Part shown: positions 1 through 64,000 of the stretch, one piece after another | How the letters are laid out: every line of letters begins with the position of its first letter | How positions within the stretch are numbered: the stretch's first letter is position 1 | Source of the DNA: Streptomyces venezuelae | GTDB lineage: Bacteria > Actinomycetota > Actinomycetes > Streptomycetales > Streptomycetaceae | Assembly (NCBI RefSeq): GCF_008642315.1 | Contig: NZ_CP029192.1 | Location: 310,001 to 374,000 of the forward strand | Length of the DNA: 64,000 nucleotides | Direction: 5' to 3' | Made by a program: the position numbers and the translations under genes | Notes under the pieces: generated by a model | What the model saw: only the letters and a program-made list of their open reading frames with translations | Databases searched by the model: none | What the model was told of the DNA's origin: nothing

Positions 1-648
1 GGCGGCGCGGGCGAGGAGCGTGGCAGCCTCCTCGTTCCAGCCGGTCTGGAAGGCGACTTGGTGACCGCACTCGTGCAGGACGGCGGTCGGGCAGAGCAGG
101 CTGTGCCGGGTGACCTTGATGGTGGCGGCCGGGCTCTCGGTGTTGCCGTCCCACAACCGCAGTCCCGCCTTGAGGATCGCGGCGCCGACGCCGTTGTCGA
201 GGTAGGTCAGCACCGCCGGTACGGGCTTGAGCAGCGGGTCGAGGACGGCCGCCATGCTGCGCTGGGCGAGGCTGTCGCAGGCCCGCAGCAGGGCGGCGAT
301 GTGCGGGCTGGTGCGGGTGTTCACGGCGTCGGCGTAGAACTCGATGCTGGTCTCGGCCCGTAGATAGCCCTGCCGGAATTCGAGCAAGCGGATCCGGACG
401 GCGTCGAGTTCGGCGGGCGAGTGGGCCGCGCGCAGGGCCGTGCGCAGGATGTGCCCGCGAGTGCGCAGGCCGCTGACCGCCTCGGTCAGGGCGCGGCGCA
501 CCGCGACGCCGAGGTACTGCTCCAGGCCCGCCCAGGCGGCCGGCGCGGCGAGGTCGTCCAGGGCGCCGAGCCGGTCGGCCGCCGCGGTCCAGTGGCCGAG
601 CTGGCGGGCGAGCTGGGTCCGCGTGGCGTCAGCGGCGGTGCGTTGCAT
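1..648 (-). CDS. Putative zinc metallopeptidase with HECGH motif (C-terminus cut by window edge)
   Basis: An open frame runs from an ATG at 648 off the left edge, giving 216 codons without a stop. The last residues seen contain AVLHECGHQVAFQTGWNEEA: an HExxH-type zinc site followed closely by a WNEEA segment that could give the third ligand, as in gluzincins. The first 180 residues are mostly helical and unlike any family I recognise. There is no signal peptide. The start overlaps the end of the upstream 821-residue protein by 20 nt, so the two are very probably one transcription unit and translationally coupled. The peptidase assignment rests on the motif only; the substrate is unknown, and the neighbour protein is one possible candidate. 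Confidence 0.7.
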   Translation of the reverse strand, partial: MQRTAADATRTQLARQLGHWTAAADRLGALDDLAAPAAWAGLEQYLGVAVRRALTEAVSGLRTRGHILRTALRAAHSPAELDAVRIRLLEFRQGYLRAETSIEFYADAVNTRTSPHIAALLRACDSLAQRSMAAVLDPLLKPVPAVLTYLDNGVGAAILKAGLRLWDGNTESPAATIKVTRHSLLCPTAVLHECGHQVAFQTGWNEEAATLLARAA

Positions 649-3094
649 GCCCGGCTGTCACGGTGACGTTCATGGTCGCGGGCGCCGCGGGGCTGCCGGG
701 GCGCTCGGGCCGGCCGTCAAGGACCGAGCGCACCCGGGCAAGTACGGGCGCCGCCTTGAGCACGACCCGTACGGTCGCTCCGTCCTCCGGCGCCTCGGTG
801 GCGGCGGTGAACGCCTCCCGGTGGTCCTTCAGCAGCGTGGCGAGCCCACGGGTGAGCGCTTCCTCGACCGTCACGGCGAGCTGGTTCAGCGCGCCCGCCG
901 GCAGTGTTCGCAGCGCCGCGGCACCGGCGCCGGGCGGTACGGCGCCGTGGACGATGCGGAGCCGGTGGCCGGTGAGGGCGGCCCTGATCCGGCGGCGCAA
1001 CGGCCGTATCAGCGGGGCCAGGAGCTGTCCGGCCTGCCGGCCTTGGCGCAGTCCGGCGGCGAGCCGCTGCGCCTCGGCTTCGGTGAGGTAGAGCTCGGTC
1101 CGCAGGGTGTCGTCGGTGCAGCCGAGGTTGATACGGACCCGGCCGGGGCGGGACGCGGGGGCGCGGGTGTGGCGGGCTGCGGGGGCGGGGGCCGCGACGG
1201 GTTGCGTCGCCAGGGCTGCGCCGGGGTCCGCCGCCGCGGCGGCGCTTGCGTCCGCGGCCTCCAGGTAGTAGAGCCGCTGCCCCACCCCGAGCAACTGCCC
1301 GTCCATGTACCGCGCTTCGGCCTCCTCCCCGAGGGCCGGCTCGCCGAGCAGCAGCGCGGCCGCGTCCGGGGTCAGAGGGTGCAGCGCGGGTGTCTCGGAC
1401 AGCTCGCCTCCGGGGTCCTCCAGTCCTTCGCCGCGCATGATCGAGTCGAGCGTGGTGCCGGGCACCGCCTCGTAGAGATGCAGGCGGGCGCGGACCGGTG
1501 CGCCGGGCGCGTATCCGAGCGTGGACCGCAGCGTGTCACCGAGATCGAGGCCGCAGAAGGTGCCGATGTGTGCCGCCTGGTACGGCGAGACCGTCACCCA
1601 CGGGATGCGGGTGTACTTGCGGTAGCGGTGCCGGCCGCGCAGCGGCTTCGGCAGCCAGGCGCCGTGGAGGGTGAGGTCCTCGCGCAGCTCCGGGCGGTCC
1701 TGGTAGGTGGCCTCGGTGAGGATCTGCGGGAGGTTGCGGGCGGCGGCCTGCTCGAAGGCCTCCAGGACGAAGCCTTCGAGGAGGGTGTCGTCGGCGAGGA
1801 TGTGCTCGGGCAGCGCGGCCACGCCGCGCACCGTGTCCTCCACGACGGACGCCATCGCCGCCCCCGCCGCCTGCCGTTCGTCCTCGGGGCCGGCTTCGAG
1901 GTGGATCAGGCGCAGCCCGGCGTCCACCAGCGCCCGGGACAGCGCCGCGGCGGCGGTCGGCCCGACGAACCGCCGGATGAGCGGCGCGACGAACTTGGCG
2001 AGGGTCTTCACGAGCATGGACCGCCCGCCGGTCAGCTTCAGCGCGAGCTTCAGCACCGGCAGCGCCGCGGGCAGGAACTGTTCCAGCTGCGGCGTCAGAT
2101 CAGTACCGTCCTCGGCCGCGCCGAGCTCGGCGATGAACCGCTCGCGGGCGCGGTCGAGTTCCGCGACGGGGTCGGGCCGGACCGCGGCCCGGTCCGCCTC
2201 CCGGGCGTACTCGGCGCCCGGCCGGTCCATGGCCGCCTCGGTGTCGGCGAACACCGTGTCGGCCGCGCGCATTCCGAACTCGGCCTGCAGCTCGCGCACA
2301 TCACCGGTGGCATCGACCGTCTCCCGGCCGGTGTCGTCGCCGGTCTCGCTCTCGCCCGCGCCCAGCAGCGGCAGTCGCTCGGCGAGCTTCTGCGCGTACG
2401 GGCGCAGCCCCTCCGGCAGCCACTTGAGCCCGGCTGCGACCGCCTTGCGGAGCAGGGCGACGGCGATCGGCTTCAGTTTGGCCAGCAGTGGGCCGAGGGC
2501 GAGGTTCGCGACGACCTTGAGCCCGCGTTTGGCGAGGCCGACCGCGCCCTTGGCGACCTTCTTCAGCACGTTGCCGATGCCGAACAGGAACTCGAAGGAG
2601 GGCGATCCCGGCGGATGGCCGCCCGGCGGCGCGGCGAAGGCCTCGAAGAGCGTGTCCACTTCGATCTCGTCCATCGCGTGCAGCGCACGCTCGCCGCCCG
2701 CCTCGGCCACCGCATCTATGGCCGATTCCAACTCTCGTACAAGCGGGGCATAACGGTCATCCATCAACTGCCGCACAGCCGCCGGATCGGTATAAACCGC
2801 CCCACCGTCCCCCGACTCCAGCTCCGCATGCTCCGCGGCGGCCTCACCGGCCAGCCGCAGCAGGGCGTCGTCGAGCCCCGGCTCATAGAGCTCGGCGAGG
2901 AAGGCGGCGAACTCCTCGGCCTCCGGATCCACCGCCGGGTCCGCACCGTCGCGGAGATAGCTCCTGAGGAAGGGGCTCTCGTACGCCGCCGGGCCGGGAG
3001 GCGCCGACGCGGCCGGGCTCTCCCCTTCGTCGAGCATCTCGAAGCTGTCGGCAGCGAGAAACGGGCTGCTGGAACCAGAGCCGAGCACGGACAT
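629..3094 (-). CDS. Large protein of unknown function with N-terminal SPFL motifs and amphipathic helical core
   Basis: This 821-residue protein starts at ATG 3094 behind a GGGGGGT-type ribosome binding site. The N-terminal ~150 residues are acidic and contain two SPFL motifs (SSSPFLAADSFEM near residue 9 and YESPFLRSYLRDG near 39). Residues ~160-240 form a run of basic amphipathic or hydrophobic helices (FLFGIGNVLKKVAKGAVGL onward), and a second such stretch lies near 340-400. The C-terminal third looks globular. No signal peptide or catalytic motif was recognised. From memory, SPFL-type N-terminal tails recur in proteins linked to contractile injection systems, but no tail or sheath genes lie in this window, so that link is only a hypothesis. 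It overlaps the downstream HECGH peptidase gene by 20 nt. Confidence 0.8.
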   Translation of the reverse strand: MSVLGSGSSSPFLAADSFEMLDEGESPAASAPPGPAAYESPFLRSYLRDGADPAVDPEAEEFAAFLAELYEPGLDDALLRLAGEAAAEHAELESGDGGAVYTDPAAVRQLMDDRYAPLVRELESAIDAVAEAGGERALHAMDEIEVDTLFEAFAAPPGGHPPGSPSFEFLFGIGNVLKKVAKGAVGLAKRGLKVVANLALGPLLAKLKPIAVALLRKAVAAGLKWLPEGLRPYAQKLAERLPLLGAGESETGDDTGRETVDATGDVRELQAEFGMRAADTVFADTEAAMDRPGAEYAREADRAAVRPDPVAELDRARERFIAELGAAEDGTDLTPQLEQFLPAALPVLKLALKLTGGRSMLVKTLAKFVAPLIRRFVGPTAAAALSRALVDAGLRLIHLEAGPEDERQAAGAAMASVVEDTVRGVAALPEHILADDTLLEGFVLEAFEQAAARNLPQILTEATYQDRPELREDLTLHGAWLPKPLRGRHRYRKYTRIPWVTVSPYQAAHIGTFCGLDLGDTLRSTLGYAPGAPVRARLHLYEAVPGTTLDSIMRGEGLEDPGGELSETPALHPLTPDAAALLLGEPALGEEAEARYMDGQLLGVGQRLYYLEAADASAAAAADPGAALATQPVAAPAPAARHTRAPASRPGRVRINLGCTDDTLRTELYLTEAEAQRLAAGLRQGRQAGQLLAPLIRPLRRRIRAALTGHRLRIVHGAVPPGAGAAALRTLPAGALNQLAVTVEEALTRGLATLLKDHREAFTAATEAPEDGATVRVVLKAAPVLARVRSVLDGRPERPGSPAAPATMNVTVTAGHATHRR

Positions 3095-3273
3095 GTACAG
3101 CCACCCCCCGGGGGCGCCGATGGACTTGCCACCGCCGGACCCGTTCCGGAGGCTGGCTCATCGTTCTGCGGCCCGCCGAGCGAGGTCAACACGTCTTTTT
3201 ACGCATGCGGTGCGGCGGCAGCGACAACTGGCCACACGATCACGGGCGCGGTTCCGGCCGGGCCGGTGTGCGG

Positions 3274-3411
3274 TCAGACCTTGAAGACACGCCGCGCGTT
3301 GCCGGACAGGAACAGCTCGGCGGCCTCCTTGTCCAGGTCGAGATCGCCGAGGTGTTCCAGGGCCTGAGAAGGCGTGACCATCGGGTAGCTGGAGCCAAAG
3401 CGCACCTTCCG
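3274..3411 (-). pseudogene. Remnant: C-terminal end of an amidohydrolase-2-type enzyme
   Basis: The last 45 codons of a minus-strand open frame read like the end of an amidohydrolase-related (TIM-barrel) enzyme: KVRFGSSYPMVTPSQ, then LGDLDLDKEAAELFLSGNARRVF and a stop. In intact family members this FGSDYP...GNA.R.F segment follows about 250 residues carrying the metal ligands. Here the frame upstream (3412 onward) turns into unrelated low-complexity sequence, so the rest of the gene is missing. The usual Asp of the FG[ST]DYP motif is Ser in this copy, which also argues for decay. No function is expected. Confidence 0.6.
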
Positions 3412-4358
3412 GCGACCGGTCAGCCGTTTCCTTCTATCGTCAGACCAGGTGGTACCACCGAGGCGGGCCGGAGCCACATCGCCGAGTACGGCTCCAGCGT
3501 CCGCTCCCCCAGCCCCCGGGCCCGCAGTGAGGCAAGACCCTGTGCGGCCGGTGCAACGTTCTGCAGCGAATGCAGCCCCGGCCTGGACGTCCTCATGTCT
3601 TGGTCCGGGGCCGGCTCCCGCATCCCCAGGTCCGTGAGGACGCCGGCGGGGGGGGGTGGGGGGCCACAGCCCCGCGCCTGTGCGGCCGCCGCTGCCCGGA
3701 GGGGCCCGGCGGCGGCCGCAGCTCACTGCCTTTCAGCTGCCGAGTACCCCGCTAACGCGGGACCTCAGACATGGAGCCTTTTCCAACCTGGCTGTCCGCT
3801 CCGCCGACCATGCCCGGAGGAGCGTTCGCAGCACGGCGGCTGTCCGTGGACCTGCTGGTCACAGGCCCGTGACCGGCTGCCACGGTCGCTTACTGGCACG
3901 CCTTTGACCAGCACAGACGTGAGGTTGGAGAAGGCTCACTCTGCGGTTCTCCAACGACGGCACGACCCCGGTCTCGGTGGGGCGCATTGAGCTGATCTCG
4001 TATCCCCTTGGTGGAGCTCCAAGAACTGGAAAATGTCAAGGTCAAGAGGTTCGAGCCGTACGACCCGGAGCGCCCCTGGATTCCTGCCGTTGACGGGACC
4101 GTCCTCGCCATCGCCCGGGTGGCCGCGTGCCCGCGCTGTCGATCGGCCCCGTTGGTGTGTCATCCGCGGGCCCTGGGTGATTCCTTGCCGCGCGGGCGGT
4201 GCGTACGGCTGCAAAGGGAGGATAGTTGGGGCTCAGGCGCACATACCTCGGGTGGCAGGCCGTCGCTTGATCGCTCGGCGGCTGCTCGGCTCGTGGTCTG
4301 GGCGCGGCAAGGCTCAGGCTCCATGCCCTCGGCAGGCCGGGGCGGAAGGGGCGGACGC
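3412..4358. other. Intergenic stretch, no convincing intact gene
   Basis: About 950 bases lie between the amidohydrolase remnant and the DUF4386 pair. The open frames here have no recognisable protein features. Visible items are a G-rich tract (about 3648-3663), a stem-loop with 8-bp arms TTGGAGAA/TTCTCCAA (3925-3932 and 3947-3954), and a short plus-strand segment (about 4011-4115) whose translation (ELENVKVKRFEPYDPERPW) looks protein-like and is in frame with the downstream gene. That segment may be a gene remnant. The rest looks like decayed coding DNA and leader sequence. Confidence 0.5.
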
Positions 4359-4994
4359 ATGCCGTACAGGAAGACCGCTGTGCTGGTGGGGTTGCTGTTC
4401 CTCTCGTCGACGCTGACCTTCGCCCTCGGCAGCTCGCTCGTGGGGGACTACTTTTCCGACCCGGACTCCGGGGAGGGAGGGCTGCTCGTGGGTGTGCTGC
4501 TGGAGGGGTACACAGCTTTTGCGGTTGCCGGGATCGGTGTCGCCCTGTTCCCCGTGTTGAAGCCGCACGGAAGGCGCCTCTCGGCCTGGTATCTGATTCT
4601 TAGATGTGCGGAATGTGCCGCCATCGTTGCGGTGGGGTGCTATTTCCTTGCGAGCAAGAACGAGTTGACGGATTACGCTCTGCTCGTCTACGCGTTCTCC
4701 GGTGCCGGCGGTCTGGCCCTGTCGTACCTATTGTTGTGTGCCGGGCTGGTCGCACGGTGGCTTTCGGTACTCGGGCTGGTGGGCTACGCCGTTCTGCTGG
4801 CGGGAGTGGGGAGTGACCTGCTGGGGCTCGTGGACATCAACTCCGGTGCCGGGGTGCTGTTCTATGTTCCCGGTGGTTTGTTCGAAGTGCTGCTTCCGTT
4901 GCTGCTGATCTTCAAGGGATTCCGTCCTGTCGTACCGGCGCCCGACGCGTGCGGCCGTGGCGGGCGGCTGGCATCGGAGGGGGCCCGCGGATGA
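4359..4994 (+). CDS. DUF4386-type integral membrane protein
   Basis: This 211-residue protein starts at ATG 4359 (MPYRKTAVLVGLLF), preceded by GGAAGGGG. In-frame codons reach further upstream to 4008, but that part is not membrane-like and has no good ribosome binding site. About six hydrophobic segments are visible, beginning with VLVGLLFLSSTLTFALGSSL and ending with a VLLPLLLIFKGFRP helix. This layout, with the SSLVGDYFSDPD loop after helix 1, fits the DUF4386 family of small membrane proteins of unknown function. The last codons overlap the next DUF4386 gene in an ATGA arrangement, so the two are co-translated. A paired complex is an inference. Confidence 0.8.
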   Translation: MPYRKTAVLVGLLFLSSTLTFALGSSLVGDYFSDPDSGEGGLLVGVLLEGYTAFAVAGIGVALFPVLKPHGRRLSAWYLILRCAECAAIVAVGCYFLASKNELTDYALLVYAFSGAGGLALSYLLLCAGLVARWLSVLGLVGYAVLLAGVGSDLLGLVDINSGAGVLFYVPGGLFEVLLPLLLIFKGFRPVVPAPDACGRGGRLASEGARG

Positions 4995-5713
4995 CCCCGC
5001 CCGGGGAGACCTCGCGAACCGTGCGCAAGGCCGGTCTGGTCGCGGGAGCGGGGATCCTGGTCATGGCCCCGTTGGCGGTCTTCGCCAATTTCGGCGTGCT
5101 GGACAACCTGATCACCGAGGATGACGCGACACGCACCGCCCGGGACATCCGTCATTCCGAGGCGCTTTTCCGCTTCGGCGCGGTGGCCCTGTTCCTGGTC
5201 GCTGTCCTGGACGTGGTGGTGGCCTGGGCGCTGATGGTCTTCTTCCAGCCTGCGCACAAGGGAATCGCGACGCTCGCGGCCTGGTTCAGGCTCGCCTACG
5301 CGGGAGTGCTCCTCGTCGCCGTCACCCAGCTCGTTGGGGCGTTGCCCCCGGCCAAGAACGCAGAATCGCTGGAGGCGTACAGCGCGGATCAGCTGGATGC
5401 CGAAGCGCTCATGCGCATTGATGCCTTCTACGACGTCTGGGACGCCGGGCTCATATTCTTCGGAGTCCATCTGCTGTTGCTGGGGTTCCTCGCCTTCCAG
5501 TCGGGCTATGTACCTAGAGTGCTGGGAGTCCTGCTGGCTGCCGCGGGGCTCGGCTATCTCGCAGACAGCTTCGGTGCGTCCCTCTCCTCTGGATATTCGG
5601 TCGAGGCAGCCGTGTTCACCGGTGTGGGTGAGCTTCTGCTTATGATCTGGCTCTTGACCGCAGGCAGGAACGTCGGTTCACGGCTGCCGATACAGGCCGA
5701 GAGGATGCCTTGA
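4991..5713 (+). CDS. DUF4386-type integral membrane protein, second copy of a coupled pair
   Basis: This 240-residue protein starts at ATG 4991, overlapping the stop of the preceding gene as ATGA; a possible upstream start at 4949 would lie inside that gene. Hydrophobic segments occur at roughly residues 15-35, 65-90, 100-120, 150-170, 180-200 and 210-230. The loop after helix 1 (NLITEDDATRTARDIR) and the VWDAGLIFFGVHLLLLGF segment are typical of DUF4386. It is clearly related to, but longer than, its partner. Function is unknown; the coupling suggests a two-subunit membrane unit. Confidence 0.85.
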   Translation: MTPPGETSRTVRKAGLVAGAGILVMAPLAVFANFGVLDNLITEDDATRTARDIRHSEALFRFGAVALFLVAVLDVVVAWALMVFFQPAHKGIATLAAWFRLAYAGVLLVAVTQLVGALPPAKNAESLEAYSADQLDAEALMRIDAFYDVWDAGLIFFGVHLLLLGFLAFQSGYVPRVLGVLLAAAGLGYLADSFGASLSSGYSVEAAVFTGVGELLLMIWLLTAGRNVGSRLPIQAERMP

Positions 5714-6140
5714 GAGGGGGGCTCTGTGCTCTCCGTTGTGGTCGCGGTAGTGATCGTTTGCCGATCTGCGTAACACTGAGTCCACGCGTGTTGCGCCCGT
5801 CCAGGCGGTAGGTGGTGTTCTGTCGCGGCTTCCCGCCGCCAGTGGAGGGACTCGTCTGGCCCCTCTTGCTTTATGGCCCCGCAGGATGCCAGTCGGTGCG
5901 CAGACGCACCTCGGGTGGCACTGGAGCGCCGACTGCCGCGAGGAGCCCCATCGAAGCGGGGCCACTTGCCGCGTCGAAGTTCAAGACAGCGCCGGAGAAC
6001 ACGGCGAGGCCGAGGTACGCAGTGCTGCCCGGAGCTGGACTGCAGCCGGAAGACGGGCTGCTGCTGGCTGCACCGCTGCCCGACAGTCATGGCGAGAGCG
6101 GCGGCGAGAGCGCGTGCTGGCGTTTCGGCGGTGCCCGGCC

Positions 6141-6359
6141 GCCGCCCGTGGGGCGCAGAGTGCGCAGGCACAGCCACGCGCCGAGCGGCAACAGGAAGGC
6201 GGTAGCCAGGACGCGGAAGGCGTCGGAGCCGGGGAGAGCGAAGACGCGGACGGCGGCGCAAGCGATGACGCCGGGCAGGGTCCTGGCGACGAGGCGCCGG
6301 GCGAGTGCGCCGCGCAGAGCGCCGTCGCGGCGGTAGCGCCACAGTGCGCCTAATGCGGT
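6141..6359 (-). pseudogene. Remnant of a TauE/SafE-type (TSUP) permease
   Basis: Within a longer minus-strand open frame, about 70 codons read as the end of a TSUP-family anion exporter: [18 protein letters not shown], then TLPGVIACAAVRVFALPG, then LATAFLLPLGAWLCLRTLRP. In intact relatives this includes the conserved PG..xG...R.......F segment and a transmembrane helix. Here the upstream half is absent and replaced by unrelated sequence, and the protein runs into a low-complexity tail. It is therefore a truncated, inactive fragment. The family call is by motif memory and moderately sure. Confidence 0.5.
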
Positions 6360-6712
6360 CCACCGCCGCCCCCGCCGTTCTGTGATCGCCCGGTCAGTAT
6401 CGACGGAGCGGGTGGCGGGAACGGGATCCCGCAACGAAATGTGCGCGAGCAGTAGGTGCAGCCCGGCATACAGCCGCACGCGTCCGCCTCGAGAACGACC
6501 GGATTTCCCTGGACCGGCTTCAGTATGTGATCGATCTCGGCAGGCCATAGTGACGGTGTCGGCGTGCGGGACGCTGAGGTGGTATCGGGTGCACATCCGA
6601 TAGCACAATGCCATCAGTTGGGAGGTCCCATGTCCCCGCCGATGCACTTCTTCGGCGCCCAGCCGACGGGTACGTAGCATCTCCGGTCGGCCGCCCGTGC
6701 GGTGCCCCGGGC

Positions 6713-6757
6713 AGGCCGCGTGGGGGCTGGCCCGCCGCGACGATCCGCGCACCGAGG
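6713..6757 (+). pseudogene. Fragment duplicating the tail of the HEAT-repeat gene at 14,641
   Basis: This stretch matches 14,641-14,685 at 43 of 45 bases by eye and in the same reading sense, giving AAWGLARRDDPRTE in both. The longer copy is part of the last HEAT-type repeat of an intact gene. Here nothing of the rest of that gene remains; a transposase remnant follows within a few bases. It is either a remnant of a second HEAT-repeat gene or the product of a local duplication. Confidence 0.6.
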
Positions 6758-6760
6758 GCG

Positions 6761-6856
6761 AGCAAGATCCTCCGCGACTGCCGACAGCACGGCGACGGCC
6801 TCCACCATGCGGTCAAGGCCGTCGCCCACATGCACAACCTCGCCCTCACATCATGA
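6761..6856 (+). pseudogene. C-terminal remnant of a DDE transposase (IS5-like)
   Basis: The last 31 codons of a plus-strand frame read SKILRDCRQHGDGLHHAV, then a KAVAHMHNLAL end and a stop. The pattern [RK]xLR[DN]CR..G.G...A...A..HNL is the usual carboxy end of IS5/IS4-group DDE transposases in Streptomyces. The catalytic part is absent, and no terminal inverted repeats or target duplication were found. It marks a former insertion sequence; the decay around it fits. Confidence 0.6.
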
Positions 6857-6974
6857 CCGCAAGACCCCACCCACAGGCTCTGACCTGACCAGACACGGCC
6901 TTGTGCAACACTCTTCAACCCTCAACCCGAGCGGCCGACCGGGCGCACCCTCAACCTCAGGTTTAGCGTGAGGG

Positions 6975-8567
6975 TCAACGTCGACCGGAGGTCGACTCCG
7001 CGTCGTCCCTGCGGTACTGCGCGGGCGATCCCTTGGTCGCCTCGTCCTCGTACGAGCCGGCCTTGCCCCGTTCCACGTGGAACTTCGTCAGGGTGGCCAC
7101 GGCGGAGTCCGGGTCGCGCCGGTCGCCGATGACGCGCATGTGGGCGGTGAAGCGCCGGGGCGTCACCTCGTACACGTCGTAGCCGTACCGGTTGCCCTCG
7201 AAGTACTTCAGGTGCGGGTTGGCCCGGCCCATGAGGGGGCCGTTGGTGGCGTTCCACTCGGGCGAGTAGGCGCCGGAGGTCACCGAGTGGGCCGTGAACT
7301 CCGTGCCCACCAGCGGTGAATCGGGCTGGTCGAAGTCGGTGCGGACGTCGTCGACGAAGGCCGAGTGCCAGTCACCGGTGATGACGACCAGGTCTTCCAG
7401 GCCGCTCTTGTGCACGTGCCCGAGGACCTCCTTGCGCTCGGCGAGGAAGCCGTCCCACTGGTCGGTGAACATGTACGAGCCGCCCGGCCTGCCCCGCAGC
7501 TGGCTCAGCATGATCGAGTTGGCCCACACGTGCCAGGAGTCCGGGGCCCGGTCGACGGTGCGCTTGAGCCAGGCCTTCTGCTCGGCGCCGAGGATCGTGC
7601 CGTCGGGCAGGTTCTGCGCGGAGCGGTACGACCGCAGGTCGAGGATGCTCAGTTCGACCAGGTCGCCCCAGCGGCGTACGCGGTGGATCTCGGGGTCGGG
7701 CAGGGCCGTGCCGCCGAAGGAGTCGCGGTGCGGCATGTGCTCGAACCACGCCTGGTAGGCGGCCGCCCGGCGGCGCATGAACGGGGCGCCGCCCCCGGTG
7801 CCGCTGTAGTCGTTGACGACCTCGTGGTCGTCCCAGGTCAGGAACCACGGGTGGGCGGCGTGCGCCTCGCGCAGCGACTTGTCGCCCTTGTACAGGGCGT
7901 GCCGCTTGCGGTAGTCGGCGAGGGTGAGGATCTCCGGCCCGTCGTGGTCACGGACGTGTTGTTCCGGAACGCCGCCGACCTGCCCGTGCTCGTAGATGTA
8001 GTCGCCGAGGTGGATGACGAAGTCCACGTTCTCGCGGGCGATGCCGCGGTGCGCGGCGTAGAACCCGTCGTGGAAGGCCTGGCAGTTGGCGGCGGCGAAG
8101 GTGACCTTGGAGACCCGGCCGCCCGGCGCCGTCCTCGTCCGGCCGACGCGGCTGGTCCTGCCGAGCGCCTTGAAGGCGTACCAGTAGTGACGGCCGGGCG
8201 CGAGACCGCTCACCGGTACGTGCACGCTGTGCCCGAGCGTCGCGGACGCCGGCGCGGTGCCGCGGGCGACGACGTGCCGCAGTCGGGAGTCCCTGGCCAC
8301 GACCCAGTCGACCTCCACGACCTCGGGAAGTCTCTGCTCGGCGGCGAGGGGTTCGGGCGCGAGTCTGGTCCACAGGACCACGGAGTGCGGCTGCGGATCG
8401 CCGGAGGCGACGCCGAGCGTGAAGGGCGCCCGGTCGTACTCGGCGCCGAGGCGTTCGGCGGCCTCGCGGGCCTGCGCCGGGGTGAGTCCCGCGGCGAGCG
8501 GCCAGGCGAGGTTCAGCGCACCGGCGGCCGCCGCGGCCTTCAGCAGATCACGACGGTTGACGGTCAT
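6975..8567 (-). CDS. Secreted PhoD-family alkaline phosphatase/phosphodiesterase
   Basis: This 530-residue protein starts with a Tat-type signal (NRRDLLKAAAAAG, residues 4-16), so it is probably exported folded. It has a PhoD N-terminal beta domain (about 45-150, ASGDPQPHSVVLWTRLAP) followed by the metallophosphatase domain. Metal-site motifs are visible: AANCQ with Cys162, HLGDYIYEHG (187-195), WDDHEVVNDY (245-254) and ITGDWHSAF near 400. Members use Ca2+/Fe3+ and release phosphate from diverse esters outside the cell. The start overlaps the stop of the upstream small gene (ATGA), so the two are coupled. No convincing PHO box was seen upstream. Confidence 0.92.
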   Translation of the reverse strand: MTVNRRDLLKAAAAAGALNLAWPLAAGLTPAQAREAAERLGAEYDRAPFTLGVASGDPQPHSVVLWTRLAPEPLAAEQRLPEVVEVDWVVARDSRLRHVVARGTAPASATLGHSVHVPVSGLAPGRHYWYAFKALGRTSRVGRTRTAPGGRVSKVTFAAANCQAFHDGFYAAHRGIARENVDFVIHLGDYIYEHGQVGGVPEQHVRDHDGPEILTLADYRKRHALYKGDKSLREAHAAHPWFLTWDDHEVVNDYSGTGGGAPFMRRRAAAYQAWFEHMPHRDSFGGTALPDPEIHRVRRWGDLVELSILDLRSYRSAQNLPDGTILGAEQKAWLKRTVDRAPDSWHVWANSIMLSQLRGRPGGSYMFTDQWDGFLAERKEVLGHVHKSGLEDLVVITGDWHSAFVDDVRTDFDQPDSPLVGTEFTAHSVTSGAYSPEWNATNGPLMGRANPHLKYFEGNRYGYDVYEVTPRRFTAHMRVIGDRRDPDSAVATLTKFHVERGKAGSYEDEATKGSPAQYRRDDAESTSGRR

Positions 8568-9142
8568 CGGTGGCCTCCGTCGGCGCTGAGGGTGAGGGAG
8601 AGGGCGTCCGCGTAACCGTCGTTGGAGGTGCCGCCGCCGCTGCGGGTGAAGACGAGGAGGAGCCGTGCCGAGCGGGCGGTGGGCGGCACGGCGGCCTCGG
8701 CGGTGCGCTCCACGAGGCCCGTGCGGCCGCCCCGGTCCGCGGCGCCGACGGGGCCGAGCACGCTGAGGGCCACGGGCGTGCCCTTGGCGTCACGGAACTC
8801 CACGGAGAGCCGGGCGCCGTCCTCCTGTCCGGCGTAGCCCCCGAGCCAGGCCGACAGGGTGTAGCGCACCCGCCCCGCGTCGACGGCCCGGCGTCCCGTC
8901 CGGCCGGTCCTGGGCAGGGAGACGTCCTGGACCAGGGCGGTGCGGGCGCTGTTGCCGCCCGAGAAGAAGCGGCTCCCCCGCCGGGCAGGACCGGGATCCG
9001 CCGGGGTCGGATAGCCGCCGCCGAGGCTGTAGGCGACGAGCGCCGGCGCCCCTTGGGCCACCCGCCAGCCGCGGACCTCCGTCACGGGGTCGGCGGTGCC
9101 GCCCGCCCCGCCCTCCGCGTCGCCGTTGACGACCAGATTCAC
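8564..9142 (-). CDS. Small protein with carbohydrate-binding-like beta-sandwich, coupled to phoD-type gene
   Basis: This 192-residue protein starts at GTG 9142 behind AGGAGG with a 5-nt spacer. It opens with MNLVVNGDAEGG, the common start of jelly-roll or carbohydrate-binding-like modules, and the rest (VRGWRV..., SAWLGGY..., ARLSVEFRDAKG, SARLLLVFTR) alternates beta-strands in the same way. There is no signal peptide, so it may act in the cytoplasm or leave with the Tat-exported phosphatase whose gene it overlaps by 4 nt. A chaperone or piggy-back role is possible but unproven. Confidence 0.75.
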   Translation of the reverse strand: MNLVVNGDAEGGAGGTADPVTEVRGWRVAQGAPALVAYSLGGGYPTPADPGPARRGSRFFSGGNSARTALVQDVSLPRTGRTGRRAVDAGRVRYTLSAWLGGYAGQEDGARLSVEFRDAKGTPVALSVLGPVGAADRGGRTGLVERTAEAAVPPTARSARLLLVFTRSGGGTSNDGYADALSLTLSADGGHR

Positions 9143-9291
9143 GCGCGCCTCCTGTGATCGTTGGATCGAGCGCGGTCAGCCCACCAGCCACGCGTGAACC
9201 AGGAGAAGCGTCCCGGCGAATTCTGTTACGCACGCACCTGTTCCGGGCGCGGGTGCGGTACGACGACTGCTCGGAGTCGGATCAGCCGGAG

Positions 9292-9525
9292 TCAGATCAG
9301 TTGGCGCAGCAGGTGCGCGCAGGCCGCCGCCTCGTCCACGTGCCGGGCCAGAGGCTGGTGCACGCCCCGCTCGTACGTCCCGACCTCCCACTCCCCGCCC
9401 CCGACCCCGCGCAGGTAGACGAAGTCGGGGGGCGTGGGGGACGGTTCGTGGACGCCGTCGATCCAGTAGTAGCCGTCGGCGATCCCGGCCGCGCGCAGCG
9501 CCACCGCCGCCTCACGGACGTCCAC
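9292..9525 (-). CDS. Probable immunity protein for the adjacent TNT-domain protein
   Basis: This 77-residue protein starts at GTG 9525 behind a strong GGAGGAGG site, 16 nt after the stop of the TNT-domain gene on the same strand. It is small, has no signal peptide and is probably cytoplasmic. Recognisable stretches are GIADGYYWIDGVHEP, GGEWEVGTYERG and the terminal DEAAACAHLLRQL. Position and size directly after a secreted NAD-degrading toxin domain, as in other toxin-immunity pairs, are the main reason for the immunity call. Sequence alone does not show function. Confidence 0.6.
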   Translation of the reverse strand: MDVREAAVALRAAGIADGYYWIDGVHEPSPTPPDFVYLRGVGGGEWEVGTYERGVHQPLARHVDEAAACAHLLRQLI

Positions 9526-9541
9526 GGACGTGCCTCCTCCG

Positions 9542-10237
9542 CTAGTCGTCCGCGGGCTCGAGGTACCCGTGGTCGAGCAGCCACTTCACGTTGAGCCGTT
9601 GCCCCTCGCCCGGGTCGAGGAAGGCCGGGTCCAGTTTGATCTGCTGGCCGCGGCCCGGCTGTTCGAACCAGGGGGCGATGCTGCCCTGCCAGACGTGGAA
9701 CGGCTTGCTCACCTCGTAGACGCGGTAGTCGCAGGCGACGGCGGCGTCGCGGGTGTTGAGGTTCTGCGGGGGCAGGGCGCGCTTCGCGTACGGGTCGCCC
9801 GCGGGCGCGAGGTACCCGCCGAACTCCGAGCCGAAGCGGTCCAGCTCCTCGCCCTTCTCCAGGAGCTCACGGTGCTTGTCGACCTGGCCGTTGACGGTGT
9901 CGAAGCCGTCGTTGGGCGGGTACTTCCAGCTGCCGGTGTCCGCCGGGCCCTCCCAGTACTTCTTCAGGAAGGCCTTCGGCGACAGCTTGCCGGTGCGCTT
10001 CCAGTTCTTCAGGAGCGGGCCGACGGGGCGCTGCCACTTCTTGGGCAGCCAGGCCGGGCCGAGGCGGGCGTCGCCCTGGAACTTCCCGGTGCACGGCTCG
10101 TGGGCCGCACCGGCGGTCAGCGGAGGCGCGGGGGCGGCCGGAACCGCCGCGCTCGCGGCGGGTGCGGCCGCCATGGCGCCGGCGGCGGCGAGCGCGGCCA
10201 GGACGGTACGGATCCGGATCACACGGCTGTGGTCCAC
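9542..10237 (-). CDS. Secreted TNT-domain protein (NAD+ glycohydrolase-type toxin)
   Basis: The start is placed at GTG 10237 behind GAGGAG (7-nt spacer), giving 231 residues with a signal peptide (VIRIRTVLAALAAAGAMAAA, cleaved after ASA near residue 30). Residues about 100-228 match the tuberculosis-necrotizing-toxin fold by motif: KYPPNDGF, LDRFGSEFGGYLAPAGDPY, AKRALPP, YRVYEVSKPF, and IAPWFEQPGRGQQI, which contains the conserved Gln of the NAD site. The family hydrolyses NAD+. Residues 45-100 form a basic linker (LPKKWQRPVGPLLKNWKR). A small gene follows 16 nt downstream as a likely antidote. Whether the target is another bacterium, a eukaryote or an extracellular substrate is unknown. Confidence 0.85.
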   Translation of the reverse strand: MDHSRVIRIRTVLAALAAAGAMAAAPAASAAVPAAPAPPLTAGAAHEPCTGKFQGDARLGPAWLPKKWQRPVGPLLKNWKRTGKLSPKAFLKKYWEGPADTGSWKYPPNDGFDTVNGQVDKHRELLEKGEELDRFGSEFGGYLAPAGDPYAKRALPPQNLNTRDAAVACDYRVYEVSKPFHVWQGSIAPWFEQPGRGQQIKLDPAFLDPGEGQRLNVKWLLDHGYLEPADD

Positions 10238-10491
10238 TCGGCAACTCCTCGGGCATCTGTGTGCAGTGGGCAGCGATCGCTCGCACACCGTATCCGAGCC
10301 GTGCCTCTGCGTTGTCCTTCCTGATCAACTCGCCGCGATGTACACCCCCGTTGGCCGATTCCGGGCGTCCTCCGCGGCCCTCCGCCCGGCGAGTCGGCGC
10401 GCCGACGTGTGCGGCTCTTGTCCGCCCGCTCCTCCACGGGGCACTGTGTGTGTCTGCCACATCCGTCACTACCGACGCACGAGGTGCAGGT

Positions 10492-11730
10492 ATGAACAGC
10501 GGAGCAGAGCCGGGCACGGACTCGGAGAGCGGCGGCCCCGGGCGGCGTCGGTTCATCGGTGCGCTGGTGGGGGCCGCGACCGCCGGGGCACTTGCCGCCA
10601 CCTCCGCCTGTGGATCGCCCGGCCCGGCGAGCCGCGAGCGTTCCGACCTCACCCGACGCAGTACGGCTTCCTCCGCGGCGCACCAGCGGCGCCGCGAGGG
10701 ACGGTTGTTCCTGGGGACGTACACCTCGCAGGAAGGCGGCGGCAAGGGCATCGGCCTGGCGACGTACGACGACGTGACGGGTCGCGTCACCGGCACCGGC
10801 ACGCTCGACGGAGTCCCCGACCCCTCCTATCTGGCGCTGCACCCGTCCGGCCGCACGCTCTACGCCGTCAACGAGCGGGAGAAGGGCGGCGTGACCGCCG
10901 TCGCGCTCTCCCCCGACGGCCGGCATGACGTCCTCGGCACGCGCGACACCGGCGGCAACGGCCCGTGTCACCTCTCCGTGCATCCGGGCGGCCGCTGGCT
11001 GCTCAGCGCGAACTACGGATCGGGCAGCGTGGCCGTGCACCCCATCGAGGCGTCGGGGGCGCTCGGTGCGCGGACGGACCTGGTCACGCACTCCTCGCCG
11101 CCCCCGGGCCCCGGCCAACAGGGGCCGCACGCCCACCAGATCGTCACGGCTCCGGACGGCCGCCACGTCCTGGCCGTCGACCTCGGCAACGACACGGTCT
11201 ACACGTACCGCCTGGATGAGAAGGCGGGCAGGCTCAGCCGCGTGTCGTACGCGAGCCTGCGGCCTGGCGCGGGCCCGCGCCACCTCACCTTCCACCCGTC
11301 GGGCCGCTTCGCGTACGTCGCCGACGAGCTGGACAACACGGTCGTCGTCTGCGCGTACGACCCCGCCTCGGGCCGCCTCACGCCGGGTGAGCCGCAGTCG
11401 ACCGGCACGGGTGAGGGCACCAGCTATCCGGCCCAGATCGTGGTGACGCGCGAGGGCCGCTTCGCCTTCCTCGCCAACCGCGGGCACAACAGCATCACGC
11501 GGTACGCGATCGAAGGCGACGGCGCCCGGCTGCGGCTCCTCGACACGGTGCCCGTCGGCGGGGACTTCCCTCGGCAGCTCGCGTTCTCGCCGTCCCAGCG
11601 GCTGCTGTTCGCCGCGAACCAGAAGTCGAGCTCGGTGAGCGTCTTCCAGGTCGACGGGGGCAGCGGCGCACTCCGCCTCACCGGCAAGCCGTTCGCCTCG
11701 CCGATCGCGGTGTGTGCGCTGCCCCTCTGA
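10492..11730 (+). CDS. Lactonase-family seven-bladed beta-propeller lipoprotein
   Basis: This 412-residue protein starts at ATG 10492; longer in-frame starts would run into the divergent TNT promoter. It has a twin-arginine-like RRRFIGALVG stretch followed by a lipobox ending in TSAC, so it is probably Tat-exported and lipid-anchored. From residue about 70 there are repeated blades with PSYLALHPSGRTLYAVNE, HLSVHPGGRWLLSANYG, HLTFHPSGRFAYVADELDN and FPRQLAFSPSQRLLFAANQ. This is the pattern of the 6-phosphogluconolactonase (Pgl-type) family, but a surface lipoprotein is unlikely to act in the pentose-phosphate pathway, so the substrate is open. Confidence 0.85.
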   Translation: MNSGAEPGTDSESGGPGRRRFIGALVGAATAGALAATSACGSPGPASRERSDLTRRSTASSAAHQRRREGRLFLGTYTSQEGGGKGIGLATYDDVTGRVTGTGTLDGVPDPSYLALHPSGRTLYAVNEREKGGVTAVALSPDGRHDVLGTRDTGGNGPCHLSVHPGGRWLLSANYGSGSVAVHPIEASGALGARTDLVTHSSPPPGPGQQGPHAHQIVTAPDGRHVLAVDLGNDTVYTYRLDEKAGRLSRVSYASLRPGAGPRHLTFHPSGRFAYVADELDNTVVVCAYDPASGRLTPGEPQSTGTGEGTSYPAQIVVTREGRFAFLANRGHNSITRYAIEGDGARLRLLDTVPVGGDFPRQLAFSPSQRLLFAANQKSSSVSVFQVDGGSGALRLTGKPFASPIAVCALPL

Positions 11731-11759
11731 CGTCCCGGCACCCCGGCGTCACCAGCGGC

Positions 11760-12533
11760 TCAGTTGGACGTCAGCCCGCCGTCCACGGCGAGGGCGGTCC
11801 CCGTGGAGAACGACGCGCGGTCGCTGCACAGCCACAGGGCCGCCTGGGCGATTTCGACCGGGTCCGCCATGCGCTTCTGCATCTGGCGGGCGACGAAGGC
11901 GTGCTCGAGCTCCGGGTGCGCCTCGACCGCCTGGCTGATCATTTCCGTCCGCGTGGTGCCGACGACCAGCGTGTTGATGCGGATGTCGTGCGCGGCGTAC
12001 TCGGCCGCGGCGGCCCTGGTCATGCCGAGCACCGCGTGCTTCGCAGCGACGTAGGGCACGGGTGCCCCGGTGGCCACCATGGCCGCCGTGCTCGCGGTGT
12101 TGACGATCGCGCCCTTGCCCGCTTCGAGCATGACGGGGATCTGTGAGCGCAGGCAGTTCCAGGTGCCGCGGACGTTGACGTCCATCGTCCGCTCGAAGAC
12201 GTCCTGGTCGAGCTCGTGCAGCGGCAGCATCTGCGAGCCCGCGTAGCCCGCGTTGTTGAAGGCCGCGTCCAGGGCGCCGAAGTGTTCGCGCGTCGCGTCG
12301 ACGGCGCGCCGCACGTCCTCGGCGCTCGCGACGTCTCCGGCGCTGACCGCCGCTCGGCCTCCCGATTCGTTGATCTCCTGGGCGAGTTGCTTCAGTGTGT
12401 CCTCGCGGCGGGCCATCAGCAGGACCGCGGCCCCCTCGGCGGCGAAGAGCCGTGCGGCGGCCTCGCCGATCCCGCTCGAAGCCCCCGTGATCATGACGGC
12501 CTTGCCGGCCAGCATTCCATTCGTGTCGGTCAT
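11760..12533 (-). CDS. Short-chain dehydrogenase/reductase
   Basis: This is a classical SDR of about 257 residues. The NAD(P)-binding TGASSGIGEAA is near residue 20, followed by NNAG near 98, a catalytic Ser in IVNTAST and YVAAKHA with Tyr and Lys. The end, STGTALAVDGG, is typical. I prefer the ATG at 12533 (MTDTNGML); an upstream GTG at 12566 lies directly against a GAGGGG and is too close to use it. Substrate cannot be told. It converges on the lactonase gene with 29 bp between stops, and its start faces the snapalysin promoter. Confidence 0.88.
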   Translation of the reverse strand: MTDTNGMLAGKAVMITGASSGIGEAAARLFAAEGAAVLLMARREDTLKQLAQEINESGGRAAVSAGDVASAEDVRRAVDATREHFGALDAAFNNAGYAGSQMLPLHELDQDVFERTMDVNVRGTWNCLRSQIPVMLEAGKGAIVNTASTAAMVATGAPVPYVAAKHAVLGMTRAAAAEYAAHDIRINTLVVGTTRTEMISQAVEAHPELEHAFVARQMQKRMADPVEIAQAALWLCSDRASFSTGTALAVDGGLTSN

Positions 12534-12769
12534 TCCGTGAGTAAAGCCCGTGCGGGGCCGGTTCACACCCCTCGAAGATCATGAGATGCCCCACAGCCAC
12601 CACCGCCGGGTCAAGGACGCGCTCCCACAGCCGCACTCGGTGTGGCTGGATATGGTGCGGACCTCCCCCCAACCCATGGCCAGAGGCAACACAGCTCGCA
12701 CTTGACGATGTACTGTCACGCGCGAGCGAGCATCGTCAGCGAGCCCCCCACGCACCCGAAAGGACAACG

Positions 12770-13351
12770 ATGCAGCACTTCAGACGCCTCGTCATAGCCA
12801 TCGCGACTACAGCGGCCGCCCTCACCGCGGCACCCGCGGCGAACGCCGTGTCCACCCCGGACACGGTTGCGGCCAAGCGCACCACCGCCGTGGTGACACT
12901 TCGCTACGACGACAGCCAGGCCAGGGGCTGGGAGACGGCGATCGCCGCCGGAGTCGCCTCGTGGAACACCAACGTGGACAACGTCAAGCTGGCCAAGGCC
13001 CAGCCCGGCACCCGGGCCGAGATCCAGATCGTGGCCACCAGCGGCTGGCCGCAGGCGACGATCGGCCCGGTCAGGCCGGGCGGTCGCGGACGCGTCGAAC
13101 TGGGCAGCCAGGCCGTCAGCCAGGGGTACGACAAGACGCGCATCGCCGCCCATGAGATCGGCCACAACCTGGGGCTGCCCGACACCAAGCCGGGCCCGTG
13201 CTCCCAGTTGATGTCGGGCTCCACCGGAGGCGTCAGCTGCAAGAACGCCTTGCCGAACGCGGCCGAGCAGGCCCGCGTCGAGTCCTACTACGCCAACGGC
13301 GTCGCCTCACACGTACCGGCCGTCGGCCACCTGGTGGTTGACGCGCCGTAG
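12770..13351 (+). CDS. snpA: Snapalysin-type secreted zinc protease (M7)
   Basis: This 193-residue preprotein starts at ATG 12770 behind AAAGGAC. A Sec signal peptide (VIAIATTAAALTAAPAANA) ends near residue 26. The mature part carries HEIGHNLGLPD (His128, Glu129, His132, Asp138), the short metzincin site with Asp as third ligand that defines snapalysins, and the Met-turn QLMSG. Four Cys could pair. Snapalysins are small milk-hydrolysing proteases restricted to Streptomyces and relatives. In many strains a divergent LysR gene controls it; none is adjacent here. Length is normal. Confidence 0.92.
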   Translation: MQHFRRLVIAIATTAAALTAAPAANAVSTPDTVAAKRTTAVVTLRYDDSQARGWETAIAAGVASWNTNVDNVKLAKAQPGTRAEIQIVATSGWPQATIGPVRPGGRGRVELGSQAVSQGYDKTRIAAHEIGHNLGLPDTKPGPCSQLMSGSTGGVSCKNALPNAAEQARVESYYANGVASHVPAVGHLVVDAP

Positions 13352-13436
13352 CCACCCGAAAATCCCCTGCGTGTCGATGCCCGGCCGTGACACCCTCGGC
13401 CGGGCATCCGCGACGGGGGATACGGAGTACGGACTG

Positions 13437-14810
13437 GTGGAAGTCAACGGCGGACCGGGGGTGCGGCTTCTCGCGGCGGTGCGGGCCGGGGATGTCGAGA
13501 GGGTGCGGGACCTGCTCGGCGAAGGGGCGGATCCGGACGCCGTGGACGAGGACGGGCTGCCCGCGTTGTGCGTCGCGGTCGCGGCCCACGACGCGCCGGT
13601 CGCCCGAGCCCTCATGGAGGGCGGCGCCACTGCGGACCGTGTGCTGCCCGACGGGACGACGCCTCTGTGGCGGGCGGTCGACGCTGGCTCGCACGCGGTC
13701 TTCGAGGCCGTGCTCGGCCCGGAGGCCTCGCTGCGGCTCCCGGAAGCGTCTTGCGCGGCGCTGATCGCGCTGGCCTCGGACTGGTACCGGACGGGCGTCA
13801 CCGAGGTCTTGCGGCGCAGGACCGGTGCGACGGGGCCCGTCACCACGGTCCGGGTCGAGGACGACGGGTACGACTGGGTGGACGAGGTCTCGCTCGGCGG
13901 GCTCATCGTGCGGGCCGGGCACGGCGCCATCCTGAGCACCCTCGAAGCGGCCTGCCGCGTTCCGACCCTTGTCGACGAACTGATCGCCCGTGCCGTGCGG
14001 CAGCCGGACGAGGAGCACGTCGACTGGTCGGCGGTCCGCTGGCTCCTCGTCCGGCGACGTGACGACGCGTCCTGGTCGGCCGTCGTCGCCCACCGCCACC
14101 ACCCGGACCCGGTGCACCGCAGGTTCGTCGCCGACTATCTGCGAACGCGCTCGTTCTGCGACGTCGACCACCCGCAGTACGGGAAGCGCGAGACCGAGGT
14201 CCTCGCCGCCTGGTCCGCCGAGGAGACGGACAGCGGCGTTCTCGCCAAGGTGCTGGGCGCGTTCACGGAGTACGAGCATCCCGCCCTGGAGGCCGCGGGG
14301 CTGCGCCACGCCGGACATCCGGATCCGCGCGTGCGACGCGAGGTGCCGTACGCGTTCCTGACGAACGGTGGTCCGCATTCCCCGGCAGGCCGGGAGGCGC
14401 TGCTCGCCCTCGTCTGCGACCCGGACACGGAAGTGCGGCTCAGGGCCTGCTGGGTGAGCGGGGGCGATGAGACGCTCCGCCCCGACGTCACCCGGGCGCT
14501 GCTCCCCATGACCGAGGACACGGACCCCGCCGTGCGCCGCCGGGCGACCGAGATCCTGGCCGCTTCCCCGGACCGCACACCGGCCGTCGCGGACGCGCTG
14601 ACGGCGATGCTGGACGCGGACGACCAGCTCGTCCGCCTGGAGGCCGCGTGGGGTCTCGCCCGCCGCGACGATCCGCGCACCGAGGAGGCGTACGAACGTG
14701 TGGGTCCCCTAGGCCCGGGGTTCGAGCACGACCACCGGGCCGGTGAGCTCCTGCACTTCAAGTGGCGCAAGCAGGACGCCGAGGCCGCGGCCTCCGCTAC
14801 GGCTTCGTGA
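13437..14810 (+). CDS. Ankyrin- and HEAT-repeat protein
   Basis: The start is set at GTG 13437 (VEVNGGPGVRLLAAV) with GGAG upstream; a longer frame from 13338 would overlap the snapalysin end. The resulting 457-residue protein has two ankyrin-like repeats at the N-terminus (VRAGDVERVRDLLGEGADPD, then a repeat starting GLPALCVAVAAHD). After a middle region without clear repeats come HEAT-type units in the C-terminal half (HPDPRVRREVPYAFL, DPDTEVRLRACWVSG, DTDPAVRRRATEILA, DDQLVRLEAAWGLARRDDP). It is cytoplasmic and probably a protein-binding scaffold. A 45-bp piece of its last repeat is duplicated in the decayed region at 6713. Its stop overlaps the isochorismatase-like gene tail-to-tail by 14 bp. 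Confidence 0.82.
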   Translation: MEVNGGPGVRLLAAVRAGDVERVRDLLGEGADPDAVDEDGLPALCVAVAAHDAPVARALMEGGATADRVLPDGTTPLWRAVDAGSHAVFEAVLGPEASLRLPEASCAALIALASDWYRTGVTEVLRRRTGATGPVTTVRVEDDGYDWVDEVSLGGLIVRAGHGAILSTLEAACRVPTLVDELIARAVRQPDEEHVDWSAVRWLLVRRRDDASWSAVVAHRHHPDPVHRRFVADYLRTRSFCDVDHPQYGKRETEVLAAWSAEETDSGVLAKVLGAFTEYEHPALEAAGLRHAGHPDPRVRREVPYAFLTNGGPHSPAGREALLALVCDPDTEVRLRACWVSGGDETLRPDVTRALLPMTEDTDPAVRRRATEILAASPDRTPAVADALTAMLDADDQLVRLEAAWGLARRDDPRTEEAYERVGPLGPGFEHDHRAGELLHFKWRKQDAEAAASATAS

Positions 14811-15411
14811 AGACCACGTCTGCCGCCCGCGCCACGATCTCGACCTCGTCGCCGAGCGTCCACTCGGCGACACGCGAGACCGTCGCCGCGGGCACCACGT
14901 CGCTGATGCCCTCGGCGGCCGGGATGTCATAGGTCGCGTGGGCGTCGTGCGGGAGGACCACGCGGAAGCCGAGCTCCAGCGCGGTGCTCGCCGTCGCCCT
15001 GACGCACATCTCCGACATCACGCCGCAGACGGCGAGTTCCCGCACGCCGGCGTCCTTCAGCAGCGATTCGAGCGGGGTCTCTTCGAAGCCGTCGTCGACG
15101 GTCTTGCGCAGGACGACCTCGCCCCGGTCCGTGTCCGCGGGCAGGTGGAGCTGCCAGCCGGGGGTGCCCGTCTCGTCGGAGGTGCCCGGCTCGCCGTCGT
15201 TCTGCAGCTGGACGACGAACGCGCCGTTGTCGCGCGCCCGGTCCAATAGACCCCGCACGCGGTCCAGGAGGCGTTCCGCGTCGGGCACGGCGCCGTCACC
15301 TGCGGCGAACGCGCTCTGCATGTCGACGATGATCAGTGCTTGGACGGGCGCGACCGCTTCGGTGGGGGCGTGGGGCGGTGTGGGGTGCGTGGGCTTCGGC
15401 TGGTTCGTCAC
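14797..15411 (-). CDS. Isochorismatase-like cysteine hydrolase
   Basis: This 204-residue protein carries the catalytic triad of the family: Asp30 in LIIVDMQSAF, Lys103 in VLRKTVDD and Cys136 in GVMSEMCVRAT, with the cis-peptide motif CGVMSE. The first ~20 residues are Pro/Thr/His-rich and probably disordered. Such enzymes are mostly amidases or nicotinamidase-like; the SEMCV variant does not settle the substrate. It diverges from the DUF1232 gene with only 54 bp between starts, so the two may share a promoter region. Confidence 0.88.
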   Translation of the reverse strand: MTNQPKPTHPTPPHAPTEAVAPVQALIIVDMQSAFAAGDGAVPDAERLLDRVRGLLDRARDNGAFVVQLQNDGEPGTSDETGTPGWQLHLPADTDRGEVVLRKTVDDGFEETPLESLLKDAGVRELAVCGVMSEMCVRATASTALELGFRVVLPHDAHATYDIPAAEGISDVVPAATVSRVAEWTLGDEVEIVARAADVVFTKP

Positions 15412-15465
15412 CCCGTCATCATCCCTACGAGACGTCAGACCTCAACTTGATTAACGTACGGGGGT

Positions 15466-15753
15466 ATGAGCACGGACCTGACCGTCCTTCTCGTTGTCGC
15501 CGCCGTCCTGGTCGCCGCGACCCTCGCCGTCGCGGTCGCCCTGCTCGTACGCCTCGTCCGGACCCGCCGCGCGCTGCGCAGAGCCGGTCTGCCCGTCGAG
15601 CGGCAGTGGGTGTTCTGGGCCGCCGTCGCCTACCTCGTGCTGCCGGCCGACCTGGTGCCCGACCCCGTCTATCTCGACGACATCGGGGTGCTGCTGCTGG
15701 CACTGCGGTCGATGCGGTCAGCCTCCGACGGGCCGCCCGCGCCGCGTGGTTGA
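15466..15753 (+). CDS. DUF1232 (YkvA-type) small membrane protein
   Basis: This 95-residue protein has one long N-terminal transmembrane segment (LTVLLVVAAVLVAATLAVAV) and the DUF1232 core WAAVAYLVLPADLVPDPVYL with the conserved YL..P.D..PD signature, followed by DDIGVLLLAL. The family is widespread and of unknown function. The last 36 bp overlap the end of the DUF2470 gene on the other strand. Confidence 0.8.
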   Translation: MSTDLTVLLVVAAVLVAATLAVAVALLVRLVRTRRALRRAGLPVERQWVFWAAVAYLVLPADLVPDPVYLDDIGVLLLALRSMRSASDGPPAPRG

Positions 15754-16431
15754 GAGGCGGGCCTTCATGAGGAGGGCATGCATGCACTCCGTCACCTGTG
15801 TGACGTCCTCGACGAGCTGGTGGAACGGGAGGCGTACGTCGGCCTGGCCGCGGGCGCGTTCGAGACGCAGGGAGATCCCGTGCCGGTCGATGGCGAGCGG
15901 GCGGACCCGCACCACTCCTTGCAGGCTGTCGGGGCTGATGAGGCGGGTGAGCTGCTCGACGGCCTCCGGGTGGGCGTCGGCGAGGTGCGTGAGCAGGCGC
16001 GACTCCGCCTCGGCCAGCGGATCCGGGACGGTCAGGGCGAATTCGTCGAGCTCCACGCCCTGACGCTCCCCGGTGGAGTCGTGCAGCACGGCGCACGTCG
16101 GCTCGAAGACCAGGTGCTCACCGTCGTACCCCAGCGTTCCGGAGAGCCAGAGCCGCGCGCGGATGCGGTCCCGCAGCGGCACCGGCGAGACGTCGGCGAA
16201 CTCGACCAGGGTGGACGGTTCGCCGCGCGGCGCGCAGATGACGGCGGCGGCGAGCGCGCTGTCCTCGGGCGGTGACAGCAGGATCCTGCCGTCCTCGGTC
16301 ACGGTGTGCGCGCCCACGAGTTCGTCCCTGCCGATCTCCGTGGTCACCGCGCAGGACCACGCGGTGGCGAGCACTGAACGAGCGCGTGCCGCCGCTGTGG
16401 GCACGGTCGTGCTGCTGTGACGGACACCCAT
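15718..16431 (-). CDS. DUF2470/HugZ-like protein, iron-regulated
   Basis: The start is ATG 16431, with GGAGG six bases upstream; a TTG at 16437 sits too close to that site. The 237-residue protein has an N-terminal split-barrel, flavin-reductase-like half (ARSVLATAWSCAVTTEIGR..., STLVEFADVSPVPLRDRIRA) and a C-terminal DUF2470 helical domain (AESRLLTHLADAHPEAVEQL). This is the domain order of HugZ-type haem oxygenases. I did not see the C-terminal His-rich loop of HugZ, so haem degradation is only a suggestion. A near-consensus iron box lies 12 bp upstream of the start codon, which supports a role in iron or haem handling. Confidence 0.85.
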   Translation of the reverse strand: MGVRHSSTTVPTAAARARSVLATAWSCAVTTEIGRDELVGAHTVTEDGRILLSPPEDSALAAAVICAPRGEPSTLVEFADVSPVPLRDRIRARLWLSGTLGYDGEHLVFEPTCAVLHDSTGERQGVELDEFALTVPDPLAEAESRLLTHLADAHPEAVEQLTRLISPDSLQGVVRVRPLAIDRHGISLRLERARGQADVRLPFHQLVEDVTQVTECMHALLMKARLSTTRRGRPVGG

Positions 16432-16443
16432 CCTCAACCTCCA

Positions 16444-16462
16444 TTAGGTAAGCCTTGCCTAA
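16444..16462 (-). promoter_or_regulatory. Iron box (DmdR1/IdeR operator) of the DUF2470 gene
   Basis: The 19-mer TTAGGTAAGCCTTGCCTAA is an inverted repeat very close to the actinobacterial iron-box consensus TTAGGTTAGGCTAACCTAA. It lies just upstream of the ribosome binding site of the DUF2470 gene, where a bound repressor would block transcription. The sense is repression with Fe2+ and expression under iron starvation, as known for DmdR1-type regulators. Confidence 0.85.
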
Positions 16463-16497
16463 CTTATCGAAGATTCCTGAACAGGGCCAGTACGCGT

Positions 16498-16531
16498 CTT
16501 GGCCCCGCGCGGCGAACCGCGCGGGGCCAAG
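16498..16531. terminator. Strong hairpin terminator
   Basis: Perfect 15-bp arms (CTTGGCCCCGCGCGG and its complement) enclose a CGAA tetraloop. It lies 30 bp past the stop of the MBL-fold gene and just upstream of the iron-regulated gene, so it insulates the two minus-strand units. There is no U-tract, as is common in Streptomyces. Confidence 0.85.
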
Positions 16532-16560
16532 AGACGTACGTACAGAAGAGGAACCAGAGG

Positions 16561-17217
16561 TCAGTGGCCCCGGGCGATCCACTCCTCCAGATGGGGCGCT
16601 TCCGCGCCGACCGTCGTGCTGTCACCGTGCCCAGTGCGCACCACCGTCGCGGGCGGCAGCGTCAGGATCCGCTCCTTGATGGACTCCACGATCGTCGGGA
16701 AGTCACTGAACGAACGGCCCGTGGCGCCCGGGCCGCCGGCGAACAGCGTGTCGCCGGTGAAGACCGTGCCGAGGGCGGGCGCGTGCAGGCTGACCGCGCC
16801 GTGGCAGTGGCCCGGCGTGTGCAGCACCTTCAGGACCGCTCCCGCGACGGCCAGTTCCTGTCCGTCGGAGAGCTCGCCGTCCGGGGCGCGGTCAGGGTGC
16901 GTCTGCTTCCACAGCTCCGTGTCCGCCGGGTGCAGCAGGATCGGCGCACCCGTGCGGGCGGCGAGCGCCGGGGCCGCGTCGATGTGGTCGTCGTGGGCGT
17001 GCGTGCAGATGATCGCGACCAGCCGCCGTTCCCCCACGGCGGCCGCGATCGCGTCCGCGTCGTGCGCGGCGTCGATGACGACGCACTCACTGTCGTCGCC
17101 CACGATCCACACGTTGTTGTCGACGTCCCAGGTGCCGCCGTCCAGGGAGAAGGTCCCCGACGTGACGATGTGGTCGATGCGCACGCCGGACGCGTCGCGC
17201 TCGGTCTCGGCCGCCAT
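16561..17217 (-). CDS. MBL-fold hydrolase, probable partner of mycothiol formaldehyde dehydrogenase
   Basis: This 218-residue metallo-beta-lactamase-fold enzyme has the binuclear zinc motif THAHDDHID (His73, His75, Asp77, His78), HTPGHCHGAV and FTGDTLF further on, the glyoxalase-II-like order. The start overlaps the last base of the dehydrogenase stop (TGATG), so the two are coupled. In many actinobacteria this pair occurs together; the dehydrogenase makes S-formylmycothiol and the hydrolase is thought to free mycothiol and formate. A strong hairpin follows. Confidence 0.88.
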   Translation of the reverse strand: MAAETERDASGVRIDHIVTSGTFSLDGGTWDVDNNVWIVGDDSECVVIDAAHDADAIAAAVGERRLVAIICTHAHDDHIDAAPALAARTGAPILLHPADTELWKQTHPDRAPDGELSDGQELAVAGAVLKVLHTPGHCHGAVSLHAPALGTVFTGDTLFAGGPGATGRSFSDFPTIVESIKERILTLPPATVVRTGHGDSTTVGAEAPHLEEWIARGH

Positions 17218-18302
17218 CAGAACATCACCACCGAACGGAGGACGTCACCGTGGTGCATGCGCTCGAAGGCCTTCTCCACGCCTTCCAGGGCGATCGTCTC
17301 CGTGACGAACGCGTCCAGGTCCAGGCGCCCCTGCCGGTACAGGTCGATGAGCATCGGGAAGTCGCGGGACGGCAGGCAGTCGCCGTACCAGCTCGACTTG
17401 AGGGCGCCGCCGCGCCCGAACACGTCGAGCAGCGGCAGCTCGATCTTCATCTCCGGGGTCGGGACGCCGACCAGGACGACCGTGCCGGCCAGGTCGCGGG
17501 CGTAGAACGCCTGCTCGTACGTCTCCGGGCGGCCGACCGCCTCGATGACGACGTCGGCTCCGTTGCCGCCGGTCAGCTCGCGGATCGCCTCGACGGGGTC
17601 GGCGGAGCGGGAGTTGACGGTGTGCGTGGCGCCGAGGCCCTTCGCGGTCTCCAGCTTCTTGTCGTCGATGTCCACGGCGATGATCCGCGCGGCTCCCGCG
17701 AGGCGGGCGCCCACGACCGCGGCATTGCCGACGCCGCCGCAGCCGATGACCGCGACCGAGTCGCCGCGGCCCACGTCACCGGTGTTGATGGCGGCGCCGA
17801 TGCCCGCCATCACGCCGCAGCCGAGGAGTCCGGCCGCGGCGGGCGAGGCCTCCGGGTCGACCTTGGTGCACTGCCCGGCGGCGACGAGGGTCTTCTCGGC
17901 GAAGGCCCCGATGCCCAGCGCGGGCGACAGCTCCGTGCCGTCGGTCAGGGTCATCTTCTGCTTCGCGTTGTGCGTGTCGAAGCAGTACTGGGGGCGGCCG
18001 CGCCGACACGCCCGGCACTGCCCGCACACCGCGCGCCAGTTCAGGATCACGAAGTCGCCGACCGCGACCTCGGAGACGCCCTCGCCGACCGACTCGACGA
18101 CGCCCGCGGCCTCGTGTCCGAGCAGGAACGGGAAGTCGTCGTTGATGCCGCCCTCGCGGTAGTGCAGGTCGGTGTGGCAGACCCCGCACGCCTGGATCTT
18201 CACGACGGCCTCTCCCGGCCCCGGATCCGGGACGATGATCGTCTCGATCCGTACCGGCTCGCCCTTCGCGCGTGCGATCACGCCCTGCACCTGCTGCGCC
18301 AT
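17217..18302 (-). CDS. mscR: S-(hydroxymethyl)mycothiol dehydrogenase (MSH-dependent formaldehyde dehydrogenase)
   Basis: This 361-residue zinc-dependent medium-chain dehydrogenase has the catalytic zinc region [15 protein letters not shown] (Cys42) and LGHE (His63), structural zinc Cys93/96/99/107 and the Rossmann motif [11 protein letters not shown]. The [14 protein letters not shown] and [10 protein letters not shown] segments and full length match the mycothiol formaldehyde dehydrogenase (MscR/AdhE2) rather than general alcohol dehydrogenases. It oxidises the formaldehyde-mycothiol adduct, and probably S-nitrosomycothiol, with NAD+. The next gene overlaps its stop and encodes the expected thioester-hydrolase-like partner. 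Confidence 0.92.
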
Positions 18303-18439
18303 GACTACAGCCCTTCTCTGTCCACTCGTCTTACTCCCACATCGTTACAGGTCGAGCGCTTCGACACAGCACTCCCTCCGCCCCTTTCGGAGACCACAGG
18401 GCACCGATTCCGTGGACCACGCGTCCCGCGATCTAGGGT

Positions 18440-19303
18440 GTGTCCGTGCGCACCCTCGCCGCCCAGACCCTGCTGCCGGTCAACACGGCGCTCGCCGTCT
18501 CCCTGCTCGTGCTGCTGCTGGCCGCCGCGACGGCGGCAGCCGTCTTCCGGCTCGCCCCGGACGGCTCGCACGGCCGGGCGCGGGAGATCGTGATCGCGGG
18601 CGTCCGCGCAACCGCGCAGCTGGCGGCCGCGTCCCTCGTCATCGCCTGGGTCGTGCACCACACGGCCGCCCTCTACGCCTTCCTCCTCCTCATGTTCGCG
18701 GTGGCCACCCGCACGGCAGGCCGGCGCGTCACGACGAACTCCACCTGGTGGTGGGCGGCCCTGCCCGTCGCGGGACCCGTCGTCCCGATCGTCGCCGGAC
18801 TCACCCTCGCGGGCCTGCTCCCGGTGCGGGGCGTCGCCATGATCCCCGTGACCGGCATCCTCATCGGCGGCGCGCTCACCGCGACGGTCCTCGCGGGCCG
18901 CCGCGCGCTCGACGAACTGCACACGCGGTACGGCGAGTTCGAGGCCGGCATCGCCCTCGGCCTGCCCGACCACGACGCACGCATCGAGGTGATCCGCCCC
19001 GCCGCGTCGGACGCGCTGCTGCCCGGCCTCGACCAGACCCGCACGGTGGGCCTGGTCACCCTGCCCGGCGCGTTCGTCGGCATGCTCCTGGGCGGCGCGT
19101 CCCCGGCGATGGCCGGGGCGGTGCAGCTCTTCGTGCTCATCGCCCTGATGGCGGTCCAGGCGATCGCGGTGGCACTGACGGTGGAACTGGTCGCGCACGG
19201 CCGCCTGCACAGAACGCCCCCTACGCCCCCTGCTCCCTCCACTCCCTCTGCTCCCTCTGGTCCCTCCGCTCCTTCGCGAGGAAGCCCGCCGCAGCCGCGG
19301 TGA
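18440..19303 (+). CDS. FetB/UPF0014-type membrane permease
   Basis: This 287-residue protein starts at GTG 18440 (GTG 18446 is an alternative). About seven transmembrane helices are seen. Typical FetB-family stretches are IAGVRATAQLAAASLVI, the GVAMIPVTGILIGGALTATVLAGRRALDEL region and LVTLPGAFVGMLLGGASPAMAGAVQL. The family is the membrane half of an ABC exporter associated with iron or stress resistance; no FetA ATPase gene is adjacent. The C-terminal 30 residues are a Pro/Ser/Thr repeat (PPTPPAPSTPSAPSGPSAPS) from a CTCC-rich tandem DNA stretch and overlap the next minus-strand gene by 83 bp. The real protein may be shorter in relatives. Confidence 0.82.
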   Translation: MSVRTLAAQTLLPVNTALAVSLLVLLLAAATAAAVFRLAPDGSHGRAREIVIAGVRATAQLAAASLVIAWVVHHTAALYAFLLLMFAVATRTAGRRVTTNSTWWWAALPVAGPVVPIVAGLTLAGLLPVRGVAMIPVTGILIGGALTATVLAGRRALDELHTRYGEFEAGIALGLPDHDARIEVIRPAASDALLPGLDQTRTVGLVTLPGAFVGMLLGGASPAMAGAVQLFVLIALMAVQAIAVALTVELVAHGRLHRTPPTPPAPSTPSAPSGPSAPSRGSPPQPR

Positions 19304-19448
19304 TCCGCCGCGCCCTGCGCGACGCGTCCGAGGCGCGGTCCCGGTCGTCCACTCCCCCGGCATCGGCACCGATATCGGCCTCCGGCTCCGCGCGGCGCCG
19401 CACGCTCTTGCTCTTGCTCTTGCTGAGCCGCACGGTTCGGCGGCTCAT
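19221..19448 (-). CDS. Small basic protein, unknown
   Basis: This 75-codon gene starts at ATG 19448, overlapping the stop of the small gene before it (ATGA). The protein opens MSRRTVRLSKSKSKSVRRR, the KS repeats coming from a six-base DNA repeat. It has an acidic middle (AEPEADIGADAGG) and a charged helical end (FLAKERRDQREQREWREQ). The last 83 bp overlap the permease gene on the opposite strand. Unrecognised; the coupled start is the main support that it is translated. Confidence 0.5.
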   Translation of the reverse strand: MSRRTVRLSKSKSKSVRRRAEPEADIGADAGGVDDRDRASDASRRARRITAAAAGFLAKERRDQREQREWREQGA

Positions 19449-19624
19449 GAACGCCGCCCCTTCCGCAGGCCCTTCCTCAGGCCTTTCCGCAGGCACACGA
19501 ACGCCGGAACCACACTGTCCGCGTCGGCGTCGTGCAGCAGATGCCGCATCTCGGCCGCCTCACCGTCCCGCATGCGCCGTTCCCGCTCCTCGTCCGTGAG
19601 GTCCAGTTCTGCGACGGTCGCCAC
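19445..19624 (-). CDS. Small helical protein, unknown
   Basis: This 59-residue protein starts at GTG 19624 behind GAGGGGGAG. It begins MATVAELDLTDEERERRM, continues with AAEMRHLLHDADADSVVPAF and ends in a Lys/Gly/Leu repeat (LRKGLRKGLRKGRRS). Coding bias is good, and the ribosome binding site and ATGA overlap with the next small gene suggest a real two-gene unit. Function is unknown. Confidence 0.6.
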   Translation of the reverse strand: MATVAELDLTDEERERRMRDGEAAEMRHLLHDADADSVVPAFVCLRKGLRKGLRKGRRS

Positions 19625-19722
19625 GTCTCCCCCTCAGGCCGTACCCGAATACGTACTCCCCCCAGGATTCGTGGCTCCGGGGGCCGGGGATTGGGCGGAA
19701 GCCGGAGCGTATGCTCCGGATC

Positions 19723-20214
19723 ATGTCTGTCTACGAAGCGGTGGAAATCGAAAACCTGCAGGGCGGCCCCGCCGACCTGCGTCAGTACGAGGGCAAGGCC
19801 GTGCTGGTCGTCAACGTGGCGTCCAAGTGCGGGCTCACCCCGCAGTACGCGGGCCTGGAGCGCCTCCACGAGCAGTACGCGGCGCGTGGCTTCAGCGTGC
19901 TCGGTGTGCCCTGCAATCAGTTCATGGGCCAGGAGCCCGGCACGTCGGACGAGATCGCCGAATTCTGCTCGGCGACGTACGGCGTGACCTTCCCGATGAC
20001 GGAGAAGGTCGACGTCAACGGCGAGAACCGGCACCCGCTGTACGCGCGGCTCGTCGACACGGCGGACGCGGAGGGGCACACCGGCGACATCAGGTGGAAC
20101 TTCGAGAAGTTCCTCGTCGATCCGTCCGGCAACGTCGTGGCCCGCTTCTCGCCGCAGACCGAACCCGACGCCCCCGAGCTCGTCGGCGCCATCGAGAAGC
20201 ACCTGCCCGCCTGA
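19723..20214 (+). CDS. Glutathione-peroxidase-family thiol peroxidase
   Basis: This is a 163-residue protein if it starts at ATG 19723 (MSVYEAVEIE); an ATG at 19711 would add four residues. The active-site set is present: Cys36 in NVASKCGLTPQY (Cys instead of selenocysteine), Gln70 in PCNQFMGQEPG, and Trp125/Asn126 in RWNFEKFLVD. Bacterial members usually use thioredoxin-type reductants; in an organism without glutathione that is the likely partner. It reduces hydrogen peroxide and organic hydroperoxides. Confidence 0.92.
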   Translation: MSVYEAVEIENLQGGPADLRQYEGKAVLVVNVASKCGLTPQYAGLERLHEQYAARGFSVLGVPCNQFMGQEPGTSDEIAEFCSATYGVTFPMTEKVDVNGENRHPLYARLVDTADAEGHTGDIRWNFEKFLVDPSGNVVARFSPQTEPDAPELVGAIEKHLPA

Positions 20215-20357
20215 CGCCTCGTGAGCGGCCGCGCAAGTGATGTGACGGGGTGACACCTCCGGGCGGAGGGGGTCCCTCACCTCCGCCCGGAGCAGCGATA
20301 CCTCCTACCGGGCCAAGCCGATCTGCGGACTCCGGGCGGCGCTCATACGGTGGCTGA

Positions 20358-21557
20358 ATGGTCATCAGGTACCTTTCGCGCCCCTCCTCCTTCCGCACCG
20401 TGGCTCTCGCCCTCGGTGCTCTGGTCCTCCTGTCCTCACCTGCCGCCGCCACCGAGGCTCCGGCCGAACCCGCGCCGCCGCGGCCCGTCCCCGCGTACTC
20501 GTCGGCCCTCCTCGACCGGCCGGGCACCCAGGTCCGGCTCGGCCCCGGCGCCCCCGCCGCCCCCGCCGGTGTGTCCGCGCTCGCCTGGGTGGTGGCCGAC
20601 GCCCACACGGGCGAGGTGCTCGGCGCGCGGAACGCGCACCGCAAGCTGCCGCCCGCCTCGACGCTCAAGTCGCTCTTCGCCCTGGCGACGCTCCCCCGCC
20701 TCGACGCCGACACGCGGCACGTGGTCGCGCAGCACGAGCTCGACCGGGTCGGCGAGGGCAGCAGCATGGTGGGGGTCGCGGAAGGGCGCGCCTACCGGGT
20801 CGCCGACCTGTGGCGGGGCGTGTTCCTCAGCTCGGGGAACGACGCCGTCCATGTCCTGGCGGGGCTCAACGGCGGTCTGCGCAAGACCGTTCAGGAGATG
20901 CGCGCCAAGGCCCGCGAGCTGGGCGCGCGCGACACCCATGTCGTGTCGCCCGACGGCTATGACGCCGACGGACAGGTCTCGTCGGCGTACGACCTCGCGG
21001 TCTTCGGCAGGGCCGGGCTCGCGGACCCGGAGTTCGCCCGGTACTGCTCGACCCGGGTCGCCCAGTTCCCCGCGGGCGGCTGGTCGTACCCCATCCAGAA
21101 CACCAACCGGCTGCTGACCGGCGCCGACGGCGTGACGGCCTACCCGGGGCTCCTCGGCGTCAAGAACGGCTACACCAGCCATGCGGGCTCGACCCTCATC
21201 AGCGCGGCCCAGCGCGGCGGGCGCACGCTCGTCGTGACGGTGATGAACCCGCAGACGGGTGGTGGCCGGGCCGTGTACGAGGAGGCGCGGTCGCTGCTCG
21301 ACTGGGGGTTCGCGGCGGCCGGGAAGGTGCAGCCGGTGGGCTCGCTGGTGCCGCCGGAGGAGAGCCGCCCGGCTCCCAGCCCCGCGCACGCGGGCGGGCA
21401 GACCGACCTGGCCGTGCAGCCCGACGACTCCGAATGGCCGGCGGTGCTGCTGGTCGCCGCGGGCTCGGCCGTCATCCTGGCGGGCTGCGTCATGGCCGTC
21501 CGGCGGCGGAGGGCTACGGTGGCCCGACGCAGGGACGCACGACGCGTCATCGAATGA
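20358..21557 (+). CDS. D-alanyl-D-alanine carboxypeptidase (S11 penicillin-binding protein)
   Basis: This 399-residue protein has a signal peptide (VALALGALVLLSSPAAA, residues 14-30), then the S11 serine-peptidase domain with SxxK at Ser101-Lys104 (PASTLKSL), SGN at 159-161 and a KNG triad in GVKNGYTSHA. A Pro/Ala linker follows, then a C-terminal transmembrane helix (AVLLVAAGSAVILAGCVMAV) and an Arg-rich cytoplasmic tail, so the domain is anchored facing outwards. It trims the terminal D-Ala of peptidoglycan stem peptides. KNG instead of KTG is seen in some relatives. Confidence 0.92.
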   Translation: MVIRYLSRPSSFRTVALALGALVLLSSPAAATEAPAEPAPPRPVPAYSSALLDRPGTQVRLGPGAPAAPAGVSALAWVVADAHTGEVLGARNAHRKLPPASTLKSLFALATLPRLDADTRHVVAQHELDRVGEGSSMVGVAEGRAYRVADLWRGVFLSSGNDAVHVLAGLNGGLRKTVQEMRAKARELGARDTHVVSPDGYDADGQVSSAYDLAVFGRAGLADPEFARYCSTRVAQFPAGGWSYPIQNTNRLLTGADGVTAYPGLLGVKNGYTSHAGSTLISAAQRGGRTLVVTVMNPQTGGGRAVYEEARSLLDWGFAAAGKVQPVGSLVPPEESRPAPSPAHAGGQTDLAVQPDDSEWPAVLLVAAGSAVILAGCVMAVRRRRATVARRRDARRVIE

Positions 21558-21614
21558 GGCGTGCACCCGGTCGCTCGGGCGGTTGGCGGGCACGGGATGC
21601 GGGGAGGTCGTCCG

Positions 21615-22628
21615 GTGAGTGAGCTGCTGGGGGTGGCCGTGCTGGGGGCGGGCCACATGGGCGCCGACCACGTGCGGCGGATCGGTGGGACGGTGGGCGG
21701 GGCCCGCGTGGTGGCGGTCGCGGACCCCGACACGGCGCGGGCCGAGGCGGCGGTGGCGGGGCGCGCGGGGGTGTCCGTCCACCGGGAGGCGCAGGACGCG
21801 CTGCGTGCGCCGGGGGTGGAGGCGGTCCTGGTGGCCTCGCCGGAGGCCGCGCACGAGGAGGCCCTGCTCGCGGCCTGCGCGCTGGGTCTCCCGGTCCTCT
21901 GCGAGAAGCCGCTGACCCCCGATTCCGCGTCGGCCCTGAGGGTGGTGGAGGCAGAGGCACGCCTCGGGCGCAGGCTGATCCAGGTGGGGTTCATGCGCCG
22001 GTACGACACGGAGTACGCGGCGCTGAAATCGCTCCTCGACTCCGGGGACCTGGGCCGCCCCCTGCTGCTGCACTGCCGCCACCGGAACGTGTCGTCGCCC
22101 GCCCATTTCACGTCGTCGATGCTGATCAGCAGCTCCGTCTCCCATGAGATCGACGCGACGCGGTGGCTGCTGGGGCAGGAGATCACGGCGGTGACGGTGG
22201 TACGGCCGAGGCCGTCGGCGGGCGCGCCCCAGGGCCTGCTCGATCCGCAGCTGGTGCTCTTCGAGACGTCCGGGGGCGCGGTCGTCGACGTGGAGATCTT
22301 CGTCAACAGCGGATTCGGCTACGAGGTGCGGTGCGAGGCGGTCTGCGAACGGGGCAGCGCCCAGATCGGGGACGCGCACACGATGGTCGTCAGGACGCCG
22401 GGCCGCGCGTACGAGGACGTGGCCCAGGACTACCTGGTGCGGTTCGCCGACGCGTACGACCGGGAGGTACGGGCATGGGTGGCCGCCGCCCGCGAGGGCG
22501 GGGTCACGGGGCCGAGCGCGTGGGACGGGTACGCGGCGGCTGCCGTCGCCGAGGCGGGGGTCACCGCGCTGCGGACCGGGGCGCGTGCGGACGTGGAGCT
22601 GGCCGAGCGGCCCGCGCTGTACGGCTGA
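21615..22628 (+). CDS. Gfo/Idh/MocA-family NAD(P)-dependent oxidoreductase
   Basis: The start is set at GTG 21615 behind GGAGG (8-nt spacer), giving 337 residues. It has a Rossmann motif ([16 protein letters not shown]), then VAVADPD, the family EKPLT motif ([10 protein letters not shown]) and a DATRWLLG segment carrying the catalytic-type His/Asp pair of inositol dehydrogenase-like members ([10 protein letters not shown]). The substrate is probably an inositol or sugar derivative, but nothing in the neighbourhood fixes this. Confidence 0.87.
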
Positions 22629-22676
22629 GGAGTCGCCGACTTTCCAGGCTTTCGATCCAGCAGATCGCCGCTCTTC

Positions 22677-23090
22677 TCAGACACCGCCGAGCAGGCGCGA
22701 GAGTCCCTGGTCGAGGTCCAGGCCCTCCCCCTCGCCGCCCGCGGGCACGACGGCGTACGACCGCACCAGGAACCTGCGCAGCACCATCTTGTCGAACTGC
22801 ACCAGGGCCAGCCCTTGGTGCGAGTGGAACTCGAGGACCGTCCGGGCCCGCCCGCACGGCCAGATGTGCACGTCACCGCTGCCCGCCGGCGCACTCATCC
22901 CCTCCTCCAGGAGCTGCCTGGCGAAGATCCACGTGACCTCCGCACCGTCGAGCGAAGCCTGCGAAGGGAAGATCATCTGGATGGCCAGGGGGTCCTCCGC
23001 CGAGTAGCGCAGGACGACGGGCAGAGCGCGTTCGCGACCCTCGGGGGTGATGAGACGGGCACGTGCGGGCTGTTCGAGGGTGACGGCCAT
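22677..23090 (-). CDS. SsgA-family sporulation/cell-division regulator
   Basis: This 137-residue protein starts at ATG 23090 with GGAG eight bases upstream. The SsgA-like fold is clear from ALPVVLRYSAEDPLAIQMIF, VTWIFARQLLEEGM, GDVHIWPCGRARTVLEFHS and the terminal DLDQGLSRLL. SsgA-like proteins are restricted to morphologically complex actinobacteria and act in septum placement, spore-wall assembly or autolysis control. Which paralogue (A-G) this is cannot be settled by eye. It supports the Streptomyces assignment. Confidence 0.9.
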   Translation of the reverse strand: MAVTLEQPARARLITPEGRERALPVVLRYSAEDPLAIQMIFPSQASLDGAEVTWIFARQLLEEGMSAPAGSGDVHIWPCGRARTVLEFHSHQGLALVQFDKMVLRRFLVRSYAVVPAGGEGEGLDLDQGLSRLLGGV

Positions 23091-23343
23091 GAGCGGGGCT
23101 CCACTTCTGGTGTTTCTGGCGCTCTGTATCTCGGTGTCTCGGTGCTGTGCTGCGACTGCGGAGGTTCTGCGGTTGCGGGGACTCCTGTGCCCTTATGACC
23201 CCCTAAGCGGGGGCGTTATTACGCCAATCTGTCGAGATTCCCATGTGACCTACGCCACTCGACTTCCCTTACTCGGACATTAGTGACCTAGAGTTGCGAA
23301 CTCGTCCGAACCCCCCGCAGTGGGAACGGGAGAGTGTCCTGCC

Positions 23344-25083
23344 ATGACCGACGTCCCTGCCGACGTCCCCTCGGGCATATCCGCGGAGCCTGCCGTCACG
23401 CCCGCCCGGGTGCCCACCACAGGCGATTACACGCGTGTCTTCGAGGCACATCAGTCACGCCTGTTGGCGTACGCGCGCTCGCTCACCGGCAACGCCTGGC
23501 TCGCGGACGATCTCGTCGCGGAGGCGCACTTCCGGGTGTGGCGGCGGCTGTCCGCCGGGCACGAGATCGAGAACGTACCCGCGTATCTGATGACGACCGT
23601 GCGACATCTGGCGGCGACGGTCGGCCGTGGCGCCGCGGGCCGGGAGACACCGCGCGACCCGCAGGCACCGGAGTCCCTCCGCGCGATGGGTGTGGAGGAC
23701 TCCCCCTTCGGCGGGAACGGCACGGAACCGGATCCTGCCGTGCGCGTCTCTTCCGTCGACCTGCTGACCCGCGTCCTCGGGCAGCTGCCCGAACGGTGGG
23801 TGCAGGCGCTGTGGCTCGCGGAGGCCGAGGGGCAGCCGCTCGACACGATCGGCCGACGCATCGGCGCCGGGCGAGGTGCGACGGCCGTACTGCTGCACCG
23901 GGCGCGCGAGGGCATGCGTCAGGCGTTCCTCCGCGCGCACCCGGGAACCCCGGAGAACCCCTCGTGCGAGGGCCACTGGGACCGCATGCCCGCTCACGTC
24001 CGGGGCGAGGCGTCACCGCGCCAGTCGGAGCGGCTCCTGTCCCACCTGGCCGGATGCACGGACTGCCGCGCCCGCCTCGCCCTGCTGACCCGCGCGAACG
24101 ACCGCCTCCCGGCGCTCACGGGCCCCGCTCTTCTGATCTTCGTCCTCGGCGGTTCGGGGAAGTTCCTCGTTCCGATGGTGGCTGTGGGCGCGGGGGCCGG
24201 GTCGGGGTCCGGCGCGGGGGCCGGGCCTGCGGTTCACGGAGGCGCCAGTGCGCTGCGACACGGGGTACGGCACGTCCTCACCGGCGGCGGGAAGCTGTCG
24301 GTCGCGGCATCCGGAGCGATCGGAGTGACCGTGGCGGGGGTCGTGGTCGCGGCGGGTCTGGCCCTGACCGGCGGAACGAGCCAGTCGGCGGCGCCGGAAC
24401 CCCAGGCCGCGCCGGCGGAGACCGCCCTGCCTCATCGGCCGGCCCCGCCGTGGCAGGCAGCGCCGGAGGGGAAGGGCGAGGAAACGTCGGGCGAGTCGGG
24501 TGGTGGGGGCGATGCGGGCGGCTCGCGCGGCACGGGTGAGTCAGACGGCTCGCGCGATGCAGACGCGTCGGACGGTTCGCGCGATGCGGGTGCGGCGGAC
24601 GGCTCACGCGATGCGGGTGCGGCGGACGGTTTGGGCGATACGGGTGAGTCGGAAGGTTCTCATCAGGCGGACGGCTCGGACCGCACCCGTGATTCGGCCG
24701 GCTCGGACGCCTCTGCCGACCGGCAGGAGACGCAGGACCCGTCCTCGCCTCCCCGCACGACAGCCGACCAGTCGGCGGGTCCGGGCCAGCCCCGGCCCCA
24801 GACCCCCGACCGCCCCGCACCCACCCGCCCCGCACCGGACGGCGAAGCGACCCCCACCCCACAGGAGCCGATCACTCCCCGGCCCACGCCCCCTCCAGTC
24901 CCACCCACACCCACGCCAACGCCGACACCGACACATCCACCCCTGCCGACCCCCACCCCCACTCCCACCCCCACCGAACCCCGGCCGCCAGTGGACCCCA
25001 CACCCGTAGACCCCCACCCCAGCGACCCGGACTCCGTCTGCGAGCCCTGGATCGGCCCGATCCACATCTGCCACCGGCCCTGA
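23344..25083 (+). CDS. ECF-type sigma factor fused to zinc-finger anti-sigma-like and transmembrane module
   Basis: This 579-residue protein is read from ATG 23344. Sigma region 2 (YTRVFEAHQSRLLAYARSLT, about 29-70) and region 4 (LGQLPERWVQALWLAEAEGQ, about 145-195) are followed by a ZAS-like site His234-x3-Cys238-x2-Cys241 (HLAGCTDC), typical of anti-sigma factors. A transmembrane helix (VTVAGVVVAAGLALTGG, about 320-345), a nine-residue DGSRDAGAA repeat region and a long Pro/Thr tail (PTPTPTP) follow. The chain thus looks like a sigma factor and its membrane anti-sigma in one polypeptide. The tail is probably extracytoplasmic. No separate anti-sigma gene is adjacent. Confidence 0.85.
   Translation: MTDVPADVPSGISAEPAVTPARVPTTGDYTRVFEAHQSRLLAYARSLTGNAWLADDLVAEAHFRVWRRLSAGHEIENVPAYLMTTVRHLAATVGRGAAGRETPRDPQAPESLRAMGVEDSPFGGNGTEPDPAVRVSSVDLLTRVLGQLPERWVQALWLAEAEGQPLDTIGRRIGAGRGATAVLLHRAREGMRQAFLRAHPGTPENPSCEGHWDRMPAHVRGEASPRQSERLLSHLAGCTDCRARLALLTRANDRLPALTGPALLIFVLGGSGKFLVPMVAVGAGAGSGSGAGAGPAVHGGASALRHGVRHVLTGGGKLSVAASGAIGVTVAGVVVAAGLALTGGTSQSAAPEPQAAPAETALPHRPAPPWQAAPEGKGEETSGESGGGGDAGGSRGTGESDGSRDADASDGSRDAGAADGSRDAGAADGLGDTGESEGSHQADGSDRTRDSAGSDASADRQETQDPSSPPRTTADQSAGPGQPRPQTPDRPAPTRPAPDGEATPTPQEPITPRPTPPPVPPTPTPTPTPTHPPLPTPTPTPTPTEPRPPVDPTPVDPHPSDPDSVCEPWIGPIHICHRP
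24517..24678 (+). repeat. Tandem 27-bp repeats inside the sigma-factor fusion gene
   Basis: About six imperfect 27-bp units, four of them clear at 24544, 24571, 24598 and 24625, encode a nine-residue unit of the DGSRDAGAA type. They lie between the transmembrane helix and the Pro-rich tail. The number of units probably varies between strains. Confidence 0.8.
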
Positions 25084-25189
25084 TCCGCCGCGGTCGACCG
25101 CCCGAGGCGCGGAACGAACACACCCGCACCGCCCCGGCACGCCCCCGCCCGCCCATGCGCCCCGCCCGCCCCCGATGCAGGATGGCCTC

Positions 25190-26734
25190 ATGCTGCTCGC
25201 CCGGCTCGCTCACGTGTCCAAGGAAGTGGCCGCCACCTCGGCGCGGTCCCGGAAGATCGCGCTGCTCGCCGAGTTGTTCCGGACCGCCGAGCCGGACGAC
25301 GTGCCGATCGCCATTCCCTACCTGTCGGGACGGCTGCCCCAGGGGCGGCTCGGAATCGGGTGGAGCACGCTCAAGCACGCGGTGCCGCCCGCCGACGAGC
25401 CGACGCTGACGGTGCGTGGTGTGGACGAGGCGCTCACCACGATCGGGGCGGTGGCCGGTGCCGGGTCGCAGGGGGAACGCAAACGGCTCGTCGGTGAGTT
25501 GATGGGTGCGGCGACCGAGGACGAACAGCGGTTCCTGATCGGGCTGCTGACCGGCGAGGTCCGACAGGGCGCTCTGGACGCGGTCGCGGTGGAGGGCCTC
25601 GCCGTGGCCACGGAGATCCCGGCGGACGCGGTGCGGCGCGCGGTGATGCTCGCCGGGTCCGTGAGCCCCGTGGCCCAGGCGTTGCTGGCGGACGGCGCGG
25701 AGGCTCTGGACGAGTTCCGGCTGACCGTGGGCCGGCCGATCCTGCCGATGCTCGCCCACAGCGCCGGTTCCGTCGCGGAGGGCATCGACAAGTTGGGGGC
25801 GTGTGCGGTCGAGGAGAAGCTGGACGGCATCCGCGTACAGGTCCACAGGGACGGGGACGACGTCCGCGTCTACACCCGCACCCTGGACGACATCACCGAC
25901 CGCCTGCCCGAGCTGACCGCCGCCGCGCTCGGTCTGGACGGCTCGCACTTCATCCTGGACGGCGAGGTCATCGCGCTGGGCGCGGACGGGCGGCCCCGGC
26001 CGTTCCAGGAGATCGCGGGGCGCGTCGGGTCCCGCGTCGACGTGTCGGCGGCAGCGGCGGAGCTGCCTCTCTCCCCCGTCTTCTTCGACGCCCTGTCCGT
26101 GGCGGGGCGCGACCTGCTCGACCTGCCGTTCGGCGAGCGCCACGCCGAACTGGCGGCGCTGGTGCCCGAGCCCATGCGGGTGCGGCGCACGCTCGTCACC
26201 GACCCGGACGACGAGCGGCAGCGCGCCGAGGCCCAGGAGTTCTTCGAGGCGACGCTGGGGCGCGGCCATGAGGGGGTCGTACTGAAGGGGCTCGACGCTT
26301 CCTACAGCGCGGGGCGCCGGGGCGCGTCCTGGCTGAAGCTCAAGCCCGTGCACACCCTGGACCTGGTGGTGCTCGCCGCCGAATGGGGGCACGGCCGCCG
26401 CACCGGCAAGCTGTCCAACCTGCATCTGGGCGCGCGGCAGCCCGACGGCACGTTCGCCATGCTGGGCAAGACCTTCAAGGGCATGACGGACGCGATGCTC
26501 GCCTGGCAGACCGAGCATCTGCAGGGGCTGGCGGTCGAGGAGAACGGGTACGTGGTGAAGGTGCGCCCCGAACTCGTCGTGGAGATCGCGTACGACGGAC
26601 TCCAGAAGTCCACGCGCTACCCGGCGGGCGTCACGCTCCGGTTCGCCAGGGTCCTGCGCTACCGCGAGGACAAGTCCCCGGAGGAGGCGGACACCGTGGA
26701 GACGGTGCTGCGGAACGGCCCCGCCGGGGCGTGA
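25190..26734 (+). CDS. ATP-dependent DNA ligase (LigB/archaeal type)
   Basis: This 514-residue protein is read from ATG 25190. It has an N-terminal helical DNA-binding domain (about 1-180), then the adenylation domain with motif I EEKLDGIRVQ (Lys210), FILDGEVIAL (motif III), GHEGVVLKGLDA (motif IV) and WLKLKP (motif V), and a C-terminal OB domain (VVKVRPELVVEIAYDGL). This layout equals the archaeal or LigB-type enzyme, not the LigD end-joining polymerase-ligase. It acts in nick sealing and repair. It appears monocistronic. Confidence 0.92.
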   Translation: MLLARLAHVSKEVAATSARSRKIALLAELFRTAEPDDVPIAIPYLSGRLPQGRLGIGWSTLKHAVPPADEPTLTVRGVDEALTTIGAVAGAGSQGERKRLVGELMGAATEDEQRFLIGLLTGEVRQGALDAVAVEGLAVATEIPADAVRRAVMLAGSVSPVAQALLADGAEALDEFRLTVGRPILPMLAHSAGSVAEGIDKLGACAVEEKLDGIRVQVHRDGDDVRVYTRTLDDITDRLPELTAAALGLDGSHFILDGEVIALGADGRPRPFQEIAGRVGSRVDVSAAAAELPLSPVFFDALSVAGRDLLDLPFGERHAELAALVPEPMRVRRTLVTDPDDERQRAEAQEFFEATLGRGHEGVVLKGLDASYSAGRRGASWLKLKPVHTLDLVVLAAEWGHGRRTGKLSNLHLGARQPDGTFAMLGKTFKGMTDAMLAWQTEHLQGLAVEENGYVVKVRPELVVEIAYDGLQKSTRYPAGVTLRFARVLRYREDKSPEEADTVETVLRNGPAGA

Positions 26735-26778
26735 CGGGCATGCCCAACGGCTGGGCGTGACCGGCGGATCAGACCGGC

Positions 26779-26805
26779 GTAACGGGTGTAACGGGCGTAA
26801 CTCGT
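26779..26805 (+). repeat. Three 9-bp direct repeats upstream of a secreted-protein gene
   Basis: GTAACGGGT, GTAACGGGC and GTAACTCGT stand head to tail with a strict 9-bp period, ending 25 bp before the start codon at 26831. Such an array could be an activator or repressor site, or simply an old slippage product. Confidence 0.5.
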
Positions 26806-26830
26806 GATCTTGTGCCGCGTTGTCTCACGC

Positions 26831-27229
26831 ATGCACACCATCAGCAGCACCCTCACCAAGAAGTTCGCCGCGGTCGTCGCCGCCTTCGCCACCGCGCTCG
26901 GCTGCCTCATCGCCACCGGGCCCTCGGCCGTCGCCGACGGCAAGTGGTGCAACCACTCGGTCTGCATCGAGACGTACGACTCCGGCACCTACCTGGGCCG
27001 TGTCGAGGTGTCGGTCACCAACACCAACCAGCCGAACCGCATCAGCGCCCGCGTGTGGACCACGAACGGCTGGAGCGCCAACACGAAGGTGGAGGACGTC
27101 GCCAAGTTCAGGACCTACCGCGATCAGGCGTACCCCCAGCGGCACTTTCCCGAGGGCACCCGGCTCTGCGCGGAGGGCTTCCGCGGCGGGTCGAGCGTGG
27201 GGCTGCCCTGCGTGACCCTCACCGCCTGA
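26831..27229 (+). CDS. Small secreted protein, unknown
   Basis: This 132-residue protein starts at ATG 26831. A signal peptide (KFAAVVAAFATALGCLIATG) ends near residue 36 (AVA-DG). The mature ~95 residues contain four Cys (WCNHSVC, RLCAEGF, LPCVTL) probably forming two disulphides, and beta-strands (RVEVSVTNTNQ, ARVWTTNGWSAN). Such small beta proteins are common in Streptomyces secretomes; function is unknown. Three 9-bp direct repeats precede the gene. Confidence 0.8.
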   Translation: MHTISSTLTKKFAAVVAAFATALGCLIATGPSAVADGKWCNHSVCIETYDSGTYLGRVEVSVTNTNQPNRISARVWTTNGWSANTKVEDVAKFRTYRDQAYPQRHFPEGTRLCAEGFRGGSSVGLPCVTLTA

Positions 27230-27314
27230 TCTCCCCGGGTGGATTTTGCCAATCCTTGGCCCCGATAGGGTGACGGGCCGGGGGAGATCCATCCATTACG
27301 CAAGGGGAGAAGCT

Positions 27315-27800
27315 GTGCCCGCCTCACGACTCAGCCGTACGCCGCTTCCTGGCATCGGCATCCGGTACGACCTCACGACCCGAGAACAGCAGCGCCTCTC
27401 GGTGATCGCGCACCGGGACGGAGCACGGACGCTGAGCGCCTACCGGTCCGACGACCCGGACGAGTGCGCGCTCTCGACGCGACTGAGCTCCGGTGAGGCC
27501 GACGCACTCATCGACGCCCTCATGCCCTCGCACCACAGCCCGACCCTCCTGCACACCACCGACCTGGGTCTGGTCGCCGAGCGCGTCCTGCTCTCGGCGA
27601 CCTCCCACTGGAACGGCCGGCTCCTCGGCGAGACCCGGATGCGGACCGAGACGGGTGTGTCGATCGTGGCCGTGCTGCGGAGGGCCGACGCCATTCCGTC
27701 GCCCGCCCCCGACTTCCGCCTCGCGGGCGGGGACACCCTGATCGTCATCGGGACGCGCGAAGGCGTCGAGACCGCCGCGACGATACTCGGGCGGGAGTGA
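27315..27800 (+). CDS. khtT: KhtT-type regulatory subunit of K+/H+ antiporter
   Basis: This 161-residue protein starts at GTG 27315 behind AAGGGGAG. The N-terminal half (GIGIRYDLTTREQQRLSVI) and the C-terminal RCK_C/TrkA_C domain (GVSIVAVLRRADAIPSP, GDTLIVIGTREGVE) match KhtT. KhtT is a cytoplasmic, nucleotide- and pH-sensing subunit that gates the membrane antiporter KhtU, whose gene starts 4 bp downstream. Together they expel K+ in exchange for protons. Confidence 0.88.
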   Translation: MPASRLSRTPLPGIGIRYDLTTREQQRLSVIAHRDGARTLSAYRSDDPDECALSTRLSSGEADALIDALMPSHHSPTLLHTTDLGLVAERVLLSATSHWNGRLLGETRMRTETGVSIVAVLRRADAIPSPAPDFRLAGGDTLIVIGTREGVETAATILGRE

Positions 27801-27804
27801 CCGT

Positions 27805-29064
27805 ATGCATTCCGCTGTCTTTCTGATCGAATTCGGCGCGATCATCCTCGCGCTCGGCCTGCTCGGCCGGTTCGCGGGTCGATTCCAGTTCTCGCCGATC
27901 CCGCTGTACCTGCTCGCCGGACTCGCGTTCGGCGAGGGCGGCCTGCTGCCGCTGGGCGCCAGCGAGGAGTTCGTCGCCATCGGCGCCGAGATCGGCGTCA
28001 TTCTCCTGCTGCTGATGCTCGGCCTCGAATACACGGCCAACGACCTCGTCAGCAACCTCAAGACGCAGTACCCCGCCGGTCTGGTCGACTGCACCCTCAA
28101 CGCGCTGCCCGGCGCCATCGCCGCGCTGCTCATGGGCTGGGGCCCGGTCGCCGCCGTCGTGCTCGCCGGTGTCACCTGGATCTCGTCGTCCGGTGTCATC
28201 GCCAAGGTCCTCGGCGACCTCGGCCGGCTCGGCAACCGCGAGACGCCCGTCATCCTGAGCGTCCTGGTCCTCGAAGACCTGGCGATGGCCGTCTATCTGC
28301 CCATCATCACCGCCCTGTTGGCAGGCGTCGGTCTCGCGGCCGGCAGCCTCACGCTCGCGATCGCGCTGGGCGCGGCCGGCATCGTGCTCTTCATCGCGGT
28401 GCGGTACGGACGGCTCATCTCGCGGTTCGTCTCCAGCGACGACCCGGAGAAGCTGCTCCTGGTGGTGCTTGGTCTGACCATCCTCGTCGCGGGGATCGCG
28501 CAGCAGCTCCAGGTGTCCGCGGCCGTCGGCGCGTTCCTGGTCGGCATCGCGCTGTCCGGCGAGGTCGCCGAGGGCGCGCACTCGCTGCTCGCGCCGCTGC
28601 GTGACCTCTTCGCTGCCGTCTTCTTCGTCTTCTTCGGGCTGCACACCGACCCGTCGAGCATCCCGCCGGTGCTGCTGCCCGCGCTCGCGCTCGCCGTCGT
28701 GACCGCCCTGACGAAGATCGCGACCGGTTACTGGGCGGCCCGCCGTGCGGGCGTCTCGGTCAAGGGCCGCTGGCGGGCGGGCGGCGCGCTGGTGGCGCGC
28801 GGCGAGTTCTCCATCGTCATCGCGGGACTCGCGGTCGCGGCGGGCATCGAGCCTTCGCTCGGCCCGCTGGCCACGGCTTACGTCCTGATCCTCGTGATCG
28901 TCGGCCCGCTGACCGCCCGTTACACGCAGCCCATCGCCGGTTACGTGGGTGGCGTGCTGGCGCGGCGTCGTGCGCCGGCCGCCGAGGCCGTGCAAGTGCC
29001 CGCCCCCCGCGACCCGGTCGAGGTCGAGGCCCTGGACGGGCGGGACGCGGGCGACCGGTCCTAG
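27805..29064 (+). CDS. khtU: KhtU-type CPA2 cation/proton antiporter
   Basis: This 419-residue membrane protein has 12-13 hydrophobic segments. CPA2 signatures are SPIPLYLLAGLAFGEGGLLP, GLEYTANDLVSNLK, the discontinuous-helix region WISSSGVIAKVLGDLGRLGN and LVLEDLAMAVYLPI with the conserved ED pair. There is no attached TrkA-N domain, as expected when regulation is by a separate KhtT subunit, which is encoded immediately upstream. A bidirectional hairpin follows at 29,099. Confidence 0.9.
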   Translation: MHSAVFLIEFGAIILALGLLGRFAGRFQFSPIPLYLLAGLAFGEGGLLPLGASEEFVAIGAEIGVILLLLMLGLEYTANDLVSNLKTQYPAGLVDCTLNALPGAIAALLMGWGPVAAVVLAGVTWISSSGVIAKVLGDLGRLGNRETPVILSVLVLEDLAMAVYLPIITALLAGVGLAAGSLTLAIALGAAGIVLFIAVRYGRLISRFVSSDDPEKLLLVVLGLTILVAGIAQQLQVSAAVGAFLVGIALSGEVAEGAHSLLAPLRDLFAAVFFVFFGLHTDPSSIPPVLLPALALAVVTALTKIATGYWAARRAGVSVKGRWRAGGALVARGEFSIVIAGLAVAAGIEPSLGPLATAYVLILVIVGPLTARYTQPIAGYVGGVLARRRAPAAEAVQVPAPRDPVEVEALDGRDAGDRS

Positions 29065-29098
29065 GGCCGGTACACGGGGACCGAGGTCGTCGTCGCGC

Positions 29099-29137
29099 CG
29101 GGCGGCACGCGGGAGGCAGGACTCCCCGTGCCGCCCG
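29099..29137. terminator. Hairpin terminator between convergent genes
   Basis: Arms CGGGCGGCACG and CGTGCCGCCCG (11 bp) are continued inward by GGGAG/CTCCC with one bulged C. It lies between the antiporter gene and the convergent lipase gene and can serve both. Confidence 0.8.
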
Positions 29138-29161
29138 ATGCGTCGGCCGACCGCCGCCGGA

Positions 29162-30001
29162 TTACCGGCCGGCGCATCTGGGCCGGAAGGCCGCGTCGGC
29201 CGGCCCCTCGCGGTCCAGCGCGTTCAGCACCCACTGGGCGACGACCGGATCCTTCGTCGCCTGGTCGTGCATGAACGGGTCCAAGGGGCAGCGGTCCTGG
29301 AGGACCACGTTCGTGACGTACTCCTTCGGGCCGTTCAGGAGGGCGCTGGTGTACGGGATCACCACCTCGTCGTACCGCGTGGTGACCACGGTGTAGTCGG
29401 GCCCGGCCGGTGTCTCGGTCCCCTCGTTGAGCTTCGCGAGCAGCTCGGAGCCCGTCATCTGGTCGAGGCAGGCCGGGCAGGCGATGTCTCCGAGGGGCTT
29501 GGCCAGGGGGTTGGACGTGCCGTGGTTGGACGGCACGATGCCGACCAGGTCGTCGACCTTGTCCGCGCCGCCGAGGAATTTCACGTAGTAACGGGGCATC
29601 ATGCCGCCCTGGCTGTGCCCGACGAGGTCGACCTTCGCCGCCCCCGTGGCGGCGCGGACGGCCTCGACGAAGTCCTTGAGCTCCTCGGCCGACCGCGGGA
29701 CCGAAGCGGTCGCCAGCTTCCCGTAGTTGAACGCGAAGACGCAGTGACCCGCCCTCTTCAGCTTGGGCGAGAGCGCGGCCCAGTTCTCCGCCATCAGTTT
29801 GAACGTGCCGTTGACCAGGACGACGGGCTGCGGGTGCGCCGCGTCAGGCTTGCACGACCAGTCGTTGGCGCCGCGGGGCGGGATGTCCAGGACCGAGGCG
29901 GGCACGGAGGAGGCACGGGCCGGGGCGGCGAGGCCCACGCAGGCGAGGGCGAGGGCGGCCGCGGCGGTCAGCAGGGACCGGGCGGCGGGACGCAGGTGCA
30001 T
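29162..30001 (-). CDS. Secreted lipase/esterase (alpha/beta hydrolase)
   Basis: The start is placed at ATG 30001 behind GGGA; the longer frame is not signal-like. The resulting 279-residue protein has a signal peptide (LLTAAAALALACVGLAAPA). The nucleophile elbow GHSQGG lies in DLVGHSQGGMMPRYYVKFLG, the oxyanion segment in VVLVNGTF. Cys pairs (CPACLDQ; near the C-terminus RCPLDPF) are typical of Streptomyces triacylglycerol lipases of the LipA/esterase type. It acts outside the cell on acyl esters. Confidence 0.88.
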   Translation of the reverse strand: MHLRPAARSLLTAAAALALACVGLAAPARASSVPASVLDIPPRGANDWSCKPDAAHPQPVVLVNGTFKLMAENWAALSPKLKRAGHCVFAFNYGKLATASVPRSAEELKDFVEAVRAATGAAKVDLVGHSQGGMMPRYYVKFLGGADKVDDLVGIVPSNHGTSNPLAKPLGDIACPACLDQMTGSELLAKLNEGTETPAGPDYTVVTTRYDEVVIPYTSALLNGPKEYVTNVVLQDRCPLDPFMHDQATKDPVVAQWVLNALDREGPADAAFRPRCAGR

Positions 30002-30273
30002 CGGATCATTCCCAACGTTGGATGACGTGTGGCGCATGGCGTGTGACGTGAGATGGATAGCGCGTGGCGCATGGACGAACGCAGTTCGACAATGTCGACC
30101 GCTGGACGTGATCATTTTCGGTGTCAACACACCCTGTCAAGGGGGTTACCGACCGGTACAGGCGCTTCCTGCGCGGAACAGATCGTTCCGATCGTTCGGC
30201 GGCATACGGGCAGTTCGGGCAGTTCGCGGACTCGCCTCCCACGAGCACACCCCGGCCTGGCACGATGCTCTCC

Positions 30274-31002
30274 ATGACCACTGGGCCGGTGTTCCGCCTC
30301 GCACGAGCCGCGATGTTCGCGGCCGTCTGCGTGGTGGCGACGGCCTTCGGTCACGCGATCATGTCCGGTGCCCCGTTGCCCTGGTGGGCCGTGGGGTACG
30401 CGTTCGCCGCCACGGCCGCCGCCGCGTGGTGGCTGACGGGGCGTGAGCGCGGGGCGGTCGCGGTCATCGGCGCCACGGTCGCGGCGCAGCTGTGTCTGCA
30501 CGAACTGTTCGGTCTGGCACAGCGGATGGCCGGCCCGTCGGGCGGGGGCGGGGCTCCGGCCCTCGCGCGGAGTCACCCCGACGACGGCCTGAACCACATG
30601 AACCATCCGATGCCGATGTCCGTGCCGTCGCCCGGTTCCTCCGGCGGCGGCTCGTCCGCCGCTTCGATGCACTCCGGCGCCATGCCCGACGAGGGCCTGT
30701 CCCACTGGATCATGTCCGTCTTCGGGCACAGCGGCTTCGGCATGTTCCTCGCCCACGTCGCCGCGGCGCTGATCTGTGCCCTGTGGCTCTGGCGCGGCGA
30801 GGCCGCCGTCTTCCGCACGGGACGTGCGCTCGCGGCAGCCGTGTTCGTGCCGCTGCGGTTCGTTCTCGCGGTCGTCGTCGCGGCCCTTCCCCCGACGCCG
30901 CCCCACGTCGGCACGCGCGTGCCCGTGCCGCGGCTGCGCGGGGTCCTTCTCCAGCACGTCGTATCGCGCAGAGGTCCGCCGGTCCTTCCGGTCTGTTCCT
31001 GA
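30274..31002 (+). CDS. Membrane protein with His/Met-rich loop
   Basis: This 242-residue protein is read from ATG 30274 (ATG 30265 also possible). Four or five hydrophobic segments surround a loop (about residues 95-150) rich in His and Met: HPDDGLNHMNHPMPMSVP, then MHSGAMPDEGLSHW. Such clusters often bind copper. A second hydrophobic block (MFLAHVAAALICALWLW) and a C-terminal Arg/Pro tail follow. An ECF sigma gene lies 84 bp downstream on the same strand, so co-expression is likely. The copper link is an inference from composition. Confidence 0.75.
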   Translation: MTTGPVFRLARAAMFAAVCVVATAFGHAIMSGAPLPWWAVGYAFAATAAAAWWLTGRERGAVAVIGATVAAQLCLHELFGLAQRMAGPSGGGGAPALARSHPDDGLNHMNHPMPMSVPSPGSSGGGSSAASMHSGAMPDEGLSHWIMSVFGHSGFGMFLAHVAAALICALWLWRGEAAVFRTGRALAAAVFVPLRFVLAVVVAALPPTPPHVGTRVPVPRLRGVLLQHVVSRRGPPVLPVCS

Positions 31003-31085
31003 AACCGCCCGCGCCCCTCGGTGCCGGGCGGATCGTCGGCGTTCGCGCCGATTCCCGAACTCCCTTCACCGAAGGACCTTTTGCG

Positions 31086-31679
31086 ATGACTCCTGCCCTT
31101 TTGCGGTCCCGGCCCGGCGTGGACCCGACCCGCGACGAGCTCACCACCCAGTGGGCGCTCGCGGCCCGCGACGGCGACGCCCAGGCGTTCGAGCAGTTCG
31201 TCCGGGCCACACGCCGCGACGTCTGGCGCTTCGTCGCCCACCTCAGCGGTGACCTGCACGGCGCGGACGACCTGACCCAGGAGACGTATCTCCGTGCCCT
31301 GACCGCACTGCCGGGCTTCGCCGCGCGGTCGAGCGCCCGCACCTGGCTGCTCTCCATCGCGCGGCGGGTGGTCGCCGACCGCTTCCGCTCGGCGGCGGCC
31401 CGGCCCCGGATCGCCGACACCGGCGACTGGCAGGCGGCCGCGGAACGGGCCCAGCCGAACGGCCTGCCCGGCTTCGACGAGGGCGTGGCGCTGCTCGACC
31501 TCCTGGAGACCCTCGACGCGCCGCGCCGCGAGGCGTTCGTCCTGACCCAGCTCGCCGGGCTTCCGTACGCGGACGCGGCGGACGCCGTCGGCTGCCCGAT
31601 CGGCACGGTGCGTTCGCGCGTGGCGCGGGCCAGGGAACGGGTGAGCGAGCTGCTGCTCGCGGCGGACGACGCCGCGTAG
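31086..31679 (+). CDS. ECF RNA polymerase sigma factor
   Basis: This 197-residue protein starts at ATG 31086 behind GAAGGA. It has region 2 (AFEQFVRATRRDVWRFVAHL, DDLTQETYLRALTALPGF) and region 4 (LLETLDAPRREAFVLTQLAG, then AVGCPIGTVRSRVARARERV with the HTH). No anti-sigma gene follows; the upstream His/Met-rich membrane protein could take that role. A hairpin terminator follows 34 bp after the stop. Confidence 0.9.
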   Translation: MTPALLRSRPGVDPTRDELTTQWALAARDGDAQAFEQFVRATRRDVWRFVAHLSGDLHGADDLTQETYLRALTALPGFAARSSARTWLLSIARRVVADRFRSAAARPRIADTGDWQAAAERAQPNGLPGFDEGVALLDLLETLDAPRREAFVLTQLAGLPYADAADAVGCPIGTVRSRVARARERVSELLLAADDAA

Positions 31680-31712
31680 CGGTACGCACCGCGGAGCCCG
31701 GGCACTCCCCCA

Positions 31713-31748
31713 CCGCGGCCGGGGCCTTCGGAAAGGCCCCGGTCGCGG
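31713..31748. terminator. Hairpin terminator after the ECF sigma gene
   Basis: A 16-bp stem (CCGCGGCCGGGGCCTT paired with AAGGCCCCGGTCGCGG, one G-T pair) has a CGGA tetraloop. It lies 34 bp past the sigma gene and 52 bp before the MFS gene start. Confidence 0.85.
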
Positions 31749-31799
31749 CCCCCGAGCAGGGCGTTTAGCGTGGTGCGGGGGTGTCTGGAGGTCGTCGCC

Positions 31800-33332
31800 A
31801 TGGACCGTGAAGCCATGCCAGCGCCGGAACCCGCACCGGCGTCCGATCCCGCGCGTCGGGCCGGAGCGTCCGTGCCGCACACGGGAGGCGGGCGGCACGA
31901 GCATCGCTGGCTGATCCTCGCGGTGGTCGGCATCGCCCAGCTCATGGTGGTGCTCGACGCGACCATCGTGAACATCGCGCTGCCCTCGGCCCAGAAGGAT
32001 CTGGGATTCTCCGACGGCAACCGCCAGTGGATCGTCACCGCGTACGCGCTCGCCTTCGGCTCCCTGCTGCTGCTCGGCGGGCGCATCGCCGACCTGGTGG
32101 GCCGCAAGGTCGTCTTCCTGGCCGGTCTCGCCGGGTTCGCGGTGGCGTCCGCGATCGGCGGCGCTGCGACGAGCTTCTCGATGCTGGTGGCGGCCCGCGC
32201 CCTGCAAGGCGTGTTCGGCGCGCTGCTCGCGCCCGCGGCGCTCTCTCTGCTGACGACCACGTTCACCGATCCGCGGGAGCGCGCCAAGGCGTTCGGCATC
32301 TACGGCGCGATCGCCGGAGCGGGCGGCGCGGTGGGGCTGCTGCTCGGCGGGGTGCTCACGGAGTATCTGAACTGGCGCTGGTGCCTGTACGTGAACCTCG
32401 CGTTCGCCCTGATCGCCATGGTCGGCGGCGCGCGGCTGCTGCACGCGGGCGCTCCCCCGGACCGCCCCAAGCTCGACGTGCCGGGCACGCTCCTGGTGTC
32501 GGCGGGCCTCTTCTGCATCGTGTACGGCTTCTCCAACGCCGAGACGCACGCCTGGAGCGATGTGCTGACCTGGGGGTTCCTTGTCGTCGGCGCGGTGCTG
32601 CTGGTGCTGTTCGCGTGGTGGCAGACCAAGGCCGCGCATCCGCTCCTGCCCCTGCGGGTCGTCCTCGACCGGGACCGCGGGGCGTCGTTCCTCGCGATGT
32701 TCATCTCGGGCGCCGGCATGTTCGGCGTGTTCCTGTTCCTCACGTACTACTTGCAGCAGATCCTGCAGTACACGCCCGTCAAGACCGGCCTGGCCTTCCT
32801 GCCCATGGTGGCGGTGATGGTGGTGGCCTCCGTGGTGACCACCAACAACCTGGTGCCCCGGGTGGGCGCGAAGCCGATCGTGCCGCTGGGCATGGGGCTC
32901 TCCGCGGCCGGTATGGCCTGGCTCACCGCCCTGGACGTGACCAGCGGTTACGCGGCGCACGTCCTGCCACCGCTGCTGGTCGCGGGACTCGGGCTCGGTC
33001 TCATCTTCGCGCCGGCGATGAGCATGGCGACGGCCGGCGTCGCGGCCCATGACGCGGGCGTCGCCTCGGCGATGGTCAACACCAGTCAACAGGTGGGCGG
33101 TTCGATCGGCACGGCCCTGCTGAACACGCTCGCCACCACGGCCGCCTCCAACTACCTGGTCGGCAAGAAGCCGAGCCCGGAGGTGCAGGCGCAGGCGGCG
33201 ATGCAGTCGTACTCGACCGCGTACTGGTGGTCGGCCCTCTTCTTCGCGATCGGCCTGGTCGTTACGGTGATCCTGTACCGCAGAGGGGCGCCGGCACCGA
33301 CACCGACGGACGGCGGCGCGGTCCACATGTAG
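31800..33332 (+). CDS. DHA2-family (14-TM) drug exporter
   Basis: The start is ATG 31800 behind GGAGG (8-nt spacer), giving 510 residues. Motif D1 [19 protein letters not shown] after helix 1, motif [12 protein letters not shown] and the motif C region [20 protein letters not shown] define the EmrB/QacA-type proton-driven exporters. A second DHA2 gene follows 12 bp downstream, so the two are one operon. No TetR regulator is adjacent. Substrates are unknown. Confidence 0.9.
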
Positions 33333-33344
33333 GGCGGTGGGGCG

Positions 33345-34868
33345 ATGGGTTCGGGCCCGGACACGGAGCAGGCCGGGGGCGGGGTCGCCCTCGCCTCGGC
33401 GCGCGGCCGCTGGGTGCTGATGTGCGCGGTGCTCGCGTCGGGCATGGCACTGCTCGACGGCACGGTGGTGAACGTCGCCCTTCCGACGCTCGGCAAGGAC
33501 CTCGACGCGTCCCTCTCGGCGCTGCAATGGGTCGTCAACGCCTACATGCTCACGCTCTCCGCGCTGCTGCTGCTCGGCGGGGCGCTCGGCGACCGCATCG
33601 GGCGGCGCCGCACGCTCGTCATCGGCGTGGTGTGGTTCGCGCTGGCCTCCGCGCTGTGCGGGCTCGCGCAGGACGCCGGGACACTCATCGCGGCCCGCGC
33701 GCTCCAGGGCGTCGGCGGTGCGTTGCTGACGCCCGGTTCGCTGGCGCTGGTCCGCGCCTCCTACCGACCGGACGACCAGGCCCGCGCGGTGGGCGCGTGG
33801 TCGGGGCTCGGCGGGGTGGCCGGGGCGGTCGGGCCGTTCCTCGGCGGCTGGCTCATCGACGGGCCCGGCTGGCGGTGGATCTTCCTGATCAACGTGCCGC
33901 TGGCCGCGCTGGTCCTGTTCGCGGTGCGGCACGTGCCGGAGAGCCGCGACGAGACGGCGGCACAGCAGCCGTTCGACGTGCCCGGCGCGTGCCTCGCCGC
34001 GCTGTTCCTCGCGGGCGTCAGCTTCGCGCTGATCGGGGCGTCCGGGGACACATCGGCGGCCGGAGTGATCCTCCCGGCGGTGCTGGGTCTCGCGGCCGGC
34101 GCGGCCTTCGTCCTGGTCGAACACCGCGGCAGGAACCCGATGCTTCCTCTCGAACTGTTCCGCTCGCGCCTGTTCAGCGCGGCGAACGTGATGACGCTCT
34201 GCCTGTACGCGGCCATCGGCGGCATCCTGTTCATGCTGCCCGTGCAGTTGCAGACGACGCTCGGCTACGACGCGCTGCGCGCGGGCACGGCGACGCTTCC
34301 GATCACCGTCCTGATGCTGCTCCTGTCCGCGTCCGCGGGCGACCTCGCCCGGCGCCTCGGCCCGCGCCTGCCGCTCGTCGCCGGGCCGCTGGTGGCGGCC
34401 GCGGGGGTGCTCCTGATGCTGCGGGTGCGGCCCGGCGCGGGGTACGTCACCGAAGTCCTGCCCGCGGTGGTGGTCCTCGGCCTCGGCATGAGCCTCTTCG
34501 TGGCACCGCTCACGGCGACGGTGCTGGCCTCCGTCGACGCGAGCCGCGCGGGGCTCGCCAGCGGCGTCAACAACACGGCGGCGCGCATCGCCCAGCTGCT
34601 CGTCGTCGCCGGGCTGCCGCTCGCGGTCGGCCTGTCCGGCACGGCGTACGCGGATCCGGACGCGCTGAACGCGTCCTTCGGCAAGGCGGCGGTGGGCTGC
34701 GCGGCGCTGTTCGTCCTCGCGGCGGCCGCCGCCGCGGTGTTCGTCCGGCCCGGCCGGACGGCGGCCTGGGACGGCGAACCCGGCGAGCACGGCAGCGAGC
34801 CGCAGTGCAGGACGTGCTGCGGGGTGCAGGCGCCACCGCTGGAGCCCGGCGGACGTACCGGCGAGTGA
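33345..34868 (+). CDS. DHA2-family (14-TM) drug exporter, second of tandem pair
   Basis: This 507-residue transporter starts 12 bp after the first exporter. Motifs are [37 protein letters not shown], and [20 protein letters not shown]. It differs from the first copy over most of its length, so this is not a recent duplication. The C-terminal tail ([14 protein letters not shown]) carries three Cys not typical of the family, which may be an extension. Confidence 0.9.
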
Positions 34869-34999
34869 TGGCCCGGGGCGCCCTCGATACCTGGTGGCGC
34901 AGGGGACGTTACGTACAACTCCCGCCGGCTGTTGCAGACAGACATCAGCTCCAGGTTGAGCAAGCTCACCTCGGGGCCGGCACGCTGTGGGGGCGGCGG

Positions 35000-35473
35000 C
35001 TACCGCGCTGCCTCCCGTACGAACAACGTCACCGACACGCTCGCCTCGAAGCCGTTGCTCCGCATCAGCGCCGCCGACGCGGTGTTGCGGGACTCGACGT
35101 CGGTGACGACGGCCCTCGCGCCCGCCTCCGTGAGCGTCGCGCAGCAGGCCTTCACGAGGCGGCTCGCGATGCCCTGCCCCTGGTACTCGGGGGCGCTCGC
35201 GATCCACTCCAGGTTGCCCCAGTCGGTGCGCTGGTCGAAGCCCATCGAGCCGAGGACGTACCCGGCGAGGTCGTTCCCGGCGAGCGCGACCCAGCACGCG
35301 GACGCGTCGCCGTCCATGTGCCGGGCGATCGCCGAGAGGGACCAGGAGGTGTACGGCTTGACCGAGGTGTCGTAGACGCGGCGGCCCAGCGCGAGCACGT
35401 CGGCCAGATGGGTGGCCCGCATCGGTTCGAGGACGATCTCCGTCTCGCGCGCCGGCGCGGCGGGGCTGGTCAT
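35000..35473 (-). CDS. GNAT-family N-acetyltransferase
   Basis: This 157-residue protein shows the acetyl-CoA motif [21 protein letters not shown] (Q/R-x-x-G-x-G/A) followed by [24 protein letters not shown], where N...A...Y/F is the family end motif. It is cytoplasmic. The substrate cannot be inferred. Confidence 0.88.
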
Positions 35474-35791
35474 GGGGCCTCCCAGGGGCGGTGCGGCGCC
35501 GGGGCCGCGGCTGCGTGCACCTCACGCTATGAGGCGGCGGGGCCGCACGCATGCCCCGAGGGCCGCGCGAGTGGCTGTCGTGTGGCTGTCGTGGGGATTG
35601 CGCGAGCGGCTGCCGGGGGCTGCCCCAGTACCCGCCGGGGCGCCTCGGCTGCGACGAACGAAACGCCGACCCCGACGCGCCGGGCCGACGCCCGACCCGC
35701 CTCCGCCACCCCAACTCGCCCAATCCTGCGCCCCTTTGATCAGTTGGACGCGTGTCCGAGGCACCCCTCGGGAGCCCTTATCGTGGACGGC
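35474..35791. other. Divergent promoter region, no gene
   Basis: About 320 bases separate the acetyltransferase start and the hemC-type start. It contains an 11-bp tandem repeat GTGGCTGTCGT at 35,571 and 35,582 and no coding signal. It presumably holds both promoters. Confidence 0.5.
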
Positions 35792-36727
35792 ATGTCCGTT
35801 CCTGAGCTCATCCGCATCGTCTCCCGCTCCTCCCCCATGGCCCTCGCCCAGGTGGAGCGCGTCCGTACCGAACTCGCCGCACTGCACCCCGGCATCCGTA
35901 CCGAGGTCGTGCCGGTCACCACCTCGGGGGACCGCTGGATGGGCGATCTCGCGGCGCTCGGCGGCAAGGGAGCGTTCACCAAGGAGGTCGACGCGGCGCT
36001 GCTCGCCGGCGAGGCGGATCTCGCGGTGCACTGCGTGAAGGACGTACCCGCTGACCGGCCGCTCCCCGCCGGCACCACGTTCGCCGCGTTCCTCAAGCGG
36101 GACGACATCAGGGACGCGCTCATCCACCCGGACGGTCTCACCCTCGACGAGCTGCCCGCCGGCACCCGCATCGGCACGTCGTCGGTGCGCCGCGTGGCGC
36201 AACTCGCGGCCTCGCACCCGGAGTTGCAGTGCGTGCCGATGCGCGGCAACGCCGGACGCCGCCTGGCGAAGCTCGCGGCCGGTGACGCCGACGCGCTGCT
36301 GCTCGCCCAGTCGGGCCTCGACCGCATCGGCCGCCCCGAGCTGGCCAGCGAGATCCTGTCGGTGGAGACGATGTGCCCGCCGATCGGCGCGGGCATCCTC
36401 GCCCTGCAGTGCCGCGAGGACGACACCGCGACCATCGACGCCGTGTCGGACCTGGGCGACAAGGACGCCTGGCGGGAGGCGACCGCGGAGCGCATGTTCC
36501 TGCACGTCCTGCAGGGGCACTGCAACTCGCCGATCGCCGGGTTCGCCCGTTCGGAGCGGGGCGGCGACCTGTCGCTGCGCGCCTGCGTGTTCACGCCCGA
36601 CGGCAAGACGGTGCTGAACGCCCACGAGTGGGCGGGCCCGCTCGACCCGGCGACGCTCGGCACGTCCGTCGCCGTGGCGCTGCTCCGGCAGGGGGCGCGC
36701 GAGCTGATCGACGGCATCGCCCACTGA
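35792..36727 (+). CDS. hemC: Hydroxymethylbilane synthase (porphobilinogen deaminase)
   Basis: This 311-residue protein has the key residues: Lys83/Asp84 in HCVKDVP (catalytic Asp), Arg133/Arg134 in [12 protein letters not shown], Arg151 in MRGN, and Cys244 in [12 protein letters not shown], the dipyrromethane-cofactor cysteine. The enzyme joins four porphobilinogens to hydroxymethylbilane. The copy is divergent at otherwise invariant stretches: RGNAGRRL instead of the usual RGNVDTRL, and DIRDALI for DPRDAFV. No other haem genes flank it. Streptomyces usually has a hemC in a haem cluster, so this may be a second, paralogous copy. Confidence 0.88.
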
Positions 36728-36830
36728 GTGTGACCGCGTCTCTCGTCGCGTATGACGGGAGTTCTCCCGCTGTGTGATGAAACGATGACAGCGGTCCTGA
36801 GCGGCGGTTTCACGGGTTCTGCTGGACGGC

Positions 36831-37619
36831 ATGAACCACGAGAACACTGCCTCCCGGAATCCCCTGCGGCGCTCCGCCGCACTCGCGCTGGCCGCCGCGG
36901 TGGGCGTCACCGTCCTGGCCGCCTGCGGCGGCGGCACCGCGGACGGCAGGAGTGAGAACGCCGACGCGCACACGAACACGGACGCGCCCCGGGTCCTCTG
37001 GATGGGCGACTCCATTGCGGGCGCCGAGGCCCCGGCACTCGGCGCGGCGCTGAAGGCGGGCGCCGTCCCCTTCAAGTCGATGGCGGCCGACGGCGGCGGT
37101 GGCGTCGTCGGCGAAGTGGCGGGGCCGACCTGGGACGAGCTGCCGAAGGAGCTCGGCTCCTTCAAGCCGGACGTCGTCGCGTACCAGATCACCACCTACG
37201 ACTGGGGCACGCCCGACGAACAGCGCGCGGCCTACGACAAGCTCGCCGAGACGGTCGGCGACGCGGGCGCCGACCTCGTCCTCGTCACCGCGCCTCCCTT
37301 CAAGATCGACGCGTTCTACAAGCCGCACGCGGCCGAGATCAAGACCGCCCCGCGGTCCGCCAAGTCCGTGGCCGACCGGCACAAGGACAAGGTCCGCTTC
37401 CTCGACTCCGCCGCCCTGTGGGGCACCGACGGCACCGCGCCCAAGGCGCACCGCAGCAAGGACGGCATCCACTCCTGCCAGCAGGGATCGGCCGCCTTCG
37501 CGCAGTGGCTGACCAAGGAGTTGGGCCGCCTGTACTCGTTCACGCCCGCTCCGGCGGAGCAGTGGGCGACCGGCTCGTGGACGGGTTCCAAGGTGTACGG
37601 ACCGCTGGGCTGCAAGTGA
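36831..37619 (+). CDS. SGNH-hydrolase-like lipoprotein coupled to acyltransferase
   Basis: This 262-residue protein has a lipoprotein signal with lipobox LAAC (Cys32). The SGNH motif block I is VLWMGDSIAG (Ser as nucleophile) and a C-terminal DGIHSCQQGSAAF carries the catalytic Asp-x-x-His. The start of the next gene, a membrane acyltransferase, overlaps its stop (GTGA). In O-acetyltransferase systems the membrane protein brings acyl groups across and an SGNH domain transfers them to a glycan; here the two parts are separate polypeptides. Confidence 0.85.
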   Translation: MNHENTASRNPLRRSAALALAAAVGVTVLAACGGGTADGRSENADAHTNTDAPRVLWMGDSIAGAEAPALGAALKAGAVPFKSMAADGGGGVVGEVAGPTWDELPKELGSFKPDVVAYQITTYDWGTPDEQRAAYDKLAETVGDAGADLVLVTAPPFKIDAFYKPHAAEIKTAPRSAKSVADRHKDKVRFLDSAALWGTDGTAPKAHRSKDGIHSCQQGSAAFAQWLTKELGRLYSFTPAPAEQWATGSWTGSKVYGPLGCK

Positions 37620-38884
37620 CACTCGCATCCGCGCCCGCCCCGACCGCGCCGCGTCCGCCGGCCAAGCGCCACATCGCACCCCTGGACGGGCTGCGGGGCC
37701 TCGCCGTCCTGGGTGTGCTGCTCTTCCACGCGGGCCGGTTCGACGGCGGCTTCCTCGGTGTCGACCTGTTCTTCGTGCTGTCCGGGTTCCTGATCACCGG
37801 CCAGCTCCTGAAGGAGGTCACCCGTGACGGGCGCGTCGACCTGCTCGCCTTCTGGGGCCGCCGCGCCCGGCGTCTGCTGCCCGCCCTCGCCGTGACCGTG
37901 GCGGGAACGCTGCTCCTGGTGTGGGCCTTCGGCTCGGTGACCCTGTTGCGGTTCGGGCTCGACGACACCCCGTGGGTGCTGGGCAACCTCGCCAACTGGC
38001 ACTTCGTCGCCGACCAGGTCGGCTACTGGGACTCGGCGGACACGCGGGTCTTCAGCCATCTGTGGAGCATCGCGGTCGAGGAGCAGTTCTATCTCGTCTG
38101 GCCGCCGGTCCTGTACCTGGTCGCGTTCGGGCGGGGCCGGTTCCGGTCGCGCCGGGGCATGGGGCGGCGGGCAGGGTCCGGAATCGATGGGCGGGTCGCC
38201 GCCCTCGCCGCCGTCGGGGCGGTGGTCTCGCTGGCGCTCATGATCGCCCTCACGGGGCCGGTCGACACCACGCGCGTGTACGAGGGCACGGACACCCGCG
38301 CGTTCTCGCTACTGCTCGGGGCGCTGATGGCGACCACTCCGGCCACACGCGCCGTGGCGCGGCTCGGGTCCCTGGGGGCCTCATGGGCCGCGCTGTTCCT
38401 GGCCTGCGGCATCGCGGCGTACTGGTCGCTGACCGACGGACAGAACTCGCCCGCCCTGTTCCGAGGCGGTCTGTTCCTGCACGCCCTTGCCGCCGCCCTG
38501 CTCATCGGCTGCCTCGCGCAGGCACCGGACGGTCCCGTCGGCCGGGTGGCGGGCAGCGCCCCGCTGCGCAGACTCGGCACGGTCTCGTACAGCCTCTACC
38601 TGTGGCACTGGCCGGTCTACGTCCTGCTGAGCGAGGAGCGGCTCGGCAGGACGGGCTGGGACCGGACCGCGCTCATCGTCGCCGTGTCCGTCGCGGCCGC
38701 CGCCCTGTCGAAGTACCTGGTCGAGGACCCCGTGCGGTTCCGGGCGCGCTGGGCACACGGCCGCTCGGGCGCGGTCGCGCTCGTCGCCACCTTCGCCGTG
38801 CTGGTCGCGCTGTGGGCCGCCCTGCCCGTGCCGCGGGCCGGGGCCGGGTCCGTGGACGTCACGCGACTCTCCGCCGACGGCTGA
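37616..38884 (+). CDS. Membrane acyltransferase (acyl_transf_3), OatA-like
   Basis: This 422-residue protein starts at GTG 37616, overlapping the SGNH gene stop. It opens RHIAPLDGLRGLAVLGVLLFH with the conserved His/Arg of acyltransferase 3 proteins. About ten transmembrane helices follow, with SFxxE-like IAVEEQFYLVWPPVLYLVAF and YSLYLWHWPVYVLL. It has no own SGNH domain; the preceding lipoprotein would supply it. The likely role is O-acylation of cell-wall or surface glycans. Confidence 0.9.
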   Translation: MTLASAPAPTAPRPPAKRHIAPLDGLRGLAVLGVLLFHAGRFDGGFLGVDLFFVLSGFLITGQLLKEVTRDGRVDLLAFWGRRARRLLPALAVTVAGTLLLVWAFGSVTLLRFGLDDTPWVLGNLANWHFVADQVGYWDSADTRVFSHLWSIAVEEQFYLVWPPVLYLVAFGRGRFRSRRGMGRRAGSGIDGRVAALAAVGAVVSLALMIALTGPVDTTRVYEGTDTRAFSLLLGALMATTPATRAVARLGSLGASWAALFLACGIAAYWSLTDGQNSPALFRGGLFLHALAAALLIGCLAQAPDGPVGRVAGSAPLRRLGTVSYSLYLWHWPVYVLLSEERLGRTGWDRTALIVAVSVAAAALSKYLVEDPVRFRARWAHGRSGAVALVATFAVLVALWAALPVPRAGAGSVDVTRLSADG

Positions 38885-38957
38885 GTCCACGTACGACGGC
38901 GTAGCGGGGCGAGATGGGCGAAGATCGCAGAGAGATCACCGACGGGAGCACATCGCC

Positions 38958-39722
38958 ATGCCACGAGTTCTGCTGATCGAGGACGATCCCGCGGTGCAGA
39001 AGGGCGTGTCTCTGGCGCTCCGCCGCCGGGGTCACGAGCTGGAGGTGGCGGCCAGCGGCGAGACCGGCCTGCTCACCCTGGAGCGGTTCCGGCCCGATCT
39101 GGTCCTGCTCGATCTGATGCTGCCGGGCATGTCCGGTCTGGAGGTCTGCCGCCGCATCCGCGAGACGATGCAGCTGCCGATCATCATCCTCTCCGCCCGG
39201 GGCGACGACATCGACCTGGTCGTGGGCCTGGAGGCGGGCGCGGACGACTACATCGTCAAGCCCGCGAGCGGTGAGGTCATCGAAGCCCGGATGAAGGCCG
39301 TCCTCCGACGTGTCGTGCCGCAGGATCCCGCCGCCGACTCCGGCCGGGACGGGTCCACCGGACGGGTCCGTGCACACGGCCGGGAGGACCACGGCGATCT
39401 CGCCGTCGACCGCAGCGCGCTGCTCGTGTCCAAGGCGGGCCGCGAACTGTCTTTGGCGCCCTCCGAGTTGAAGCTGCTGCTCTTCCTTTCCGCGGCGCCG
39501 GGGCAGGTCTTCAGCCGCCAGCATCTGCTGGAACAGGTGTGGGAGCACAGTTTCTACGGTGACGCCCGGCTGGTCGACGCCTGCGTCATGCGGCTGCGCG
39601 GCAAGGTCGAGGACGACCCGCGCCGGCCGGTGTACATCCAGACGGTACGAGGCTTCGGGTACCGGTTCGGGCCCGTGCCCCGGCCGGACGGCGGCGAGCA
39701 GCGGCGTCAGGACGAGCGGTGA
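38958..39722 (+). CDS. OmpR-family response regulator (AfsQ1-like)
   Basis: This 254-residue protein has a receiver domain (LLIEDDPAVQKG with Asp residues, phosphoacceptor in VLLDLMLPGMSGLE, Lys in DDYIVKPASGEV) and a winged-helix C-terminal DNA-binding domain (LAPSELKLLLFLSAAPGQVF, VMRLRGKVEDDP, TVRGFGYRFG). An insert rich in Gly/Asp/Arg links them. The receiver stretch, with KPASGEVIEAR, resembles AfsQ1 of S. coelicolor. Its stop overlaps the kinase start (GTGA). Confidence 0.9.
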   Translation: MPRVLLIEDDPAVQKGVSLALRRRGHELEVAASGETGLLTLERFRPDLVLLDLMLPGMSGLEVCRRIRETMQLPIIILSARGDDIDLVVGLEAGADDYIVKPASGEVIEARMKAVLRRVVPQDPAADSGRDGSTGRVRAHGREDHGDLAVDRSALLVSKAGRELSLAPSELKLLLFLSAAPGQVFSRQHLLEQVWEHSFYGDARLVDACVMRLRGKVEDDPRRPVYIQTVRGFGYRFGPVPRPDGGEQRRQDER

Positions 39723-41227
39723 GGCTGCGGCCGCCCAGGGGCCTGCGCGTCCGCCTCGTCGTCGCGTTCCTCCTCGTCTCGGCGCTCAGCGCGCTGATCA
39801 CCGCCGCGCTCACGTTCCGTCAGGCGCGGTCCGCGATCCTCGACCGGACGCAGGACAACGCCGTCCACGAACTGCGCGCCCAGGTCGACTCCCTCGCCCC
39901 CGACCTGCCCTTCCCGCCCACCACGCAGGACCTGCGCAACTTCACCCTCCAGCTGGACAGGGCGGGCACGTCCCGCGACTGGCGGACCGCCGCGTCGTAT
40001 CGGGGCGGGCCACCGGTCAGCGCTCCGGGCGCGGAGCGGAGCACGGCGATTCCCGCGGCCCTGCGCGAGGCGGTAGGGCAGCGGAAGGACGCGGTCGTGC
40101 GGCAGCGGGTCGAACGTGACGGCACGCCGTGGCTCGTCATCGGCATGCCCGTCCTCTACGGCACGGACGGTGAGGGGGACCGGGCCGCCGCGTCCGGTCT
40201 GGTGGTGTACGCCGACTTCTCACTGGACGGCGACAAGGCCGACATCGCCGCGCTGGTCACCGCCGCACAGGCGGGCGCCGTCCCCGCGCTCGTCATCGCC
40301 CTGGCCCCGGCCCTGTTCGCGGCGCGCCGCGTCCTGCGCCCCGTGCGCGGCCTGCGCAACGGCGCCGAGCAGCTCGCGTCGGGCGACCTCGGGACCCGGC
40401 TCCCGGTGACCGGGCACGACGAACTGTCCGACCTCACGCGGACCTTCAACGCCATGGCCACGCACCTGGAACGGGACGACGCGGAGCTGCGCCGCATGGA
40501 GGCCACCGCGCGTCGCTTCGCCGCCGACGTGGCTCACGAGCTGCGGACGCCGCTCGCCGCGATGGCGGCGGTGACCGAGGTGCTCGACGAGGACGCGCAC
40601 AGCGGGGCCCTGCCCGCGGACACCGCCGACGCCGTCCTCCTCGTCAGCGAGGAGACCCGCAAGCTGACCCGGATGGTCGAGGACCTGATGGAGGTGTCCC
40701 GCTTCGACGCGGGCGCCGCCACTCTCCACCTGGACGAGGTCGCGCTGCGCACGCTCGTCGAGAAGACGGTGCACCTGCGCGGCTGGCAGGTGCCGCCGGG
40801 CCGGGTCGTGGTGGAGGTGCCCGACGACGTACGTGTGTCCGTCGACCCGAGACGGATCGATGTCGTCCTGGCCAACCTCATCGGCAACGGACTGCGCCAC
40901 GGCGCTCCTCCGGTCGTCGTCCGGGCACGGCACGAGCCGGGTTCCGGTCCCGAGGACCCCGAAGGCGGCACGGTCGTCGTCACGGTCACCGACCACGGCC
41001 CCGGCATCCCCGATGACGTACTGCCGCACGTCTTCGACCGTTTCTACAAGGCCGACGCGGCCCGCACCCGATCCGAGGGAAGCGGCCTGGGTCTCGCCAT
41101 CGCCGCCGAGAACGTCCGCCTGCACCACGGCACTCTCACCGCCGCCACCTCCCCCGAGGGCGGCGCGGAGTTCACCCTCACGCTGCCCGTCGCACTCCCC
41201 CGACCCGAAGTGGAGGAAGGGCCATGA
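39719..41227 (+). CDS. Membrane histidine kinase, partner of the AfsQ1-like regulator
   Basis: This 502-residue protein has two transmembrane helices (VRLVVAFLLVSALSALITAA near 10-30; a second near 180-200) with an extracytoplasmic sensor between, then HAMP (VRGLRNGAEQLASGDLGTRL), HisKA with ADVAHELRTPLAAMAAVTEV (phosphorylated His), and HATPase boxes (NLIGNGLRHG, DHGPGIPDDVLPHVFDRFYK, GSGLGLAI). It overlaps the regulator stop and the lipoprotein start by 4 nt, so three genes are translationally coupled. Confidence 0.9.
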   Translation: MRLRPPRGLRVRLVVAFLLVSALSALITAALTFRQARSAILDRTQDNAVHELRAQVDSLAPDLPFPPTTQDLRNFTLQLDRAGTSRDWRTAASYRGGPPVSAPGAERSTAIPAALREAVGQRKDAVVRQRVERDGTPWLVIGMPVLYGTDGEGDRAAASGLVVYADFSLDGDKADIAALVTAAQAGAVPALVIALAPALFAARRVLRPVRGLRNGAEQLASGDLGTRLPVTGHDELSDLTRTFNAMATHLERDDAELRRMEATARRFAADVAHELRTPLAAMAAVTEVLDEDAHSGALPADTADAVLLVSEETRKLTRMVEDLMEVSRFDAGAATLHLDEVALRTLVEKTVHLRGWQVPPGRVVVEVPDDVRVSVDPRRIDVVLANLIGNGLRHGAPPVVVRARHEPGSGPEDPEGGTVVVTVTDHGPGIPDDVLPHVFDRFYKADAARTRSEGSGLGLAIAAENVRLHHGTLTAATSPEGGAEFTLTLPVALPRPEVEEGP

Positions 41228-41778
41228 GGACACCGCACCCGTGCGTCCCCCTGCTCGCCCTCGTACCGCTGCTGGTGGCGACCGGCTGCGGCGTCAGCAC
41301 GACCGCACCGCAGGAGGCGGGCGCTCCCGCCTCCGGCATCCAGCGCCCCGGCACCAGCGCGGACCACGCCCGCCTCTACTTCGTCGGCCCGTACGGCCTG
41401 CGCGCCACCACCCGCCCCACCGACCGCCCCCTGCTCCCCCAGCAGGCCATCGACCTCCTCCTGGAGGGCCCCACCGAAGCGGAACGCCAACGGGGCCTGA
41501 TCAGCGAAGTGCCTGCCATGAACGGCCGCCTGACGGCCACCGCGGCGACCGCGGGCACCGTCGACATCTACCTTCCCGTGACCGTCGCGGAGCTGCAGAT
41601 CGCCGCCGTCAGCCAACTCGCCTGCACCGCCGCTTACTCCGACGTCCCCGGCGACAGGCCGCCCACGACCGTCGACATCCGCTTCCACGAGAACCTCGGC
41701 CGCTCCCCCGCACCGTGGACGGTACGGTGCGACGCCGACGGCAACGCCCACCCGCTCACGGAGGGCGCGCCGAGGTGA
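41224..41778 (+). CDS. GerMN-domain lipoprotein coupled to the two-component system
   Basis: This 184-residue lipoprotein has a lipobox at VATGC (Cys near residue 22). A GerMN-type domain is visible in QAIDLLLEGPTEAERQRGL and the following TVDIYLPVTVAEL and AVSQLACTA. Coupling to the kinase gene (ATGA) suggests it modulates sensing, as lipoproteins do in comparable Streptomyces operons such as Cse and Afs. The sensing role is an inference. Confidence 0.82.
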   Translation: MRTPHPCVPLLALVPLLVATGCGVSTTAPQEAGAPASGIQRPGTSADHARLYFVGPYGLRATTRPTDRPLLPQQAIDLLLEGPTEAERQRGLISEVPAMNGRLTATAATAGTVDIYLPVTVAELQIAAVSQLACTAAYSDVPGDRPPTTVDIRFHENLGRSPAPWTVRCDADGNAHPLTEGAPR

Positions 41779-41791
41779 CGACGGTCGCCGG

Positions 41792-42358
41792 CTAGTCGGC
41801 GTTTCTCCGCTGGTTGGCGTTGAAGCGTGCCTTCTTCTGACGGTTGCCGCACGTGTTCATGTCGCACCATTTGCGGCTGCGGCTCTGGCTGGTGTCGAAG
41901 AAGGCGGCCCGGCAGGTCGGTGACGCGCACAGGGCCAGCTTTCCGTCGCGCTCGCCCGCGAGGATGCCGATCGCGTCCGCGGCGATCACGCTGAGGGCGT
42001 CCTCCACGCGGGAGGGCGAGCCGAGCCGCCATCGCCGCTCACCCTCCGCCGTCAGGACAGCCGCGGCCCGGCCCTGAACGCTGCGGTCGTTGATGATTCG
42101 GACAGCGCCCTCGGGAAGAGCCTCCTGGAGCGCGCCCGCTGCCGCGGCGGCGTGGATCGACTCCCTCAGCTCCCGGGCGAGGTCGAACTCGGCGGCGGTG
42201 CAGGAGTCGACGGCGAGGCCATTCACCGCCAGCCAGTCGACAAGTCGACACGGCATGGGAATGCGTTCCACCGGGTCTCCCTGACGTTCCGTCAGGGTCG
42301 CCGTGAAGCTGGTGGCCAGCACCTTGCCGAGGCGGAAGCCGGGGAACTCGGTACGCAT
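41792..42358 (-). CDS. CGNR zinc-finger transcriptional regulator
   Basis: This 188-residue protein has an N-terminal ABATE-like domain and a C-terminal CGNR zinc finger: LALCASPTCRAAFFDTS, then KWCDMNTCGNRQKKARF with two Cys pairs and the CGNR signature. This is the form of stress-response-type regulators in actinobacteria. It starts directly at a pair of inverted-repeat operators and diverges from the epoxide hydrolase gene, which it probably regulates. Confidence 0.88.
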   Translation of the reverse strand: MRTEFPGFRLGKVLATSFTATLTERQGDPVERIPMPCRLVDWLAVNGLAVDSCTAAEFDLARELRESIHAAAAAGALQEALPEGAVRIINDRSVQGRAAAVLTAEGERRWRLGSPSRVEDALSVIAADAIGILAGERDGKLALCASPTCRAAFFDTSQSRSRKWCDMNTCGNRQKKARFNANQRRNAD

Positions 42359-42360
42359 GG

Positions 42361-42377
42361 AACCAGCTTAGCCGGTT
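42361..42377. promoter_or_regulatory. Operator copy 1 (AACCAGCTTAGCCGGTT)
   Basis: An inverted repeat of 7-bp arms around TTA, with one mismatch to copy 2, abutting the start codon of the CGNR regulator gene. It probably mediates autoregulation. Confidence 0.7.
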
Positions 42378-42402
42378 GCGGCACGCCTCGGAATCCTGCT
42401 AG

Positions 42403-42419
42403 AACCGGCTTAGCCGGTT
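42403..42419. promoter_or_regulatory. Operator copy 2 (AACCGGCTTAGCCGGTT)
   Basis: A perfect inverted repeat with arms AACCGGC and GCCGGTT around TTA, 42 bp (four helical turns) from copy 1 and 43 bp before the epoxide hydrolase start. A half site AGCCGGTT follows at 42,433. The spacing fits two dimers on one face of the helix. Confidence 0.75.
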
Positions 42420-42461
42420 CGTGATCGATGGCAGCCGGTTCCTCGACGGTCAGGAGGTCTC

Positions 42462-43649
42462 ATGTCCCACCCCACCAGCGACGGCGTACGCGCCGACGTG
42501 CACGTCTTCACGGCCCGCGCGACCGACGCCGACCTCGACGACCTGCGCGCACGACTGGCCTCGGCGCGCCTCCCGGAGGCCGAGACGGTCCAGGGAGCTT
42601 CGACCGGCCCGCGCCGATGGGATCAGGGCGTCCCGCTCGCCGACCTCACCGAAGTCGTGGACTACTGGCGCACCGCGTACGACTGGCGGGCATTCGAGGA
42701 GCGCCTCGACCGGATCGGCCAGTTCCGCACGACCGTCGACGGCCTGGGCATCCATTTCCTGCACCGCCGATCCACGCGCGCGGCTGCCACTCCCCTCCTC
42801 CTGACGCACGGCTGGCCGGGCAGCATCGCCGAGTTCGTCGACGTGGTGGACGAGCTCACGGACCCGGACGACGCGGACGCCCCGGCGTTCCATGTCGTGG
42901 CCCCGTCGCTCCCGGGCTTCGGTTACAGCGACAAGCCGACCGCCACCGGATGGGGAACGGAAAGGATCGCGGCCGCCTGGGTGGAACTGATGGGAAGGCT
43001 CGGCTACGACAAGTTCGCGGCCCACGGCGGCGACTGGGGCGGCAACATCACCACCGTTCTCGGCGGCAGGTTCCCCGCGCACGTCCTCGGCATCCACACG
43101 CTGTTCGCCGAGGCGCCCCCCGGTCTGACGACGGACGGGCTGACGGCGACCGAGCGCCGGTGGACCGAGGAGACCCGCGACTTCTGGCGCCACCGCGCGG
43201 CGTACGCGAAGCAGCAGGCGACCCGGCCGCAGAGCATCGGCTACGCGCTCGTCGACTCACCGGTCGGCCTGCTCGCCTGGATCCTCGACAAGTTCGCCGA
43301 GTGGACGGACACCGAGGACAGCCCGTTCGAGACGCTCTCCATGGACAGGGTCCTCGACGACGTCACCCTGTACTGGCTGACGCGGACCGGCGCGTCGGCG
43401 GCCCGCATCTACTACGAGAGCCACAACTCCCTCGACCCCGAACTGCGGGTCGACGTCCCGTCGGCCATCACCATGTACCCCCGCGACATCGAGAAGTCGC
43501 CGCGCCCCTGGGCTCAGGAGCGGTACCGGCAGATCGTCCGGTGGAACGAGCCCCGGCGCGGGGGGCACTTCCCGTCCCTGGAGGTGCCCGAGTTCTTCGT
43601 CGAGGACCTGCGGGAGGGGCTCGCGGCGGTGCTGGCCGCGCGCGGGTGA
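42462..43649 (+). CDS. Epoxide hydrolase (alpha/beta hydrolase with EHN domain)
   Basis: This 395-residue enzyme has an EHN N-terminal domain (about 12-110, TDADLDDLRARLASARLPE), then the alpha/beta fold with oxyanion motif LTHGWPGSIAEF, the nucleophile Asp in HGGDWGGNITTVLG, the lid Tyr region (RIYYES) and a C-terminal GGHFPSLE with the charge-relay His. It hydrolyses epoxides to diols in the cytoplasm. Its promoter carries two CGNR-regulator-like operators. Confidence 0.92.
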   Translation: MSHPTSDGVRADVHVFTARATDADLDDLRARLASARLPEAETVQGASTGPRRWDQGVPLADLTEVVDYWRTAYDWRAFEERLDRIGQFRTTVDGLGIHFLHRRSTRAAATPLLLTHGWPGSIAEFVDVVDELTDPDDADAPAFHVVAPSLPGFGYSDKPTATGWGTERIAAAWVELMGRLGYDKFAAHGGDWGGNITTVLGGRFPAHVLGIHTLFAEAPPGLTTDGLTATERRWTEETRDFWRHRAAYAKQQATRPQSIGYALVDSPVGLLAWILDKFAEWTDTEDSPFETLSMDRVLDDVTLYWLTRTGASAARIYYESHNSLDPELRVDVPSAITMYPRDIEKSPRPWAQERYRQIVRWNEPRRGGHFPSLEVPEFFVEDLREGLAAVLAARG

Positions 43650-43662
43650 AGGCACCGCGCGG

Positions 43663-44673
43663 TCAGGCCGCGCTCTTCTTGCCGCCGCGGCGTCCCGCAC
43701 GGGACAGTGCGTCGATGAGGTCGTCCCTGGTCATCTTGGACCGGCCCTCGATGTTCTGTTCCGTGGCGCGTTGGTAGAGCTCGGACTTGCTCAGCTCCTT
43801 CAGGTCGCTCTTGCTCGGCTCCTTCGAGGCGCTCTTGCTCGCCGCTTTCGTGTTCGTTCTCTTTGCGGCCTTGCCGCCCTTGCCGCTCTTCCCGCCCCGA
43901 GCGCGGTCGAGGCTGCCCTGCAGGACTTCCATGAGGTCGACGACGTTGGTGGCCTCCGGCGCCTCCTCGGCGGCCGTGATCTCCTGGCCCTCCGCCTTCG
44001 CGCGCACCAGCTCACGCACCTTCTCCTGATAGGTGTCGTGGTACTTGGCGGGCTCCCACGGAGCGTCCAGTGCGTCGATCAGCTGGATCGCCATGTCCCG
44101 CTCCTTGCCCTTGACCGCCCGGGCGGACGGCACTTCGGGAAGTTCCCGGCCCGGGTCGCGGACCTCGTCCGCCCAGTGCAGGGTCTGCAGCACGAGCACC
44201 TTCTCGTCGGCCCGCAGCGCGGTCAGGTACTGCTTGCCGCGCATCACGAACGTCGCGATGCCCGCCTTGCCGACCTCCGCGAGCGCCTCCCTCAGCAGCC
44301 CGTACACCTTGATGTGGTCCTTGCCGCGGGGCGCGATGTAGTAGGTGCGGTCGAAGTAGACCGGGTCGATCGCGTCCAGGTCCACGAAGTCGCTGATGTC
44401 GATGGTCCGGGACCGGCCGGGGGCGACCTCGTCCAGCTCGTCGGGCTCGATGACGACGTACTCGCCCTCGGCCGCCTCGTACCCCTTGACGATGTCCTCG
44501 GTCTGCACCTCCTTCCCGGTGCGTTCGTTGACGCGCCGGTTGCGGATGCGGTCGGAGGTGCCGCGCTGGAGCTGGTGGAAGTGGACCGTGTGGTTCTCGA
44601 CGGCGGTGTACAGACCCACCGGCACGCTGACCAGCCCGAAGGTGATCACGCCGGTCCAGATCGCGCGTGCCAT
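43663..44673 (-). CDS. ku: Ku protein (non-homologous end joining)
   Basis: This 336-residue protein has the Ku core over residues ~1-250 ([77 protein letters not shown]). A Lys/Ser/Ala-rich tail ([19 protein letters not shown]) runs into a SAP-like helix ([20 protein letters not shown]), an extended basic end often seen in Streptomyces Ku that increases DNA binding. It binds broken ends and recruits an ATP-dependent ligase; one lies 2.3 kb away. Confidence 0.95.
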
Positions 44674-44827
44674 GTACGCCCACTTCCGTCGTCAGCCCTA
44701 CTGGTCCTGATGGCCTCTGCTGGGCCCCCGCTGCCCACGCTGGCATCGCAGGGCGCACCGCGCCCGCTGGAGGCGGCCGAGCGGCGGAGACCCCGGGCAC
44801 GACGGCGACCGAGCCGGGGCGGCACGG

Positions 44828-45808
44828 CTAATCGAGCTCCTTACGGAGGCGTTCCGACTCCTCACCGGCCTCCTGCGCCGCTCGTTCGGCCTCCGCCGTC
44901 GCGGTCGCCGCCGCCCGGCTCCGCTTCTCGGCCTCTCTCTGCTCCCGCTCGGTGTCCTTCAGCTCCCGCTGGGCGCGCCGGAGCTCCTCGCGTGCCCGCT
45001 CCAGCTCCGTCTCGGCGTCGGACACCTGTCGGCGGGCCTGGTCGTGCCGGTCGTGCGCCTGTCGGAGCGAGGCGTCGGCGTCATCCTGTGCGGAGCGCAG
45101 CTCTCCGAGCTGCCGGTCCGCCGCTTCGGCCGCCTCGCGGGCCTCTCGGGCGCGCCTCTCCTGCTTCTGGCGGCGGCGCTCGGCGAGCTCGTCCTTCCGC
45201 CCCTTGGGCCCCGCGCTCTCACGCGGCGCCCGCTTCGCCGCCGGGGCCGCGGCCCGCGCCTTCGATGCCGGGTTCGAGCCCGAGCCCGCGCCGGACGCGG
45301 ACGGGAAGTCCGACGGCGGGGTGAGCGTGCTTTCGAGGCGGCCGGTCGCCCATTGGTCCGCCGCGTCCTCGTCCGCGAGTACCGCGCGCAGGGTGGATGC
45401 GACGTCCTGCTGTGCCGCGTCCGACAACCGGTGACCGGCGTCCCTGGCGAGGGTGGCGGCCTGCCGGGTCAGGGCGGAGACGACGCTGGTGCGCTGCTTG
45501 GACAGTTCCTTGATCTCGGCGGCGTCGAGGGTCCGGTACGCCTTGCGCAGTTCCCGCCCGAGGTCCAGGAACCGGCGGCTCTCCGCGGGCTGCTCGTGCA
45601 GCAGCAGGTTCGCCGCCCACGCCGCGAGGGTGGGGCGGCGGGCGGCACGGATCCGTCGGGCGTCCTCCGCGCGTCCGCCCGTCCTGGCCCGCGCGGCGAG
45701 TTCCTCGCGGCGGGAGACGAACCGGGGCGGCGCCGTGGCGTAGAGCTCGTCCAGGAGACTCTCCACGTCGCGTTCGTCGCCGCTGTCCCGTCCGCCCTTG
45801 CGCCGCAT
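44828..45808 (-). CDS. Coiled-coil protein, unknown
   Basis: This 326-residue protein starts at ATG 45808. The N-terminal half is helical (SLLDELYATAPPRFVSRREE, then RPTLAAWAANLLLHEQPAE), and a Pro/Ser/Ala linker precedes a long coiled coil (about 205-326: heptad stretches of ERRRQKQERRAREAREAAEA and onward). No membrane segment, no enzyme motif. Position upstream of ku on the same strand (155-bp gap) suggests, but does not show, a shared role in DNA repair. Confidence 0.82.
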   Translation of the reverse strand: MRRKGGRDSGDERDVESLLDELYATAPPRFVSRREELAARARTGGRAEDARRIRAARRPTLAAWAANLLLHEQPAESRRFLDLGRELRKAYRTLDAAEIKELSKQRTSVVSALTRQAATLARDAGHRLSDAAQQDVASTLRAVLADEDAADQWATGRLESTLTPPSDFPSASGAGSGSNPASKARAAAPAAKRAPRESAGPKGRKDELAERRRQKQERRAREAREAAEAADRQLGELRSAQDDADASLRQAHDRHDQARRQVSDAETELERAREELRRAQRELKDTEREQREAEKRSRAAATATAEAERAAQEAGEESERLRKELD

Positions 45809-45871
45809 CAGCTACAGCGTCCCCCGGGGCCGGCCGCCGCGCACGTCGAGCGGTCGGCTCGGGCGGACGTG

Positions 45872-46327
45872 TCAGAGGTCGAAGCCGAGGGCCCGGAGGC
45901 GGTCCCACGTCGGGTTGCGTTCGGTCGGTCCTTCGGGTGCGTGGCGGGCGTTCCGGAACTCGCGTGGTTCGCACACCATGCCCGGCAGCGTGCGACCGGT
46001 CACCTCACCCCAGGGGTTGTCCGAGCCGCTCGTCTCCATGGCGGCGCACGGCAGCAGGCAGAACGACCAGCCGTTCCCGGCGTCACCGATCCGCCCGATG
46101 TTCGGGTCGTCGTACCGGTGTGTCGGCCAGGCCTGCTCGATCCGCTCGATGGTGGCCGGGTCGAGGACCGGTGAGTCCTCGGGCGCCCCGAGCCGTACCG
46201 CCAACTCCCTGGGGCTCACGCCCTGGCCGAAGACCAGGCCGAAGTATTCGGGACCGTCGCCGTCGGCCTCGGTCCACGCCAATCCGCCCCTGGGCGGGAG
46301 TGACCATGTGCCAGACCGCCACCCCAT
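45872..46327 (-). CDS. Unknown protein, possibly DUF6461-like
   Basis: Read from ATG 46327 (a TTG at 46351 would add eight residues), this is a 151-residue protein. The beginning (WTEADGDGPEYFGLVFGQGV, then SPRELAVRLGAPED) resembles the start of DUF6461-type Streptomyces proteins with a G.(S/T)P.E...R.GA motif; the rest (GDAGNGWSFCLLPCAAMETS) fits less well. Cytoplasmic and unassigned. Confidence 0.6.
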   Translation of the reverse strand: MGWRSGTWSLPPRGGLAWTEADGDGPEYFGLVFGQGVSPRELAVRLGAPEDSPVLDPATIERIEQAWPTHRYDDPNIGRIGDAGNGWSFCLLPCAAMETSGSDNPWGEVTGRTLPGMVCEPREFRNARHAPEGPTERNPTWDRLRALGFDL

Positions 46328-46387
46328 GGGGCGACTACTGTACGGACACAACTTGTTGCCCTCCGTGGCGACTTGAGGAGGAATCCT

Positions 46388-46954
46388 GTGTCATCGCCCT
46401 GCGATCCCGAACACGCCCCCGTCGGCGATGTGGGCACGGCGCTCATGATGATCGACTCGCGGCTCAAGACCATTCACGCGGGCAGGACCGAGGTCGACCC
46501 CGAACAGCAGGAGATGGTCCGGCAGTTCGCGGCGTCACTGGGTCCGAGAGGAGCCGACGACCTGCTCAACGGCGCCTGCACGCTCATCTACATGTTCATG
46601 TCGTGGCTGCGGAAGGCGCATGAGGATCACGGCAAGGACGTCATCGAGTACGTGGTGCCCACGCTCGTGGCGACGATGCGCATGATGCCGAAGAGCATTC
46701 CGTCCGAGGCGATCCCGACCATGGCCGGTCTGGTCATCGCCGCGGGCACCGGCCTGAGCCCCAACCTCTGGCGCCAGCAGTACGGGGACTGGACCGAGGC
46801 CGAGATGAACCCCCTGGAAGCGACGGCCTTCCTGCTCGCGGAGCACATCAACCGCATCACCGACGACCCCGACTTCGCCACCCGGATGGTCGCCGAAACC
46901 CTGGCGGGCGCGGACGAGGCGGCCGGTGCGAACGACGGGATCGACGAGGACTAG
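46388..46954 (+). CDS. Conserved-looking helical protein, unknown
   Basis: This 188-residue protein starts at GTG 46388 with GAGGAGG seven bases upstream. It is helical and Met-rich (DVGTALMMIDSRLKTIHAG, LIYMFMSWLRKAHEDHGKDV, LVATMRMMPKSIPSEAIPTM), with an acidic end (GANDGIDED). No signal peptide. The stop codon is overlapped by a 10-bp-arm palindrome. Not recognised. Confidence 0.75.
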   Translation: MSSPCDPEHAPVGDVGTALMMIDSRLKTIHAGRTEVDPEQQEMVRQFAASLGPRGADDLLNGACTLIYMFMSWLRKAHEDHGKDVIEYVVPTLVATMRMMPKSIPSEAIPTMAGLVIAAGTGLSPNLWRQQYGDWTEAEMNPLEATAFLLAEHINRITDDPDFATRMVAETLAGADEAAGANDGIDED

Positions 46955-46973
46955 AGCCTGTGTCACAGGCTCT
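46953..46973. terminator. Near-perfect 21-bp palindrome overlapping a stop codon
   Basis: AGAGCCTGTG, T, CACAGGCTCT: 10-bp arms and a single central base. It begins inside the TAG stop of the plus-strand gene and lies 46 bp past the stop of the convergent ligase gene. It could be a bidirectional terminator, though a one-base loop is short, or a protein-binding site. Confidence 0.5.
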
Positions 46974-47018
46974 CAGTCGGGAGGGCGGGCCCCGCGTCGG
47001 CCGTCGGCCTCCGGTGCG

Positions 47019-47972
47019 TCACACCTCGGGGGCCAGGTCCGGGCGCAACCGGTGCCACACGGGGTGACGCAGCAGACCGGCCCGCGTGCGGGTGGTGTAC
47101 CGGACCTCGGCGACCAGCCGCGGCAGCACCCACCTCGCGCCCGGCACCGCGGGCGCGGGCGTGAAGGGGCAGTCCTCGACGGCGGCGACATCCAACAGGC
47201 GCGCGATGTCGGCCCGCTCGCGTTCGTTCCACCCCGTGCCCACGCTCCCGCGGTAGACCAGGACCCCGTCCACGTACTCGCCCACGAGCACCGCTCCCGG
47301 CAGTCCTCCGAGCCGCCCCTGCCCGGGCATCCAGCCGCCGACGACGACATCCGCGGTCTGTACGTTCCTGACCTTGATCCAGGCCGGGGAGCGCCGGCCT
47401 GGCTCGTACACGGAGTCGAGCCGCTTCAGCACGAGCCCCTCCAGGCCCTGGGACCGGGCGAGTTCGAGCGCCTGGCGGCAGTGCCCCGTCACCGCCGTCG
47501 GGACCGACCAGTCCGGGCCGCCCGCGACGAGATCCTTCAGGGTGTCGCGCCGCCGGGTGTAGGGCAGTCGGGTCAGGGGCCTGCCGCCCAGGTGGAGGAC
47601 GTCGAAGAGGATCAGGTGGGCCGGGGCCTGCGCGGCGAGGCGGGCCGCCTTCGCCGGAGAGCCTGACAGACCCATGCGCGGCTGGAGACGTTCGAAGCTC
47701 GAACGGCCCGCCTCGTCGAGTACGACGATCTCCCCGTCCAGCACGGCCGGCGCATCACCCAACGCGCCGGCCAGGCCCCGTAGTTCCGGGTACGCGGCGG
47801 TGATGTCCGCGCCCGAGCGGGACCGGATGACCATGGTGCGGTCGCCGGGCAGGTACACCAGGGCCCGCTGCCCGTCGTGTTTGGTCTCCGTGCTCCACAA
47901 GTGCTCGTCGGCCGGGGTCGGCAGTGCCCCCGGGGTGGCGAGCATGGGGGCGATGCGTGGCAGGGCGGTCAT
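47019..47972 (-). CDS. ATP-dependent DNA ligase (LigC/LigD-ligase type)
   Basis: This 317-residue protein starts at ATG 47972, overlapping the preceding gene stop. It has adenylation motif I TETKHDGQRALVY (Lys31), motif III LDGEIVVL, motif IV LEGLVLKRLDS and motif V WIKVR, then an OB domain ending near SVGTGWNERERADIARLL and RPDLAPEV. There is no polymerase or nuclease part; it equals stand-alone LigC or the ligase part of LigD. Ku lies nearby, so a role in end joining is plausible. It is also the last gene of a five-gene overlapping operon. Confidence 0.9.
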   Translation of the reverse strand: MTALPRIAPMLATPGALPTPADEHLWSTETKHDGQRALVYLPGDRTMVIRSRSGADITAAYPELRGLAGALGDAPAVLDGEIVVLDEAGRSSFERLQPRMGLSGSPAKAARLAAQAPAHLILFDVLHLGGRPLTRLPYTRRRDTLKDLVAGGPDWSVPTAVTGHCRQALELARSQGLEGLVLKRLDSVYEPGRRSPAWIKVRNVQTADVVVGGWMPGQGRLGGLPGAVLVGEYVDGVLVYRGSVGTGWNERERADIARLLDVAAVEDCPFTPAPAVPGARWVLPRLVAEVRYTTRTRAGLLRHPVWHRLRPDLAPEV

Positions 47973-49102
47973 GAGCCCGCACCCTCGCCCGGGTCGCCGT
48001 GTTCGGAGGGCTGGGCGAGCGCCCACAGTTCGAGGTAGGCCCGCTGGATGAACGCGCCGGACGGCGTGGGGCCGGTGTTGGCCAAGGCGGCCAGCGCCAC
48101 GTCCGCCTGTGGGCTGAAGCCCGCGAAGGCGGTGAAGCCTCGGGTGCCTCCGGAGTGGTGGTAGAGGTCCCGGTCGGAACGGGGTCTGATGTTCCAGACG
48201 AGGGCGATACGCCTGCCGGTGCGGGGCAGGGCGATGCGGGGGCGGGTGACGTCGGCGAGGGCGGTGCGCAACGTGCGGGGGACGGTGGCGGGTGCCGAGG
48301 CCGGATCGCGGAGAGCGTCGAGCGTGGTCAGGAGGTCGCGTGCGGTCGACCGGACCATGCCTGCCGCGGGCAGGGCGGACATCCGCCAGGCCGGGCGTGC
48401 CCTGCCGTGCCAGTAGCCGGTGGCCTGGGGCTGGTCGATGGTGGCGGTGGTCCGCGTGAGGCCGAGCGGTCGCAGGACGCGTTCGGCGAGCAGCGGGGCG
48501 AAGTCTCCCCCGCCGACGGCGCGGGCGAGCAGGTCTCCGAGGAGGCCGACGCCGAAGTTGGAGTAGCGCACGCGGGTGCCGGGGGCGGCGTGGGGCCGGG
48601 TGCGGGGCAGGGCGCGACGCAGGGACGTGGTGTCGTAGCCCTCGTACGGGTTGCTGTACCAGGCCGGTGCGGCCGTGCGCAGGAAGCCGGGTGGCAGCCG
48701 GGGCAGGCCGGAGGTGTGGGTGGCCAGGTGGAGGAGGGTGATGGGCGCGCCGCGCGAGCGGGGGGCGGCGGCGCGCGGCAGGAAGCGGGTGATCGGGTCG
48801 TCGTACGCGACCTCGCCGCGCGCCACCGTCTCGGCCAGGAGGAGCGCGGTGAAGGTCTTGGTGAGGGAGCCGATCTCGAAGCGGGTGTCGGGGTCGGCGG
48901 GTGCGCCGCCTTCGAGCGCGGTGGCGCCTGTGGTCAACAGGGCGTGGTCCGGGCCCCGTCGTACGGCGAGGGTGACCGCGCTCGCGCCGGGCGCGGTGGC
49001 GCGCAGGGCGTCGAGCATGCGTACCGCCCAAGGGGGCCCACTCGCCGCCTCCCCTGTTTCGCTCCGATCAGTGGTCTGCGCCAGGCCCCACGGGCTCTTC
49101 AC
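47969..49102 (-). CDS. Beta-lactamase-fold serine hydrolase
   Basis: Read from GTG 49102, which overlaps the stop of the upstream gene (GTGA), this is 377 residues; an internal ATG at residue 29 is the alternative. Active-site motifs are Ser79-x-x-Lys82 (EIGSLTKTFTALLL), a YSN triad (RVRYSNFGVG) and HSGGTRG. This is class-C/esterase-type architecture without a signal peptide, so a cytoplasmic hydrolase or peptidase-like role is likely rather than antibiotic resistance. It lies third from the end of an operon with a short peptide and unknown proteins, so it may process a peptide. Confidence 0.85.
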   Translation of the reverse strand: MKSPWGLAQTTDRSETGEAASGPPWAVRMLDALRATAPGASAVTLAVRRGPDHALLTTGATALEGGAPADPDTRFEIGSLTKTFTALLLAETVARGEVAYDDPITRFLPRAAAPRSRGAPITLLHLATHTSGLPRLPPGFLRTAAPAWYSNPYEGYDTTSLRRALPRTRPHAAPGTRVRYSNFGVGLLGDLLARAVGGGDFAPLLAERVLRPLGLTRTTATIDQPQATGYWHGRARPAWRMSALPAAGMVRSTARDLLTTLDALRDPASAPATVPRTLRTALADVTRPRIALPRTGRRIALVWNIRPRSDRDLYHHSGGTRGFTAFAGFSPQADVALAALANTGPTPSGAFIQRAYLELWALAQPSEHGDPGEGAGS

Positions 49103-50022
49103 CCCGCCCCGCCCAGCGTCCGCGACACCGCCAGCGTCCCGGCGACGGCGGCGACGACAGCGGTGTGCTGGTGGTCGGTGAACCGCTGCTCGGGGTCGTC
49201 GTCCACGGGCTCCCCGTCGCGCGGCATCAGCCCGTCGGCATGCTGGGCCGCGGCGAACCGCTCCCAGTCCGCGGGCTCGCAGTACGGCTCCTCCAGACAG
49301 CAGCCCACGATCATCAGCTCGCCCACCAGGTCCCACTGCTCGATCTCGGCCCAGATGTCGATCCAGACCGGCAGCCAGGTGGTCACGTAGGCGGCGAGAC
49401 CTGCGGGCAGACCGGAGGGCGTGCCGCCCCAGTCGGTGAGATGGAAGACGGTGTGGGTGAGGCAGTAGCCGGTCATCCAGTCGATGAGCCAGGGCTCCGG
49501 TGTCGCGCCCAGCCAGGTGGCGCGGGTCAACGTGCCCCAGTCGTACGCGCGTTCCCCACGGTCCAGGCCGACGACGCGGGCCGCGTTCGCCACCGCGAGG
49601 CGACGGTTGGGAAGGTACTCGGAACCGCGGACCGAGCGCAGCGCGCCGGTGTGGCCGGCCAGCCGCTCCAGGGGTTCGTGGCGCAGGCCGCAGCGGGCGA
49701 ACGGCGCGTACGTCTCCAGCGGGTCGGTCATCATCGGGTAGCGCAGCAGCCGTTCGTACAGCATGTCTCCCCGGCCGAACTGTTCCCAGCAGAAGTCCAG
49801 GAGCTCGCTCGCCTTGCGCTGCTCGGTACTGCCCGCGACCGACTCCCGCAGCACGAGGGAGGCGGCCACGGCGCTCTCCCCGAGGGGTTTGTAGACGCTG
49901 TTGGGGTCGCCGAGGTCGGCGGTGGTGTCGGGGGGCAGTGCGCCGCGCTCGCGGTGTGTGTGGAGCCAGGCAAGGGCCTGCGCGCTCACCTCGTGGGCGG
50001 TGCGCGTCACGGGCGTGGTCAT
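49099..50022 (-). CDS. Helical protein of unknown function (DUF6895-like)
   Basis: This 307-residue protein starts at ATG 50022, overlapping the stop of the gene before it (ATGA). It is rich in Trp/Leu/Glu helices, e.g. EQWDLVGELMIVGCCLEEPY, TPEPWLIDWMTGYCLTHTVF and HLTDWGGTPSGLPAGLAAYV. I recall this as DUF6895-type by its general form, but that is weak. Potential metal or catalytic residues (His, Cys, Asp) are conserved-looking in TVFHLTDWGG and CCLEEPYCEP. No signal peptide. It is the third gene of the five-gene operon. Confidence 0.75.
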   Translation of the reverse strand: MTTPVTRTAHEVSAQALAWLHTHRERGALPPDTTADLGDPNSVYKPLGESAVAASLVLRESVAGSTEQRKASELLDFCWEQFGRGDMLYERLLRYPMMTDPLETYAPFARCGLRHEPLERLAGHTGALRSVRGSEYLPNRRLAVANAARVVGLDRGERAYDWGTLTRATWLGATPEPWLIDWMTGYCLTHTVFHLTDWGGTPSGLPAGLAAYVTTWLPVWIDIWAEIEQWDLVGELMIVGCCLEEPYCEPADWERFAAAQHADGLMPRDGEPVDDDPEQRFTDHQHTAVVAAVAGTLAVSRTLGGAG

Positions 50023-50795
50023 GCGTCCTCCAGTCCGAGCAGCCGCCGGGCGATCGCGACGTCGAGAGCGAGCCGCGGCCCGGCGCCGTACAGGCCGAGG
50101 TGGTCGACGAGAGGCGCCGGATCGAGGGGCAGGGGCACGCCTTCGGTGTGCAGCAGGACGAGCCAGCGCGCGATGCGGGCGGCAGTGGGGAAGTCACGGC
50201 GGAGCACGGCGCGGGTGGCGCCTCGGGCGAGAGCGAGCGGCGCGGCGCCGGTGCGGGCAGAGAAATGGACGGGGCCGTCGAGACCGGGGAGTGCGAGCGG
50301 TGAGAGCTGGCCCATACGGACGGACCAGCGCTGCCAGTCGGTGTCGGCAAGCCCGCCGGACGGGCGGCCGTCGAGGACCGGAGAGCCCGCGGGCCGTGGC
50401 GCGAGAAGCTCGCTGTCCGGCTGCCCGTCGGCCTCCTTGGTGAACCGGGCCAGCAGAGTCGCCGTCGCCCAGTCGCGCCACGCCACGAGCCACGGTTCGG
50501 CGGCTCCGTCGGGCGGCGGGGCCGGCGTGCTCACCGCGGGCGGGAACACCGCGAAGGACTGGGTGACGGCGGCGGCGTCCTGGGGGTGGAAGACCGCGTC
50601 GCCCAGCAGGAAGGGGGCGAAGCCGTCGGCTCCGACGACGCGGACGGCGGCCAGTGCGGCCTTGGGGTCCTCGGCGCGTTCGACGTGTTCCGCGAACATG
50701 GCGGTGCCCCCGACGCCACGCAGGGCGTCGAGAGCACGGAGAGCCAGGTCAGCCGCTGACGCGGCGTACGCGGTCTGCGACTGATCGGGGCTCAC
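50019..50795 (-). CDS. Unknown protein of the peptide-headed operon
   Basis: This 258-residue protein starts at GTG 50795, overlapping the peptide gene stop (GTGA). The N-terminus is helical (SAADLALRALDALRGVGGTA), followed by FAPFLLGDAVFHPQDAAAV, TQSFAVFPPAVSTPAPPPDG and WLVAWRDWATATLLARFTK. Near the end it has DHLGLYGAGPRLALDVAIAR. No membrane segment, no cofactor motif. Not recognised; its position suggests binding or modifying the peptide. Confidence 0.75.
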   Translation of the reverse strand: MSPDQSQTAYAASAADLALRALDALRGVGGTAMFAEHVERAEDPKAALAAVRVVGADGFAPFLLGDAVFHPQDAAAVTQSFAVFPPAVSTPAPPPDGAAEPWLVAWRDWATATLLARFTKEADGQPDSELLAPRPAGSPVLDGRPSGGLADTDWQRWSVRMGQLSPLALPGLDGPVHFSARTGAAPLALARGATRAVLRRDFPTAARIARWLVLLHTEGVPLPLDPAPLVDHLGLYGAGPRLALDVAIARRLLGLEDA

Positions 50796-50974
50796 TTGCC
50801 TTTCGGCTCCTTCGGCTGCTTCGGCGAGAGAAGGATCAGCGCGAGGAGAACGCCCTCCGCTCGCGGCGAGTAGATCGGCGCGTCGCTCAGAATCGCCTCT
50901 GGCTCCACCATGGCGGTACTGAGCGCCTCGGTGTCCGTCGGAGTGAAAAGAAGCGGTGTGTGCTGAGCAAGCAT
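50792..50974 (-). CDS. 60-residue peptide heading a five-gene operon
   Basis: The gene starts at ATG 50974 behind GAGGAGGCACTG, one of the strongest ribosome binding sites in the window. The peptide begins MLAQHTPLLFTPTDTEALST, has an acidic or neutral middle (VEPEAILSDAPIYSPRAEG) and ends in a hydrophobic stretch plus a basic tail (VLLALILLSPKQPKEPKGK). It has no Cys and no typical signal peptide. Its start signal and its overlap with the next gene argue that it is translated in high amounts relative to the others. It could be a modified-peptide precursor, a signalling peptide or a small antitoxin-like protein; none is proven. Confidence 0.7.
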   Translation of the reverse strand: MLAQHTPLLFTPTDTEALSTAMVEPEAILSDAPIYSPRAEGVLLALILLSPKQPKEPKGK

Positions 50975-50996
50975 CAGTGCCTCCTCATAGATACGT

Positions 50997-51016
50997 CGTC
51001 ACCAAGTCCGGTGACG
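50997..51016. promoter_or_regulatory. Inverted repeat just upstream of the peptide gene
   Basis: CGTCACC and GGTGACG (7-bp perfect arms, 6-bp spacer) lie 10 bp upstream of the ribosome binding site of the peptide gene. It may be an operator or a leader hairpin. Confidence 0.6.
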
Positions 51017-51105
51017 CCCACCCTCGGACCAGTCTAAGGCCATTAGTCCCATATGTCTGTTTTACGCACCGTGACGCCCTCTGGCGACCGCAACTCCCCG
51101 TCTTC

Positions 51106-51978
51106 TCACGGGAGTTCGTCCAGCAGCGCCAGGAAAGCGGCGGCCGGAGGCGACGGCGTGAGGCGGCTCCAGACGAGGCGCTCCACCCGTACCGGCCCGT
51201 CGGTGACCGGTACGCACCGCACCCCGTGCAGTTCCGCGGCGAACGGCGCCGGCAGCAGGGCCACGCCGAGGCCGTGGCGGACCATCCGGGACATGAGCTC
51301 GACGCCGGACACCTCGAAGGCGACCTCACGCGGCACCCCTGCGGCCACGAACGCCTCGTCCGACTGAGAACGCGCGGCACTGCCCTCGGCGAAGTCCACG
51401 AACGTCTCGTCCGCGAGGCGGTGCAGATCGACCTTCTCCTCCGCGGCCAGCGGGTGGTCCGGCGCGACCACGGCGACGTGCTCCCCGTGAGCGAGTTCGC
51501 GGTCCCGGACCCCTTGGGGCCGGAAACCGGGCTGTACGCCGAGGAACGCCGCGTCGACCACACCCTCGCGCACCTGCTCCACGAGCCGTTCGCTGGAACC
51601 GGCCCGCAAAGTGATCCGTACTTGCGGGTAGCGCAGCCGGTAGCCCTTCAGCACGGCTGGCAGGTCGACGGCCGCCACGGTGGGAATCGACCCCACGGTC
51701 AGCTTCCCCCGCACCTCACCGGTGGCCGCCGCCACCTCGGCGCGGGCCCGCTCGGCCGCTTCCAGGGCCTCCCGCGCGGCGGGCAGGAACGCCTCTCCCG
51801 CGCTGGTCAGCCACACCTTGCGGCTGGTCCGCTCGAACAGCCGGGCGCCCAGCTCCTTCTCCAGCTTCGCCACTTGGTGGCTCAGCGCGGACTGGACGAC
51901 GTGGCATTTCGCCGCCGCACGCGTGAAGCTCGCGGTCTCCGCCACCGCGAGGACGTACCGCATCTGCTGAAGGTCCAT
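51106..51978 (-). CDS. LysR-family transcriptional regulator
   Basis: Read from ATG 51978 (MDLQQMRYVLAVAETASFTR), this is 290 residues. The N-terminal HTH (AAAKCHVVQSALSHQVAKLE, LGARLFERTSRKVWLT) and the periplasmic-binding-like effector domain (GKLTVGSIPTVAAVDLPAVL, AFLGVQPGFRPQGV) are normal. A perfect palindrome starts at its start codon. It diverges from a VOC-family gene and lies 131 bp upstream of the peptide operon on the same strand; either could be its target. Confidence 0.9.
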   Translation of the reverse strand: MDLQQMRYVLAVAETASFTRAAAKCHVVQSALSHQVAKLEKELGARLFERTSRKVWLTSAGEAFLPAAREALEAAERARAEVAAATGEVRGKLTVGSIPTVAAVDLPAVLKGYRLRYPQVRITLRAGSSERLVEQVREGVVDAAFLGVQPGFRPQGVRDRELAHGEHVAVVAPDHPLAAEEKVDLHRLADETFVDFAEGSAARSQSDEAFVAAGVPREVAFEVSGVELMSRMVRHGLGVALLPAPFAAELHGVRCVPVTDGPVRVERLVWSRLTPSPPAAAFLALLDELP

Positions 51979-52005
51979 CGATCCATCGTGAAACACGATG
52001 GATCG
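51979..52005. promoter_or_regulatory. Perfect palindrome, probable LysR operator
   Basis: CGATCCATCGTG, AAA, CACGATGGATCG: 12-bp perfect arms starting one base upstream of the LysR start codon. A further half site CGATGGATCA lies at 52,027. This fits autoregulation and control of the divergent VOC gene. Confidence 0.75.
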
Positions 52006-52103
52006 GATGACAAGCATGTGTTGGACCGATGGATCACCGGTCGGACATCCTGAAGTCAGCCCGGAAGACAGTCCGGAAACCCTCTCGACCCACGGAGACA
52101 GCC

Positions 52104-52493
52104 ATGCGCGTCATCGCCTTCGACCACCTCGTACTGAACGTCGCCGACATCGAGCGCTCCCTCGCCTTCTACACCGGCCCGCTGGGGCTCGACCCGGTGC
52201 GGGTGGACGAGTGGCGGGCCGGGCAGGTCCCCTTCCCCTCCGTGCGGGTGAGCCCCACCACGATCATCGACCTCATCGAAGGGCCCGACGGCGCACCGGC
52301 GGGCTCCAACGTCGACCACATCTGCCTGGTCGTCGAGCCCCTCGACTGGCAAGAGGTCATCGATTCCGGAGAGTTCACCGTGGTGGACGGGCCCGGCAAG
52401 CGGTTCGGCGCCCGGGGCACCGCGCTCTCCCTCTACGTCAACGACCCGGACGGCAACACGGTGGAGCTGCGGTGGTACCCGCAGGACGCCTGA
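52104..52493 (+). CDS. VOC-family (glyoxalase/dioxygenase-like) protein
   Basis: This 129-residue protein is read from ATG 52104 behind GGAG. It is one VOC module: FDHLVLNVADIERSLAFYTG (metal His), GSNVDHICLVVEPLDW and LYVNDPDGNTVELRWYP (metal Glu). Members are glyoxalase, dioxygenase or resistance proteins; the substrate is unknown. It is divergent from the LysR gene across the palindrome and probably its target. Confidence 0.88.
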   Translation: MRVIAFDHLVLNVADIERSLAFYTGPLGLDPVRVDEWRAGQVPFPSVRVSPTTIIDLIEGPDGAPAGSNVDHICLVVEPLDWQEVIDSGEFTVVDGPGKRFGARGTALSLYVNDPDGNTVELRWYPQDA

Positions 52494-52523
52494 CGGGACT
52501 CGCTCCCGGGCTCCGGCTCGTTC

Positions 52524-53501
52524 TCAGCTGCCGAAGGGGACGTCGTCCGCGGTGGCCATGCGGCGGGTGTCGCCGTGGGCCCGGACGAACTCCTTGATGT
52601 GGGCGAGGGCTTGCTTCGCGTCCGACTCGTCCTTGCCGCAGCCGCCGGTGCCGGAGACGCCGTCGGGGTAGCAGGAGGCCCGGTGGCCGTAGATCAGACC
52701 GTCGGCGTTGCCGCCGGACTCGTCCAGGAGGCGGTTGGTGGCGTCGCCGTCATGGGCCGCCGTCGTCCAGCCGAAGACACGGGCCAGTTCGCCGCGGTCC
52801 CGCGCCTGTGAGCCGAGGCGGACCTGCTTGCTCACGTTCCCGAGGACGGTCGGCAGGTTGAGGTTGAACAGGCCCTTGTCCATGACCCGTTGATTGTGGG
52901 CGATGGCCCCGCCGGACTCGTCGTACTGCCGCCGGACGTCCTCGTGGTCGCCGCTGATGTCCACGCCCTCCAGGTCGGTGAGGTCGCGGCTGACGTCCTT
53001 CCAGCCGGACCCGCCCGCGGTGCCGTAGAAGCCGTACAGGACCCGCACGCCGGCGCTCTCCAACTTGGTACGGGCCAGGTCGCGCAGGGCGGCGACCGAG
53101 CAGTGCCGCCACTTGGTGTCGCCGCTGTCGCAGTAGTCCGGGTTCTTCAGGTCCAGCCAGACGAACCCGATGTTCTTGCCCGCGCGGCGCTGCTCCGCGA
53201 TCCGGTCGAACATGTCCGACATGGTGTCGCCGGAGCTCGTGGGGAGCCCGTCGTGATCCGCCCACCAGCCCTTCTTCCAGGCGGTGGCGTCGATCTCCAC
53301 CGCGTTGGCCCCGTGGTCGAGTGCCTTGTCGACGCCGTCGACGGTCAGCACCCGGTGCGCGATCGCCCAGACCGGCCGCTTGTCCGTCGGGCCGGAGGCG
53401 GCGGCGGCCTGCGGGGCGGCCAGACCCATGACCAAGGCGCCGCTCGCGGCGGCGAACGTCGCCGCCCGGGCGGTCGAGCGGGTACGGGCTCCACGATTCA
53501 C
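52524..53501 (-). CDS. Secreted phospholipase D of the sphingomyelinase-D type
   Basis: The start is set at GTG 53501 behind GGAG (8 nt), giving 325 residues with a signal peptide (AATFAAASGALVMGLAAPQA). The GDPD-like TIM-barrel motifs are WAIAHRVLTVDGV (His49), NAVEIDATAW (Glu69, Asp71), WWADHDGLPTS (His83) and WLDLKNPDYCDSG. This combination matches Corynebacterium PLD and recluse-spider sphingomyelinase-D toxins more closely than the HKD-type Streptomyces PLD. It is probably Mg2+-dependent and cleaves or cyclises phospholipid head groups outside the cell. Confidence 0.88.
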   Translation of the reverse strand: MNRGARTRSTARAATFAAASGALVMGLAAPQAAAASGPTDKRPVWAIAHRVLTVDGVDKALDHGANAVEIDATAWKKGWWADHDGLPTSSGDTMSDMFDRIAEQRRAGKNIGFVWLDLKNPDYCDSGDTKWRHCSVAALRDLARTKLESAGVRVLYGFYGTAGGSGWKDVSRDLTDLEGVDISGDHEDVRRQYDESGGAIAHNQRVMDKGLFNLNLPTVLGNVSKQVRLGSQARDRGELARVFGWTTAAHDGDATNRLLDESGGNADGLIYGHRASCYPDGVSGTGGCGKDESDAKQALAHIKEFVRAHGDTRRMATADDVPFGS

Positions 53502-53675
53502 GGTTGTTTCTCCGTCCGTTCCTGTGCTCCGCTCCACCCGGGCGCCGCACGGGAAGGTGACGGCGCCGCGGGAAAGAGCGTGCCGGACACGTACGTTCGC
53601 ATCCGGCCTCAGCTGCCGCACCTGCCCACACCGTCACATGCGAAACATTTGCGCTGGTCGGAGAGTTGGCGCGGC

Positions 53676-54659
53676 TCAGCGGTGACGCTGGTTGTAGGAG
53701 CGGGTCACCTTGTCGTTCATGGCGCTGCCCCAGGCCCGCACCCGGGCCGCGACGGGGTGGGCCGGCGGCGGGGTGTCCTTGCCCTCGGCCAGCGGTTCGC
53801 GCCTGCCGGTGCCGTCGGGCAACGCCCTGGCGGCCAGCGAACCGACGCGCGTGGTGAGGCCGGGCGCCACGCCGTGGGCGAGGTCCGCGGCCCGTGCCAT
53901 GGGAGTCAGCACGAGCCTGACCCGCCGTCGCAGCACGGCACGGGTGATCCGGGCGGCCGCGCGCTGCGCGTTCATGGAGACGAGCGGCGCACCGGCGAGC
54001 GCGGAGAACCAGGTGTACTCGGCCGTTCGGTCGCCGCCGAACTGCGCGTGCAGGTGGGAGCCCGTCCGCATGAGGCCGGGGTAGACCGCCGTCACGCTCA
54101 CGCCGTCCGCCGCCGCCTCGGCGTGCAGCCCCTCGGCGAGCACGCCCGCCGCCGCCTTGGCGCAGGCGTAGGGCAGCAGGTGCGGCACTCCCAGCAGGCC
54201 GCCCACGGACGAGATGATGCCGAGCCGCCCGCCGTGGGGGCTCTTCCGCAGGTACGGGAGGGCTTCCAGGGCCGTGTGCAGGGTCCCCTCGAACATGGTG
54301 TCCATGGCGCTCCGGAACTCCTCGGCGCCGATCGACTCCACCGGGGCGACCTGGATGACGCCCGCGTCGGCGATGACGACGTCGAGACCGCCGCGCCGCG
54401 CGTACGTGCCGCGCATCAGGGACCGCACCTCGTCCTGGTCCCTGACGTCGCAGACCACGACGTCGACGTCGGCCCGTGGATGACGTCGCAGCAGCTTGCT
54501 CCGGGCCTGTTCCAGTTCCTCGCGGTCGCGGGCCGCGAGGGTGACGGCGCAGCCGCGCGCGGCGAGCTGGTCGGCGATCAGCAGGCCCAGGCCGCGTGAG
54601 CCGCCCGTGACGCACGCCGAGAGTCCGGCCGGCTCCTTATCGTGGAGGAAGGTGGGCAT
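53676..54659 (-). CDS. Short-chain dehydrogenase/reductase (long form)
   Basis: Read from ATG 54659 (MPTFLHDKEPAGL), this is 327 residues. SDR motifs: CVTGGSRGLGLLIADQLAAR, VIADAGVIQ, IISSVGG (catalytic Ser) and YACAKAAAG (Tyr, Lys). A C-terminal extension of about 80 residues (from ARAADLAHGVAPGLTTRVGS) is unusual and may be membrane-associated. It starts 4 bp after the stop of the flavodoxin-like gene, so both are one operon. Substrate unknown. Confidence 0.87.
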   Translation of the reverse strand: MPTFLHDKEPAGLSACVTGGSRGLGLLIADQLAARGCAVTLAARDREELEQARSKLLRRHPRADVDVVVCDVRDQDEVRSLMRGTYARRGGLDVVIADAGVIQVAPVESIGAEEFRSAMDTMFEGTLHTALEALPYLRKSPHGGRLGIISSVGGLLGVPHLLPYACAKAAAGVLAEGLHAEAAADGVSVTAVYPGLMRTGSHLHAQFGGDRTAEYTWFSALAGAPLVSMNAQRAAARITRAVLRRRVRLVLTPMARAADLAHGVAPGLTTRVGSLAARALPDGTGRREPLAEGKDTPPPAHPVAARVRAWGSAMNDKVTRSYNQRHR

Positions 54660-54663
54660 GGCG

Positions 54664-55263
54664 TCAGCCGGCCGGGTACGGGCTGTCGTTGAGCAGCTTG
54701 GCGAGGTGCACCGCGTTGACGGCGAGGCTGTGCGTGGTGTCCGCGACTTCCTCGGGGGTCTCGTCCAGATCCTTGTAGTCGGTGCCGTGCTGTGCTTCCC
54801 CGACCCAGTAGGTGACGGCATTGGGCGCCAGGGAGAACCCGATGTCGTTCAGTCCTTGGAACACGTCGGCGCTGACCTTGTGGGCCCCGTCCTCGTTGCC
54901 GACGACGGCGACGGCGGCGACCTTGCCGAAGACGAGCGGGCGGCCCTGGTCGTCGGTTTCCGACGACTCCATGTTGAGCCGTTCGAGGACGAGCTGACAG
55001 ACGCTGGAGGGGTGCCCCAGCCAGATGGGGGTGGCGATCAGGAGGATGTCGGCCTGGAGGACCTTCTCCCGCAGGGCGGGCCAGTCGTCGCCGTCCCCCA
55101 GGTCGATGCCCATCCCGGTGAGCACGTTGTGGTCGGCCACGCGGACCGTCTCCGTCGTGACGTCGAGCTTTTCGAGCTCGCGCATCACCTGGTCCGAGAG
55201 CAGCTGGCTGCTGGAGGGCGTGGGGGACGAGTTCAGGGTGCAGACCAACGACAGGGCGCGCAT
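54664..55263 (-). CDS. NAD(P)H-dependent flavodoxin-like oxidoreductase
   Basis: Read from ATG 55263 (MRALSLVCTLNSSPTPSSSQ), this is 199 residues. The FMN-phosphate loop TLNSSPTPSSSQ near the start, then LLIATPIWLGHPSSVCQLVL and VFGKVAAVAVVGNEDGAHKV match NADPH-dependent FMN reductases/flavodoxin-fold quinone reductases. First gene of a two-gene unit with the SDR. Confidence 0.88.
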   Translation of the reverse strand: MRALSLVCTLNSSPTPSSSQLLSDQVMRELEKLDVTTETVRVADHNVLTGMGIDLGDGDDWPALREKVLQADILLIATPIWLGHPSSVCQLVLERLNMESSETDDQGRPLVFGKVAAVAVVGNEDGAHKVSADVFQGLNDIGFSLAPNAVTYWVGEAQHGTDYKDLDETPEEVADTTHSLAVNAVHLAKLLNDSPYPAG

Positions 55264-55483
55264 CACGATTCTTTCTACGAGGAGGCGGACCACGAGGTGG
55301 TGGCCGCCACGTGGTGGACATCGAGTACGTGTTCTCTCCCAGGCTGCGCACACTGTCGCGCGTACCGCCATGGGACCGACTCGGGGCGGCGGTGTCCCCG
55401 GGTACCCAGGGCCCCTCCGCGTCACACACCCGGCACGCCCGGCCGAACCGTTTTCCGTGTCGATGGCGGGGCAGTCGGACCCC

Positions 55484-55741
55484 ATGAATCACGATGGGGT
55501 AGTTCAAGCCGCTTCTGATGGAAATCCAGCCGTCGTCCCGCTGCTGTGCCTCTTCCTGATCATGGGATTGGTGCAGGTGGTACGCCCGCAACTCTTGTGG
55601 AAGGTCAACAGGAACCTCCAGCGGGGCTGGGTGAAGGATCCCGACGCGACGGAACCCACCGCCAAGGGGTACGCGATGGAACGGGCGATCGGGGTGATCT
55701 TCCTGGCAGGCGTCGTGTGGATGCTGGTCGCGCAGGTCTGA
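55484..55741 (+). CDS. Small membrane protein (DUF6199-like)
   Basis: This 85-residue protein is read from ATG 55484. Two hydrophobic stretches (PAVVPLLCLFLIMGLVQVVR and IGVIFLAGVVWMLVAQV) flank a polar middle (LLWKVNRNLQRGWVKDPDAT). The pattern resembles DUF6199-type small membrane proteins. Function unknown. Confidence 0.7.
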   Translation: MNHDGVVQAASDGNPAVVPLLCLFLIMGLVQVVRPQLLWKVNRNLQRGWVKDPDATEPTAKGYAMERAIGVIFLAGVVWMLVAQV

Positions 55742-55829
55742 CCCGGCACAGCGCGACGCGGGGCCCGACCGTGGGGATGATGAAGCCGAAGGGACACACC
55801 AGCCCGGTCGACCTCAGAACGGTACAAAG

Positions 55830-56618
55830 ATGAACAGCTATGAGACACCTGCCGAGGAGCGTGTCGCCAGCGGCTCGGTGGCCGGCGCGCCCTGCTGGGT
55901 GAGCCTGACCACCCGCGATCTGCTCGCCGCGCAGGAGTTCTACCACGCCGTGCTGGGGTGGGACTGGCGCATCGGCAAGCTGGGCGATCAGTACAGGTTC
56001 GCGAGCGTGGACGGGCTTCCGGTGGCGGGCGTCTCCGTCGTGGAGGCCATGGGTCTCGCGCCGGTGGCGTGGACCCCCTTCTTCGCCACGGCCGACGCGA
56101 ACGAGACCGTCGCCCGCAGCCAGGAGCGGGGCGGGACGACCGCCGTGGGCCCCATCTCCTTCCCGCCCGGACGGGCCGCGCTCCTTGCCGACCGTGACGG
56201 CGCCGCCTTCGGCGTCTGGGAGGGCCAGCTCGTGAACAACTGGGAGCAGTGGCGCCGTGCGGCCCCGGTCTTCGTGGAGCTCTACACCCGCAACGCCTTC
56301 GACGCGGCCATCTTCTACGCGGAAGTGCTCGACTGGGCGTCCGAGGCGGGCTGCTGCGAGGTCCACTACGAGGACGAGAAGGTCGTGCTGCGCAACCAGG
56401 GCGACGTGGTGGCCCGCATCCACTCGGGCGCGGTGGAGTCCGCCCCCGACCCCGCGATCCGGCCGCACTGGCAGGTCCACTTCACGGTCGCCGACGTGGC
56501 GGCGTGCGCCGAGGCGGCGCAGGCGCACGGCGGGACGGTCCTTCAGGGCGGGCCCGGGTCGACGGAGACCGTCCTCAGTGATCCCGACGGGGCGCGCTTC
56601 GTCGTAGCCGAGGCGTAG
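55830..56618 (+). CDS. Two-domain VOC-family protein
   Basis: This 262-residue protein has two VOC modules: APCWVSLTTRDLLAAQEFYH ... PFFATADANETVAR, and VFVELYTRNAFDAAIFYAEV ... HFTVADVAACAEAAQAHGG. The order is of the hydroxylase (27 kDa antigen CFP30B-like) type. The last 76 bp overlap the convergent AraC gene. Confidence 0.88.
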   Translation: MNSYETPAEERVASGSVAGAPCWVSLTTRDLLAAQEFYHAVLGWDWRIGKLGDQYRFASVDGLPVAGVSVVEAMGLAPVAWTPFFATADANETVARSQERGGTTAVGPISFPPGRAALLADRDGAAFGVWEGQLVNNWEQWRRAAPVFVELYTRNAFDAAIFYAEVLDWASEAGCCEVHYEDEKVVLRNQGDVVARIHSGAVESAPDPAIRPHWQVHFTVADVAACAEAAQAHGGTVLQGGPGSTETVLSDPDGARFVVAEA

Positions 56619-57394
56619 CGGCCGGGCGGCACGCCCACGACACGTTTGAAGTGCCGGTTCAGGTGGGCCTGGTCGTAGAAGCCGACCTCCGTCGCCACCG
56701 CCGCGGGCGGCCTGCCGTCGAGGAGGAGCCGCCGTGCACGCTCGACCCTGCGCGCCATCAGGTACTGGTGCGGGGCGATGCCGAAGGCCGCGCTGAACGC
56801 GCGCACCAGGTGGGTGGGGTGCGCCCGCACTTCCTCCGCGGCCTCCCCCAGCGTCACGCCGTCCAGTACGCGCGCGTCGAGCAGCTCCCGCAGGTTGTGC
56901 GCCACTCCCCGGCCCGGCTCCGGGACGGGGAGCCGGGCACGGGGCCGCAGGTGCCCGCGGAGCCGCTCGCCGACGAGGGCCAGCCTGCTCTCCGCCTCCA
57001 GCTCGTCGCCGGGCCGGCCCAGAGCGCCGTGCAGCTGGCCGATACGGCGGCGCAGCAGCGGATCGGTGATGTCCGGGTCGTCCACCGCGGGGCCGATGAG
57101 GCTCGCGTCGAGAACGGGCGCGTCCAGGTACACCACGCGTTTGCGGAAGCCGTGCGCCGTGGCGGGGGAACCGTTGTGGGGCACCTGCGGCGGCAGCAGG
57201 GACACGGTGTCGCCCGGGGTGCCGCGCTCGCGTCGGTTCAGGTCGTAGCGGACCGCGCCGTCGTCGACGATGAGCAGCGTCCATACGTCGTGCACGTGCA
57301 TCGGGTACGCGTGCTCGGTGAAGTGGGCGTGGAAGACCTCCACGACGCCCGGGACCCGCGGGCGCCACGCTGTGACCTGCTGCGACGACGGCAC
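56543..57394 (-). CDS. AraC-family regulator with cupin N-terminus
   Basis: Read from GTG 57394, this is 283 residues. The N-terminal cupin holds VFHAHFTEHAYPMHVHDVWT; the C-terminal double HTH includes VTLGEAAEEVRAHPTHLVRA and AVATEVGFYDQAHLNRHFKR with the family signature. It diverges from the DUF2000 gene with 50 bp between starts and probably regulates it. Its last 76 bp overlap the VOC gene. Confidence 0.87.
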   Translation of the reverse strand: MPSSQQVTAWRPRVPGVVEVFHAHFTEHAYPMHVHDVWTLLIVDDGAVRYDLNRRERGTPGDTVSLLPPQVPHNGSPATAHGFRKRVVYLDAPVLDASLIGPAVDDPDITDPLLRRRIGQLHGALGRPGDELEAESRLALVGERLRGHLRPRARLPVPEPGRGVAHNLRELLDARVLDGVTLGEAAEEVRAHPTHLVRAFSAAFGIAPHQYLMARRVERARRLLLDGRPPAAVATEVGFYDQAHLNRHFKRVVGVPPGRYASATTKRAPSGSLRTVSVDPGPP

Positions 57395-57444
57395 GCTAAT
57401 AACGTACAAGACGCGCGCGCGGTGCTGTCGGCAGCCTGGTCCGC

Positions 57445-57888
57445 ATGACGACGAACACCGACACACAGAACGCACCCGTCCGTTTCGACACCAAGATCGC
57501 CGTGGTGCTGCGCGACGACCTGGAGACCTGGCAGCGGCTGAACGTCACCGCGTTCCTGGTCAGCGGCCTGGGCACCCGGAACCCGGAGGTGGTCGGCGAG
57601 CCGTACGCGGACGCCGACGGCACCCCGTACCTGCCGATGTTCCGCCAGCCGGTCATGGTCTTCGAAGGAACGAAGGAGGTGGTGACGGCGGCGCACCGCC
57701 GTGCGCTGAGCCGTGATCTGCCCCGGTCGGTCTTCACCTCCGACCTCTTCGCCACCGGCAACGACCGGGACAACCGCGCCGCGGTGCGGGCCGTGCCCGC
57801 GGATCAGCTGGATGTGGTGGGCATGGCGGTGTACGGCCCCCGCAACGCGGTCGACAAGGTGCTGAAGGGCGCCCGTATGCACGGCTGA
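57445..57888 (+). CDS. DUF2000-family protein
   Basis: This 147-residue protein reads RFDTKIAVVLRDDLETWQRL, NVTAFLVSGLGTRNPEVVGE and VVGMAVYGPRNAVDKVLKGA, matching DUF2000, a family often beside AraC regulators and thought to bind a small ligand. Cytoplasmic. The AraC gene is immediately divergent. Confidence 0.88.
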   Translation: MTTNTDTQNAPVRFDTKIAVVLRDDLETWQRLNVTAFLVSGLGTRNPEVVGEPYADADGTPYLPMFRQPVMVFEGTKEVVTAAHRRALSRDLPRSVFTSDLFATGNDRDNRAAVRAVPADQLDVVGMAVYGPRNAVDKVLKGARMHG

Positions 57889-57897
57889 GACCGCGCG

Positions 57898-59238
57898 CTA
57901 CTCCTGCTTCCTCGATCGGCGGCGCAGGGTGACACAGGTGGCGAGTACGCAGCCGACGGCGAACACGATCAGCCCCCGAAGCCACACCTCCGCCTCGACC
58001 TGTGTCGCGAGGACCACGCAGGACAGGGCGCCGAGCACGGGCACGACGGCGGGGGCCCGGAAGTGGTCGCGGCCGGTCTCCCCGTGGCCGGGGTGCGTGC
58101 GCCGCAGGACGAGCGCGGCCGTGTTCACGATGAAGAAGACGACCAAGAGCAGGAGCACCAGCGTGGAGGCGAGCGTGGCGACGCTGCCCGTCAGGGCGAG
58201 GAGCAGGGAGAGCGCGGTCGTCGCGGCGATCGCGGCCCACGGGGTGCGGCGTCCGGGCAGCACGCGGGTCAGGGCGCGGGGCAGCAGACCGTCGCGTGCC
58301 ATGCCGAAGGTGAGGCGTGAGGTCATGATGCCCGTGAGCAGCGCGCCGTTGGCCACGGCGACCAGGGCCACGACGCTGAACACGCGTGGCGGTACGCCGC
58401 CGGCCTCCTTGACGACTTCGAGCAGCGGGCCGCTGCTGTCCACCAGGGTCTGCGTGGGCACGGCCGCCGCGGCGACGCAGCCGACCAGGACGTACACCAG
58501 TCCGGCGGTGATCAGGGCGCCGAACAGGGCGCGGGGGTAGGAGCGGCGCGGGTCGCGGGTCTCCTCCGCCACGTTGACGGACGTCTCGAAGCCGACGAAG
58601 GAGTAGTAGGCGAGGACGGCGCCGCTCAGCACGGCCGCGGTGGGGCCGCTGCCTTCCGTACCGACGTCGGCGAGGCGGCCGATGTCACCGTCGCCGCGGG
58701 CCAGGACCCATGCGCCGAGCCCGATGACGAGGACGAGTCCGCCGACCTCGATGACGGTGGCGACGGCGTTGGCCCGGGTGGATTCGCTGATGCCGCGCAG
58801 ATTGAGGAGCGCGAGGGCGCCCAGGAACACGACCGCGACCAGGGCGACGGGCAGGGAGACGAATTCGGCCAGATAGTCTCCCGCGAACCCGCGCGCCAGC
58901 GCCCCCACCGAGACGACGCCGGCCGCGAGCATGCAGAAGCCGGCGAGGAACCCCACGAAGGGCCCGTACGCGAGCGTGGCGTAGTGGGAGGCGCCTCCGG
59001 CGCGCGGGAAGCGGGTGGCCAGCTCCGCGTAGGACGCGGCGGTCAGCAGGGCGAGCCCCAGAGCCACGGCGAGCGGCAGCCACACCGCGGGGCCGGACTC
59101 CGCGGCGACCTGCCCCACCAGCACGTAGACCCCGGCGCCCAGGACGTCGCCGAGGATGAAGAAGTAAAGGAGCGTGGTGGTGAGGGTCCGCCGGAGCGGG
59201 GTGCCGGGCTCCGTCGACGTGTCTGCCATGTCGTTCAT
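57898..59238 (-). CDS. APC-superfamily amino-acid permease
   Basis: Read from ATG 59238, this is 446 residues with about 12 transmembrane helices. APC motifs are FFILGDVLGAGVYVLVGQVA (helix 1, GxG), AASYAELATRFPRAGGASHY and AYYSFVGFETSVNVAEETRD. It probably imports an amino acid or polyamine; the substrate is unknown. It converges on the DUF2000 gene with 9 bp between stops. Confidence 0.9.
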   Translation of the reverse strand: MNDMADTSTEPGTPLRRTLTTTLLYFFILGDVLGAGVYVLVGQVAAESGPAVWLPLAVALGLALLTAASYAELATRFPRAGGASHYATLAYGPFVGFLAGFCMLAAGVVSVGALARGFAGDYLAEFVSLPVALVAVVFLGALALLNLRGISESTRANAVATVIEVGGLVLVIGLGAWVLARGDGDIGRLADVGTEGSGPTAAVLSGAVLAYYSFVGFETSVNVAEETRDPRRSYPRALFGALITAGLVYVLVGCVAAAAVPTQTLVDSSGPLLEVVKEAGGVPPRVFSVVALVAVANGALLTGIMTSRLTFGMARDGLLPRALTRVLPGRRTPWAAIAATTALSLLLALTGSVATLASTLVLLLLVVFFIVNTAALVLRRTHPGHGETGRDHFRAPAVVPVLGALSCVVLATQVEAEVWLRGLIVFAVGCVLATCVTLRRRSRKQE

Positions 59239-59412
59239 GGCGCAACGTGTGCCCCCTGAACAGCCGAAACACCCACGGTGCCACCGTTTGGCCCCGCTCC
59301 GGCGTGCACCGCGGTCGACGGGCGGGGCGCGGGCACGGCAAAATCCGGTCGTGTCGGGGATGATGCTCCGGATTTTTCTGGGTAGACGGGCGTTGTGAAA
59401 CAGGAGTGTTTG

Positions 59413-59880
59413 GTGGGCAAGGCGGACCGCGGCCGGACGGCGGGTATGAGCGACCAGCGATCGTCGGTGGGCGAGTTCCTGTCGGTGTCCGCGGCCTTCG
59501 AGGAGAGCGGGGAGATCGGCGCCGCCCGTGATCTGGCCCGCAGGTTTCTGACGGACGTGCAGGCCGTGCACGGGCTGCCGGTCTCGGTCGGGGCGATGGG
59601 CACGGTGCAGTTGGTGGTCAGCGAGATGGTGACCAACGCCCGCAAGTACGCGCCCGGACCTTCGCTGCTGACCCTGGACGTGCGGTCCGGCGCCGTCGAG
59701 ATCAGCGTGTGGGACAGCAGCACCGCGCTGCCTGCGATCCTGCCGCCGGACCCGAGCCGCATCGGGCAGCACGGTCTGGAGATCGTCATGGCACTGAGCC
59801 GGAGCTTCACGGTGCACCGCGAACCGGTGGGCAAGCGGATCACCGCGGTGATCGAGCTGGCGGAGAACTCCCCGCTCTGA
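59413..59880 (+). CDS. RsbW-like anti-sigma/ATP-binding regulator
   Basis: Read from GTG 59413 behind CAGGAG (6-nt spacer), this is 155 residues; a GTG at 59395 is an alternative. The HATPase_c_2 boxes are VQLVVSEMVTNARKYAPGPS (N box), ISVWDSSTALPAILPPDPSR and GQHGLEIVMALSRSF (G1-like). Such stand-alone kinase domains phosphorylate anti-anti-sigma factors or act on sigma factors. A PP2C phosphatase gene converges just downstream, fitting partner switching. Confidence 0.87.
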   Translation: MGKADRGRTAGMSDQRSSVGEFLSVSAAFEESGEIGAARDLARRFLTDVQAVHGLPVSVGAMGTVQLVVSEMVTNARKYAPGPSLLTLDVRSGAVEISVWDSSTALPAILPPDPSRIGQHGLEIVMALSRSFTVHREPVGKRITAVIELAENSPL

Positions 59881-59928
59881 TGCCCCGGGCCGGGCACGCG
59901 GCTGCGCCCGGGGGACCGGGTCCTCCGA

Positions 59929-61128
59929 CTACTCCCGGCCGGGTGTGCCGCCACTCCCCCAGTCCAGCCGCAGCACCGCGAGGTCGTCGGAGTGCCGTCC
60001 GGCGTTCAGTGCGTGCGTCTCCTCGATGAGGCGGTCGACGTGCTCGGCCGGGTCCGCCGTCGGCAGGCCCCCGATGAGTTCGAGCAGCCCGTCCACGCCG
60101 AGCCGTTCGCCCGTGGCCCCGTTGTGTCCCTCGGTGAGTCCGTCGGTGTAGAGGGTCAGGGCGCCGGACGCCGGGAGCGGGACGACGGTGGAGGGCCACC
60201 TGCGCAGTCCTGGGACGACGCCGAGGGCGATGCCGTGCGCGGCCGCCAGTTCCTGGGTGCCCGTCCCGGTGGTGAGCAGGGGTTCGTGGTGCCCCGCCAG
60301 GTGGAGCGTGGCCGTGGCGGTGCTCTGGTCGAGGGTCAGGAGCGTGCACGTCGCGAACAGGTGCTGGCTGCCGCGCTCGGCGATCAGGATGCGCTCCATC
60401 AGGTGCAGCAGGTCGTTGCCGCGATGCCCGCCGAGCACGAGCGACCGCCAGGCGATGCGCAGGAAGACACCCAGTGCGGCGGCGTCGGGGCCGTGCCCGC
60501 TGACGTCGCCCACGACGGCGTGCAGCAGCCCGTCGTCGCCCTCCACGACGTCGAGGAAGTCACCGCCGAGCAGCGCCCAAGCGGCACCGGGCAGATAGCG
60601 CGTGGTGACCCTGACCGTCGAGGTGTCGAGGATGGGCTGGGGCAGCAGGCCGCGCTCCAGGCGTGCGTTCTCCTCCGCCCGCAGCCGGGCGGCCTGGGCC
60701 TCGGCGTTCGTACGTTCGGTCTTGCTGCGGTAGACCGCGTAGCGCACGGTCCGGTGCAGCAGGTCCCCGTCGACCTTGCCCTTGACCAGGTAGTCCTGGG
60801 CTCCGGCGGCCATCGCGTTCGCGCCCGCCTGGGCCTCGGAGAGCCCGGTCAGGACGATCACCGCGGTGTGCGGTGCCAGGTGCCGGACCGCCGTGACGGC
60901 GTCGATGCCGGAGACGTCGGGCAGGTGCAGGTCGAGCAGGACACAGTCGATGGGGCTGCCGGACAGTTCGGCGCGCGCCTCGGCCAGTGTCGTACGCGTG
61001 GTCAGCTCGAACCGCAGTCCCGTGTCGTGGAGGAGCTCCTCGACGAGCAGGGCGTCGCCCTGGTCGTCCTCGATCAGCAGGACGCGGTACATCTGCTCGT
61101 CAGGGACGGCTGAGACGATTGAGGTCAT
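59929..61128 (-). CDS. Response-regulator-PP2C (SpoIIE/RsbP-type) phosphatase
   Basis: This 399-residue protein starts at ATG 61128, overlapping the kinase stop (ATGA). It has a receiver domain (Asp21/Asp22, phospho-Asp66 in CVLLDLHLPDVSGI, Lys in DYLVKGKVDG) and a C-terminal PP2C/SpoIIE domain (ALLGGDFLDVVEGDDG, VVGDVSGHGPDAAALG, LTLYTDGLTEGHNG, DDLAVLRLDWG). Phosphorylation by the coupled kinase would switch phosphatase output, most likely towards an anti-anti-sigma factor. Confidence 0.92.
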   Translation of the reverse strand: MTSIVSAVPDEQMYRVLLIEDDQGDALLVEELLHDTGLRFELTTRTTLAEARAELSGSPIDCVLLDLHLPDVSGIDAVTAVRHLAPHTAVIVLTGLSEAQAGANAMAAGAQDYLVKGKVDGDLLHRTVRYAVYRSKTERTNAEAQAARLRAEENARLERGLLPQPILDTSTVRVTTRYLPGAAWALLGGDFLDVVEGDDGLLHAVVGDVSGHGPDAAALGVFLRIAWRSLVLGGHRGNDLLHLMERILIAERGSQHLFATCTLLTLDQSTATATLHLAGHHEPLLTTGTGTQELAAAHGIALGVVPGLRRWPSTVVPLPASGALTLYTDGLTEGHNGATGERLGVDGLLELIGGLPTADPAEHVDRLIEETHALNAGRHSDDLAVLRLDWGSGGTPGRE

Positions 61129-62732
61129 GGTGCGTGCTCCGCGCCGGCGCGGGTGGCTTCCGGCAGGGTGGATGGGCCGATGACTTCCGGGGGCTCGGGC
61201 GCCAGGGTGAAGACGAGACGGGCGCCCTTGGTGTACTCCGGGTCCACTGCGATGGTGCCGCCGTGGAATTCGACGATCTTCTTGCACATCGCGAGGCCGA
61301 TGCCGCTGCCGCTGTAGGCGTCCTTGGTGTGCAGCCGCTGGAAGATGACGAAGACCTTCTCGGCGTAGTCCGGTTCGATGCCGATGCCGTTGTCGGCGAC
61401 GGTGAAGCGCCACAGGTCGCCCTCCCGCTCCGCCGTCACGCGGATCTCCGGCGGTGTGCCCGCCCGGCGGAACTTGACGGCGTTGCCGATGAGGTTCTGC
61501 CAGAGCATGCCCATCTGGGTGGGGTCGGCGATCAGCGTCGGCAGCGGATCGTGGGTGACCGTCGCGCCGGACTCCTCGATGGCGACGCTCAGCGTGGACA
61601 GGGTGCGGTCCAGCACCGTGTCGAGGTCGACGCTCTGTTGGGCGTTGTGCAGTCGCCCCACCCGGGAGAAGTCGAGCAGGTCGTTGATGAGGACCTGCAT
61701 GCGGTTCGCCCCGTCGACCGCGAAGTCGATGTACTGGTCCGCCCTGGCGTCGAGCTGTCCCGCGTAACGCCGCTGGAGGAGCTGGGTGAAGCTGGAGACC
61801 TTGCGCAGCGGCTCCTGGAGATCGTGGGAGGCGACGTACGCGAACTGCTCCAGTTCCGCGTTGGAGCGCTGCAGTTCCGCGGCCTGCGCGTCCAGGCGCA
61901 GGCGCGCCTCCTCGCTGTAGGCCAGTTCGCGCACGAGTCGCCGGCGCATGAAGTCGATCTCGGCGCTGAGCCGGCGCAGGTCGGCGGGGCCCGTCGGGGT
62001 GATGGCGTGGTCGAACTCTCCCCCGGCGATGGTCCGGGCCTCCGCGCCGAGTTGCTCCAGCGGCCGGTTGATGCCGCGGCGCAACCCGTCGAATACAAGA
62101 GCGGTGAGGAGGAGGATGAGGGCCCCGATGGAGACGAACACCCAGTTGCGCAGGGTGGTCGTGGCCATCAGGTCGTCCCTCGCCCGGGCCCGTTCGGTGC
62201 GCAGCCGCTCCTGCTGGACGTCGAGCGCGTCCCGCACCCGGTCGAAGGCCTTCTTGCCCTCCGCGGCCCGTTCGGAGGCCAGCGACGAGGGCGCGCCGGG
62301 CGGCGCCGCGGCGACCGGCCGGGCGAACCTCTCCTGCCAGCCCGCGACGGCCTCCCGCACGGCCGACAGGTTCTTCCTGCCCTCGGAGTCGTCCTCCAGC
62401 AGGTCGGCGAGGCGGGCCGTGCTCGCCTTCTGTTCGACGAGGCCGCGCCGGTAGGGCGCGATGAACTCCGGCGTGCCGGTGAGCCCGTACCCCCGAATTC
62501 CGGTCTCCTGGTTGAGGATGGCCGTTTCCAGGCGGATCGCGGTGGTCAGCGCGGGTGAACGGACATCGACCAGGTCTCTGCTGATGGTGGCGGTGCGCGA
62601 AAGGACCCACGCTCCCGTGGCCCCGAGCAGCGTCAGGATCGCCAGGGACAAGGCCACCCCGACACGGAGCCATCTCCGTGTCGTCCACGTGGAGAGCGCT
62701 CCCACGCGCGGCCGCCCTTCTTCGCCGGTCAT
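61125..62732 (-). CDS. CHASE3-domain membrane histidine kinase
   Basis: Read from ATG 62732 behind TAGGAG, this is 535 residues. Two transmembrane helices (VALSLAILTLLGATGAWVL near 25-43; VFVSIGALILLLTALVFDGL near 195-215) flank a CHASE3 sensor (TAIRLETAILNQETGIRGYG). HAMP, HisKA (FAYVASHDLQEPLRKVSSFT) and HATPase_c (WQNLIGNAVKFRRAGTPPEI, VADNGIGIEPDYAEKVFVIF) follow. It overlaps the phosphatase gene, its probable target. The phytochrome-like HisKA form is common in this family. Confidence 0.92.
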   Translation of the reverse strand: MTGEEGRPRVGALSTWTTRRWLRVGVALSLAILTLLGATGAWVLSRTATISRDLVDVRSPALTTAIRLETAILNQETGIRGYGLTGTPEFIAPYRRGLVEQKASTARLADLLEDDSEGRKNLSAVREAVAGWQERFARPVAAAPPGAPSSLASERAAEGKKAFDRVRDALDVQQERLRTERARARDDLMATTTLRNWVFVSIGALILLLTALVFDGLRRGINRPLEQLGAEARTIAGGEFDHAITPTGPADLRRLSAEIDFMRRRLVRELAYSEEARLRLDAQAAELQRSNAELEQFAYVASHDLQEPLRKVSSFTQLLQRRYAGQLDARADQYIDFAVDGANRMQVLINDLLDFSRVGRLHNAQQSVDLDTVLDRTLSTLSVAIEESGATVTHDPLPTLIADPTQMGMLWQNLIGNAVKFRRAGTPPEIRVTAEREGDLWRFTVADNGIGIEPDYAEKVFVIFQRLHTKDAYSGSGIGLAMCKKIVEFHGGTIAVDPEYTKGARLVFTLAPEPPEVIGPSTLPEATRAGAEHAP

Positions 62733-62792
62733 CCTCTGGACTCCTAGTTGCGACAGCCGCATTGAGGTTGCGGCCCGCATACTCTAGAGGCT

Positions 62793-62808
62793 GACAACAC
62801 TTGTTGTC
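62793..62808. promoter_or_regulatory. Palindrome between divergent kinase and HTH-REC genes
   Basis: GACAACA, CT, TGTTGTC: 7-bp perfect arms 24 bp upstream of the HTH-REC start and about 60 bp upstream of the kinase start. It is a probable operator shared by both genes. Confidence 0.6.
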
Positions 62809-62831
62809 GCCAGCAGTCACGGGGACCTAGA

Positions 62832-63614
62832 GTGCCTCACATGTCAGGCATGAATTTCGAGTTGCGAGCCACTCCGCAGGAGACGGCCGCCATCGCCGAC
62901 TCGGCGGTCGGCGCTGTCGCGCAACGCCTCGCCTGGCAACTCCTCGACGGACCCGAGCACCCGGCGGCATCGGACGACCCGGCGCAGGCGCTGCTCCTGC
63001 TCCATGTGCTCGACCAGTTGCAGCAGGCCACCGAGCGGCTCCAGCGGGAGGCCGCCGGGGCCGCCGCCGAAGCGGGCGCCGGCTACCCGCAGATCGGCGC
63101 CGCGTGCGGCATGACCCGCCAGGGCGCACGGCGTCGCTGGCCGGGGCTCTTTCACCACTCCCCCGACAAACGCACGGAGCGTTCCATGATGACGACCCCC
63201 GCCCGCCCCTTCGACGTCCTGCTGGTCGAAGACGACGTCGCCGACGCGATGCTCATCGAGGAGGCACTCTCCGAGCGCGGGGCCCGCAACCTGGTTCAGG
63301 TCACCGACGGCGTCGCCGCCCTCGAGCACCTGCGCACCCCGGGCACCCCGCGGCCCGACCTCATCGTCCTCGACCTCAACATGCCGCGCATGAACGGCCG
63401 GGACCTCCTGAAGGTCCTCAAGGCGGACGAGGACCTGCAGACCATCCCCGTCGTCGTCCTCACCACGTCCACCGCCCCGGAGGACGTGACCGGTGCGTAC
63501 AGCAGTCACGCCAACGCCTATGTGACGAAGCCCGTCAACCTGGAGGAGTTCGAGACGGCCGTGCAGAGCATCGACGCCTTCTACCTCGACACCGCCACCC
63601 GGCCCCGCCCCTGA
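62832..63614 (+). CDS. HTH-like domain fused to Rcp1-type response regulator
   Basis: The open frame from GTG 62832 encodes 260 residues. Residues 1-115 are helical with an HTH-like end (YPQIGAACGMTRQGARRRWP). Residues 125-255 are an Rcp1-type receiver (LLVEDDVADAMLIEEALSER, Asp181 in IVLDLNMPRMNGRD, Thr211, Lys233 in YVTKPVNLEE). Within the frame there is an ATG at 63186 with GGAG six bases upstream, so the receiver may also be made alone. Either a real fusion or two genes in one frame. Confidence 0.75.
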   Translation: MPHMSGMNFELRATPQETAAIADSAVGAVAQRLAWQLLDGPEHPAASDDPAQALLLLHVLDQLQQATERLQREAAGAAAEAGAGYPQIGAACGMTRQGARRRWPGLFHHSPDKRTERSMMTTPARPFDVLLVEDDVADAMLIEEALSERGARNLVQVTDGVAALEHLRTPGTPRPDLIVLDLNMPRMNGRDLLKVLKADEDLQTIPVVVLTTSTAPEDVTGAYSSHANAYVTKPVNLEEFETAVQSIDAFYLDTATRPRP

Positions 63615-63621
63615 CCGTCGT

Positions 63622-64000
63622 TCACGGAGCCGACGCGGCCGGGCCACCCGTCAGATAGCGGGTGAGCATCGTGACGAGCTCGTCCTCGAACCGCGCCCGG
63701 TCGACGTCGCCCGGCCCCGCCATCACCCTGTGCACCACCGTCTCCACCGTGGAGACGACGAGCCGGGCGGCGACGTCGACGTCCGCGACCCGCACCTCGG
63801 GATGGTTCCGCAGCAGCCTGTGGGCGTAGGCGATGCTGCGCCTCTCGTTCTGTGCCACGCGCTCCAGCAGCTCCGGGGCGCGGGGGCCCTGTTCCATCAT
63901 CACGCGGAGCAGCTGCGGGTCGTCGCGGTGGCTCTCGATCACGCTCCGGACGTAGGAGCGCATGATGCTCCCGACGGATTGCGTCCGCAGTCCGTCGAGG
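63622..64000 (-). CDS. TetR-family regulator, C-terminal part (cut by window edge)
   Basis: The frame is open from the right edge to the stop at 63622, at least 125 residues, and has no start within the window. It holds the ligand-binding half of a TetR/AcrR protein: SIMRSYVRSVIESHRDDPQL, RVMMEQGPRAPELLERVAQN, then ARLVVSTVETVVHRVMAG and a DELVTMLTRYL end. The N-terminal HTH lies outside the window. It converges on the HTH-REC gene with 7 bp between stops. Confidence 0.75.
   Translation of the reverse strand, partial: LDGLRTQSVGSIMRSYVRSVIESHRDDPQLLRVMMEQGPRAPELLERVAQNERRSIAYAHRLLRNHPEVRVADVDVAARLVVSTVETVVHRVMAGPGDVDRARFEDELVTMLTRYLTGGPAASAP

Follow-up and report, generated by a model that had tools for sequence, protein, structure and literature searches.

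The window, a stretch of 64,000 nucleotides located at 310-374 kb of the 8.94-Mb genome of Streptomyces venezuelae (one contig), contains a row of five genes on the minus strand. The first-pass annotation had described these genes as overlapping, and the sequence bears this out, all of the open reading frames (ORFs) being present and each of the four junctions being a 4-nt GTGA or ATGA overlap (Table 1). The GTG and ATG codons given as the starts of the hydrolase and ligase genes, respectively, are choices within longer mechanically delimited ORFs.

Table 1. Genes of the five-gene stretch, in positions of the window
Product	Length	Position	Strand	Basis
Putative precursor peptide	60 aa	50792..50974	-	ORF; GGAGG-like sequence upstream; related ORFs in relatives
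U1	258 aa	50019..50795	-	ORF; predicted all-helical, no known family
DUF6895 protein, candidate peptide epimerase	307 aa	49099..50022	-	PF21836 match
PF00144 serine hydrolase	377 aa from GTG	47969..49102	-	Predicted beta-lactamase/PBP fold
ATP-dependent (NHEJ-type) DNA ligase	317 aa from ATG	47019..47972	-	TIGR02779 match near cut-off

The 307-aa protein, earlier regarded as unknown, was assigned by profile search to DUF6895 (PF21836; E = 1.5e-84, 284 bits against a cut-off of 23.8), and the match covers positions 2-288 of the 289 positions of the profile. Its predicted fold is an (alpha/alpha) barrel, as in terpene cyclases, lyases, hydrolases, and epimerases. In agreement with the earlier description of the 258-aa protein, U1, as a protein without a known family, neither Pfam nor NCBIfam gave a match to it at E<=1. 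The AlphaFold2 model of U1 is all-helical (pLDDT 91.4), and the protein has 17 invariant positions, which include many Arg residues, one Asp, and one Trp; U1 is a candidate precursor-binding or modifying protein. The peptide, which consists of a leader with EPEA..SDAP, a Leu-rich stretch, and the tail SPKQPKEPKGK, also had no Pfam or NCBIfam match at E<=1. The hydrolase matched PF00144 (E = 9e-58) as a single domain spanning residues 42-350 of 377, and its S79xxK82, Y180-S-N182, and H316-x-G318 motifs were intact in all 29 aligned relatives. The window's hydrolase has no evident signal peptide and no strong N-terminal hydrophobic segment. The S12 superfamily includes D-specific peptidases, and the hydrolase is a candidate release or cyclising enzyme.

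The distribution of these genes was analyzed in 392 Streptomyces genomes. A match of any strength to the window's DUF6895 protein was found in 168 genomes, being close (E<1e-40) in 152 and weak in 16, and U1 was present in 153. U1 and a close DUF6895 protein occurred together in 151 genomes, and both were missing from 238. A close DUF6895 protein occurred without U1 in a single genome (G271), and U1 without a close DUF6895 protein in two (G305 and G206, the latter with a weak DUF6895 match). Fisher's test of this co-occurrence across the 392 genomes gave p = 1e-106, a value that ignores shared descent. In a wider draw from the class, DUF6895 was found in 32 of 394 genomes and 12 of 137 genera.

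Of 55 loci collected by DUF6895 similarity, 30 (L001-L005 and L031-L055, including the window's own locus, L001) form a close group. U1, DUF6895, and the hydrolase are present in all 30, and a related peptide is encoded directly upstream of U1 in 29, none having been found in L047. A second group, approximately 40% identical, carries two tandem DUF6895 copies before the hydrolase gene, and a third occurs in other genera and some Streptomyces. In addition, GTDB genomes were scanned with a U1 alignment, and the best 80 of 156 relatives were taken as named loci, in which genes were called with a purpose-made codon model and profiles. These best 80 are mostly from Streptomyces, with others from Kitasatospora, Pseudonocardia, Pseudonocardiales, Actinoplanes, and Actinomadura and a record labelled Streptosporangium. 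The order U1-DUF6895-hydrolase was observed in 62 of the best 80 loci and U1-DUF6895-DUF6895-hydrolase in 13, so that 75 have the order with one or two DUF6895 copies; three have U1-DUF6895 without the hydrolase, and two have U1 alone, one of which (L214) ends at U1. The conserved unit is therefore made up of four genes, encoding the peptide, U1, the DUF6895 protein, and an S12-type beta-lactamase-fold hydrolase. Recurrence of the peptide and both proteins had been named beforehand as the test of a common system, and the relatives do have them together, in unchanged order and accompanied by the hydrolase. L178, in which U1 stands without DUF6895, as well as G305 and G271, possibly represents decay or another use.

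When all called genes of at least 80 aa were clustered, none of the additional families reached beyond 14 of the best 80 loci; thus, an exporter, a regulator, and an immunity gene are not constant partners. The same limit of 14 loci in 80 applies to the LysR gene upstream of the cassette, which was therefore rejected as a conserved regulator. A close ligase gene follows the hydrolase gene in only one other of 120 larger loci (L063, genome G105), where the ligase is 91% identical and is also joined by a 4-nt ATGA overlap. Therefore, the ligase is a local feature and not a member of the cassette, an associated passenger as the first-pass annotation had suggested, and the four-gene unit is real. 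Among the same 120 loci, a fragment resembling a ligase is encoded on the other strand in L124.

Among the best 80 of 156 relatives, the four bases that end with the upstream stop codon were ATGA or GTGA at 70 of 78 U1/DUF6895 junctions and at 70 of 75 DUF6895/hydrolase junctions, counts that rest on the bases at the upstream stop. On the other hand, an overlap between the peptide and U1 genes with the U1 frame open was seen in only 35 of 74 relatives, the genes being spaced in the others. The 4-nt overlap, which had been taken to imply fixed stoichiometry, is therefore not a sign of it for the peptide.

A related peptide before U1 was detected by motif in 74 of the best 80 loci and by eye in two more. 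Of the six loci missed by the motif (L178, L194, L204, L211, L216, and L229), inspection revealed a related peptide in L204 and L216, a doubtful one in L229, and none in L178, L194, and L211. Next to the genuine ORF, the motif scan in some cases reports additional, spurious ones. The peptide groups have only a plan in common, consisting of an acidic leader motif, a hydrophobic Leu-rich stretch, a Ser/Ala/Thr residue, and a Pro-containing, usually Pro-rich, tail. The consensus of 57 distinct group-1 peptides is MLxQ...LMxEPEAxVSDAPxYAPEAAGxLLLLLLLSPKEPKEP, in which E27 and P34 are invariant irrespective of the motif filter; S51, P52, and P55 are also invariant, in part because the filter imposes them. 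The peptides of the second group differ and end in LLLSPPTPRPKKG or a near variant, and those of the third are extended at the tail, as in SANP..EPIED..GVVQNLACARAF. Profile comparisons between the groups were weak (probability 42, 24.5, and 0.7). The tail Ser is replaced by Ala in L061 and by Thr in L204, which indicates that the Ser side chain is not essential and makes this Ser unlikely to be the modified residue. Codon counts against close relatives point to modest constraint on the peptide. As is general for precursors of ribosomally synthesized and post-translationally modified peptides (RiPPs), the gene is short, adjoins its enzyme genes, and is kept across relatives. In L062 (5237-5814), two near-identical precursor genes lie in tandem before U1 in a cassette with two DUF6895 copies.

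The title of Shi et al. (ACS Catal. 2026, 16, 1757), cited in a 2026 review (PMC13352647), names a DUF6895 lasso-peptide epimerase, which thus belongs to the same Pfam family as the window's 307-aa protein. The latter is a candidate peptide epimerase. The mixture of genes, which had been said to match no known pathway, therefore points to RiPP maturation. In contrast to the DUF6895 lasso system, the constant partners here are U1 and the beta-lactamase-fold hydrolase, often with two DUF6895 copies. Pfam and NCBIfam searches of the ten proteins encoded at 43663-52017 detected no lasso B (RRE/transglutaminase-like) or C (asparagine-synthetase-like) protein and no lanthipeptide dehydratase, LanC, or LanM/LanKC.

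DUF6895 was also found in other settings. L119 (4268-12708) is a likely peptide cluster with a 39-aa ORF ending in GCIINNSSDIS, a weakly matched glycosyltransferase, two DUF6895 genes with a radical-SAM protein between them, an MFS-like transporter, and a prolyl oligopeptidase. L121, in which two DUF6895 genes likewise accompany a 39-aa ORF, resembles it in gene lengths and DUF6895 profile matches. In L112 (5567-13936), a lanthipeptide-like cluster, the genes around DUF6895 encode a methyltransferase, a P450-like protein, an ABC protein of large size, and a LanC-like protein, and a weak, fragmentary match to the C-terminal part of a lantibiotic dehydratase, below cut-off, lies at the border of the sequence analyzed. 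In L120 (6185-7819), DUF6895 makes up the N-terminal portion of a protein of 544 aa, the remainder of which gave only a weak winged-helix hint; unlike in L119 and L112, no peptide-modifying partners were found by this DUF6895 gene. Thus, proximity to peptide-modifying genes is frequent for DUF6895 but not universal.

The radical-SAM peptide epimerases PoyD and YydG epimerise ribosomal peptides, sometimes at hydrophobic residues. The cassette would resemble them in the proposed epimerisation of a ribosomal peptide, but it contains no radical-SAM protein. MslH, a further stand-alone peptide epimerase, has a metallophosphatase-type fold that is unrelated to DUF6895. According to PMC10406935, MslH is metal-dependent and, in the MS-271 lasso pathway, introduces a D-residue into a ribosomal peptide. 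A stand-alone enzyme is likewise proposed to make a D-residue here, whereas the lasso machinery is absent from the ten proteins at 43663-52017. For the hydrolase, the counterparts are PBP-type cyclases, which, as described in a passage of PMC11735501, join a D-residue at the C terminus to an L-residue at the N terminus, the C-terminal D-residue being obligate for SurE. SurE-type thioesterases share the beta-lactamase/PBP fold predicted for the hydrolase and their peptide substrates end in a D-residue. These thioesterases work for NRPS lines and carry a lipocalin domain (PMC11735501, where it is mentioned for PenA), whereas the hydrolase ends soon after its sole PF00144 domain, and no NRPS was found among the ten neighbours.

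On balance, and with moderate confidence as to the chemistry, the cassette likely functions in RiPP formation: the DUF6895 protein would make one or more D-residues, and the hydrolase would then cut or cyclise the peptide there. Epimerisation followed by release is the simplest reading in which each conserved gene has a task. The gene order, the co-occurrence, the peptide and hydrolase motifs, the protein families, and the predicted folds are observations of this analysis, whereas the epimerisation, the role of U1, the cut site, the cyclisation, and the product are inferred. U1, which has invariant Arg residues, would bind the acidic leader (in this group, E..EPEA..SDAP), and the DUF6895 protein, using residues such as His190, Asp231, Glu235, and His286, would convert L- to D-residue(s) inside the Leu-rich stretch or at its end. 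With Ser79, Lys82, Tyr180, and His316, the hydrolase would attack beside the D-residue, just before the start of the Ser/Thr/Ala-Pro tail. Release of the Pro-rich tail would yield a Leu-rich peptide with D-residue(s), either linear or closed head to tail. More tentatively, the cassette may represent a new RiPP class: DUF6895, guided by the helical U1, would place D-residues in a Leu-rich core, and a dedicated D-selective hydrolase would read them. In the same speculative proposal, the D-residue would mark the site of cutting or of head-to-tail cyclisation, as a ribosomal equivalent of the PBP-type cyclisation of NRPS lines. The cassette was not found to be described in the openly licensed PMC literature on DUF6895, RiPP epimerases, and D-residue serine hydrolases. 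If the reading as epimerisation and release is correct, a small pathway of four genes, carried by 151 of the 392 sampled Streptomyces genomes, roughly four in ten, makes an undescribed peptide, U1 is a new RiPP partner family, and the epimerase is accompanied by a partner enzyme possibly acting on D-containing ribosomal peptides. The epimerase/hydrolase pair would then be useful for the genetic production of D-containing or cyclic peptides, and the small size of the cassette makes it directly testable by co-expression.

The same genomic evidence would fit a RiPP-type pathway with other chemistry, to which we give a fairly low probability. U1 or the DUF6895 protein would then make a cross-link, a dehydrogenation, or a cyclisation, with no epimerisation, and the hydrolase would be an ordinary leader/tail peptidase or esterase. 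This is consistent with the unknown fold of U1 and the many Arg residues, the Asp, and the Trp among its 17 invariant positions, and the DUF6895 fold is common to terpene cyclases, lyases, and hydrolases and not to epimerases only; however, epimerase is the only named DUF6895 function found in the openly licensed PMC literature. It is unlikely that the peptide is instead a small partner, scaffold, or regulator, and that DUF6895 and the hydrolase act on a small molecule or cell-wall fragment. Such a role accords with the co-conservation of the peptide and the enzymes, with the lack of a conserved exporter, and with the activity of DUF6895-like (alpha/alpha) barrels mostly on sugars and terpenes; moreover, the peptide varies modestly in the close groups, more as a partner would than a hypervariable core. 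On the other hand, the three peptide groups keep only a loose plan while the enzymes are clearly homologous, which fits substrates better, and the tandem peptide copies of L062 and the recurrence of DUF6895 with other peptide-modifying enzymes also argue against it. A role of the hydrolase in beta-lactam resistance or in the cell wall, as part of an ordinary accessory operon with no common pathway, is very improbable: the closest solved sequences to the hydrolase are those of class C beta-lactamases, yet it scores 106.4 bits against the class C family cut-off of 415, has SxxK and YSN but HxG as the third motif in 29 of 29 relatives where class C enzymes (AmpC) have SxxK, YxN, and KTG, lacks a strong N-terminal hydrophobic segment in the window, and adjoins DUF6895 in 75 of the best 80 of 156 loci.

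Outside the cassette, the ligase scored 226.9 bits with TIGR02779, just under the cut-off of 227.75, and a Ku gene (TIGR02772, 324 bits) is located at 43663-44673. The ligase, alone among the five genes, thus belongs to an NHEJ Ku-ligase island, in which Ku and the NHEJ-type ligase lie approximately 2.3 kb apart. The interval between them encodes a 326-aa coiled-coil-like protein and contains two family-less ORFs, one at 45872-46351 on the minus strand and the other at 46373-46954 on the plus strand.
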